A stretch of 41,625 nucleotides of DNA, from positions 1 through 41,625 of the forward strand of contig JADGAP010000010.1 in the NCBI GenBank assembly GCA_015231965.1. Reading direction: 5' to 3'. The notes below the pieces were generated by a model. That model was not told where the DNA came from and did no database searches. It saw only the letters and a program-made list of their open reading frames with translations. The translations under genes and the position numbers were made by a program. The stretch comes from Magnetococcales bacterium. Its GTDB lineage: Bacteria > Pseudomonadota > Magnetococcia > Magnetococcales > JADGAP01. Positions 1 to 41,625 of the stretch are shown one piece after another (positions within the stretch are counted from its first letter, which is position 1; every line of letters starts with the position of its first letter).

Positions 1-17
1 CCGATCGGCTTTCCTGG

Positions 18-37
18 ATTCCCGCTTTCGCGGGAAT
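18..37. repeat. dRS3-like palindrome
   Basis: ATTCCC and GGGAAT are separated by eight bases (GCTTTCGC), forming a perfect 20-bp inverted repeat. The same core recurs four times in the 115-bp array near 39 kb and once at 39779-39798. It fits the Neisseria dRS3 consensus ATTCCC-N8-GGGAAT. Confidence 0.85.
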
Positions 38-152
38 GACGAGCGTCCATTCTTTGAACTGGCAATGCGCAAAACTGATTTTGAATTACTATATCGTCAC
101 TCGTCAAACGCACCCATCAAGTTCGATGGTGGATTTTTGACTTTTTGCAGGG

Positions 153-176
153 GACTCATGAACAAGACGGGATCAT
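153..176. repeat. Degenerate end of the dispersed ATTCATGAATTAAGACGGG repeat
   Basis: This site lies just downstream of modC. The stretch AAGACGGGATCAT (164-176) is identical to 8018-8030 upstream of sbcD, and the preceding CTCATGAA resembles the palindromic ATTCATGAATT core of the full copies. The rest of 1-187 shows no gene. Confidence 0.5.
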
Positions 177-187
177 AGAGGCCGGGG

Positions 188-1282
188 TCAGTCCATCAGC
201 GCCACCGACTTGACTTGAGCCCACACCGCTTTTCCTGGAACCAGTTCCAAGGCGGCGGCGGATCGTTTGGTCAGTCGCGCCACCAGGGGGGAGTCTCCGA
301 TGCGCAAACGAACCAGGGCCAGGCCCGGATGGGCGTCCTCGGCGATCTCCATCACCCACCCCGGCAGGGCGTTGAGGATGCTGGTTCCGGTTTGATGCTC
401 CAGGGACAAGCTGACGTCCCGGGCCAGAATGCGCACCCGCACCGAACGTCCCACGGGCAGGCCGTGGTCCCGAATCCAGAGCGCGCCGCCGGCAAAATCC
501 GCCCGCGCCAGATGCCAGGATTCGTCCCGCTCCCCCACCACGGCGTTGAGCACCACGCCCGCCTCTTCCCCGCGTTGCATGGGCAGGTCGATGCGGGCCA
601 GGGTTTCGCTCAAGGGTCCATCGGCCAAGACCCGGCCCGCCTCCATCACCACCAAATGATCCGCCAGTCGCGCCACCTCGTCCAGGGCGTGGCTGACGTA
701 GAGTACGGGAATCTCCAACTCGGTGTGCAGTCGTTCCAAATAGGGGAGAACCTCCCGTTTGCGGGCCGCGTCCAGGGCCGCCAGGGGTTCGTCCATGAGC
801 AAAACGTCGGGGCTCACCGCCAGCGCCCGGGCGATGGCCGCCCGCTGCCGCTCTCCGCCGGAGAGGGTTTCCGGGCGACGCTCCAACAGGGGCTCCATGC
901 CCAGCAGGGCGATGGCCTGTTCCAGCGACACCCGACGCCGCTCCGCCGCGACCCGGTTCAGGCCGTAGGTCAGGTTGCGGTGGACGGAAAGATGGGGGAA
1001 AAGACTCGCCTCCTGAAAAACGTATCCGATAGGCCGCCGATGGGTGGGGAGAAACACCCCCCGGGCGTCGTCCTGCCAAACCTCCCCGTGGACCGTGAGA
1101 AGCCCCCCGGGTGGCCGTTCCAGCCCGGCGAGGGACCGCAACAGGGTGGTTTTCCCCGATCCGGAAGGGCCGAACAGGGCGATGACCCCGCGCCCGGGAA
1201 GGTCCAGATCCACGTCCAGGGAAAATCCGGGGCGAGCCCGTTGAAAACGTGCGTGGAGGCCGCCCCGAGAGGGGGCGCTCAT
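188..1282 (-). CDS. modC: Molybdate ABC transporter ATP-binding protein ModC
   Basis: This is the cytoplasmic ATPase that powers molybdate import through ModB. The 364 residues show an N-terminal ABC domain with Walker [10 protein letters not shown] at 38-46, Q-loop Gln90, signature LSGGERQR at 140-147, Walker B LLMDEP at 161-166 and H-loop His198. A C-terminal TOBE/Mop-type domain follows (about 290-360, with SILNALPG), as expected for ModC and absent from most other importer ATPases. The start overlaps the modB stop by four bases (ATGA), so translation is probably coupled. It is the last gene of the sbcD-sbcC-modA-modB-modC operon. Length and motifs are normal for the family. Confidence 0.95.
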
Positions 1283-1953
1283 CGCCGCCGACCGCTGGGG
1301 TTGAGGGTGTAAAGGAGAAGCAGCGCGACAAAGGAAAAGATCACCATCCCCGCCGCCAGTCCGTGGGCCTGGGCGTATTCCATGGCCTCCACCCGATCAT
1401 AGATTTGCACCGAAGCCACCCGGGTTTGACCCGGAATGTTGCCGCCGATCATCAACACCACGCCGAACTCGCCCACGGTGTGGGCGAATCCCAGGACGGA
1501 GGCGGTGAGGAGTCCCGGCTTGGCCAGGGGCAGCGCCACGGTGAAAAAGGCGTCCAGCGGCGAGGCCCGCAAGGTCGCCGCAACCTCCAGGGGACGCTCT
1601 CCGATGGCCTCGAAGGCGTTTTGCAGTGGTTGCACCACGAAAGGCAGGGAGTAGATCACCGAGGCGATCACCAGCCCGCCGAAAGTGAAGGGGAGCAACC
1701 CCAGGCCAAGGGATTGGGTGAAACGTCCCACGGGGCCTTCCGGCCCCAGCAGCAGCAGCAGATAAAAGCCCAACACCGTCGGCGGCAACACGATGGGCAA
1801 AGCGACCAGCGCCCCCACCGGACCTTTCCACGCCGATCGGGTGCGGGCCAACCACCATCCGATGGGCGCGCCGATCAAAAGCAAAATCAATGTCGTCACC
1901 GTCGCCAGGCGGAGCGTCAGCCAGACTGCGGCGAGATCGGAAGCCTCCGGCAT
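1279..1953 (-). CDS. modB: Molybdate ABC transporter permease ModB
   Basis: Inner-membrane permease of the molybdate importer. Its 224 residues form about five hydrophobic segments, starting at residues 8-35. The cytoplasmic EAA-type loop that docks on ModC is visible as [19 protein letters not shown] followed by AKPGLL. The purine-rich stretch GGGGAGGGGGAG directly before the ATG serves as a ribosome binding site. It begins 22 bases after modA and overlaps modC by four bases. Size and topology match the family. Confidence 0.93.
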
Positions 1954-1975
1954 CTCCCCCTCCCCTGTGGAAAAA

Positions 1976-2815
1976 CTATTCCAGGTCGTACCCGTGGGAG
2001 CGGATCACCCCTCGCGCCACGTCGCTCCGGAGAAACCGCAGTAACGCCTCGACGGCGGGATTGTCCCGCCCCCGGGTCAGCGCCGCCGCCTCCTGACGGA
2101 TCGGGCGGTGCAGTTGGGCGGGGACGATCCAGCCCGAGCCGCTCCGGATTCTCCCCTCCTCCCCCACCTGGGACAGGGCGACGAATCCCAACTCGGCGGC
2201 CCCGCTGTGAACGAATTGATAGGTCTGGGCGATGTTCTCGCCCCACACCAACTTGGATTGCAGGGTGGACCGCAGTCCCAACCGGGTCAAAACCTGCTCG
2301 GCGGCGGCCCCGTAGGGCGCCAACTTGGGCGAGGCGACGGCCAGATGCTCGAATCTCCCCCCGCGCAGCACCTCCCCCCGGTCGTCGACCCACCCCGGCT
2401 TGGCCGACCACAACACCAGCCTGCCCGTGGCGTAGACAAAACGACTCCCGGCAACCGCCAACCCCTCCCGTTCCAACCGGGCCGGGGTTTCGTCGTCGGC
2501 GGCGAGGAGAACCTCGAACGGCGCGCCGTTTCGGATCTGGGCGTAAAATTTTCCCGTGGCCCCCAACGAAAACGCCGCCCGATGGCCCGTGGCCGTTTCA
2601 AAATCCGCGGCCAGGCGCTTCATCGGCGCGGCGAAGTTGGAGGCTGCCGCCACCCGAACCTCGCCAGCCCAGACAGGCCCAAGGAGCATCAGTAGAAACA
2701 GTCCGGACAAGAGCGGGAGGTGCCGGCGCGGCGCGGCGCGACCTCCTGGAAGGGAACCAAGGTCGGGCGGGCAGGCCCGCGGCGGGGGACGGAGAGGTTC
2801 CAACCAACATGCCAT
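1976..2815 (-). CDS. modA: Molybdate-binding periplasmic protein ModA
   Basis: Periplasmic substrate-binding protein that hands molybdate or tungstate to ModBC. It has 279 residues. The N-terminus is unusually long and Pro/Arg-rich (about 30 residues) before the hydrophobic core of the signal peptide ([16 protein letters not shown]). The mature part starts near [11 protein letters not shown], the typical first strand of ModA, and includes [24 protein letters not shown] and [19 protein letters not shown]. The ATG shares its A with the TAA of sbcC (TAATG), which argues for this start and for coupling, although the long n-region leaves room for an internal start. It is the first of the three mod genes. 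Confidence 0.92.
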
Positions 2816-5800
2816 TACGCCAGACTCCCTTGGTCGAACAACCCGGTGCGGCGTTTTTCAAGACATTCCGCGTCGTTTCCCCGTCCGCCGGTGACGCGGA
2901 GACGGCTGCGCCCGCCCCCCTTGTCGGGCTGAAGTTGGATGCGGGTGTCGATGCGGTGGGTCATCTCCTGGATGTGGGAGATCACCCCCACCTTGCGCCC
3001 GCTGCCCTGCAGATTGTCCAGGGCGTCGAGGGCCATTTGCAGGGATTCGCCGTCCAGGCTGCCGAACCCCTCGTCGATGAACAGGGACTCCACCCGCACC
3101 CGGTTGGCGGAAAGGGAGGCCAAGCCCAACGCCAGGGCCAGGGAGACCAGGAAGGACTCCCCGCCGGAGAGGGAGTGGACGGTGCGCTCTTCGTCGCCCA
3201 TGAATTGATCGATCACCATCAGGGAGAGGGTTTCGGGGATGCGACGCAGTTCGTAGCGGCGACTCAGGGCCTTCAAGTGGTGATTGGCCAGGGAGAGCAG
3301 CAGATCCAGGGTGAACTGCTGGGCGAAATTGCGAAATTTCGCCCCGTCCGCCGAACCGATCAACTCGTTCAACTGGTTCCAGGGACGACAAACCGCCTCC
3401 TGTTCCTCCACCCGACGAACCCCTTCCGCCAACCGCTCCCGATCGGCGGCGTCCCGCGCCAGTTGCTCCAGCAACCGCCCTTGCACTTCCAACAGTTCGA
3501 TCTTCCGTTGCCCCAGCGACGCCTCCTCCGCTTCGTCCAACGGCTCCCCGGCGGGAGGAGTTTGCCGATGCGCCTCCCACCGCTCCCGCCGCTCCTGGAG
3601 CCGGGTTTGGGCCTGGAGAAGTTCGTCGTCCAGAGCGCGGAAAAATTCCTCCTCCCCGGCTTGCCAAGCGGCGGAATGGCCCAATAGAGCCCCCAGGGAC
3701 TCCCCGGACAGGGGCTCGCCGGAGTCGTCCCGAAGGGGGGACGAGAGCCGCCACTCGGCGACGGCGCGGGCGGCGGATTCAACCTCCGCCTCCCTCTCCC
3801 CCTCCTCCCGCCGCGCCTGCTCCAGGGACTCGCCCAACCGGGCCTGGGCCTGGGCCGCCGCCTCCCGCGCCTCCCGACGCCCCTCCGACGCCTCCCGGGC
3901 GGCGCGAATCGCCTCGTTCAACGCGGTTTCCACGTCGTCGGCGGATCGGCCTTGCAGCACCGCCCCCCGCCGCGCCCGCAAGGCCGCCGCCTCGTCATCG
4001 ATCCGGGCGAAGCGTTGTGCCGCCTCCTCCCGACGATTCCCCGCGTCGGTCAGGGCCGCATCCAAGCCCCGAATCTCCCCATCCATGGCCTGGCTTTGCT
4101 GTTCCAACGCCGCCAAAGCCCGCTGATGGGCCTGCCAAGCCTCGACCTCCCGAGCCCGAGCCGCGACGAACCCTTCCCCATCCTCCCGCCACGCCTCTCG
4201 CCACCCTTCCCGCCACCCCCCCTCGACAAAGGCGGGGTCCAACTCTTTCAAGAGCGACTCCAAACCGCCCATCGCTTCCTCCCATTGCCGGTCCAAGCTC
4301 TCCCCTTGCCAGACCGCCTGATCCCGGGCGAAGGCGGCGTCGGAAACCCCCTGCTGAAGCTCCCCGTCCTGGCGGCGCAGCGTTTCCAGCCTTTTCCGAG
4401 CCTCCTCCCACTGGCGATGGGCCTCCCGCACCGCCGCCTCCCGTTGGGCGATCTCCTTCAGGCGACCCATCTCTTCTTCCAAGCGCAAGCGGATGAACGC
4501 CCCCCGCTCCCCCTCTTCCACCCCTTGAACGAACGGGGTCTTGGGATGATCGACCCAGGCCGCCTCCAGGGGGGCGCGTTGTCGCGTCAATCGCGACCAC
4601 CGAGACTCCAGTTCCGCCAACGTCCGCCGGGCGTCGGTCAGGGCCTTGCCGTGGGCGGACTCCTCCCGGTTGTGTTGATCCCACCGCTCCCCCAACCGCC
4701 GGACCTCCTCTTCCACAATCGTCAACTGGGCCGGTTGGGGGGTCGAACCGGCGGCGTAGGGATGATCTTTCGCGCCGCAGACCGGGCACGGCTCCCCCGG
4801 CTCCAAACCGTGGCGCATCGACTCGACGTTTTGCGAAAAGGTCTGCTGGAGCAAATCCCGCATCCGTTGCGCCTGCTGACGTTCTCCCGCCAGCCTGGGC
4901 TTCTCCCCCGCCAGACGGGCCAACGCCGCCTCGCTCTCCTGCCGCATCGCCGTTTGCGCCTGAAGACGCCCCTCGGCCTCGGCGGCCTCGGCGGCCAGCC
5001 TCTCCCGCTTCTCCTCAATTTCCAGCAAGGCGCGCCACTGCTCCCGGGCCGCTTCCGTCGCCTGCCGTTCCTCGGCCAGGGACTCCCCCGAGTGGCGACT
5101 TTTTTCCTCCTCCCGCTGCTGGAACGCCTCCTCGGCCTCGCGCAAGGGGGAGAGCAGCGCCCCGCGTTGGGCGGTGGTCTCTCCGATCACCCCCTCCCAA
5201 CGTTGCGCCTCCCGCCGCCGCCCGAGGCGCTCCTCGTGCAGCGCCGTCGCCCGCCGCTGGGCCTCGCCAGCCTGACGCAGCAACACCTCCCAGCGGGACC
5301 ACGACTCGACCAGCCGCTCCAGGGGGGCGTTTTGCTCCCGCCAGTCCCGCTCCCGGGCCAGCCCGAGCCCCACCTTGTCCCGTTCCGCCCGCTGCTGGCG
5401 CAGCGACTCGCCGCACCGCCCCTCGGCCTCCCGGGCGCGGTGCAAGTCCTGGTGCTTCTCCTCGAGTTGCGGGGCGAGAGCCGCCAGCTCCGCATCCAGG
5501 CGTCGCGCCTCCCGGAGGGGTTCGTCCTGCCCCCGACGCGCCTGTTCCGCCTCGGCGAGGCGCTGTTGGGCGAGGGAGGCGGCGGATTCGGCCTCGCGCA
5601 GCTCCTGCTCCCCCCGAGCCCGCTCCCCCTCGGCCCGCTCCCGCCGCTGCCGGGCCGCCGTCCACTCCCGTTCCGCCCGATGTTGCCCCTCCACCAACGG
5701 GCGAGCCGGTTGCGCCGACGCCACCCGCAGGGCCATCTCCCGCCGCTCGGCGGTCTCCTCCCGACGACGCAAGAGTGACGCCAGAAGCTCCTCCGCCTCC

Positions 5801-6606
5801 CCTTCCCCCTGACGCAGCCGCTCCCCCTCCTCCCGCCAGCGCATCCACCCCTCCAGCCGCTCCAGGGCTTGGCCCACCGCCGCCTTCTCCTCCTCCAGAC
5901 GAAGCCGATCCTCCCCGCTCAAGGGGTTGTAGCCCTGGAGTTGTTTCTTCCCTTGTTCCAGGAGGGCGTTTTCCTGTTTTTGGCGAGCATAAGCGCGGAT
6001 GGAAAGCTGGGAGAAGAGGGTCATACCGGTCATGGATTGCAGCAACACCGCCCTTTCCGTCTCGTTGGCCTTCAAAAAAGCCCCGAATTCGTTCTGCGCC
6101 AGCAGCGCCGAACGGGTGAACTGCTCAAAATTCAATCCGGTTTTGACCTCGATGGCGGCGTTGACCTCCCCCGATTTGGTGAACAGGATTTGGTGATCCG
6201 CCCACCGTTCCAGGGAGCGTTGAACGCCCTGCAACGCCCCCCTGGCGCGGTTCCTGGCCCGGCGCACCGCCCATCGCGCCCGGTAGGCGACGTGGTCGAC
6301 GCCCACGAAGTCCACTTCGGCGAACCCCTCCCCCGCCCCCCGGCGCAACAGATGGCGGGAATCCTGGGGGCTGATTTTTTCCCCGGAGGCGTCCTGAAAA
6401 ATTTTTCCTCTATCCGCCTTGAGCAGGCGGGGGGTTTGGTCGTAGAGGGCGAGACATAGGGCGTCCAGCAGGGTGCTTTTGCCCGATCCGGTGGGACCGG
6501 TGATGGCAAACAGCCCCGCCGAGGCCAGGGGCTCCCGCTGAAAATCCACCTCGAACGCCCCCTCCAGCGACGCGAGGTTTTGACCGCGAATCGCCAGGAT
6601 CCTCAT
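2815..6606 (-). CDS. sbcC: Exonuclease subunit SbcC (Rad50-like ATPase)
   Basis: Large SMC/Rad50-type ATPase that works with SbcD to cut DNA hairpins and protein-blocked ends. From the ATG at 6606 it has 1263 residues. Walker A GPTGSGKST lies at 37-45, two very long Glu/Arg/Gln-rich coiled-coil arms follow, and the zinc-hook CPVC sits near residue 607. The C-terminal lobe has signature LSGGESFLVSLALALGLA near 1150 and Walker B LFIDEGFGSLD near 1177. I chose MRILAIRG as start because it is the classic first strand and overlaps the sbcD stop as ATGA. The same frame stays open further upstream only because it shadows sbcD. Confidence 0.96.
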   Translation of the reverse strand: MRILAIRGQNLASLEGAFEVDFQREPLASAGLFAITGPTGSGKSTLLDALCLALYDQTPRLLKADRGKIFQDASGEKISPQDSRHLLRRGAGEGFAEVDFVGVDHVAYRARWAVRRARNRARGALQGVQRSLERWADHQILFTKSGEVNAAIEVKTGLNFEQFTRSALLAQNEFGAFLKANETERAVLLQSMTGMTLFSQLSIRAYARQKQENALLEQGKKQLQGYNPLSGEDRLRLEEEKAAVGQALERLEGWMRWREEGERLRQGEGEAEELLASLLRRREETAERREMALRVASAQPARPLVEGQHRAEREWTAARQRRERAEGERARGEQELREAESAASLAQQRLAEAEQARRGQDEPLREARRLDAELAALAPQLEEKHQDLHRAREAEGRCGESLRQQRAERDKVGLGLARERDWREQNAPLERLVESWSRWEVLLRQAGEAQRRATALHEERLGRRREAQRWEGVIGETTAQRGALLSPLREAEEAFQQREEEKSRHSGESLAEERQATEAAREQWRALLEIEEKRERLAAEAAEAEGRLQAQTAMRQESEAALARLAGEKPRLAGERQQAQRMRDLLQQTFSQNVESMRHGLEPGEPCPVCGAKDHPYAAGSTPQPAQLTIVEEEVRRLGERWDQHNREESAHGKALTDARRTLAELESRWSRLTRQRAPLEAAWVDHPKTPFVQGVEEGERGAFIRLRLEEEMGRLKEIAQREAAVREAHRQWEEARKRLETLRRQDGELQQGVSDAAFARDQAVWQGESLDRQWEEAMGGLESLLKELDPAFVEGGWREGWREAWREDGEGFVAARAREVEAWQAHQRALAALEQQSQAMDGEIRGLDAALTDAGNRREEAAQRFARIDDEAAALRARRGAVLQGRSADDVETALNEAIRAAREASEGRREAREAAAQAQARLGESLEQARREEGEREAEVESAARAVAEWRLSSPLRDDSGEPLSGESLGALLGHSAAWQAGEEEFFRALDDELLQAQTRLQERRERWEAHRQTPPAGEPLDEAEEASLGQRKIELLEVQGRLLEQLARDAADRERLAEGVRRVEEQEAVCRPWNQLNELIGSADGAKFRNFAQQFTLDLLLSLANHHLKALSRRYELRRIPETLSLMVIDQFMGDEERTVHSLSGGESFLVSLALALGLASLSANRVRVESLFIDEGFGSLDGESLQMALDALDNLQGSGRKVGVISHIQEMTHRIDTRIQLQPDKGGGRSRLRVTGGRGNDAECLEKRRTGLFDQGSLA

Positions 6607-7850
6607 GGCGCGTCCGCCTCCTCGGGCTGTTGGAGCAGTTCGTCGAAGGCGGCCCGCAGCTCCGGCGACGGGTCGCCCTCGGGGTAGTCCCGATGATAGC
6701 GACGCAGAAAGAGATCCAGGGGTTGCAGCCGACTCAGCGCCTCCAGGGAGTCGGGCAGGTCCGTCTCCCCGCCGCCGATACGAGCGCGCTGGGCGTGGAT
6801 TTGCACCAAACGCACCGGCTTGTCGGCCAGCGCCGCCTCGATCTCCGCCCGCAAGCCCGGCTGGGGCTGGTCCAACAACACCCGCACCTCCAGATAAGGG
6901 CGATGTTGCTCTTCCACGACCTCGGGAAGCCGAAGGGCGCGCAAGAGCGCCAACACCTGGGGCAGGGATTGGGGTTGATCCTTGGGCAGCCGCAACAGGG
7001 GAACGGCGTGGGGGATGGGGATCGATTCGAGGGCGCGGACCCCGCTGGCGTCCAGATCCAGCCGAACCACCCGATGGTCGTAGTCCCGCTCGGCGAAGGA
7101 GAGGGGGATGGGGCTGCCGGCGTAGACCATCCGCCCCTCGCCGCCGATGCGTTGGGGTTTGTGCAAGTGGCCCAGGGCGACATAGGCGAGGCGCGGATCG
7201 AAAATGGCGGCGGGCAGGGCTTCCAAGCCCCCCAGCACGATGCGCCGCTCCGACCATTCGGAAAGTTCGCCGCCGCTGATGTGACCATGCCCCAGGGCGA
7301 TGACCGGAGCGACCTCCCGCCCCGTCGTCGGAACTGCCGCCAGGGCCTGGGCGTAAATCTCCCGCACCCCGGCGGCGGGATCGGCGAATGTCTCCCCCGG
7401 CGGCAGGTCCGAGGGACGCAAAAAGGGGAGGGCCAGACACCACGCCCCCACCTCCCCCCGGCGGTTTTTCAAGGGGAGGGCCAACCGCCCCGGTTCCGCC
7501 TCCCCCGCCGCGTTGCGGGGAATCATCCCCACCAGATGGACCCCCAGGGGCTCCATCAACGGTCGCCAGGATTCCAACCGCCCCGGCGAGTCGTGATTAC
7601 CCGCCGTGAGAACCATTTGCAACGCGGGAAGCCGCTCCTTGGCCTGGGCCAGGAATTGGAACAGCAGCCCTTCCGCCTGGTGAGAGGGGTTGGCCTTATC
7701 GAACACGTCTCCGGCCACCAGCAGGGCGTCCGCCTCGTCGGACTCCAAGCGATCCAGCAACCCGGCGAAAAACCGCTGATGTTCGTGGCTCCGGTCGAAG
7801 CCGTTCAGGGCGTGGCCCAAATGCCAATCGGCGGTGTGAAAAAGGCGCAT
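6603..7850 (-). CDS. sbcD: Exonuclease subunit SbcD (Mre11-like)
   Basis: Metallophosphoesterase nuclease partner of SbcC. Its 415 residues start at MRLFHTADWHLGH, where Asp8 and His10 are metal ligands. Further metal-binding motifs are GDVFDKANPS, GNHDS, ALGHGH and ALGHLH. The frame remains open 54 codons upstream, but that extension lacks conservation-like features and the family begins at the HTADWHLG strand. No strong Shine-Dalgarno was found before this ATG. It is the promoter-proximal gene of the five-gene operon, and its upstream region carries a truncated dispersed repeat (7952-8025). Confidence 0.95.
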   Translation of the reverse strand: MRLFHTADWHLGHALNGFDRSHEHQRFFAGLLDRLESDEADALLVAGDVFDKANPSHQAEGLLFQFLAQAKERLPALQMVLTAGNHDSPGRLESWRPLMEPLGVHLVGMIPRNAAGEAEPGRLALPLKNRRGEVGAWCLALPFLRPSDLPPGETFADPAAGVREIYAQALAAVPTTGREVAPVIALGHGHISGGELSEWSERRIVLGGLEALPAAIFDPRLAYVALGHLHKPQRIGGEGRMVYAGSPIPLSFAERDYDHRVVRLDLDASGVRALESIPIPHAVPLLRLPKDQPQSLPQVLALLRALRLPEVVEEQHRPYLEVRVLLDQPQPGLRAEIEAALADKPVRLVQIHAQRARIGGGETDLPDSLEALSRLQPLDLFLRRYHRDYPEGDPSPELRAAFDELLQQPEEADAP

Positions 7851-7951
7851 GGGGAGGGCATCTTCCCAAGAGAAAGCGTGGGGTCCGGCGAGAGATTCAC
7901 CATACCCCCAATCGGGAAAGTCGCGCCAGACGTTGCCGTCAGGGTAAGAGA

Positions 7952-8025
7952 CCGGCGATCGAGCGCAACGCAGTCCTGGCGTGATCCTGGTGCGCTCGCC
8001 GCGGAAATTCATGAATTAAGACGGG
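7952..8025 (+). repeat. Truncated copy of the 178-bp MITE-like repeat
   Basis: These 74 bases match 20812-20885 without gaps at about 86% identity by eye, ending in the palindrome AATTCATGAATT and then AAGACGGG. The left inverted end seen in the 20.7-kb copy is missing, so this is a right-hand partial copy. It lies about 100 bp upstream of the sbcD ATG and could influence transcription of that operon. Confidence 0.75.
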
Positions 8026-8045
8026 ATCATGGCGTGCCGATCTGC

Positions 8046-8297
8046 AACTATTCAGCACCTCCCCATTTTTTGGAGAGAAATCCAGAATGAGGTGAAAATC
8101 TGGTCGCCTGCGGCGACAATTGGGCGCGCTACGCGAATGCTGAAAAGCGCATTCGCTTCTCTTGAAAGCGCGCCAAAAAAACAAAAAAAAATGCAAAATC
8201 AAAAGATAAAGTCAAAACCCCAGGGCTCCGCCCTGAACCCGCCAGGGGGATGATCCCCCTGGACCCGCAGTCGCAAAAGCGGGGGTGCTGAATAGTT
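8046..8297. mobile_element. MITE-like element with 14-bp terminal inverted repeats
   Basis: AACTATTCAGCACC (8046-8059) is perfectly inverted as GGTGCTGAATAGTT (8284-8297), delimiting 252 bp without coding capacity. Inside are a GTCGCC-TGC-GGCGAC hairpin shared with 29684-29709, an A-rich tract around 8176-8190, and two strong hairpins (AGGGCTCCGCCCT and CCAGGGGGATGATCCCCCTGG). No clear target duplication is visible. With the truncated repeat and the terminator it accounts for the roughly 500 bp between sbcD and the chemoreceptor gene. Confidence 0.55.
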
Positions 8298-8301
8298 ACC
8301 G

Positions 8302-8346
8302 AAAAACAAGTCAGGCGAGGGGCTCTCCAGGCGGGGAGCCCCTCGC
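8302..8346 (-). terminator. Rho-independent terminator of the chemoreceptor gene
   Basis: GCGAGGGGCTC (8315-8325) pairs with GAGCCCCTCGC (8336-8346). On the minus strand the hairpin follows the chemoreceptor stop by a few bases and leads into CTGACTTGTTTTTC. The 11-bp GC stem plus T-rich tail is a standard terminator layout. Confidence 0.7.
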
Positions 8347-8351
8347 GGCGT

Positions 8352-11300
8352 TCACGAGGCCCGACGATGGGGAGAGGCTGGCGCGGGTGCCAGGGCGGGC
8401 GGCGTCGGGGCGTCGGGCGTTGGGGCGAGGTAGAGGGCGTCGAGGGCGCGGAAAAGGTCGTTGCGGGCCTGGGTGTACTGCTCCATCCACGCCTCGGCCT
8501 GGGGGATGTCGGAATGTTTCGCCCCCTCGACGGGAACGGGACGCCCCTCGGCGTCGAGGCGGAGTTCCCCGTTGCGCAGCCCCACCACTTCCCGTCCCAG
8601 TTGGCTCAATCGGGCGACGAGACCCTCCACCTCGGCAAGGAGGGGGGAGGGATCCTGGGACCGTCCCCCCTCTCCCCGCAACCACCGGGGAGTGATTTCG
8701 CCCTGGGCTTCGTCCATGGCCCGGGAAAGGCGGCCCCGAATCACCTGCTCCAGGTGATCCATGCGGCTCAACAGATCCGCCTTGGCCGATTGCACGTCGA
8801 AGGGCGGGCGTCCGACGCGGAATTCATGCTGGGCTTGGCTGAGGCTGAGGGAGACCCCGGAGAGGACATCCACCATGCGGCCCACGTGGCGCACCATGCC
8901 CTGGAGAAAGTGAAGAATATCCTGGGCGGAGAGGGTGTAGGATTGCACCTCGGCGGCGGCGCGGAACAACTCGCCGGCCTCCTGGCTCATGCGGCCCACG
9001 CGCTTGCGGGTGTCGGCGGCCTGACGGGCCACGTCGCTGGCGGCCTCCGCCCCCTGGGAGACGTTGCGCGTCACCTCGGAAACCCCGGTGGCGATCTGCT
9101 GCACGTTGCGGTTGACCTCCTGGATGCCCAGGGTCGCCTCGTGGACCCGTTGCACCACCTCCACCATTTCGTCGGCCACCTCGGCCACGCTATGAGAGAC
9201 GTTGTCCAGGGCCTCGGTCTGTTCGCTCACGGCGTGGAGGATCTCCTCGTTGGAGTGGGCCAGTTCGCCGATGATCTCCAACACCTTGCCGGTGGAGTCG
9301 CCGGCGGCGCGGATGTCGTTTTGAATCACCTCCACCTGTTCGGTGATGGAGCGGGTGGCCTCCCGGGTTTTGTTGGCCAACTCCTTGACCTCGTTGGCCA
9401 CCACGGCGAAGCCCAAGCCCGCCTCCCCCGCCCCCGCCGCCTCGATGGCGGCGTTGAGGGCCAGCAGGTTGGTGCGCTCGGCGATGGCCCGGATGGCGCT
9501 GACCACTTGATTGATCTCCTTGGCGGAGCGGCGCAGCTTTTCCATCACCTCGACGCTGGGCCGGGCGTCGACCATGGCCTGGGCCCCTTTTTGGCTGGCG
9601 TTTTGGCACAGTCGGCGCACGTCGGTGATGTGGCGGTTCATCTCGTCCACCGCCTGGGCCACCGAGGTGACGTTCTCGCCGGTGCGGCGGGCGGAGGCCC
9701 CCACCTCCTCCAGATTGGTGCTGGCCTGTTCGGAGGCGGAGGCGACGGCGTGGATGTTGTCGTTGGCGCTTTCGGCGGCCTGGGCGATGGCGTGCAGGCG
9801 ATGGGTCAGGTCGTCGGTGACCCGGTGGGTCATTTCGGCGTTGCCCTCCACCTGGACCAGATCGTCCCGCAGCGCGACCACCTTGCGGTCCATGTGATCG
9901 TGTTCCCGCAGCACGTCGGCCATTTTGTGGAACATGGCGGTGGTGTCGCCGTCCAGGCCGTTTTTGGCGGAGCGCAGTTGGTCGGCCACGGCGACGATGG
10001 TTTCGGCCTGGAGTTGGACATTGCGCACCGTGCCGCCCAAACTGTGGACCATGGCCCCCATGGCCTGGGCGATGCCGCTCTCTCCCGGAATCGCCACGGT
10101 CAAATCCCCCGCCGCCGCCTGACCGGCGCATCCGGCCAGCAGCGACGGCTCCCCCCCCACCTGCCGCCACACCGTGCGGATGATGCGCAGGTTGAACACC
10201 GCCAGAATCAGAATCGCCCCCAATCCCAAGCCCATGGAGCGCATCAGCATGTCCCGGGCTTCCGCCGCGATGGACGTCCGGGCGGCGGCGTCCTCCTCCT
10301 CGGCCCCCTTGACCGTTTCGGCCAACAACCCCTCCACCTCGTGGGCGGCGACCCGCATGATTTCGGTCTGCTTGGCCAACTCCGCCTCGTTGGCCACCAT
10401 CGCCTGAAAGTCCTTTTGATAGCTCTTGAGCAGGGTTTGCAATTCGTCGCGCACGCTGGCCGGGGTCTGGTCGGCCTGGGCGATGCTCTCCAGCATGGCT
10501 TTCACCACCTTGCCGTGGCGTTTGACGTATTTTTCCTCGCCGTTGAGCAGATAGTCCTTCTCATGCTTGCGGGCGATGAGCAGATTTTCCTTGATGTTGG
10601 GGATGTGGTAGGACTTGAGCAGCGCCTCGACGGCGACGGCGGCCTGGACGGTGGCGGCGCTCTTGCCCGCGGCCGCCTCGGCACCCCCCTCCCGGCGGAC
10701 CTGAACCAGGGCGGCGAAGGCTTTTTCGTAGCGGGTCAACAGTTCGGCCAGCTTGTCTTTGTCGAAGTGGGTCAGGGTGGAGGCGGCCACCGCCTCCTGG
10801 AAGGAGGCCGCCGCCTGTTTCCATTTTTCCTGTCCGGCCCCATCGCCGGTCAGGAGAAATTCCCGTTCCGCCAGCCGCACCGCCCCCAGGTGGATGAGGG
10901 GTTCGGCGGTGTCGAAGGTGAGCAGGATGTTGACCACGTTTTGCGACACCGTGTCGAAGGAGCCCCGCAACCCCGAATCCTCGTTGAGCCCCTTGGTTTT
11001 CCACGCCGCCGTCAGCCCGGCGAAGGCGGTCCGGTACTCCTCAAAGCGGGCCAGGACGTTCTTGCTCCGGGCGATGTCCTCGGCGTGGCCGTACTGTTCG
11101 TCGATGCTGGAGAGAAATTGAATTTTTTCCGTCGCCTCGGCGATCAGGGCGTGGACGCTCTCGGCGTATTTCTCCTCGTGGCGCAGCAGAAAATCTTTTT
11201 CCGCCCGGCGGATTTGCAACATCTTTTCCGCCGTCAGGCGGGTGATGTCGCGCATCTCCAGGGGGCCAGTCAGCAGCTTTTGATACCCCTCGGAGGTTTG

Positions 11301-11411
11301 CCGCGAGGCGTGCCAACCCAGTCCCAGCAGCGCCGCCATGAACAGCGCCACCAGGATGGTGTTGACCACCAATCGACCGCGCAGACCCAACGGGGCGCGA
11401 AGTTGCCTCAT
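8352..11411 (-). CDS. Methyl-accepting chemotaxis protein with HBM-type sensor
   Basis: Inner-membrane chemoreceptor of 1019 residues. TM1 lies near 14-31. A long all-helical periplasmic region of about 350 residues (including [19 protein letters not shown] and [18 protein letters not shown]) resembles the helical bimodular sensor of McpS-like receptors. TM2 lies near 390-410, followed by a HAMP region with QVGGEP and AAGDLTV. The cytoplasmic signalling hairpin is centred near residue 650 ([19 protein letters not shown]). The tip is atypical: the usual EAARAGEAGRGF reads [13 protein letters not shown] helical C-terminal tail of about 150 residues ends in a Pro/Ala-rich stretch with no CheR-binding pentapeptide. 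GAGGGAG nine bases upstream supports the start. The ligand is unknown. Confidence 0.9.
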
Positions 11412-11548
11412 GATGCCAATCTCCCTCGGGAAGAGATGCCGCGGCGGATGGTTTCGCCAAGGGCCATTTTCTTGCGAAATTCAGGCCATGATCCGATGCC
11501 ATGGTTTCAGGGCCTTGGCGGCAGGGCGGGGACGGGGGGGCGGAGGAC

Positions 11549-11583
11549 AAAAAAAGGCGGTCGGGAGAGATTCCCCGACCGCC
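11549..11583 (-). terminator. Rho-independent terminator after the cupredoxin gene
   Basis: On the minus strand GGCGGTCGGG and CCCGACCGCC form a 10-bp stem followed directly by seven Ts (the A run at 11549-11555). It lies about 40 bases past the cupredoxin stop and separates that gene from the chemoreceptor gene. Confidence 0.85.
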
Positions 11584-11620
11584 GACCTCACGTCCCTTCG
11601 GGTGAAGAGAGAGGGGAAGG

Positions 11621-12076
11621 TCACTCGATGACGATGGTGGCTTCCATGCCCTTCTTGCGGTGGTCCTCGATGGAGCAATAAGGGGTGTAGGTTCCCTTGG
11701 TCACGGCGACGAAAAAGAGGGTCAGCTCGCCCTTGGGCTTGAGTTCAAAGGCCTTGAAATAGGGGGCCTTGATCTCAGCCAGACCCACCTCCACCTTGCG
11801 GGTGGCGATGGCCTTGAAAAATTCCGGGGCGGTGAAGTAGTGCTTCTCCTCGCCTTCGTCCTTGAGCACCAGCTTGTAGGGCTGACCGGCCTTGAGAGTC
11901 ACTTTGTTGGGGCTGTAGGAGTGTTCGTCCAGCTTCAAGGTCACCACTTCCGCCTTGGCCCAGTCGGCGGCCTTGACGATTTCGTCGGCGTTGGTGACGT
12001 AGTCGTCGGCGGCGTGAACGGCGGGAGTCGCGGCGGTCAGCAGCAGGGCGGCGGCGGCCATCAGGATTCGGGACAT
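11621..12076 (-). CDS. Secreted cupredoxin (type 1 copper protein)
   Basis: Small periplasmic blue-copper electron carrier or copper-binding protein of 151 residues. Residues 1-23 form a signal peptide ending near AVHA. The type 1 copper ligands are intact: His79 (EKHYF), Cys134, His139 and Met144 in YCSIEDHRKKGM, with the spacing seen in plastocyanin-like proteins that carry YCSIPGH. I chose the ATG at 12076 because GAGGAG lies nine bases upstream; an in-frame ATG at 12097 is less likely. The gene follows a small lipoprotein gene on the same strand and ends at a clear terminator. Its redox partner is unknown, though several c-type cytochromes are encoded nearby. Confidence 0.85.
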   Translation of the reverse strand: MSRILMAAAALLLTAATPAVHAADDYVTNADEIVKAADWAKAEVVTLKLDEHSYSPNKVTLKAGQPYKLVLKDEGEEKHYFTAPEFFKAIATRKVEVGLAEIKAPYFKAFELKPKGELTLFFVAVTKGTYTPYCSIEDHRKKGMEATIVIE

Positions 12077-12156
12077 GGGTTCTTTCTCCTCTTTCATGTG
12101 CGTGGGCGTGGGTGCGTTGGGAACTCGAGCGCCGTCTCCCCCGGGGAGGGCGCGGT

Positions 12157-12516
12157 TCAGCGGCAAAAATAGTTGATGATCTCCCCCGTCTTTTCCACCA
12201 CCACGAAGGCGTTCATGCAGTCGTTGCCGAAGGTCTCCGGAGGATAGACGAAGGCCTCGGAGGGCGGGCCGCCCAGCAGGGTGGCGTTCATCGTCTGAAG
12301 GGGGGGGCCATGGCGTTTCACCAATTCGTCCACGTGCTTGCCCACCATTCCCTTGGCGGCGGCGTTCCCCTTGGCCGTCGCCTTGGCTCCGGGTTTGGCC
12401 TCCTCCCCGTCGTCGGTGGCGCAGCCGCTCAACAGCAGCGCCCCCAGCAACGCTCCCGCCCACCCGGCGGTCAGGGCCGGACTCCCCCGGCGGATGGTGA
12501 TCGTCCCTCTGCTCAT
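12157..12516 (-). CDS. Small lipoprotein, BamE/OmlA-like fold possible
   Basis: This 119-residue protein has a signal peptide with lipobox LLSGC (Cys32), so it is probably membrane-anchored. The linker is Ala/Lys-rich. The segment GMVGKHVDELVKRHGPPLQ resembles the helix-turn motif of SmpA/BamE-like domains, which is a weak similarity. Two cysteines (NDCMN and the near-terminal YFCR) could form a disulfide. AGGGGGGAAG upstream of the ATG can act as a ribosome binding site. It lies 80 bp ahead of the cupredoxin gene on the same strand and may be cotranscribed with it. I do not recognise a specific function. Confidence 0.7.
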   Translation of the reverse strand: MSRGTITIRRGSPALTAGWAGALLGALLLSGCATDDGEEAKPGAKATAKGNAAAKGMVGKHVDELVKRHGPPLQTMNATLLGGPPSEAFVYPPETFGNDCMNAFVVVEKTGEIINYFCR

Positions 12517-12642
12517 CCCAACTTCCCCCCCTATTTTACCTGGTGATGTTGATGCCTTGGTTTCTGCCTCACAGGGGCGGGTGGATCATCCCTATCATGT
12601 TTTTCCGCCCTTTTCCATACAAATGATAAATGGGACGTATTC

Positions 12643-15147
12643 TCACGCGGGAAGGCGCGTGGAGCGGTATCGCTTGTCCTCCTCGAGGAAGAGGGAGATC
12701 TCTTCCGGGGGCAGGGGCGGGCTGAAGAGAAAGCCTTGCACCGTGTCACACTCCAACAGACGGAGAAACTCCAACTGTTCCACCGAGGCCACCCCCTCGG
12801 CCACCAGCGACAGCCCCAGGGATTTGGCCATGGCGATGATGGTGCGAATGATGGCGGCGGCGTCCGGATCGGTGGTGATGTCCCGCACGAAGGCCCGGTC
12901 GATTTTGAGGCAATGGATGGGGAACCGTTTGAGATAGCTCAAGGAGGAGTATCCGGTGCCGAAGTCGTCGATGGCCAGATGGATCCCCTGGGCGCGCAAC
13001 TGGTTGAGGATGTCGATGGCCGGCTCCATGTCGGTCATGAGCAGGGATTCGGTGACTTCCAACTCCAGCATGTGGGGTTCGATGCCGGTGTCGTGGATGG
13101 CGTTGGCCACGGTTTGGGGGAGGATGCGCTCGAACTGACGGGCGGAGAGGTTGACCGCCATGCGCACCGGGGCGAAACCCATCTCCAGCCAAGTAACACA
13201 CTGCTGGCAGGCAGTGCGCAACACCCACTCGCCGATGGGGATGATCAGCCCGGTCTCTTCCGCCAGGGGGATGAACTGGGCCGGGGAGATGAGCCCCAGT
13301 TCGGGATTTTTCCAACGGATCAGGGCCTCGACGCCGATCATCCGCCCGGTCTCCACCTCCACCTGGGGTTGGTAGAAGACCATGAATTCGTTGCGCTCCA
13401 GGGCGCGGCGCAGGGCCTGCTCCAGGCTGAGTTTTTTCACCGAGAGTTCGATCATCTCCCGGTCGAAGAAGCGGTAGGTGTTGGCCCCGTCCTGCTTGGC
13501 GCGGTACATGGCCACGTCGGCGTCGCCCAGCAGGGCGTCGGGGTCGCCGTCGTCGTCGGGGAAGAGGGTGATGCCGATGTTGGCGGCGAGGAAAAATTCC
13601 TGATCCTTGACCTGGAAGGGCTCGGTCAGGGCCTCGATGAGGGATTGGGCCAAACGCCCCGCCTCGGCGGGTTCGGCGACGTGGCGGGAGACGATGACGA
13701 ATTCGTCGCCCCCCACCCGGGCCAGCAGATCCTCGGGGCGGACCCGCTGGGCCAGGCGGTGGGCCACCTCCTTGAGCAGCCGGTCGCCCACGGGGTGACC
13801 GTGGGTGTCGTTGATCGGTTTGAGGCGGTCCAGGTCGAGGAACATGACGGCCACCGAGTGGTTCCGCTCCCGGGCGCCGAGCAACGCCTCGGAGAGCCGC
13901 TGTTGCAGCAGCACCCGGTTGGGCAGGCCGGTCAGGGGGTCGTGGTGGGCCAGATAGTGGAGCTGGTCCTCGGTTTTTTTGAGGGCGGTGATGTCAGAAA
14001 AGATGCCGACGTAGGAGTGGATGGCCCCCTCGCCGTCGCGAATGGCGCGGATGGTCACCCATTCGGGGAAGATGTCGCCATCCTTGCGGCGGTTCCAGAC
14101 CTCCCCCTTCCAGGCCCCGTCCTCTTCCAGGGCGCGCCAAAATTGTTGATAAAAATCGGGGCCGTGGCGTCCGGATTTGAGCATCCGCATGTTGCGCCCC
14201 ACCGCTTCGGAGGCGGGGTAGCCGGTGACGGTGGTGAAGGCCGGATTGACCGACTGGATGTCGCCGTGGCGGTCGGTGACAACGATCCCCTCGCTGCTGT
14301 ACTCGAAGGCGGTGGCGGCCAGGCAAAGCTCGGCCTGGGCCATGCGGCGGACGGCCACCTCGGTGTGCAGGGCCAGGTTGGCGTCGGAGAGGGCGGCGGT
14401 GCGTTCGGCCACCCGCTCTTCCAGGGCTTCGTTGGCGTGGCGCAGTTGCTCGATGGTGTCCAGCCGCTCGGTCTCGGCGTGGCTGAGGCGACGGCCCATG
14501 GTTTTCATCACCGCCGCCAGCCCGAGGAAAATCAACAGCAGGATCCCCCCCACCGCCGGAATCACCTCCTGTTGACGACGGCGGATTTCGCCCATCAGCT
14601 CGGTGACGTCGGCGTAGATTTCCAACACCCCCTCGATGTGGCGGTCGTCGCCGTGGCGCACCGGGAGGTAGCTGGAGATGAGATCCCGGGCGGCCAACTC
14701 GCCGTCGAAGGAGGGAAAACTCTCCCGATGGTTCAGTTCGGTCTCCACCCGTCCCTGGAGGGCGGCCGTCACCCCGGCGTTGAGGCTTTGATCCTGGCCG
14801 ATCTGGGTGGTTTGGGTGGAAAAGATGGTCATGCCTCGTTGGTCGTACATCTTGACCTTGACCACCGGCAAGCCGCGCACATGTTCGATCACCGTGCGGC
14901 GCACCTCGGCCAACTGGGGATGGTTCTGCAACGAGACGGGGGAGGCGGTCTGGGCGCTGTGGAGGAAGTCGTCGTAGCGGGGCCAAAGGGCGTTGGAGAG
15001 AGCCTGGGTCAGGGCGACGTTGTTCTTTTCCCCCAGCGAGACGACGTTGCGGGTCACCGCCTCGTGAAAATAGGCGGTGAGGGCGACGCCGCCCACGCAC
15101 AATCCGACGAAGGTGGCCAGGGTGTAAAACCGCGTGAGACGCCGCAT
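12643..15147 (-). CDS. Membrane sensor with PAS, GGDEF and EAL domains
   Basis: Bifunctional-type c-di-GMP enzyme of 834 residues. TM1 is at about 9-28, a periplasmic sensor region spans about 30-190, and TM2 is near 194-215. A coiled linker leads to a PAS domain (about 265-385), GGDEF (about 395-555) and EAL (about 570-825). The cyclase site RVGGDEF is intact near residue 480 and is preceded by an I-site RPED five residues upstream. The phosphodiesterase motifs GVEALIRW, NLSARQF, ELEVTESL, DDFGTGYSS and KIDRAFV are also intact, so neither activity can be excluded. The sensor region is clearly homologous to that of the histidine kinase at 17233-19221. It is the gene directly downstream of the ChaN-like gene (87-bp gap, same strand). 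Confidence 0.92.
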   Translation of the reverse strand: MRRLTRFYTLATFVGLCVGGVALTAYFHEAVTRNVVSLGEKNNVALTQALSNALWPRYDDFLHSAQTASPVSLQNHPQLAEVRRTVIEHVRGLPVVKVKMYDQRGMTIFSTQTTQIGQDQSLNAGVTAALQGRVETELNHRESFPSFDGELAARDLISSYLPVRHGDDRHIEGVLEIYADVTELMGEIRRRQQEVIPAVGGILLLIFLGLAAVMKTMGRRLSHAETERLDTIEQLRHANEALEERVAERTAALSDANLALHTEVAVRRMAQAELCLAATAFEYSSEGIVVTDRHGDIQSVNPAFTTVTGYPASEAVGRNMRMLKSGRHGPDFYQQFWRALEEDGAWKGEVWNRRKDGDIFPEWVTIRAIRDGEGAIHSYVGIFSDITALKKTEDQLHYLAHHDPLTGLPNRVLLQQRLSEALLGARERNHSVAVMFLDLDRLKPINDTHGHPVGDRLLKEVAHRLAQRVRPEDLLARVGGDEFVIVSRHVAEPAEAGRLAQSLIEALTEPFQVKDQEFFLAANIGITLFPDDDGDPDALLGDADVAMYRAKQDGANTYRFFDREMIELSVKKLSLEQALRRALERNEFMVFYQPQVEVETGRMIGVEALIRWKNPELGLISPAQFIPLAEETGLIIPIGEWVLRTACQQCVTWLEMGFAPVRMAVNLSARQFERILPQTVANAIHDTGIEPHMLELEVTESLLMTDMEPAIDILNQLRAQGIHLAIDDFGTGYSSLSYLKRFPIHCLKIDRAFVRDITTDPDAAAIIRTIIAMAKSLGLSLVAEGVASVEQLEFLRLLECDTVQGFLFSPPLPPEEISLFLEEDKRYRSTRLPA

Positions 15148-15234
15148 CGGCGATCCGTGATCCCAGGGTTGGCTCCGGCGGCGGGGCCGGAGAAAGTGGC
15201 GAGCAGCCGGGATTGCAAGAAACGTGACAGCCCC

Positions 15235-16305
15235 TCAAGGCGCGGCGGCGGCGGGAGGCGGCGTCGCGGGCTTGGCGAAGGCGGCGCAGGGATCCTTGTC
15301 GGCGTCGGAGCCGCCGGGAGCGGGGGTGAACCAGTAGACGTCGTGCCCCGCCGGAAACACGGTCGCCCCGCCGCTCTCGGGCGGGGGCAGACGCTCCGCG
15401 TCCCGGGTCGGATCGGGGCTCTCCATCAACCCCAGGTCCAACTGGGAAATTCCCGGATTCAGGAATGCCACCCGCTCCACCACCCCCATGCCGTGTTCGG
15501 TGTGGCCCCCGCCCAGAATCACCACCACCGGTTCCTCGGGACGCTCCTTCAACACCGTGGTGACGGCCAGGGCCATGGCATCGTTACGCGCCAGCCAGGT
15601 TTGATGGAGCCGGTCCAGCATGGCGGGAGAGGCGTGACCGCAGTGGGAGGCGGACAGTTTTTCCCGCATTAACAGGCGGTAGTCTTCGCGACGCAGCCCG
15701 GTGTCGGGGATTTGCTGACGCTCCAGGGCGGTCAACTGCTCCAGCCCCGCCCGGGCCAACCGGATCTTCACCGCCGAGGGGAGGTCCGCCCCGAACAGGG
15801 GCAGCCCGTGCTTTTTGCCCACCTCGATCAGGGGAAAGTAGAACGGCCAATCCTCCCGATGGCTCCACCCCAGATTGGCCCGCAAACTCCGTTCGGCGCT
15901 CCCCGGGGCGGCGGCGGTGCCGTGGAGCGGCGAGACCCCTCCGGTCTGATAGTTCATCAGCCAGCCGGTCTGCTCGCGGGAGAAAAATTCAAACCCCACC
16001 GCCGGTTTGCGCCCCAGCGCCACCAACCGTTCGAGAATTTTGACCTGGAGCCGATGGTGATGGGGATTGTCATGCTTTTCCGCCAGATAGATCACCCGGG
16101 CGGAGAGCATCCGCTGCTCCAGGGTGTCCACGTCGAGGGGGATTCCCTCTCGGGTGAGGAGCCGGGGGGGGAGGGGGGCCTCCTCCTGGGAGGCGGGAAG
16201 GGCGGCGCAACCGGAGAGCAGCAGCAGGGCGGCGAGGGCCGCTCCCAGGGGCGACAACCGCCGCAAGGGCGAGCCATTTGGGCGCGGGGGGAGCCATCGA
16301 CGCAC
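15235..16305 (-). CDS. ChaN-family (heme/iron-binding) lipoprotein
   Basis: Lipoprotein of 356 residues with lipobox LLSGC after a short basic N-terminus. The ChaN/DUF399 core is recognisable in IYLAEKHDNPHHHRLQVKIL and, near the C-terminus, in VVVILGGGHTEHGMG. ChaN of Campylobacter binds heme and is iron-regulated; the same role here is inference. I placed the start at GTG 16305 because AGGAGG lies six bases upstream; an upstream in-frame TTG (16323) has no such site. Inverted repeats in the leader (16337-16381) could be operators. The downstream neighbour is the GGDEF-EAL gene; upstream is a triheme cytochrome gene on the same strand. Confidence 0.8.
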   Translation of the reverse strand: MRRWLPPRPNGSPLRRLSPLGAALAALLLLSGCAALPASQEEAPLPPRLLTREGIPLDVDTLEQRMLSARVIYLAEKHDNPHHHRLQVKILERLVALGRKPAVGFEFFSREQTGWLMNYQTGGVSPLHGTAAAPGSAERSLRANLGWSHREDWPFYFPLIEVGKKHGLPLFGADLPSAVKIRLARAGLEQLTALERQQIPDTGLRREDYRLLMREKLSASHCGHASPAMLDRLHQTWLARNDAMALAVTTVLKERPEEPVVVILGGGHTEHGMGVVERVAFLNPGISQLDLGLMESPDPTRDAERLPPPESGGATVFPAGHDVYWFTPAPGGSDADKDPCAAFAKPATPPPAAAAP

Positions 16306-16336
16306 GGGAATCCTCCTGGACAAGGGCGAGGGAGGG

Positions 16337-16381
16337 AGGCCTTCTCAAAAATGAGAAGGCCTGGTAAGGTATTCTCATTTT
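16337..16381 (-). promoter_or_regulatory. Nested inverted repeats upstream of the ChaN-like gene
   Basis: AGGCCTTCTC and GAGAAGGCCT (16337-16362) form a perfect 10-bp inverted repeat with a six-base loop. Overlapping it, AAAATGAGAA (16348-16357) and TTCTCATTTT (16372-16381) form a second perfect 10-bp inverted repeat with a 14-base spacer. The half-site AATGAGAA resembles half of a Fur box (AATGAGAAT-N-ATTCTCATT), but the spacing is not canonical. There is no T run after the hairpin, so an operator or attenuator is more likely than a simple terminator for the upstream cytochrome gene. Confidence 0.45.
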
Positions 16382-16423
16382 CAGGAAGGGATGGGGGCGG
16401 CGCGGGGGCGGGACAAGGGCTCC

Positions 16424-17113
16424 TCACTTCCACCAGGCGCCGGGGGAGGCCCCATGGGCGACGCTGTGACAACGTTCGCAGATATAGAGGGAAAAAGCCA
16501 CACGACCGTGACATTGGCCGCAAAAACGGCCGCGAAAGATTTCATTCATGTTAATGTCATTGGAACCGACCTTGGCCTGAAAGGGTTCCGGATGGCAATT
16601 GGAGCAGGCCAGCCATTGGGTGTGGGCCTGATGGGGAAATTTGACGAAGGGCATGGTCTTGGTTTCGCTCATCAGCAGGTCCAGGTCTAGAACCTGCATG
16701 GTAGTTTCGCCCTTGAGATCGGCCCGGGGGTTGATGTGGCCCTGTTTCAAGGTTTGCACCCAGTCGATCTGCTCCCGGGGGCCGACGGGAAAGGGGGCCA
16801 ACGCCGTGACCGGGCTTTGCAACCGTCCGATGGCGGGGGAGGCGGGATCGTGCAGGCCATCCTCGGCCAACTCCTGGGCGCGGTAGAGGGCGGAACTCTC
16901 CACCGTCAGGGGGGCGGCGGCGGTGGCGACGGCGGGACCGGCGGGAACCGAATCGGCCCAGCGGGCGGCCTTGTCCAGCTTGGCCCGCAACTCCGGCGAG
17001 GGGACGGAGTCCGGCGGGACGGGGGGGGCGGCGGGCTCCGGACCTTGAGCGGGACATCCGCTCAGGGCCAGAACGCCGAGGACAATGAAGGGAAGGAGCC
17101 AGGCATGGTTCAT
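16424..17113 (-). CDS. Triheme c-type cytochrome lipoprotein (c7-like)
   Basis: Periplasmic multiheme cytochrome of 229 residues. The hydrophobic N-terminus ends in a lipobox-like LALSGC. A Pro/Ala-rich low-complexity stretch comes before a C-terminal heme domain (about 145-220) with three CXXCH motifs: CSNCH, CGQCH and CERCH. The pattern KFPHQAHTQWLACSNCH and NEIFRGRFCGQCHGRVAF fits the c(7)-type triheme domain family. ATG 17113 (MNHAWLLP) was preferred to an in-frame TTG at 17122; neither has a strong ribosome binding site. The gene is divergent from the kinase/NtrC pair, and a possible sigma-54 site lies about 80 bp upstream. It probably transfers electrons in the periplasm. Confidence 0.85.
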   Translation of the reverse strand: MNHAWLLPFIVLGVLALSGCPAQGPEPAAPPVPPDSVPSPELRAKLDKAARWADSVPAGPAVATAAAPLTVESSALYRAQELAEDGLHDPASPAIGRLQSPVTALAPFPVGPREQIDWVQTLKQGHINPRADLKGETTMQVLDLDLLMSETKTMPFVKFPHQAHTQWLACSNCHPEPFQAKVGSNDINMNEIFRGRFCGQCHGRVAFSLYICERCHSVAHGASPGAWWK

Positions 17114-17189
17114 GGGGGTCAAATCCCGGACCGCCCCGGGGCGGCGTCAGCGGCAAGCGGGGATGGAGTTTCGGTGGAACGAATCATGG

Positions 17190-17208
17190 GTTGCAAAAAC
17201 TTGACCGT
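17190..17208 (-). promoter_or_regulatory. Possible sigma-54 promoter for the triheme cytochrome
   Basis: On the minus strand GG and GC are separated by exactly ten bases, with a perfect TTGCA at the -12 element; the -24 element (CGGTCAA) keeps only the GG. It points to the cytochrome ATG about 80 bases downstream. The divergent operon encodes an NtrC-type activator. Chance matches to this sparse pattern are frequent in GC-rich DNA, so this is only a candidate. Confidence 0.25.
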
Positions 17209-17232
17209 CGTCGGGCGGGGGAGGGTTCCTCC

Positions 17233-19221
17233 ATGACGCCGCTGGACCCCTCGAACCTGCCCGAGGTGGATTCAGAGGGCCTCGCCCCCATCGCCTCTCG
17301 CCCCGCCGTCCCGGCGGTGTTGGACGACCGGGCACCGCCGTTTCGCCTGCTGCGCTATTTTTCCCTGGCCAGCTTCGTCGCCATGACCGTGGCGGCGCTG
17401 GCCCTGGGGGCTTTTTTCCGGCAGGTGGAGATGAACAACGTGCTGCGTCTGGGGGAGAGCCAGAACATCGCCCTCACCCGGGCCTTCGCTAACTCCATGT
17501 GGCCGGTGATCAGCGGCTTTCTCAAGGAGGGCAAGCCGGTGACCCGGGGCCATCCCCTGTCGCCCCATCTGGATCAGGAGCTGTCGGTCCTGATCAAGGA
17601 TCTGGCGGTGGTGAAGATCAAGATTTTCGACACCCACGGCCTGACCATCTATTCCACCGACCCCCGGCAGAGCGGCGAGGATCAAGCGAAAAACATCGGT
17701 GTGCAAGCGGCGCTGAAAGGCAAGGTGACCAACAATTTGATCCACCGCAAGGGCGTGCCTTCGTTTGACGGGGTGGTGGAGGATCGGGATCTCATCTCGA
17801 CCTACGTTCCGGTCTATCGGGCCGGCGAGGTGCGAGGGGTCTTCGAGCTGTATTACGACGTCACCCCGGTGCTGGAGCGAATGAACGCCACCCAGCAGCG
17901 GGTGACGGGGATGGTCGGGCTGCTTTTTGTGGTGTTGTACGGCATTCTCCACGTCATCGTCCGGCGGGCGGACCGCATCATGCGGGAGCAGCGGTTGCAG
18001 CTGAACCGCTTCGTCGATGAAATCGAGGCGATGAACGACACCCTGGAGCGGCGGGTGAAGGATCGCACCGAAGTGCTGCGCATCACCAACAAGGTGCTGA
18101 AGCAGGAGATTCTGGAGCGGCAACAGGCGGAGGCGGAGCTGCGCAAGCTCACCGGGGCGGTGGAGCAGAGCCCGGTTTCGGTGGTGATCACCGACGCCAT
18201 GGGCCAGATTGAATACGTCAACCCCAAATTTTGCGAGGTGACGGGCTACTCCCGGGAAGAGGCGCTGGGCAAAAATCCCAGCCTGCTCAAGTCCGGGGAG
18301 TCGCTGCCGGAGGCGTATCGCGAAATGTGGCGGGTGATCTCCAACGGCGGGGTGTGGCGGGGGGAGTTTCACAACCGGCGGCGGGACGGCGGGCTGTTTT
18401 GGGAGATGGCCACCATCTCGCCGGTGCGCAACAAGGCGGGGCGCATCACCCATTATCTGGCGGTCAAGGAGGACATCACCCAACGAAAATTGCACGAAAA
18501 GGCCCTGGAGGACGCCCGTCGCCACTCCTTTCAACAGGAGAAAATGGCGGCGGTGGGAACCCTGGCGGCGGGAATCGTTCACGAAATCGGCAACCCGATC
18601 ATGGCCATCTCCGGTCTGGTGGAAGAGCTGCGGGACATGACCCACGACGCCGAGGCGATCAACTTCCTGGAGATGATTCGCGAGCAGATCAACCGGCTGT
18701 CGGGGATCACCCGGGACGTTTCGGCCTTTTCCATGCCGCAAATGGACGAACCGCAGTTGCTCGACCTCAACGGCCTGGTGGAAGGGGCGATGCGGTTGAT
18801 GCGCTTCGACCGGCGGATGCGGCAGATCGAGCGGCGGCAGGACCTGGACCGGGAGCTGTCGGCGGTGATGGGCTCCGACAATCAGTTGCGGCAGGTGTTG
18901 ATCAACCTCATGATCAATGCCGCCGATGCCCTGGAAGGGGTGCAGGACCGCCCGCGGGAGATCGTGGTCTCCACCACCCGGGATGGGGAGGGGCGGGTGC
19001 GGCTGACGGTGGCGGACAATGGCGTTGGCATGGATCCTGAAACGCGAAGTCGCGCCCTGGACGCCTTTTTCACCACCAAGCCGGTGGGGCGGGGGACGGG
19101 ATTGGGGCTCTCGTTGTGCTACTCCATCGTGAGCGAGCATCACGGGAGTCTGGAGATCGAATCCGAACCAGGGGTGGGAACCAAGGTGCATATTGTGCTG
19201 CCGGCGGGAGACGACGGGTGA
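17233..19221 (+). CDS. Membrane PAS sensor histidine kinase
   Basis: Sensor kinase of 662 residues paired with the NtrC-type regulator that follows. TM1 is at about 42-62, a periplasmic sensor region at 63-220, and TM2 at about 224-243. A coiled segment leads to PAS (about 305-420), a His-phosphotransfer helix with GIVHEIGNPIMAIS (His450), and an HATPase domain with N-box NLMINAADAL, G1 DNGVGMD and G2 GRGTGLGLS. The GIVHEIGNP form of the H-box is typical of NtrB-like kinases. ATG 17233 has GGGAGG eight bases upstream. The stop overlaps the regulator start (GTGA). The sensor region matches that of the GGDEF-EAL protein at 12643-15147 (for example GVPSFDG and DLISTYVPV). Confidence 0.93.
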   Translation: MTPLDPSNLPEVDSEGLAPIASRPAVPAVLDDRAPPFRLLRYFSLASFVAMTVAALALGAFFRQVEMNNVLRLGESQNIALTRAFANSMWPVISGFLKEGKPVTRGHPLSPHLDQELSVLIKDLAVVKIKIFDTHGLTIYSTDPRQSGEDQAKNIGVQAALKGKVTNNLIHRKGVPSFDGVVEDRDLISTYVPVYRAGEVRGVFELYYDVTPVLERMNATQQRVTGMVGLLFVVLYGILHVIVRRADRIMREQRLQLNRFVDEIEAMNDTLERRVKDRTEVLRITNKVLKQEILERQQAEAELRKLTGAVEQSPVSVVITDAMGQIEYVNPKFCEVTGYSREEALGKNPSLLKSGESLPEAYREMWRVISNGGVWRGEFHNRRRDGGLFWEMATISPVRNKAGRITHYLAVKEDITQRKLHEKALEDARRHSFQQEKMAAVGTLAAGIVHEIGNPIMAISGLVEELRDMTHDAEAINFLEMIREQINRLSGITRDVSAFSMPQMDEPQLLDLNGLVEGAMRLMRFDRRMRQIERRQDLDRELSAVMGSDNQLRQVLINLMINAADALEGVQDRPREIVVSTTRDGEGRVRLTVADNGVGMDPETRSRALDAFFTTKPVGRGTGLGLSLCYSIVSEHHGSLEIESEPGVGTKVHIVLPAGDDG

Positions 19222-20675
19222 ATCCGGATCCAGGGGGGAACCTTCCGGCGGGGGAGCGGAGCGCCGGCATCGTCGCGGCGGAACCCGCCGACGGCTTGAC
19301 CGTGTTGGTGGTGGACGACGAACCGGCCATCCGGCAGGTGCTGCTCTCCACCCTGAAAAAGGCGGGCTATGACGCCGAAACCGCCTCCGACGGCCCCGAG
19401 GCCCTGCAACGGCTGCGCAAGGGCGACGTGGACGTCATGCTCTGCGACATCCGGATGCCCGGCATGGAGGGGATCGAGGTGATCAAGCGGGCGCGAGAGA
19501 TGGGGCTGGAGACCATCTTTCTCATGATGACCGCCCACGCCTCCATCGACACCGCCATCCTGGCCATGAAGGCCGGGGCCTACGACTATCTGACCAAACC
19601 CCTGCACAAGGAAAATTTGCTGCTTCGGCTGCGGCAAATCGCCAACATCATCGGTCTGCGGGATCAAAACCGCACCCTGCGCAGCTTGGTCCAGGAGGGG
19701 GAGCAGGAGAAGTGCCGCCCCATCTCGGCGGCGATGATGGATCTGGACCGGATGGTGCGCAAGGCCGCCCCGTCGGACTACACGGTGCTGATCACCGGCG
19801 AAAGCGGCTCGGGCAAGGGGGTGCTGGCGCGGCAAATGCACCGCCGCAGCCGCCGCTCCACCGCCCTCTTCGTGCCGGTCAACTGCGGAGCGATTCCGGA
19901 AAACCTGCTGGAGAGCGAATTTTTTGGTCACGTCAAAGGGGCCTTCACCGGGGCCGACAAGATCAAGAAGGGGCTCTTTCTCGAAGCCGACAAGGGCACC
20001 CTCTTTCTCGACGAAATCGGCGAGCTGCCGCTGCACCTGCAAGTCAAGCTGCTCCACGCGCTGGAGGAAAAACAGGTCCGCCCGGTGGGAAGCGAACAGA
20101 GCAAACCGGTGGACGTGCGGATCATCGCCGCCACCAACCGCAGCCTGGAAGATAAAGTGGCGGCGGGGAGCTTTCGCGAGGATCTCTATTTCCGGCTCAA
20201 CGTTTTTCACATCCATATCCCCCCCCTGCGACAACGACGGGATGACATTCCCCCGCTGCTGAACTATTTTCTGGAGAGGGGGGGGCGCCGCGAGGGGCGG
20301 GCCGGGGGGTTCGTGCTGGACGGCGAGGCGGAGGCGGCGCTCAAGGCCTACGACTGGCCAGGCAACGTGCGCGAAATGGAAAACGTCATGGAACGGGCCA
20401 TGATCCTGGCCGACGAGGGGATGATCGGCCTGTCGGAATTGCCCCGCCATTTCGAGCCCCCCGCCTCCTCGGAAGGCCCCGGCGTGAAATTTTCCTCTGG
20501 AGCGGAGGGGGGAACTCTGCGGGAACGCTTGCGGGCCATGGAGGCGCGGATCATCCTGGAGGCCATCGAACAGGCCGGAGGGGATCGCAAACTGGCGGCC
20601 AAGCAGTTGGGCATCGGGCTTTCCAGCCTCTACCGCAAGTTGGAGCAAGCCGATCTCCCCGACGTGTTGACGTAA
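19218..20675 (+). CDS. NtrC-family sigma-54 response regulator
   Basis: Response regulator of 485 residues. The receiver (about 28-140) has acidic VVDDE, phospho-acceptor Asp77 (MLCDIRMPG) and YDYLTKP. The AAA+ domain (about 165-395) has Walker A GESGSGKG, the sigma-54 contact loop GAFTGA, Walker B TLFLDEIGEL, and LRQRRDDIP. The Fis-type helix-turn-helix lies at the C-terminus (GGDRKLAAKQLGIGLSSLYRKL). I chose GTG 19218 since it overlaps the kinase stop by four bases and has GGGAG seven bases upstream; the longer open frame into the kinase gene is a shadow. Its targets are unknown. The flanking cytochrome operons are reasonable candidates. Confidence 0.93.
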   Translation: MNPDPGGNLPAGERSAGIVAAEPADGLTVLVVDDEPAIRQVLLSTLKKAGYDAETASDGPEALQRLRKGDVDVMLCDIRMPGMEGIEVIKRAREMGLETIFLMMTAHASIDTAILAMKAGAYDYLTKPLHKENLLLRLRQIANIIGLRDQNRTLRSLVQEGEQEKCRPISAAMMDLDRMVRKAAPSDYTVLITGESGSGKGVLARQMHRRSRRSTALFVPVNCGAIPENLLESEFFGHVKGAFTGADKIKKGLFLEADKGTLFLDEIGELPLHLQVKLLHALEEKQVRPVGSEQSKPVDVRIIAATNRSLEDKVAAGSFREDLYFRLNVFHIHIPPLRQRRDDIPPLLNYFLERGGRREGRAGGFVLDGEAEAALKAYDWPGNVREMENVMERAMILADEGMIGLSELPRHFEPPASSEGPGVKFSSGAEGGTLRERLRAMEARIILEAIEQAGGDRKLAAKQLGIGLSSLYRKLEQADLPDVLT

Positions 20676-20709
20676 TCGGCGGGACGGCGAAAAAAGAGAA
20701 CGGATCCTC

Positions 20710-20887
20710 AACCCGTCTTATTCATGAATTTCGTCGCGAAAGCGTCCAGGCCGCGTCAGGCCAAGGCGCGCGCCGCTTGACGACCGGAACCGTGCTATTG
20801 CACGGTGAGGATCGGCGAGCAAGCGCAACGCAGGCATGGCGCGGTCCTGGTGCGCTTGCAGCAGAAATTCATGAATTAAGACGGGTT
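20710..20887. mobile_element. 178-bp MITE-like element with about 23-bp inverted ends
   Basis: The left end AACCCGTCTTATTCATGAA continues as TTTC (20710-20732). The right end at 20864-20887 is its inverse with one extra base. No coding capacity is evident inside; it contains a hairpin ACCGTGC-TATT-GCACGGT (20789-20806). The right-hand 74 bp recur upstream of sbcD (7952-8025), and a degenerate end lies at 153-176. It occupies most of the gap between the NtrC-type gene and the Sel1-repeat gene, so it may alter expression of the operon that follows. No target duplication was seen. Confidence 0.65.
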
Positions 20888-20941
20888 CAACCTTGGCGGC
20901 GACGCCGACCGGAAAAATCCGGCTGGAGGAAGGAGAATACG

Positions 20942-21607
20942 ATGGGGAGCGGATGGGTGAAGACGGGGGTGTTGACCTTGGCGCTGCTGGCCGCTTGGCC
21001 GACTGTGGCGCGGGCCGACGCCGAGGAGGACTATCAGCGGGGGTTCGAGGCCTACCAGGACAACGACTGGATCAACGCCATCGCCATCCTGCGCAACGCC
21101 GCCAGCAGCGGGCACCTCAAGTCGATGGTGCTGCTGGGCGCGGTGCTGGACCGGGCCGAAGAGGATCAGGAGGCGGTGAAGTGGTACCGCAAGGCGGCGG
21201 AGATGGACAGTCCCGCCGGGGCCATGGGTCTGGGGCAGATGTACGACAAGGGTGAGGGGGTGTCGCGCAAGGATCCCGACGAGGCCTTCAAATGGTTCAG
21301 CAAGGCGGCGGAGCAGGGCCACGCCCCGGCCAAGTACGCCCTGGCCAACGCCTTTCGCCACGGTTTGATGGGGCAGCCGGTCAATCCGGATCGGGCCGCC
21401 CAGTGGCTCAAGGCCTCGGCGGCGGACAAATACACCCCGGCGATGATCGATCTGGCGGAGGTCTATCGCAAGGGGCTGTTGGGGGTCAAACCCGACGCCG
21501 ACGCCGGAGAGCAGCTGCGCAAGGAGGTGCGCGCCCTGGAAGCCCAGAGCCGCGAGGAGTCCACCGTGGTGGAAAAGGCCAAGCCCGCCCCCGCCAAGGG
21601 GAAGTGA
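20942..21607 (+). CDS. Periplasmic Sel1-repeat (TPR-like) protein
   Basis: Secreted helical-repeat protein of 221 residues. The signal peptide ends near VARA (residue 25). Sel1-type repeats follow, for example AVKWYRKAAEMDSPAGAMGL then GQMYDKGEGV, AFKWFSKAAEQGHAPAKYAL, and a third copy with AAQWLKASAADKYTPAMIDL. Such repeats usually form protein-protein scaffolds. AAGGAG six bases before the ATG supports the start. The gene opens a four-gene operon with a monoheme cytochrome (two-base gap) and two propeller proteins, suggesting an assembly or scaffolding role for that periplasmic complex. The specific partner is not identifiable. Confidence 0.85.
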   Translation: MGSGWVKTGVLTLALLAAWPTVARADAEEDYQRGFEAYQDNDWINAIAILRNAASSGHLKSMVLLGAVLDRAEEDQEAVKWYRKAAEMDSPAGAMGLGQMYDKGEGVSRKDPDEAFKWFSKAAEQGHAPAKYALANAFRHGLMGQPVNPDRAAQWLKASAADKYTPAMIDLAEVYRKGLLGVKPDADAGEQLRKEVRALEAQSREESTVVEKAKPAPAKGK

Positions 21608-21608
21608 C

Positions 21609-21971
21609 GTGATTCGCGCGCCGCGCTCCCGCCAGCCCGCCGCCGCCCGGGGGGGAAGGCGTTGGGTGGGGTTCGGGGTGGTCCTTCTGCTGGCCACCGG
21701 GGCGCTCCCCGCAGCGGCGGGGGACATTTTTCACGGCAAGGCACTTTACGAACAGCACTGCGCCCGCTGTCACGGGGAAAACGGGCGGGGAAAATTGCCC
21801 GGAACCCCGGATTTCACTTGGCGCGGCGGCCCGGCCAACGGGCTGCAACAACCGGACATCCGTCTCAGGGAGCGGTTGCAGGGCGGTTCCGGGACCTGCC
21901 CCGCCTTTCGCGGCGTGATGAGCGACATGGATCTACTGGACGTGATCACCCACTTGAGGTCTTTCCATTGA
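21609..21971 (+). CDS. Small monoheme cytochrome c
   Basis: Periplasmic class I-type cytochrome c of 120 residues starting at GTG. A signal peptide or N-terminal anchor spans about 18-38. One heme motif, CARCHGENGRG (51-61), is followed by a likely axial Met104 in FRGVMSDMDLLDVITHLRSF, the usual C-terminal helix of small c-type cytochromes. An extra Cys97 is unpaired within the protein. It begins one base after the Sel1 gene and its stop overlaps the next start (TGATG), so it is translated as part of the operon. It probably shuttles electrons to or from the propeller-protein complex (inference). Confidence 0.87.
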   Translation: MIRAPRSRQPAAARGGRRWVGFGVVLLLATGALPAAAGDIFHGKALYEQHCARCHGENGRGKLPGTPDFTWRGGPANGLQQPDIRLRERLQGGSGTCPAFRGVMSDMDLLDVITHLRSFH

Positions 21972-23098
21972 TGCCGCCATTCCCCACCCCCCTGAAACTC
22001 CTTCTGGCATCCACCCTCCTGCTGGCCACGGCGGGCTGCCAGGAGAAAAAACCCCCCGCCCCCTCCCCGGCGGATTACCGGGTGCTGGATACTTTCGAGG
22101 TGGGGGAGAACGTCTACGTCCGATCGTTGATGGTGGAGCCGGAAAAGGACGCCTTGTGGGTGGGCACCTCGGTGGGGGTTCACGAGGTGGGGCTGACCAA
22201 CCGGCTGGTGCGGCAAACCTTTACCCGGGAGCAGGGGCTGGCCAACGAATATGTTTTTTCCATCGGCAAGGACGCCGAGGGGGGGATCTGGTTCGGCACC
22301 AACGCCGGCGGGGCCTCGCGCTACAAGGACGGCAAGTGGCGCACCCTCTTTCCCATGCACGGTCTGGCCGACTACTGGGTCTACTCCTTCGCCAACCATC
22401 CCGACGGTTCGTTGTGGATCGGCACCTGGGCCGGGGTCAACCGTCTGGAGCCCGCTACCGGGCGAATGACCACCTACGTCAAAGAGTTGATCAACGAGTG
22501 GGTCTACGCCATGGGGGTGGACTCCAAAAAGCGGATCTGGTTTGGCACCGAGGGGGGGGTCAGTCGCTTCGACGGCAAGCAGTGGGTCTCCTGGACCCAC
22601 GCCGACGGCCTGGGAGGGGGCAACGAGGAGAACGCCCCGGCCAGCGCCAACACCGGCCTGGGCACCCGCAACCGCCACGATCTGGGGGTGTTGAGCGGCG
22701 GTGCCCCGACCTACAATCCCAACTACGTCTTCTCCCTGGTGGTCCACCCCGACGACACGATCCACGCCGGCACCTGGGGCGGCGGCGTCTCCCACTTCGA
22801 CGGCAAGAAATGGCGCAACGCCACCACCAAGGACGGCTTGCCGGGCAACATCGTCTACAGCATGGTCCGGGATCCCTTCGGCAACGTCTGGGCGGGGAGC
22901 AACAACGGGCTGGGGGTTTGGCATCAGGGCAAGTGGTCCTTGTTCAGCGACAACATCAAGCTCCAGGGGGAGAACATCTATACCTTGGCGGTCACCCCCC
23001 AGGGGGAAATTTGGGCGGGGGCGCGGGGCAAGGTGGCGCGAATCGGTCTGCCGGGCGAGACCGCCCGAGACGGCGGTCAGAGCGGGAAAGGGAAATAG
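21971..23098 (+). CDS. Lipoprotein with a seven-bladed regulator-type propeller
   Basis: This 375-residue protein has a lipobox-like LATAGC (Cys23), then one beta-propeller domain. Seven blade motifs of the two-component-regulator-propeller type are visible: LWVGTSVGV, IWFGTNAGG, LWIGTWAGV, IWFGTEGGV, IHAGTWGGG, VWAGSNNGL and IWAGARGKV. Between blades 4 and 5 is an inserted loop (GNEENAPASANTGLG onward). Such propellers are best known as periplasmic halves of hybrid two-component sensors, but here no kinase is fused. The start overlaps the cytochrome c stop. It is paralogous to the next gene. A role in sensing or in binding a partner is likely; the ligand is unknown. Confidence 0.82.
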   Translation: MPPFPTPLKLLLASTLLLATAGCQEKKPPAPSPADYRVLDTFEVGENVYVRSLMVEPEKDALWVGTSVGVHEVGLTNRLVRQTFTREQGLANEYVFSIGKDAEGGIWFGTNAGGASRYKDGKWRTLFPMHGLADYWVYSFANHPDGSLWIGTWAGVNRLEPATGRMTTYVKELINEWVYAMGVDSKKRIWFGTEGGVSRFDGKQWVSWTHADGLGGGNEENAPASANTGLGTRNRHDLGVLSGGAPTYNPNYVFSLVVHPDDTIHAGTWGGGVSHFDGKKWRNATTKDGLPGNIVYSMVRDPFGNVWAGSNNGLGVWHQGKWSLFSDNIKLQGENIYTLAVTPQGEIWAGARGKVARIGLPGETARDGGQSGKGK

Positions 23099-23101
23099 AC
23101 A

Positions 23102-24622
23102 ATGGATGGAAAATGGTTAGCGGCAGTGACCTCGATGATGGTCGCGGTGGCGGGCGTCTCCTACTACGCCGGAACGCAGCAACAGGGGGAGGCCCCGCCG
23201 CCGGTTTCGCCCTCGGTCGCCTCTCCCCCGGTGAAGCCCCTGGGAGTCGCTCCGGCGGCCCAGGCGACGCCCAAGGCTCCCGCCGCCGCATCGTCGGCTC
23301 CGGCGGCTCCCGGAACGCCCGCCGCCTCGCCCGCCGCGACCGGGGTGCCGGGGGAGATTCGGGCGGCCCCGTTGGCCCCGGGGGCGGTGGTTCCCCCCAA
23401 CCATCGGCCCATGGACCTCCCGCCGGGCATGGCGGCCCCTTCCGCCGTCAAACCGGGAGTGCGCTTCACCCACTTCCGGGTGGGAACCCGCAACGTCAAG
23501 GATATGCTCACCGAGGGCGACTCCGTCTGGGTGGGCACCTCCGGCGGGGTGATCCGCTATGACACCGTCACCGAGGAGTACAAGCTCTTCGACAATCAAA
23601 ACGGCAGCCTGCTGGCCAACGGCGTGTTTCACGTCGGGCGGCTCTCCAAGCAGCGGATTTCGGTGGGAACCTACGGCGGCGGTCTGTCGGTGTTGGACCA
23701 ATCCACCATGAAGTGGGAAAATTTCAACATCAAGGACGGTCTGGCCGACGCCTTCGTCTACGACGTGATGGAGACCCCGGAGGGCGACCTGTGGGTCGCC
23801 ACCTGGTCGGGGGCCAACCGGATCAAGGGCGGCGATTTGAAGGACCGCTCCAAGTGGGAAACCTTCACCGTGGAAAACACCCAGGGCGGCCTGCCCAACG
23901 ACTGGGTCTATGGCCTAGCCAACGGCAAGAACGGCGAGGTGTGGCTGGCCACCGAGGGGGGCCTGGCCCGTTTCAAGGAGGGCCAGTGGGACCACTGGAC
24001 CCACAAGGAGGGGGTGGGCGCTCCCTACGAATTGGTCAAGGGACAGAGCGATTTTCAGAACGATCCGGGGCGCACCTCCAGCCATCACGCCCGGCAAAAG
24101 CAGGAGCAGGGGTTGGGGGAGGTGACCACGGCCTACAATCCCAACTACGTCATCTCCCTGGCGGTGGACCGGGAGGGGGTGGTTTGGTGCGGCACCTGGG
24201 GGGCGGGGCTGGCCCGCTTCGACGGGAAAAAGTGGACCAACTACGCCATGAACGACGGTCTGCCCTCCAACTACATCTTCATGCTCCACCAGGATGAAGA
24301 GGGGCGGCTTTGGGTGGGCACCAGCAAGGGGCTGGCCCGTATGGAGAAATCCGGCGGATTCACGGTCATGACCACCGCCGACGGCCTCTACACCAACAAC
24401 GTCTTCTCCATGGCCCGCAGCCACGATGGCTCCCTGTGGGTGGGCAGCTTCGGCGGCGTCGCCCGCATCTATCCCGAGGGATCGGCCCCCGCTCCGGCTC
24501 CAACGCCAACGCCAGCGGTTCAGGTTCCCGCGGCCCCGGTTCCGGCGGCTCCGGTTCCCGCTCCGGCGGTTCCGGCGGTTTCGGCCCCGACGACCCCGGG
24601 GAAAGCGGCGCCCTCGGTCTGA
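23102..24622 (+). CDS. Membrane-anchored seven-bladed propeller protein
   Basis: This 506-residue protein has one N-terminal hydrophobic segment (about 5-24) and a long Pro/Ala-rich linker to about residue 105. Seven blades follow (VWVGTSGGV, ISVGTYGGG, LWVATWSGA, VWLATEGGL, VWCGTWGAG, LWVGTSKGL, LWVGSFGGV), then a Pro/Ala/Val-rich tail. The loop between blades 4 and 5 is enlarged as in its upstream paralogue, and both share YNPNYV just before blade 5. It starts three bases after the previous stop. The last 103 bp overlap the 3' end of a convergent gene (24520-25284). It probably faces the periplasm, tethered by its N-terminus; its function is unknown. Confidence 0.82.
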   Translation: MDGKWLAAVTSMMVAVAGVSYYAGTQQQGEAPPPVSPSVASPPVKPLGVAPAAQATPKAPAAASSAPAAPGTPAASPAATGVPGEIRAAPLAPGAVVPPNHRPMDLPPGMAAPSAVKPGVRFTHFRVGTRNVKDMLTEGDSVWVGTSGGVIRYDTVTEEYKLFDNQNGSLLANGVFHVGRLSKQRISVGTYGGGLSVLDQSTMKWENFNIKDGLADAFVYDVMETPEGDLWVATWSGANRIKGGDLKDRSKWETFTVENTQGGLPNDWVYGLANGKNGEVWLATEGGLARFKEGQWDHWTHKEGVGAPYELVKGQSDFQNDPGRTSSHHARQKQEQGLGEVTTAYNPNYVISLAVDREGVVWCGTWGAGLARFDGKKWTNYAMNDGLPSNYIFMLHQDEEGRLWVGTSKGLARMEKSGGFTVMTTADGLYTNNVFSMARSHDGSLWVGSFGGVARIYPEGSAPAPAPTPTPAVQVPAAPVPAAPVPAPAVPAVSAPTTPGKAAPSV

Positions 24623-25284
24623 TCGGCGCTCCGCGCGTCCAGGAACGATGGGGACAAGGTGGAGATGACAAAGCGTCGGCTGTAGGCGGGCAGCAGCCGA
24701 CGCACCCATTTCAGATGGAACAACACCTTTTTCCGTTGCACCGGATCGTCCAGATTGTCCATCCCTTCCAGACCGGCGGCGGCGCTCATCAGCATCAGGG
24801 CCCGCCGCCGTTCCACGCGACGCCACCGCGTCATCCGCTCCACCGCCCGGTGAATCGTGGGATCCACCCCCGCGTCCTCCTGCAACTCCATGGCCGCCGT
24901 TCGTTGCGCCAGTTGGGAAAACTCCCGCACCACGGTGCGGACGTAGCGGACCCACAGGCGGTCCGCCACCACAATCGCCGCCACGTTGACCAGCATCATG
25001 ATGCCCACCGCCCGGGCGGTCTCCCGGGCCAACTCCGGCAGCGGCCCGCCGTGGGCCGAGGCGTGGATGCGGAACAGGTGCTGGTCCAAAATGTCGCGAT
25101 ATCGATAGTAGAGATAGACCATCACCCCCCCCACCAGCAGGGTTTGCAGCAGCAGCAACGCCTTGAGCATCCAGCTCTGAATCTGATGGTCGATCAATGG
25201 ATGGTGTCGTTGGTCCTTGCCGCTGGGGCAGGTGGGGCAAACGGCGGACTTGACGTTGCGAAACAGAAGATCGAAGGGTGCCAT
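24520..25284 (-). CDS. Two-TM membrane protein with cytoplasmic CPTC motif, function unknown
   Basis: Predicted inner-membrane protein of 254 residues. A cytoplasmic N-terminus with CPTC (possible metal or redox site) precedes TM1 (about 39-58), a short periplasmic loop, and TM2 (about 85-105). A basic helical region follows (WVRYVRTVVREFSQLAQRTA) that looks like a HAMP-type exit helix. The C-terminal tail is Gly/Ala/Thr-rich and lies antisense to the end of the propeller gene. It begins 23 bases after the seven-heme cytochrome gene and is the last gene of that operon. Its architecture parallels the first gene of the operon (26126-26683). I do not recognise a family. Confidence 0.7.
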   Translation of the reverse strand: MAPFDLLFRNVKSAVCPTCPSGKDQRHHPLIDHQIQSWMLKALLLLQTLLVGGVMVYLYYRYRDILDQHLFRIHASAHGGPLPELARETARAVGIMMLVNVAAIVVADRLWVRYVRTVVREFSQLAQRTAAMELQEDAGVDPTIHRAVERMTRWRRVERRRALMLMSAAAGLEGMDNLDDPVQRKKVLFHLKWVRRLLPAYSRRFVISTLSPSFLDARSADQTEGAAFPGVVGAETAGTAGAGTGAAGTGAAGT

Positions 25285-25307
25285 GGGATGACAATCGCTC
25301 CGGAGTT

Positions 25308-26102
25308 CTACATGTCGTGACAGGTCAGGCAAAGGGACGAACCCTGATTGTTGACCACCAACTGGCCGTGGCGCTGGGTATAGCCCTTGTGACAGGTGAC
25401 GCAGCTCACCTTGCCGTCGGGCAGTTGCATCGCCCCGGGAAGCCGGGCCAGGGGGTGATACCCCGCCGCCGGATTTTCCACGTAGGGAACCCCGATGGGA
25501 TGGCTCAACGAGGAGCCCTCATGGCTGGCCATGCCCGAATCGGAGAGATAAACCTTGCCCCCCTCCCCCCGGGTGACGTGGCAGGCGATGCACTGCTGCG
25601 AGAAGGAGTCCACCTGATAGGGTTCGCCTGTGGCCTTGGCCTTGGCGTTCAAATGGCCGGAACGGGTGACTGAGGCCCCCTTTTCCGCCATCTGTTCAAA
25701 AAAGGCGGGGGGATGGCATTGCATGCAGAAGGCCCCTCCCCGTTTTTCGCCGCGCAACATCGCCCCTGGTTCGCCATGGATGGGGTGGCAGGTGCTGCAG
25801 GTCAGGGCTCCCTTCCAGTCCTTGGGCAGACCGGCGGGGGTGGGCATGGAGGGGGGAATGCCCGAGGGGTGGCTCAAGCGCACCGCGTCGGGATGGCATT
25901 CGGCGCACAATTTTTCCTGATCGGCCACCAGCAGGGTCGCCTTTTCCGGGGAGGCGGGGGGGCCGCCCAGGTGGCAGGTTTCGCAGCGCCCGTCCTTGAG
26001 ATGCCCCGCCCCGGGGACCGCCGCCCCGCCCCAATGGATTCCCAGGGCGAGAAGGAGCAATCCTCCCAGCCACGGCGCGCTTTTTCCTCCTCGCATGCCC
26101 AT
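25308..26102 (-). CDS. Seven-heme c-type cytochrome (doubled-CXXCH type)
   Basis: Periplasmic multiheme cytochrome of 264 residues with seven CXXCH motifs: CETCH, CAECH, CSTCH, CMQCH, CIACH, CVTCH and CLTCH. The spacing and the SHPSGIP and CHPIHG elements resemble doubled-CXXCH domains. A signal peptide (LGGLLLLALGIHWGGAA) starts the protein. I chose ATG 26102, preceded by GGGAGG six bases upstream; a GTG at 26129 overlapping the previous stop lacks a ribosome binding site. It sits between two small membrane proteins in a three-gene operon convergent to the propeller operon, suggesting electron exchange with a membrane partner (inference). Confidence 0.88.
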   Translation of the reverse strand: MGMRGGKSAPWLGGLLLLALGIHWGGAAVPGAGHLKDGRCETCHLGGPPASPEKATLLVADQEKLCAECHPDAVRLSHPSGIPPSMPTPAGLPKDWKGALTCSTCHPIHGEPGAMLRGEKRGGAFCMQCHPPAFFEQMAEKGASVTRSGHLNAKAKATGEPYQVDSFSQQCIACHVTRGEGGKVYLSDSGMASHEGSSLSHPIGVPYVENPAAGYHPLARLPGAMQLPDGKVSCVTCHKGYTQRHGQLVVNNQGSSLCLTCHDM

Positions 26103-26125
26103 CCTCCCCCCTCCCGTTCCGTCGG

Positions 26126-26683
26126 TCACAGGCGCATGGTAAACGTTTTGCGCCGCAGGGCCGCCAGGGTTTGGGTCAAGCCGCCCCCCAGGTCGGGATG
26201 CTTGAGTTGCAGTTGGGCGGCGGCCAGGTCGGTGAGTTCGCTGATCTGATCGTAATGTTCTTGCAGCGCCCCGGCGGCTTGGGCCAGCTCATGGCGCGCC
26301 TTGTGCAAGTCGTCGTCCTCGCGGTTTTTGGCGGGGGGCAGGGGGCCGTCGGCGATCATGCGGTCCAGATCCTTGGTGAAGCGGAACAACGGCCCCGCCA
26401 CCCGCAGGGTGCTGTAGAGGGCGATGGACCAGGTGATCACCCCCCCCAGGGCGACGATGATCAATCCCGTCAGCACCATGGCCGGCCCCAGTTGGCGGCG
26501 GCTCAGGGAGACATTGCCGATGACCGCGGCGTAGTCCTCGCCGCGTCCGCTGGCTACCAACAGCAGCATGCCCACCAGGGCGATGAGGGCCACCATCCCC
26601 ACCAACAGGGCGATGCGCCCCACCCGGCGCAACCGGTGGACCATGGGGGGGAGATCTTCCATCTCCGGCGCCACGCGAGTCAT
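26126..26683 (-). CDS. Two-TM HAMP-like membrane protein, function unknown
   Basis: Inner-membrane protein of 185 residues. TM1 is at about 24-44, a short periplasmic loop follows, and TM2 is at about 69-93. Then comes a HAMP-like segment RVAGPLFRFTKDLDRMIADG and a helical tail rich in Leu/Gln/His. It looks like a receptor transmembrane-HAMP module without an output domain, so it may transmit a signal from the periplasm to an unlinked partner. GGGAGG ten bases before the ATG supports the start. It is the first gene of the operon with the seven-heme cytochrome and diverges from the heme-motif diguanylate cyclase gene. Confidence 0.72.
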   Translation of the reverse strand: MTRVAPEMEDLPPMVHRLRRVGRIALLVGMVALIALVGMLLLVASGRGEDYAAVIGNVSLSRRQLGPAMVLTGLIIVALGGVITWSIALYSTLRVAGPLFRFTKDLDRMIADGPLPPAKNREDDDLHKARHELAQAAGALQEHYDQISELTDLAAAQLQLKHPDLGGGLTQTLAALRRKTFTMRL

Positions 26684-26739
26684 GGGGCGAACGCCTCCCG
26701 GCGGGAGCGAAGGTTGCGGACGGGAACAAGAATCAAATC

Positions 26740-26756
26740 CGCTATTGCAATGCCAC
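26740..26756 (-). promoter_or_regulatory. Possible sigma-54 promoter for the seven-heme cytochrome operon
   Basis: On the minus strand TGGCATT and a GC exactly ten bases after the GG match the sigma-54 layout (TGGCA of the -24 element is perfect; the -12 element reads TAGC instead of TTGC). It lies about 57 bases upstream of the HAMP-like gene start. As with the site near 17.2 kb, this is a pattern match only. Confidence 0.28.
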
Positions 26757-26837
26757 GTTCTTCGTATATCGTCAAGCACGGCGGTGCCTTCGGGCGAAAT
26801 CAGAGCATTTTTCTCATCCTTGGGAAGCAGGTGGGGC

Positions 26838-28607
26838 ATGAGCGGACGGATCGAGGCGGCAACGCAAACCCAGAGCCTGGCGGGGAACGGCGGGACGGAG
26901 GCCCCCCTGACCGGACGCTTTCGGCGCATCGGCCATCGCATAATGTGGCAGGTGGGGTTGGCGGTTTTGGCGGGGCTGAGCGCCTTGTTGGCGGTCTTCA
27001 TCACCCACCAGCAGACGGACCTGCTCAAGGAGAACACCCACGACCTGCGCACCCTCACCGAAAGCGTCCGCCGGGGGCTGGAGACGGTGATGCTGGCGGG
27101 CTACGCCGACATCGCCGAACAGTACGCCGACAGCCTCAAGGGGATCCCTGGTGTGGTGGAACTGCGCCTGATGCGCCGCACCGGCGAGGAGGCCTTTCGC
27201 GACAACCGCACCCTTCGCGAGGTCAACCGCCGCCTCGGCGGCGACACCTTCGAGGAACGGGAGGAGGAGAAAATCGTTCCCGTACTTCCCGCAGACCACG
27301 CCGGACTGAAAAAGGCGGCGACCGGCGAGGAGGCGACCTATCGGGAGTTGGGTGCCGACGGCCCCCCCCTGCTGACCTTTCTCGCCCCCATCCCCAATCG
27401 CAAGGCGTGTTGGCGCTGCCATGGCAAGGAGGAGGAGGTGCGGGGGGTGTTGAAGCTCTCCGTCAGTCTGGCCCGGATGGAGGACAACTTCCGTCAGGTG
27501 CGGTTCCAGGCGCTGTGGATGGGGGCGGGGGCGTTGAGCTTGATCCTGCTGTTGGCCTGGGGGTTGGTGCGGCGTCACGTGGCCTTGCCCATCGTGCGCA
27601 TGTCGGAGGCGGTGCGGCAGGTGGCCGACGGTCATCTGGAACATCGGGTTCCGGTGGTGGGGGCCGATGAACTGGCCCTCATGGCCCGGGATTTCAACCG
27701 CATGAGCCAAGCCTTGCAGCAAAGCTACAAGGGATTGCAGGACGAGCAGGACAAACTCACCACCATCATCCTCTCCGCCCGGGAGGGGATCGTGGTGACC
27801 GACCGGCAGGGCGACGTGGTGCTGGTCAACCCCTCGGCGGAGCGGCTGCTGGGCAAGGATCGGGAGGAGATCCAGGCGCAAGGGTTCGAGGCGTTGCTGG
27901 ACGATCCGGAGTACATCGCCGCTTTTCTCTCCCGCGAGGGGGGGAATTTGCCCAAGACCCACGTCTACAAGGGGCGGGTGCTGAATTTTTACGCCGCCAC
28001 CATCTTCACCCACGACGGCGAGAAGGTGGGCTCCTGCGCCCTGATGCGGGACGTGACCCAGGAAAAACGGTTGGAGGAGCAACTGCGTCAGCTCTCCGTC
28101 ACCGACGGCCTCACCGGGCTGTTCAACCGCCGCCGCTTCGATGAGGCGATGGTCGAGGAGATGAAACGGGCCCAACGCTACGGCTTGTCGGTGGGGTTGA
28201 TCCTCTTCGACGTGGACCACTTCAAAAAATTCAACGACACCCACGGTCACGACCAGGGCGACCGGGTGTTGCAGGCCATCGCCGCCCAGATGAAGGAGCA
28301 TTTCCGCGAAATCGACCACCCCTGCCGCTACGGCGGCGAGGAGTTCTGCGCCATCCTCCCCAGCACCGGGATCCCCGGGGCGCAGTACGCGGCGGAGCGG
28401 CTGCGGCAAAAAATCGAGGCCATGGTGGTGGACGGACTCAAGGTGACCATCAGCCTCGGCGTGGCGGTCTACCCCTACTGCGAGGCGGAAAACCCCGATG
28501 AACTGCTCAAACAGGCGGACAACGCCCTCTACGTGGCCAAAAAACAGGGGCGCAACCAGGTCGTGGTGGCGGGTGGGCTGCCGGAATCCTTGATGAATGG
28601 GGAGTGA
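26838..28607 (+). CDS. Diguanylate cyclase with periplasmic c-type heme motif
   Basis: Membrane signalling enzyme of 589 residues. TM1 (about 36-56) and TM2 (about 226-244) bracket a periplasmic domain that contains one CXXCH, CWRCH at 191-195, just before the strand GVLKLSVSL. HAMP (245-297), PAS (about 305-425) and GGDEF (about 430-585) follow. The active site is CRYGGEEF, and the inhibitory I-site REID lies five residues upstream, so product-inhibited c-di-GMP synthesis is expected. A heme attached in the sensor would make it a redox or gas sensor, in keeping with the cytochromes around it. ATG 26838 is preceded by AGGTGGGG. It is transcribed away from the seven-heme cytochrome operon. Confidence 0.9.
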   Translation: MSGRIEAATQTQSLAGNGGTEAPLTGRFRRIGHRIMWQVGLAVLAGLSALLAVFITHQQTDLLKENTHDLRTLTESVRRGLETVMLAGYADIAEQYADSLKGIPGVVELRLMRRTGEEAFRDNRTLREVNRRLGGDTFEEREEEKIVPVLPADHAGLKKAATGEEATYRELGADGPPLLTFLAPIPNRKACWRCHGKEEEVRGVLKLSVSLARMEDNFRQVRFQALWMGAGALSLILLLAWGLVRRHVALPIVRMSEAVRQVADGHLEHRVPVVGADELALMARDFNRMSQALQQSYKGLQDEQDKLTTIILSAREGIVVTDRQGDVVLVNPSAERLLGKDREEIQAQGFEALLDDPEYIAAFLSREGGNLPKTHVYKGRVLNFYAATIFTHDGEKVGSCALMRDVTQEKRLEEQLRQLSVTDGLTGLFNRRRFDEAMVEEMKRAQRYGLSVGLILFDVDHFKKFNDTHGHDQGDRVLQAIAAQMKEHFREIDHPCRYGGEEFCAILPSTGIPGAQYAAERLRQKIEAMVVDGLKVTISLGVAVYPYCEAENPDELLKQADNALYVAKKQGRNQVVVAGGLPESLMNGE

Positions 28608-28789
28608 CTCCCCGGGAAAAGGGCATGGATTCGGTCCGTTACTTCTGGCCATGAATGCCCCCGACGGGAACCATGGGGGACGCTCAACCAAGCGAAATTC
28701 AAGGGGTTTTCCTCTTGTTCCGGGAGGCGTCCCCCGTCTTCCGTCCCCCCCCGGAGAACGGCCCGGCCTTCTCTCCAAGTCTGGAAAGC

Positions 28790-28818
28790 TTGCAATTTAA
28801 GGCGGTTTCCTTCATATT
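28790..28818 (+). promoter_or_regulatory. Candidate sigma-70 promoter for the ComB-like gene
   Basis: TTGCAA (28790-28795) and CATATT (28813-28818) are separated by 17 bp, each matching four of six consensus bases, about 80 bp before the ATG. The rest of the 28608-28897 gap shows no gene. Confidence 0.35.
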
Positions 28819-28897
28819 GCCGAGTTTATTCATGGCCGAACTCCGCCATGAGGTCGGAGAGGGGGTCTCCCGTGGGTAAGCGCGGCGAGGGGGGAAA

Positions 28898-29617
28898 ATG
28901 AATTCCATCAAAGTGCTGACAACCGCCGCCGAGTGCGCCGAGGAACGCAAGAGTCCCGGCGCGGCGGTGGTGGTGAACGTATTTCGCACCAACACCTGCA
29001 TGGTGGTGGCGTTGGAGCGGGGGTGCGCCAAGATTCGCCCGGTGCCCAGCGTTGATCAAGTGGTGGAACTGCGCAAACTCACCGGCAAGGAGGGATGGCT
29101 CACCGCCGGCGAACGGGATACGGACAAAATTCCCGGCTTCGATCTGGGCAACTCCCCCCAGGAGTTCGAGTCCCGGGATTTCAAGGGACGCTCCATCATC
29201 TACACCTCCAGCAGTGGTGCCCAGGCGGTGCTGACGGCGGCGGGCAAGTTCGGCAAGGTCTACCTCGCCTGCCTGCGCAACGGCCGCGCCGTGGCGGAAA
29301 AAGCCGCCGGCGAAGCCACCCTCTCCCTGGTCTGCGCCGGACGCAAGGGAAGGCTGGCCCTGGAAGACCTCTTCTGCGCCGGCAAGATCATCTGCGCCAT
29401 CGAGGCCATTCAGGGTGCCCCCGTCCCCCAGCTCAACGACGCCGCCATCGCCGCCCGCCTGCTCTACCTGGGCGGACTCTCCCCCGAGATCTTCCTCCAG
29501 CACGAACACGCCCAACTCCTCCGCGCCCGCGGCCTGGGCGATGACGTCGCCTTCTGCCTGGAAGAGGACAAAAGCACCGTCGTCCCCTACCACGCCAACG
29601 GCCTCGTGCTGGCGTGA
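28898..29617 (+). CDS. comB: ComB-family 2-phosphosulfolactate phosphatase-like protein
   Basis: Cytoplasmic protein of 239 residues resembling ComB, the Mg-dependent phosphatase that converts 2-phosphosulfolactate to sulfolactate in coenzyme M synthesis. Family features are VVVNVFRTNTCMVVALERG near the N-terminus, the GER motif with GFDLGNSPQEF, SIIYTSSSGAQAV, and the CAGRKGR and LEDLFCAGKI segments. The second residue pair VN replaces the usual VD of the family (VVVDVFRAT), which may matter for metal binding. GAGGGGGGAAA before the ATG is a good ribosome binding site. No other coenzyme M genes are nearby, so the in vivo substrate is uncertain. Confidence 0.78.
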   Translation: MNSIKVLTTAAECAEERKSPGAAVVVNVFRTNTCMVVALERGCAKIRPVPSVDQVVELRKLTGKEGWLTAGERDTDKIPGFDLGNSPQEFESRDFKGRSIIYTSSSGAQAVLTAAGKFGKVYLACLRNGRAVAEKAAGEATLSLVCAGRKGRLALEDLFCAGKIICAIEAIQGAPVPQLNDAAIAARLLYLGGLSPEIFLQHEHAQLLRARGLGDDVAFCLEEDKSTVVPYHANGLVLA

Positions 29618-29683
29618 GGCTCTTTCCTGGTCCTCACCGTGCGGGCTCGCTACGCGAGTCCGATGCGCCAGGACTGGCGAATC

Positions 29684-29709
29684 GTCGCCGGAGGCGACCA
29701 GATTTTCAC
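29684..29709. repeat. Inverted copy of a 26-nt hairpin repeat
   Basis: GTCGCC-GGA-GGCGAC followed by CAGATTTTCAC is the inverse of 8092-8117, with 25 of 26 bases identical. It lies in the gap between the ComB-like gene and the Septu pair. Sequence to its left resembles pieces of the 7952-8025 repeat (CGCCAGTCCTGGCGC on the other strand). Confidence 0.5.
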
Positions 29710-29791
29710 GGAACCCTACTTTTACGGTCATCACGTGGTGTAAAACTAAATTAGAACGACGCCCCCACGCCCAACCCATGCCGCCGAAAAC

Positions 29792-31231
29792 ATGACCCAG
29801 CCCACGCCTCCTCAAGACGATTCACCCCAAGCCGACGCCCCCGAGGGAGCCAAAAAATCGGTGGTGGAGATCCAGCAGGTCTATTACACCGGGCTGGAAA
29901 TCGAGAACGTGCGTTGCTTCCAGGAGAAGCAAAAGCTCAATCTGGCGGATGAAAACGGTCAGTGGGCTAGGTGGACCTTGCTTTTGGGGGATAATGGCGT
30001 TGGCAAGACGAGTCTATTGAGGGGCTTGTTGCTATTAAGTCCGGTTCAAGATGGGGATCTTATATCGCCATTCTTTTTTAAGATATTTCCTGTCGGTTTT
30101 AAATTTCTATTACGTGATCCTGAAAAGAAATTTCAGATAGCTGCAACATATGAGTCTGGCGGCGTACGTTCAGATATATCGTGTTCCGGAACGGGTAGTA
30201 GAGCACATGGACAAGAAATATTCTTCCCTATTTACGATGAGTCCGGTGGCGAATTTTCAGTTGAATGGTCTTACGGAAAGGATGGTAGATCCGGAAAAGG
30301 AATCACTTTCCGTGACAATGGTAGACATGTAAAATTTAAGTACACAGGATTAATGAAAGCCTACAGCGCCAACCGCTTTCTTGATAAAGAAAAAGGAAGC
30401 GTCGAAGATATCGGCAACGACAATCATCTGCTGACCGAGGACATCCCGCTCATCAATCCGGAAAAATGGCTTTTGAGAGCCGATTACGCCGCCCGCATCG
30501 AATCACCGTTCCAGGAACGAGCCCGAGCCCGGATGGAGATGATCAAGCAAACGCTCACGGACCTGCTGCCCGATGTGGAGGAGATCCGCATCGCCCCGCC
30601 GCAAAAACTGAATGAGCAGCCTCGCACCGAGTTCAAAACCCCCTACGGCTGGGTTCGGTTCGACGGCCTGAGCCTTGGCTATCGCGCCATGATGGGCTGG
30701 GTGGTGGATTTGGCGGCGCGGATGTTCGATCACTACCCGGAGAGCCCCAACCCCCTGGCCGAACCGGCGGTGGTGCTGGTGGACGAGATCGATCTGCACC
30801 TGCATCCCAAGTGGCAGCGGCGGATCATGGGCTATCTGAGCGAGCGGTTTCCCCAGACCCAGTTCATCGCCACCGCCCACAGCCCGCTCATCGCCCAGGC
30901 GGCGGACGACCGGACCAACATCGCCGTGCTGCGCCGGGAAGGCGACCATGTGGTCATCGACAACAACCCGGAGAACGTCCGCAACTGGCGCGTCGATCAA
31001 ATTCTCTCCAGCGACCTGTTCGGCGTCCCCCTCCGCTCCGAGGAAGTGGAAAGGTTGATGGCGGAACGGGCCAGGATTTTGAGCAAATCCCGCCTGTCGG
31101 CCCAGGACAAGTCCCGGCTGCGCCAACTGGAGGAGGCCATCGGCGAGCCCCCGGTGGGCGAAAGCAAGGCGGATCGGGAGGCCATGGCCATCCTCCGGGC
31201 CGCCGCCGCCCATCTCAAGCCGGGGGCGTGA
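29792..31231 (+). CDS. ptuA: PtuA-like ATPase of a Septu-type antiphage system
   Basis: SMC/OLD-like ATPase of 479 residues. Walker A GDNGVGKTS is at 66-74; Walker B VVLVDEIDLHLHP is near 328-340 and is followed by ATAHSPLIAQAA. This arrangement, with LHLHPKWQ after the acidic pair, is typical of the ATPases paired with HNH nucleases in Septu and of retron-associated ATPases. The partner gene starts three bases downstream. Residues about 65-210 are encoded by markedly AT-rich DNA (39% GC over 30061-30360 by hand count) compared with 60-67% in two 60-base samples from its 3' part, suggesting a replaced segment. No ribosome binding site is obvious. Confidence 0.82.
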   Translation: MTQPTPPQDDSPQADAPEGAKKSVVEIQQVYYTGLEIENVRCFQEKQKLNLADENGQWARWTLLLGDNGVGKTSLLRGLLLLSPVQDGDLISPFFFKIFPVGFKFLLRDPEKKFQIAATYESGGVRSDISCSGTGSRAHGQEIFFPIYDESGGEFSVEWSYGKDGRSGKGITFRDNGRHVKFKYTGLMKAYSANRFLDKEKGSVEDIGNDNHLLTEDIPLINPEKWLLRADYAARIESPFQERARARMEMIKQTLTDLLPDVEEIRIAPPQKLNEQPRTEFKTPYGWVRFDGLSLGYRAMMGWVVDLAARMFDHYPESPNPLAEPAVVLVDEIDLHLHPKWQRRIMGYLSERFPQTQFIATAHSPLIAQAADDRTNIAVLRREGDHVVIDNNPENVRNWRVDQILSSDLFGVPLRSEEVERLMAERARILSKSRLSAQDKSRLRQLEEAIGEPPVGESKADREAMAILRAAAAHLKPGA

Positions 31232-31234
31232 CCC

Positions 31235-32005
31235 ATGATCCGCATTCGCAAACCGGCGACCCCTCCCGCCATTCTCGCGCAGGAGGGCAAAGGCCCTGCG
31301 GCGACGGAAGAACTCCTCCGGCAATACGAGGCCGACCCGGCGGGCTTTCGCGGCGGAACCCGATCCTTTACGTTCGACAAAAAAATTTACGGCGCGCCCG
31401 AGGTCAAGACGGCGCTGCAACGCGCCCAGCATGATAAATGCTGTTTTTGCGAATGCAAAATTTCCAACCATCCGGGCGACGTGGAACACTTTCGGCCCAA
31501 GAGAGGGGTCAAGCAGCGGGCGCGGAATCAAAAAATGGGCAAGCCCGGCTACTATTGGCTGGCCTACGACTGGTCCAACCTCTATCTGGCCTGCGAGGAT
31601 TGCAACCGTCGCCACAAGGGCAACCTCTTCCCCCTGGAAAACGCCCACGAGCGGGCCAAGTTTCACGGGGAGGATCTCAGCCGGGAAAAGCCCCTCTTCA
31701 TCGATCCGGGAAAAGAGGATCCAGAGACGTTCCTCTCATTCCGCCGGGAGTACGCCTTTCCCCTGGAGACCAAGGGGAAGGAGACCATCGACGCCCTGGG
31801 CCTCAACACCCGGGCGCGGTTGGTGGAGGACCGGCGAGAATCCTACGAAAGATTGGCCTTGATTTATATCCTGTCCCAGGATTCCGACGCCCCGGAAAGC
31901 GCCCCCGCCCAGAAGTTGCTGGCCAGAAGTCAGGAAGATTCCGGTGAGTACGCCGCCATGGTCCGGGCCGCGCTGCGTTGCGCTTTCGCCGACCCCGCCG
32001 ACTGA
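31235..32005 (+). CDS. ptuB: PtuB-like HNH endonuclease of a Septu-type system
   Basis: HNH nuclease of 256 residues, the presumed effector of the PtuA/PtuB pair. Zinc ligands are Cys69/Cys72 (KCCFC) and Cys120/Cys123 (LACEDCN), with the catalytic His region VEHFRPK (His85) and a second-half motif CNRRHKGN. The YYWLAYDWSNLYLAC stretch is characteristic of the PtuB/TIGR02646 type. Known Septu systems block phage through an ATPase-nuclease complex; that role here is inferred from the gene pair. The downstream IS remnant and the atypical ptuA segment fit a mobile defence locus. The 32006-32178 gap contains no gene. Confidence 0.85.
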   Translation: MIRIRKPATPPAILAQEGKGPAATEELLRQYEADPAGFRGGTRSFTFDKKIYGAPEVKTALQRAQHDKCCFCECKISNHPGDVEHFRPKRGVKQRARNQKMGKPGYYWLAYDWSNLYLACEDCNRRHKGNLFPLENAHERAKFHGEDLSREKPLFIDPGKEDPETFLSFRREYAFPLETKGKETIDALGLNTRARLVEDRRESYERLALIYILSQDSDAPESAPAQKLLARSQEDSGEYAAMVRAALRCAFADPAD

Positions 32006-32135
32006 AATGGGAGTGGGGAGGGTTTTGACATCCTTCCCGACAAACGATCCTGAACCGTGCATATGTAGTCGGTCGTGATAAACGTTCAATACGTTGATAT
32101 GAATAGACAAAGTGCATAAAATGCAGTATCACGGA

Positions 32136-32173
32136 TTGCAAGAAGGCCGTATTTCCACCCCATTTTCTTGCAA
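32136..32173. repeat. Inverted repeat ahead of the IS remnant
   Basis: TTGCAAGAA (32136-32144) and TTCTTGCAA (32165-32173) form a perfect 9-bp inverted repeat with a 20-base spacer, six bases before the remnant transposase ATG. It could be an operator or the inner part of an IS end. Confidence 0.35.
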
Positions 32174-32178
32174 AAGCC

Positions 32179-33027
32179 ATGAAGCCGCCAAAGACGAAAA
32201 TCGACCCTCAGGGGGATCTGTTTCGGGTTCGTTTGGAGAAAATTTGCGATCCAGACCATCCGTTGGTGAAACTGACGAATCGAGTGGACTGGGCCGGGAT
32301 CGAGACTCGGTTTGAGCCGACCTACGCCGAGGCTGGCAGGCCCGGAATTCGCATCTGGATGATGGCCGGGCGGACGCTTCTGCAAACCTTGCGAGGTTTG
32401 AGTGAAGATGAGGTCGTGGACCAATAGCCGGAGAATCCCTACCGGTTTTCAGGCGATTTTTGTGCGGGGAGACGTTTTTCAGTCATGAGAAGCCGATTCA
32501 CCGGACGGATCTGGGGCGTTGGCGCAGGCGGATCGGCGAGGATGGGCTTGAATTTTTGTTGTCGGAGACGATCCGGCTGGGAGTGAAGAGCGACGTGGTC
32601 AAGGCGTCCAGCTTGGAGCGGGTGAGCGTGGACCGGGGTGCGTCCGAGCCGGGCTTACGTGGATCGCGGCGACAAGGGACACGGCGTCAACACAACCCAA
32701 GTGTTCATTCCCGGCCAGCGGCGGGGCATGACGCCCACCATCCGCAAGGAGTTGCGTCGCCGCAGCGCCATCGAACCCAACATTGGCCATCAAAAGAACG
32801 ACGGACGGCTCGGACGGAACTTCCTGCACGGCGCTTTCGGCGACCAAGCCAACGCCATCCCCTGCGCCATCGGTTCCAACCTGCGTCTCCTCCTCAGGTG
32901 GCTGAGGTCTCTTTTTGCCTGGATCCTGGCCTGCTCACTGGGCGCAAGACGCCCCAATGCGGCATTTAGTCCGTCCATTAGAACACAATATCTCTTCATG
33001 GACGCTCTCTTGCCCGCAGCGGCCTGA
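32179..33027 (+). pseudogene. Decayed IS5-type transposase
   Basis: Three pieces of one transposase lie in successive frames. Piece 1 (32179-32427) has LEKICDPDHPLVKLTNRVDW and ends at a TAG after DEVVDQ. Piece 2 (about 32460-32640) reads CGETFFSHEKPIH and RWRRRIGEDGLEFLL up to LERVSVD. Piece 3 (about 32650-32965) reads AYVDRGDKGHGVNTTQVFIP then RRRSAIEPNIGHQKNDGRLG and LRLLLRWL. A central block of several hundred bases is missing between VSVD and AYVDRG. The order and motifs fit DDE transposases of the IS5 group; the exact subgroup is uncertain. No terminal inverted repeats were recognised. It cannot make a functional transposase. Confidence 0.85.
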
Positions 33028-33070
33028 TTTCTGAAAATCAGGCTTCTGCACAATCGACTCATTATTCCAC

Positions 33071-33109
33071 CCCCTTCCTCTCCCTCAACCCGGAGGGGAG
33101 AGGAAGGGG
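33071..33109 (-). terminator. Strong hairpin downstream of pilE
   Basis: CCCCTTCCTCTCCC and GGGAGAGGAAGGGG form a 14-bp perfect stem with an 11-base loop, six bases past the pilE stop on the minus strand. There is no T run, so it may act as an mRNA 3' stabiliser or weak terminator. Confidence 0.5.
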
Positions 33110-33115
33110 AAGGGC

Positions 33116-33541
33116 CTACCAACAAGCGGTGGGGGCTTTGCCGCCGTCGGAGTTGAGGGTGAGATTGCCGCAGGTGGAGGCGTCGCTGGCCTGGGCACCG
33201 GTGGCGTTGACGCTGGCGGTGACGGTGAAGGCGGCGCTGGTGCCGTTGAGGGTGAGGTTGTAGTAGCCCTTTTCGCTGGTGGAGCTGTTGTAGACCCCTC
33301 CCGAGCCGAGGGTGGCGTTGGCGTAGGAGTTGTTGGCGTAGTAGTAGCGTTCCATGCGGCTGGCGACTTGCAGCAGGGCGGCGTGGGCGTCGGCGCGGCG
33401 GGTTTTGCGGGCCGAATCCTGGTACTGGGGCACGGCGATGGCCGCCAGCACCCCGATGATGGCCATGGCGATGAGCAGTTCAATCAGGGAAAAGCCTTCC
33501 GTTGCGCCGTACTTGCCCCGGGTCCGCAAACGATTCGCCAT
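33116..33541 (-). CDS. pilE: Type IV pilin-like protein PilE
   Basis: Prepilin of 141 residues. The leader ends in Gly before FSLIELLIAMAIIGVLAAIA, with the canonical Phe at +1 and Glu at +5, so it is processed by PilD and assembled through the hydrophobic helix. The globular part carries two cysteines near the C-terminus (STCGN and TACW) that could form the D-region disulfide. Seven of its nine Asn residues lie in N-X-S/T sequons. AGGAGG eight bases before the ATG supports the start. It is the last gene of the minor-pilin operon, 147 bp after pilY1, which fits a PilE-type minor pilin rather than the major subunit. Confidence 0.9.
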   Translation of the reverse strand: MANRLRTRGKYGATEGFSLIELLIAMAIIGVLAAIAVPQYQDSARKTRRADAHAALLQVASRMERYYYANNSYANATLGSGGVYNSSTSEKGYYNLTLNGTSAAFTVTASVNATGAQASDASTCGNLTLNSDGGKAPTACW

Positions 33542-33688
33542 GCCGTGTTCCTCCTGGAAAATGGGCCCCGCCGCCTTGTGCGGCGTTCAAGCATCCTGTT
33601 GGGGGCGTTTCGCCCCGGCTTTCCTCGCTCCCCGCCCCGCTCCGGCCCGAGCCAGCGGGGAGAGGGGAGAGGGGGCGATGAGAAGACG

Positions 33689-36600
33689 TTATTTGATCAT
33701 GGGGTATTCCCGCCAGGAGATTTCGCCGCTGCGCACCCCGGAGCCGATGGTATTGGCGTCCTCCTTGGTCACCGAGCCGGTGGACATTTGGGTGATCACG
33801 GTCACGGCCTTCTCCCCCTTGCCCGCGCCGGTGTGCAGATTGGGGGTGGTGGCCATGCCCCGTCCCAGGCTGACGCTCTTGATCGACTCCTCCTGGGAGG
33901 TTCCGTTCACCGTCACGGTTTGGGAACCGAAGACCGTGGGGTTGCTGTAGGCGGTTCCGGTCTTGTAATAGAGCCCGACCAGTCGGCTGAGCCCTTCCGC
34001 CGAGCATTGGTTGGGGTCCGGGGTGTAGAAGGTGGCGAAGAGGGTGGCCCCCAGCAGGGACATGGGGTTGAGGGCCTTTTCCGAGGGGTTGGTTCCGTCG
34101 GCGTTGAGCTGCATGAACCAGCCCGTGGCGTTGTTGGCGATGTGGCTCTCCAGACCGTTGAGCGTGGTGATGTTGCCGCCGGTGGCGGTGAGGGGGGCGG
34201 TCAGGTTGCCATCGGAAAGCACCCCGGCGCTGGTGATGGAAAAGAGGTTGGTCAGGGAGAGGGTGGTGCCGTTTTCCGGATCCCGCACCCCGTAGAGCCC
34301 CTGTTGCACCGTGTTGGTCTTGTCGGCGGAGACGTAGAGACGTCCTGAACCGGCGTAGACCCAATGCTTGCCCTTTTCGTCCAGGGCCACGGTGGGGGTG
34401 GTGGTGATGGGGCGCCCGGGGTCCAGGAGCAGGGTGGCGTTGCTCCAGTTGGTGACGTTGCCGGTTTCGCTCATGTTGAGCCGCCACAATCCCCCCAGGG
34501 TGGAGCTGTTGTTGCCCGACGTGCCGAAATAGAGGGTGTCGCCGAGAAAATCCAGATCCCAGTCCACCGAAACCGGGTCGCCCATGAAGGTGTTGGCACC
34601 GCCGGTGAGGCTGAACCCTCGGGCGAAGGTGAGACTGGAAAGGTTGTAAGCGTAGAGCGAGGGGGTGGCGTTGTACGAGGCGGTGGTCATGTTGTTGGGC
34701 CCCGTGCCGGTCACCAGATACCACTGGTTGGTGGTGTTGCCCGATACATCGCGGAAGGCGGAGACGGTGGGATAGACGGTGGTGAAGGAGCGGTCCGGCA
34801 ACTGAAATTCCGCCTTCAGGATCGGCTCGTTTTCCGGATTGGTGATGTCGAAGACGAGGTAGGCCGAGGCGCGGGTGCGGTCATCGGTAGCGTTGCCGCC
34901 GCCCAGGCCGTTGGCGCTGGCGTCGATGGTCATGCTGCCGCCGCCGAAGCGCATCCCCGCCACCAGCACCGTTCCCCAGCCGCCGGGATGGTCGCTGTCG
35001 GCGGTGAAGACCTTGGCGTCGAACACCCGGGGCTTGCCGTCCACGTAGAAGACGTGGGAGTAGTCGGTCTGCTTGAGCCATTTGAGGTGGGGCAGAAGAT
35101 TCATCGGGGCGTAGGCCCAGAGTTCCGACCCCAGGGGGTGGGTGGTGGCGCTGGTGTTGCTTCCGGGAATCGTACCGTTGAGCGAAAACGTTTGATTGAC
35201 CGCGTCGTAGAACCCGCCGTTGAAGGCGTGGAGGAATCCGTCGTTGGCCCCCACGTAGACCACTTGCCGCCGGTTGGCGTAGCGTTCCCGGAAGGTGGCG
35301 TAACTGGAGTCGCTGTAGAGCAGGTCGAAGGCCTCCTTGGGCGGTCCCACCACGGTGGGGGAGGAGTTGACGATGTCCCCCAGGCGCATCACCTCGGTAT
35401 TGCCGTCGCTGTCGTAGTCCACGGAGCGGGAGCGGTAGCCGCCGGTGGGGGTCTCCTGTCCCCGCAGATAGTTGATCAGGCCGTCCGCCGACTGTTCGTT
35501 GGCCAGGTCGAAATGGCCGTACTTGGTGGCATTGACGGCGCTGGCGGTGAAATCGATGAACTCCCCGGCGTCCACCACGTTGTCGCCGTCGGCGTCGATC
35601 CAGGTTTTGATGAAACGCCCGCTGTTGGCCAGGGAGGCGTAACTCCGTTGGGTCGTCAGGTCGGTGGTGGAGTTGTAGTACATCTGGATGCGGGCGTTCC
35701 ACAGCGGGCTGATTTCGTCGATATCGGCCACGGTGTGGGAGGTGGCGGAGAAGACCGAGCCGTTGTACGAGGTGTAGCGTTTGACCTTGGTGCGAAAGTC
35801 GGTTTCGTCGAAGTAGAATTCGATCACCTTGTCGGTGTCGTAGTTGTCCAGCTTGGCGTTGCCGTCGTCCTCGCGCATCCAGCCGAAGGTGTCCACCCAC
35901 AGGGCTTGCAGGGTGCCCACCCAGGTGACCCGATTGCCTGAACCATCCTGCCGGGAGGGTTCGAAGTAGGCCTGATAGACCGCCCCCTCGCCCCCCGCCG
36001 TGGTGGAGACCACCGCCGCCGCCGTGCCCGAGGAGGTGCGCTGCAAAATGTCCTGGAAGGTGCGGTCCAGGGACTCTTCCAACTGAGCCGGGTTGGAGGC
36101 GAAGAAATAGGTGTCGGGGATGCCGTCGGGAAGGGCGGTGCCGTTGCTGTTGCTCTTTTTGTCCCACTCGCTTTGCAGGTCGGGGAGGTTGTTGCCGTTG
36201 CTGTCCTGGAACGACCCCCACTTGGCGGCGTACCACAGGGGATCCTTGAGCAGGGCGGCGGTGGTGTTGGTGGTGAGATTGTAGACCGCCGTGGTGGTGG
36301 GGTCGGTGGCGCTGCAGGTTCCGCACTTCAGGCCGGAGATGCCCGAGGGGGCGGTGAAGGCGTTGGCCCCCGAGTGGAGGTGCAGGCCATCCTGGGTGGT
36401 GCCGCTCAAAATGTAGCCGTGGCCCACCTTGTAGCCCAGATTGGCGAAGGGGATGCTGGTGCTGACCATGATCTGGCTGCTGGTGACGGAAAAGTAGATG
36501 CTGCCGCCCAGATCCAGGTCGTAGTCGTTGCCTTGCAGGCTGTCCTCCCAGGCCATCAGCGCCTTGCCGGTGGTGACGCCGCCGGTGGTGGTGATGGCTT

Positions 36601-38842
36601 GGGTCAGTTTGAAATCCACCAGGGAGCAGGGCATGTAGCTTTTGCTCTCGTCCAGGCAGGCGGGCAGCAGGGTGACGGTCTGGTTGGTCGCGCCGCCGGG
36701 GACGGCGATCTCCAGCTTGGGGGTTCCGGGGGCCAACTGCACGGCGTAGGTGTCCACATTTTGCGTGCCGTTGAGGGTGGTGGAACCGCTGGCCCGAATG
36801 TCGTTGAGGTGGGCGTGATAGGCGATGCCGGCGATGCGGTAGGAGCCCTGTTCCGCCCCGGCCATGGGGCAGATCCCCTTGACGTTCCCCAGGGCGGTGA
36901 CGTTCTTGGCGGTGCAGATGTTCTGCCCGGAGACATTGGCCACCCCGTTGTCGCCCACGAAATAGGAGCCGTTGATCGACTCGCCGACGCCCACCTGGTT
37001 GGTCAGGGCGGTGGAGTTGTAGCTGCTGTCCAGGGCGGCCTCCACGCCGTAGGAGGCCCCGTCCAGTTCGTCGGAGTCCACCGACGGATTGCTGGTGTTG
37101 ATGGCCACCACGAACAACCCGGCGCAGGAGGTGGTGTTGGTCATGGGGCAGCTCCACGACTGGGGGGTCTCCAGACCGGCGATGAGGCTGGAGTCGCCGG
37201 AGCGGTACTGCCCGGTGATCGGTTCGCCCGCCATGTAGCGCAGGGCGTTGAGGTAGATTTCGGAGAAGGGGTTGCCCCAGTTGTAGCAGGCGTTGGTTTC
37301 GTTGCCATAAAAATTGACCGACAGGGCGCAGGAGTCGCTGCCCGAGCCGGAGGCGGCGTAGGTCCAGGAGCCGTGCTTGTAGCCGTAGATGCGAAAGAGG
37401 GTCCAGGCGTTGATGATCCCTTCCGCCTTGGTGGAGGTGTCATTGACCCCGTTGGGGACGGTGGCCCCTTGGTAGACCTTGGTGAAGTGACCGTCGGTGG
37501 TGGTGGCCACCTCCCGGGTCATGCTGCCGATGTCGGTGATCAGGTCGCCGCCGGAGTTGTGCTTGCTGTAGGTGCCGGCCATCATGCCGAAATACATCTG
37601 GTCGTTGTCGCCGTAGGTTTGCAGCAGGCCGATGGGCTTGTAGTTGCCGCTGGGATACTGCTTGCACTGCTCTTGATTGATATAGCTGGTGTTGCACGCT
37701 TGCACCCGGGCGGTGTAGTCGAAAACCCCCAATCCGGCGTCGGCCTGGGTGGGAAAGGCGCGGGCGGCGTAAAGGTCCGACTTGGAGGGGTCGTTGTAGT
37801 TGACGCCGTTGGACGAATCCTCCTCCCGCCAGCGGCACTGCACCACCTCGCCCATGGCCCACAGGGCGTAGTTGCCCTTGGCCACCCGGATCAACGGCGC
37901 GGCGGTGACGCTTTGGGAGTAGGTGGCGGAGCTGTCATAAGTGGTATTGCACAGGGTGATGCCGGCCCGGGTTTTGTTGTTCAACGACCACGCCGCCACC
38001 GTGCCGGAAGAGTAGGTTTGGATCACCTCGATGGTGACGGTTCCGGTTCCGGTGTTTTTGGCGGTGACGTAACCCAGCATGGCCAGGACGTTGGTGTCGG
38101 TGCGGGTGATGCGGACAAAGTCGTTGATCACCCATTCGGTGGTGTTGAAGCCGGAGACGGTGAAGGTTTTGCTCCCGGTCCCGATGGCCACGGAGGTGGC
38201 GCTGGTGCGGGTGGCCTCGGTGGGTTGGGAGAAGGGGGTGAGCTGGGGGATGTCCGATCCGTCGTAATATTTGGCGAAGCTGTGGATGTCCATGGGCAGG
38301 TAGGCCCGCTCCAGCACCGTGTCGCTGGAGGCGTCGATGCGCCGATGGCCGCCGAAGAGAATTTTGCGGATGGCGTCCATCCGCGTCATGGATCCCCAGT
38401 TGAGAAAGTTGCCGCTCCAGTAGCCGGTCAGGTTGCCGCTGCAATATTTATCGCTGGTATTGCCCACCGGCTCGAACCGTTTGTAGGTGGTGCCGTTGTA
38501 GGCGTAGGTGGCGTTGTAGGTGTAGCACTTGTAGCTGTCGAAGTAGCCGTAATAGTCCACGTTGTGGGTGTAGCCGGTTTCGGGAACGCCGTCGCCGGTG
38601 AGGTCGGTGTAGTCGTCGTAGGCCTTGGTGAAGAGCTGGTGATCCTTGGAGGCGGCCAGCATCACCATGGGCGTCACCGACTGGATCAGATTGACCGGCG
38701 TGGTGGAAAACTGGCTCATGGTGTAGGACGACACCTGGCCCCACAGCGGTTGCAGGGCGGCGAGCGCCACCCCCAGCGCCGCCAAGAGCCCCAGGCCCCA
38801 CCGCGTCATCCCCCCGCTCGAAGGTTGTTGCAGGCGTTCCAT
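33689..38842 (-). CDS. pilY1: Type IV pilus tip adhesin/biogenesis factor PilY1
   Basis: Large secreted protein of 1717 residues. The signal peptide ends near LQPLWG. The N-terminal region has MVMLAASKDHQLFTKAYDDY and TGDGVPETGY, common in PilY1 proteins. A calcium-binding-like DADGDNVVDAGEF lies near 1080-1092. The C-terminal PilC-type propeller has LGDIVNSSPTVVG and YVGANDGFLHAFNG (near 1190). It is expected at the pilus tip, acting in adhesion and in countering PilT retraction. It holds 44 N-X-S/T sequons by hand count. I used ATG 38842 (GAGAGG eight bases upstream); an in-frame ATG at 38866 is possible. It lies between the inserted array and pilE. Confidence 0.93.
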   Translation of the reverse strand: MERLQQPSSGGMTRWGLGLLAALGVALAALQPLWGQVSSYTMSQFSTTPVNLIQSVTPMVMLAASKDHQLFTKAYDDYTDLTGDGVPETGYTHNVDYYGYFDSYKCYTYNATYAYNGTTYKRFEPVGNTSDKYCSGNLTGYWSGNFLNWGSMTRMDAIRKILFGGHRRIDASSDTVLERAYLPMDIHSFAKYYDGSDIPQLTPFSQPTEATRTSATSVAIGTGSKTFTVSGFNTTEWVINDFVRITRTDTNVLAMLGYVTAKNTGTGTVTIEVIQTYSSGTVAAWSLNNKTRAGITLCNTTYDSSATYSQSVTAAPLIRVAKGNYALWAMGEVVQCRWREEDSSNGVNYNDPSKSDLYAARAFPTQADAGLGVFDYTARVQACNTSYINQEQCKQYPSGNYKPIGLLQTYGDNDQMYFGMMAGTYSKHNSGGDLITDIGSMTREVATTTDGHFTKVYQGATVPNGVNDTSTKAEGIINAWTLFRIYGYKHGSWTYAASGSGSDSCALSVNFYGNETNACYNWGNPFSEIYLNALRYMAGEPITGQYRSGDSSLIAGLETPQSWSCPMTNTTSCAGLFVVAINTSNPSVDSDELDGASYGVEAALDSSYNSTALTNQVGVGESINGSYFVGDNGVANVSGQNICTAKNVTALGNVKGICPMAGAEQGSYRIAGIAYHAHLNDIRASGSTTLNGTQNVDTYAVQLAPGTPKLEIAVPGGATNQTVTLLPACLDESKSYMPCSLVDFKLTQAITTTGGVTTGKALMAWEDSLQGNDYDLDLGGSIYFSVTSSQIMVSTSIPFANLGYKVGHGYILSGTTQDGLHLHSGANAFTAPSGISGLKCGTCSATDPTTTAVYNLTTNTTAALLKDPLWYAAKWGSFQDSNGNNLPDLQSEWDKKSNSNGTALPDGIPDTYFFASNPAQLEESLDRTFQDILQRTSSGTAAAVVSTTAGGEGAVYQAYFEPSRQDGSGNRVTWVGTLQALWVDTFGWMREDDGNAKLDNYDTDKVIEFYFDETDFRTKVKRYTSYNGSVFSATSHTVADIDEISPLWNARIQMYYNSTTDLTTQRSYASLANSGRFIKTWIDADGDNVVDAGEFIDFTASAVNATKYGHFDLANEQSADGLINYLRGQETPTGGYRSRSVDYDSDGNTEVMRLGDIVNSSPTVVGPPKEAFDLLYSDSSYATFRERYANRRQVVYVGANDGFLHAFNGGFYDAVNQTFSLNGTIPGSNTSATTHPLGSELWAYAPMNLLPHLKWLKQTDYSHVFYVDGKPRVFDAKVFTADSDHPGGWGTVLVAGMRFGGGSMTIDASANGLGGGNATDDRTRASAYLVFDITNPENEPILKAEFQLPDRSFTTVYPTVSAFRDVSGNTTNQWYLVTGTGPNNMTTASYNATPSLYAYNLSSLTFARGFSLTGGANTFMGDPVSVDWDLDFLGDTLYFGTSGNNSSTLGGLWRLNMSETGNVTNWSNATLLLDPGRPITTTPTVALDEKGKHWVYAGSGRLYVSADKTNTVQQGLYGVRDPENGTTLSLTNLFSITSAGVLSDGNLTAPLTATGGNITTLNGLESHIANNATGWFMQLNADGTNPSEKALNPMSLLGATLFATFYTPDPNQCSAEGLSRLVGLYYKTGTAYSNPTVFGSQTVTVNGTSQEESIKSVSLGRGMATTPNLHTGAGKGEKAVTVITQMSTGSVTKEDANTIGSGVRSGEISWREYPMIK

Positions 38843-38970
38843 GGTCGTTCCCTCTCCCGCCGTCATGCTTGGTTGCGTTCTCAAGATATCCTGCAAGGCC
38901 GCCTGTTTTGGCAATGCGCACTTATCGATCATCGGAGAATGGGGTTGGATGAGCCTAGCAATTTCAGACC

Positions 38971-39424
38971 ATTATGACGCATGAATCCTCCCCCATTCTT
39001 CGGCTCGTCATTCCCACGAAAGCGGGAATCCAGTCCCGGTTATCGTGTACCAAAGATCGGTCCAGTTCGAAAATATGGCATTTTCATTATGACGCGTGAG
39101 CCACTCCAATTTTGAAGCTCGTCATTCCCGCGAAAGCGGGAATCCAGTCCCGGTTATCGTGTACCAAAGATCGGTCCAGTTCGAAAAATATGGCATTTTC
39201 ATTATGACGCGTGAGCCACTCCAATTTTAAAGCTCGTCATTCCCGCGAAAGCGGGAATCCAGTCCCGGTTATCGTGTACCAAAGATCGGTCCAGTTCGAA
39301 AAATATGGCATTTTCATTATGACGCGTGAGCCACTCCAATTTTAAAGCTCGTCATTCCCGCGAAAGCGGGAATCCAGTCCCGGTTATTGTGTACCAAAGA
39401 TCGGCCCAATTGGGATTTTCATGC
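38971..39424. repeat. Four-unit 115-bp tandem array
   Basis: Units begin with ATTATGACGC at 38971, 39086, 39201 and 39316. Units 2 and 3 are nearly identical, unit 1 diverges at its left end, and unit 4 runs into the 3' end of the GIY-YIG gene. Each unit carries one dRS3-like ATTCCC-N8-GGGAAT palindrome (39010-39029 imperfect, 39124-39143, 39239-39258, 39354-39373). On the minus strand every unit can read NWTDLWYTI-TGTGFPLSRE and a stop, which is the last part of the GIY-YIG protein. The array therefore looks like serial duplications of that gene end. There are no spacers, so it is not CRISPR. Confidence 0.9.
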
Positions 39425-39666
39425 TCTATCAACTGTACCTTCCAGGAACGATTCCATTTTTTGATCTGCTTTTCTCTATATAAAGCCTCGGACATCTCCT
39501 GGTGCAGTTCAAAATAGACTAATCGGTGGACTTTATGGCGTTTGGTGAATCCATCGATGATATCTTCCCTATGTTCAGAAATTCGTCTAACCAGATCGCT
39601 GGTGACTCCTACATACAGAGTTCCGTTGCTTTGACTGGCCAGTATGTAAACGGCAGGCTGTCTCAC
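39352..39666 (-). CDS. Stand-alone GIY-YIG endonuclease
   Basis: Small GIY-YIG nuclease-like protein of 104 residues starting at GTG. Motifs: VYI (Tyr7) and YVGVTSDLVRRISEHR (Tyr18, Arg27/28), metal-binding Glu65 in ALYREKQIKKW, and a terminal NPNWADLW segment. All catalytic positions appear intact. The last 19 residues (86-104) lie inside unit 4 of the 115-bp array, and the palindromic repeat encodes the GFPLSRE end and the stop. The gene sits between pilX and pilY1 in an otherwise typical minor-pilin operon, on the same strand. It may be a repeat-associated mobility or repair nuclease; its function is not established. Confidence 0.85.
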   Translation of the reverse strand: MRQPAVYILASQSNGTLYVGVTSDLVRRISEHREDIIDGFTKRHKVHRLVYFELHQEMSEALYREKQIKKWNRSWKVQLIEHENPNWADLWYTITGTGFPLSRE

Positions 39667-39778
39667 GTGGGGGGTAGCCTTTTCAAAATCTTGGCATTAG
39701 CGCGTCATCAATGGATCGGGGATGGGAATGGCGAGGGAGTACGGGCGGTGAAATGATGCGCCATGGAACCAGGACTGG

Positions 39779-39798
39779 ATTCCCGCTTTCGCGGGAAT
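39779..39798. repeat. dRS3-like palindrome near the pilX stop
   Basis: ATTCCC-GCTTTCGC-GGGAAT, the same 20-bp core as at 18-37 and in the array but inverted relative to the array. With the array it brackets the GIY-YIG gene. The remaining 39667-39844 sequence shows no gene. Confidence 0.85.
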
Positions 39799-39844
39799 GA
39801 CAGCTTTTTGGGAACGGGTTCCGCACTCCTTCCAACTCTCAATA

Positions 39845-40522
39845 TCAGTTGCGGATGACGTGGCGATAGTCGCTGCCGGTCATGGAGCGCGCCCCGCCCG
39901 TGCCGCTCAGGCTGCGGCTGCGAATGTCATAGAGGATCTGTCCGCCGCTGGCGGCGGAACCCTTGCCGGTCCCCTCGTACCCCGACATCATCGCCGCCCC
40001 CGCCCCGGCGGCCTGAATCAACCCCAGGCGATAGACATACAGATTGGCGGCGAGGTCGTTGCTCCCGTCGGCGTTGAGATCCGCGCCGTAGGCGGCGTCG
40101 GTGACGTTGTAGTCGGTGAGGCGATTGGCGTAGCCCGCCGCCGCCTTGTCCTCGTAGAGGTTGTCGGCGACGCTGTCGCCGTTCTGATCCCGGAGGGTCA
40201 AGCCGGAGGGCATGGTGAAAAGATTGGCCTGGAGCGACCCCGCCGGATTGGCGTTGCTCGGCCATCCCCGATAGAAGACGTGGTTGTCCAACACCTCGGA
40301 CATCACCCCCCGGCCCCCTTCCGAGCTTTCCAGGGCGCGGACCTCGAAGGCGGCGTTGGCGCTGATTTTTTGTTCCATGGTGGTGTTTTGCATGCTGTTC
40401 ACCGCCACCATGGTGAGAATGGCGAGAAACACCAGGGCGGTCACCAGCACATAGCCCCCCTCGCCCCGGGAGGGCGGCGGTGGAAGAGAAGGCGGGCGGG
40501 GCGGGAGAGAGGGGCGGACCAT
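39845..40522 (-). CDS. pilX: Type IV pilus minor pilin PilX
   Basis: Minor pilin of 225 residues. After a Pro/Arg-rich leader, GEGGYVLVTALVFLAILTM resembles the PilX N-terminal domain: a prepilin peptidase site with Tyr at +1 and no Glu at +5. The following SMQNTTMEQKISANAAFEV matches the PilX helix. It likely joins the PilV/W/X/E minor-pilin complex that primes pilus assembly with PilY1. The ATG lies three bases after pilW's stop and has GGAG seven bases upstream. In most operons of this type pilY1 follows directly; here about 1 kb with the GIY-YIG gene and array intervenes. Confidence 0.85.
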   Translation of the reverse strand: MVRPSLPPRPPSLPPPPSRGEGGYVLVTALVFLAILTMVAVNSMQNTTMEQKISANAAFEVRALESSEGGRGVMSEVLDNHVFYRGWPSNANPAGSLQANLFTMPSGLTLRDQNGDSVADNLYEDKAAAGYANRLTDYNVTDAAYGADLNADGSNDLAANLYVYRLGLIQAAGAGAAMMSGYEGTGKGSAASGGQILYDIRSRSLSGTGGARSMTGSDYRHVIRN

Positions 40523-40525
40523 GGA

Positions 40526-41625
40526 TCAGCTCCGAATCCGGTTGCGAACCTGAATCACCTTGCCGAACACCTTGCGGTAGTAGGCCTGCACCGAGGTTGC
40601 CGGGGCATAGGTGAAGTTGCCGGGCAGGGTGAGATTGCGGGTGTCGGCGTAGTTGGCATCCTTTTCCAAGGCGCGCACCACCAATCCCGCTCGCACGCTG
40701 ACCACTTCCGACCAGTCGGTCACGCCGCTGGCGACGAAATACCGGTTGGCGGTTCCATCGGCGTCGGAATCGACGCCGTAGGTCAGTTGCAGCTGCTCCA
40801 CCCCCTCGATCAAGGGCTCTTGGGCCAGGGTTCCCTGGTTGAGGTAGAGACGGGTGAGGGTGGGAATGGGGGAGCCGCCGTCGTCGGTGGAATCGCAGAC
40901 GTTGTTGGCCCCCTGATCGCTGCACGGGCGGACGAAATAGGCCTCCACCCGAAAGGGATAGTTGAAGGCGGTGATGTTGGTTCCCAGATCGGAGGGGTAG
41001 GAGAGGGCGCCCCCGCCGCTGGACTGCAACACCTCCGCCCGACGCCCCGGACCGGCGCGAAGGAAAAACGTGCTGTTCACCGTCTCCCAGGAGGCGGCGG
41101 CCCACGCCGCAGGGGTGGAGACCGCCGTGACGTTGCGATAGATCACGCCATTGTAGGTGACGTTTTCCCCCACGTCGTAGGTGGCGTTGGCGCTGTAATC
41201 GTAGGCGGCGTCGGGGTCGGCGTAGCGCACCACCACGAGGTCGCTGTTGGCCACGTAATCCGCCGCCGGAATGCAACCGGAGAGGGGCGTGGTGTTGTTG
41301 CCCTCGTAGCCCATCACCCCCACCGCCTGCATCGCCCAGCCGCTGGAGCAATCCCCGGAGACGCTCCCCGAGGCGGTGACCACCCGGGTCTCCACGCCAC
41401 CCCAGTGGTCGGCCATGCGCAACGCCGTCTCCAGCACGTCGGCGGCGAAGCGTCCATTCTCTTGCATATAGGAGAGATTGTCTTGAATGCGATAGCTCAC
41501 CCGGGAGCCGCTGAACATTTGCGCCACCCCCATCAGCAGCACCAGCCCGAGGGTGAGGGCGATCATGATCTCCACCAGGGTGAATCCGCCGCAACGCCGC
41601 CCGGGGAGGGGGCCGACGGGGGCGG
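40526..41625 (-). CDS. pilW: Type IV pilus minor pilin PilW (5' end outside window)
   Basis: Partial gene reading off the right edge. In-frame codons upstream of the first start-like codon (GTG 41575) give CGGFTLVEIMIALTLGLVLL, so the prepilin cleavage site and Glu at +5 lie before any start in the window and the true start is beyond 41625. The remaining roughly 360 residues have the PilW look: MFSGSRVSYRIQDNLSYMQE and then ENGRFAADVLETALR, a beta-rich middle, and the C-terminal part VVVRALEKDANYADT. About ten N-X-S/T sequons are present. pilX follows three bases after the stop. Confidence 0.88.
   Translation of the reverse strand, partial: APVGPLPGRRCGGFTLVEIMIALTLGLVLLMGVAQMFSGSRVSYRIQDNLSYMQENGRFAADVLETALRMADHWGGVETRVVTASGSVSGDCSSGWAMQAVGVMGYEGNNTTPLSGCIPAADYVANSDLVVVRYADPDAAYDYSANATYDVGENVTYNGVIYRNVTAVSTPAAWAAASWETVNSTFFLRAGPGRRAEVLQSSGGGALSYPSDLGTNITAFNYPFRVEAYFVRPCSDQGANNVCDSTDDGGSPIPTLTRLYLNQGTLAQEPLIEGVEQLQLTYGVDSDADGTANRYFVASGVTDWSEVVSVRAGLVVRALEKDANYADTRNLTLPGNFTYAPATSVQAYYRKVFGKVIQVRNRIRS

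Follow-up and report, generated by a model that had tools for sequence, protein, structure and literature searches.

The question raised by this locus is what two free propellers of a regulator type might do in the bacterial envelope. Reg_prop propellers are usually read as sensor domains, typically as the periplasmic half of hybrid sensor kinases, and the locus, from a Magnetococcales bacterium, encodes two of them as separate proteins, here termed PropA and PropB. The stretch of DNA that was analysed, referred to below as the window, is 41,625 nucleotides long and constitutes the entire contig C11 of a 3.8-Mb assembly; all coordinates are positions in this window unless another contig is named.

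The propeller pair and its operon

The propeller genes lie at the end of a run of genes on the plus strand, which comprises, together with one divergent gene, the following features:

16424–17122, minus strand: triheme c7-type cytochrome, divergent from the kinase gene (NCBIfam nanowire_3heme, TIGR04257, E=1e-16), adjoining the kinase in most Magnetococcales copies.
17191–19221, plus strand: histidine kinase with two transmembrane (TM) segments, its own periplasmic domain of ~160 amino acids, and PAS, HisKA and HATPase domains (Pfam, TM scan, sensor-domain comparison).
19305–20675, plus strand: NtrC-type response regulator with receiver, sigma54 AAA+ and Fis HTH domains (Pfam); orthologues in module-bearing genomes are 52–66% identical.
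20942–21607, plus strand: periplasmic Sel1-repeat protein (Pfam Sel1, E=2e-22), conserved in position; the likely start is ATG 20942, the reading frame opening at 20777.
21609–21971, plus strand: monoheme cytochrome c (CxxCH) with a signal peptide (Pfam Cytochrome_CBB3/Cytochrom_C); its stop overlaps the PropA start, and it precedes PropA/PropB in most loci.
21971–23098, plus strand: PropA, a seven-bladed Reg_prop propeller with a lipoprotein signal (Cys23); Pfam Reg_prop E=1.2e-26, orthologues 54–69% identical.
23102–24622, plus strand: PropB, a seven-bladed Reg_prop propeller with an N-terminal anchor and an Ala/Pro-rich linker and tail; Pfam Reg_prop E=5.5e-26, orthologues 58–71% identical.

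A first-pass annotation, made from the sequence alone, had described two paralogous, stand-alone, seven-bladed propellers, and on this point coordinates, domain matches, blade motifs, predicted fold and mutual identity all agree. Reg_prop (PF07494) scores 89.7 bits in PropA and 87.7 bits in PropB against a curated Pfam cut-off of 20.4, and is the sole Pfam domain above cut-off in either chain, with no Y_Y_Y, kinase or receiver domain in either; each chain also contains seven blade motifs of the W-x-G-T type. Of the structure predictions that the annotation had proposed, those of the single propellers, made with AlphaFold2 from alignments of 20 relatives for PropA and 18 for PropB, gave confident propellers (pLDDT 90.1 and 91.1, respectively; pTM 0.89), the nearest folds being Reg_prop sensor domains. 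Indeed, the top Foldseek match of both is the Bacteroides hybrid sensor BT4663, in its periplasmic Reg_prop domains (E=4e-16 for PropA and 8e-19 for PropB). At 36% identity (E=1e-46) the two proteins are paralogues, and in a tree of 64 propellers all PropA sequences form one clade and all PropB sequences another, with long branches in between, such that the duplication must be old. No Reg_prop genes beyond these two were found in the 3.8-Mb assembly.

The association of the propellers with a cytochrome c gene, and with an unfused kinase/regulator pair ending 1.3 kb upstream, was likewise seen as first described. The pair of propellers recurs in 16 of 61 relatives, every time as a tandem, and the gene order kept in Magnetococcales relatives is kinase, NtrC, Sel1, cytochrome c, PropA, PropB, the divergent triheme c7 gene usually standing next to the kinase; the operon genes are also found in further Pseudomonadota. 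PropA is missing from three genomes (G1006, G1057 and G759), in which PropB and the remaining operon are kept as far as the contigs reach, and PropB is accordingly the more central member. Start codons were assigned by rule throughout, and many of the genomes are fragmented metagenome-assembled genomes (MAGs). An 834-residue PropB frame in G245 was considered as a fusion and rejected: the conserved PropB starts within this frame, and the sequence ahead of that start is PropA read out of frame.

Several other genes in the vicinity deserve mention. On the minus strand after PropB there is a trio (24520–27058) in which small membrane proteins (26126–27058 and 24520–25332) flank a seven-heme cytochrome with doubled CXXCH motifs (25308–26129). 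The same trio occurs near the propellers in G013, G022, G043 and G024, and in another order in G992, and on account of this proximity the trio may belong to the propeller system. At 26568–28607, on the plus strand, is a PAS/HAMP diguanylate cyclase with a CxxCH motif (CWRCHG) in its presumed periplasmic part, which may be a heme-based sensor; relatives of it with one CxxCH stand beside PropB in several Magnetococcales genomes. In G319 and G361 (loci L088 and L089) the operon contains two tandem kinase genes, with two triheme cytochromes and a thioredoxin of the TlpA-like kind encoded upstream.

Loops and membrane anchoring

Both propellers carry an enlarged loop between blades 4 and 5:

22610–22726, plus strand: PropA loop, with N-T-G-L-G-T-R.R-H and Y-N-P-N-Y-V, near-invariant over 31 PropA sequences; AlphaFold2 confidence falls here to 65.
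24017–24148, plus strand: PropB loop, with H-H-A, invariant over 33 PropB sequences, and Y-N-P-N-Y; modelled by AlphaFold2 as short helices.

The first-pass annotation had taken this to be the same loop in both proteins, with a shared YNPNYV. The loop and its YNPNY are indeed common to both families and near-invariant (31 PropA, 33 PropB), but the bodies of the loops are unlike, reading NTGLGTR.RHDL in PropA and HHA.qk.e.gL in PropB. Similarly, the contrast drawn there between one lipoprotein-like and one TM-anchored propeller needs amending: PropA has a lipobox (LATAGC), but the N-terminus of PropB is a weakly hydrophobic segment that falls under a simple TM threshold, and the type of anchoring varies among relatives between lipoprotein, anchor and cleaved signal peptide. 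Most PropA proteins have a lipobox and those of loci L028 and L029 cleaved signals; PropB has a lipobox in L029 and a cleaved signal in G361. In other words, attachment to a membrane is not conserved among these propellers.

Co-occurrence with an OmcE-type cytochrome

In several genomes the propeller module is adjacent to a gene for a tetraheme cytochrome (four CxxCH) that matches the OmcE filament subunit 7TFS with E=4e-31, and which by this homology to a solved filament subunit can be classed as OmcE-type. The cluster around it further encodes an isomerase of the PpiC type, triheme c7 and NHL-repeat proteins, an 11-heme cytochrome, proteins of the ResB/CcsA type and, where the barrel would be, a large protein with no Pfam match. 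This is the content of the Uet gene set, in which UetA is a tetraheme cytochrome, UetB an isomerase, UetC a porin, UetDEG triheme cytochromes, UetHI NHL proteins and UetJ an undecaheme cytochrome (PMC10734462). A Methylobacter porin–cytochrome cluster proved to be a different system.

Among 398 Pseudomonadota genomes, 22 of which contain an OmcE-like gene, all 19 with propellers have such a gene, as against 3 of the 379 without them (Fisher 1e-29, with kinship not removed); propeller-positive and propeller-negative genomes alternate within several families of this sample. In another order, the gene is present in 11 of 11 further propeller-positive genomes and in none of 18 propeller-negative controls, and it is also found in all four named MAGs with propellers. 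An OmcE-like tetraheme cytochrome therefore accompanies every propeller module found (34/34), these counts not being phylogenetically independent. Moreover, the propeller and OmcE/Uet loci share a contig in 15 genomes, being either adjacent or up to ~30 kb apart, and this holds for all four closed genomes (G245, G361, G855 and G919); in the Magnetococcales genome studied here the OmcE/Uet locus sits on a different contig, C122. Taken together, the tie between the propeller module and the OmcE wire is strong.

The converse does not hold. OmcE occurs without propellers in G009 and G039, each with a sigma54 site before the gene, such that the module is not present whenever OmcE/UetA is, and OmcE may not be strictly dependent on the propellers. 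A further genome seemingly lacking propellers, G016, has an NtrC orthologue at a contig end (C121, 365–1708), and here the absence is probably an assembly gap. Within its genus, many genomes of which were searched, G361 alone possesses the module, which suggests that it has moved as a unit by transfer.

Two side observations concern the cytochromes themselves. The 11-heme UetJ-type cytochrome (L101, 2–2416, with equivalents in G319, G245 and G361) opens with an OmcE-homologous stretch, SDIR.TKHNLS (E ~1e-30), as if an OmcE-like unit had been fused to it, perhaps as the cap or base of a filament. The Magnetococcales genome studied here (G000) also has two more OmcE-like genes outside the Uet-type cluster, at C104, 3169–3972 and C155, 29020–29826.

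Sigma54 promoters at the OmcE gene

NtrC-type activators work at sigma54 promoters. For each OmcE gene, 350 bases of upstream sequence were scored against the −24/−12 consensus, for which the maximum is 17.3. A site was found in all 25 genomes with a visible NtrC, with scores of 14.8–16.5 and positions between −60 and −204 relative to the assumed start; a score of 14.8 is reached by 4% of random 350-base windows. From this consistency it follows that the kinase/NtrC pair probably controls the wire through the OmcE promoter, the adjacent NtrC being the presumed activator. Upstream of the site, ~100–190 bases above the promoter, a TTCC-N6-8-GGAA palindrome occurs in 12 of 18 distinct loci, against a background of 0.09 per 220 bp; near the kinase gene the same enhancer-like palindrome gave no consistent match. 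Before the Sel1–cytochrome c–PropA–PropB stretch the best sigma54 scores are those of the background, and the propellers are thus not obviously within the sigma54 regulon.

Sensor or part of a cytochrome system

In four genomes, representing about three lineages (G855, G919, G955 and G401), ccmFGHI precede the propellers in place of kinase and NtrC, with cytochrome c and mostly Sel1 being kept. Pfam identifies ccmF, ccmH and CycH/CcmI at these loci (families CcmF, CcmH and CycH), and the place of CcmG is taken by a redoxin, except in G955, where none was seen. No close NtrC exists anywhere in the G401 genome, and the kinase/NtrC pair is absent from the locus in G855, G919 and G955. In none of the four does the OmcE gene have a sigma54 site, the best scores in 350 bases being 11.3–13.4. 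The propellers and the cytochrome therefore outlive their linkage to the two-component pair.

The kinase itself points in the same direction. Its periplasmic domain lies between the two TM segments, and is not detectably related between Magnetococcales and other clades, over which the kinase core is 33–55% identical (44–60% outside G319 and G361) and the propellers 55–62%. The first-pass annotation had proposed either a split sensor or a structural role in a periplasmic complex. Given the ccm replacement, the unconserved sensor domain of the kinase and the loss of PropA from operons that retain PropB, the weight shifts from the former to a part in the cytochrome system: stand-alone propellers with a cytochrome, perhaps structural, fit the data, and the split sensor is disfavoured.

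As a split redox sensor, PropA and PropB with cytochrome c, and perhaps Sel1, would sense a ligand or the redox state of the envelope and thereby gate the kinase, which is not fused to them, with the regulator then driving OmcE from sigma54 and Sel1 acting as ExoR does on ExoS/ChvG. Such an arrangement would account for the usual sharing of one operon with kinase and NtrC, for a fold nearest to sensor domains, and for OmcE sigma54 sites that are present with NtrC and missing from ccm-type genomes; it also has a published precedent in ExoR, a periplasmic regulator of the ExoS/ChvG system (PMC3460628, PMC4550343). It is nonetheless rather unlikely, in view not only of the ccm-type loci and the divergent kinase domain but also of the missing Y_Y_Y domain. 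A sensing role in those genomes in which the kinase is present would be compatible with this evidence.

The proposed role of the module

On the comparisons above, the propellers look like a dedicated and previously undescribed accessory of an OmcE-type wire, and not like the missing half of a sensor. The reading that we favour, with a probability of roughly 0.55, is an envelope module for the biogenesis, assembly or supply of the OmcE/Uet cytochrome, including its maturation or electron supply. PropA, PropB, the monoheme cytochrome c and Sel1 would make up a complex that lies in the periplasm or faces the outer membrane and is accessory to the OmcE-type (UetA) extracellular cytochrome system, with the kinase/NtrC pair switching on OmcE from its sigma54 promoter. 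The biochemical role that we infer for the propellers is that of scaffolds, whose conserved loops (RH in PropA, HHA in PropB and YNPNY in both) would keep cytochrome c, the incoming OmcE cytochrome, or both in place; this holding step may serve the loading of heme, transfer to the pore in the outer membrane, or the supply of electrons. A role in making or feeding the OmcE/UetA cytochrome is favoured by the heme-attachment neighbours in one operon type and by a likeness in fold alone to propellers such as YCF48, which are known assembly platforms. Against it stand the two genomes with OmcE and its sigma54 site and no propellers, the dispensability of PropA in three genomes, the retention in most genomes of kinase, NtrC and propellers in one operon, as a sensor would also predict, and the small number of ccm-type cases (four genomes, about three lineages).

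A related proposal, which we consider clearly unlikely, is that the propeller/cytochrome/Sel1 complex is a biogenesis checkpoint that monitors or performs the loading of the OmcE-type cytochrome into the outer-membrane machine and reports through the kinase to NtrC. Were this so, sigma54 transcription of the wire subunit would be coupled to its assembly, as in flagellar assembly, where sigma54 is used.

It is improbable that the propellers act in direct electron transfer, docking the monoheme cytochrome c so that it relays electrons between the triheme cytochromes of the periplasm and the Uet conduit of the outer membrane. The cytochrome c gene does lie directly next to PropA or PropB and stays with the propellers in the kinase/NtrC and ccm operons alike, and triheme c7 genes are nearby; the propellers, however, have no redox centre, the cytochrome is less conserved among loci than they are (33–50%), and what replaces kinase and NtrC is a set of heme-loading and not respiratory genes. 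That these are ordinary stand-alone Reg_prop proteins with an unrelated role, for example in binding polysaccharides, which Bacteroides Reg_prop domains sense (BT4663), and that their link to OmcE is genomic hitch-hiking by a patchy, probably horizontally transferred family, is highly improbable in the face of a 34/34 co-occurrence that spans several lineages, although gene order is reshuffled and the loci can be as much as 20–30 kb apart.

Relation to known systems and biological significance

The best matches in sequence and fold are the seven-bladed propellers of the Reg_prop hybrid two-component sensors BT4663, BT3049 and BT4673. Unlike these, the present proteins have one propeller each and no Y_Y_Y domain, the kinase is unfused, and the two paralogues are free and accompanied by a cytochrome. 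YCF48 and PorZ, both among the weaker fold matches, are propellers that serve the assembly or secretion of another complex, but neither PropA nor PropB belongs with them by sequence, the PorZ model giving E=1e-8, far below its cut-off. As in ExoR–ExoS(ChvG)–ChvI, a periplasmic Sel1 protein goes with a sensor kinase and a regulator (PMC4550343), but here the regulator is NtrC-type and Sel1 is kept in ccm-type operons without the kinase. With its tetraheme UetA/OmcE, PpiC-type isomerase, large barrel-position protein, triheme c7, NHL proteins and 11-heme UetJ, the co-occurring locus resembles the Geobacter OmcE filament and the Tenderiales/Gallionella cluster for undecaheme electron transfer (Uet), but PMC10734462 includes neither the NtrC pair nor the module of propellers, Sel1 and cytochrome in its list of Uet genes. 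The literature on Uet and cytochrome nanowires that was searched, a scope that excludes the original descriptions of Uet (Eddie 2022) and of the OmcE structure, makes no mention of propellers, and the novelty of the module is limited to that scope, in which no earlier description was found. A literature search on a magnetosome link returned nothing on regulator propellers.

The overall emerging picture is of a portable, conserved module of two propellers, cytochrome c and Sel1 that tracks the OmcE/Uet locus in Magnetococcales and in Pseudomonadota beyond them. The module would provide named candidate factors, and a regulator, for the maturation, export, energising and regulation of cytochrome filaments, and where the NtrC pair is attached, a sigma54 promoter can be predicted for the gene of the wire. 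More generally, Reg_prop propellers may have been turned to a use other than sensing.
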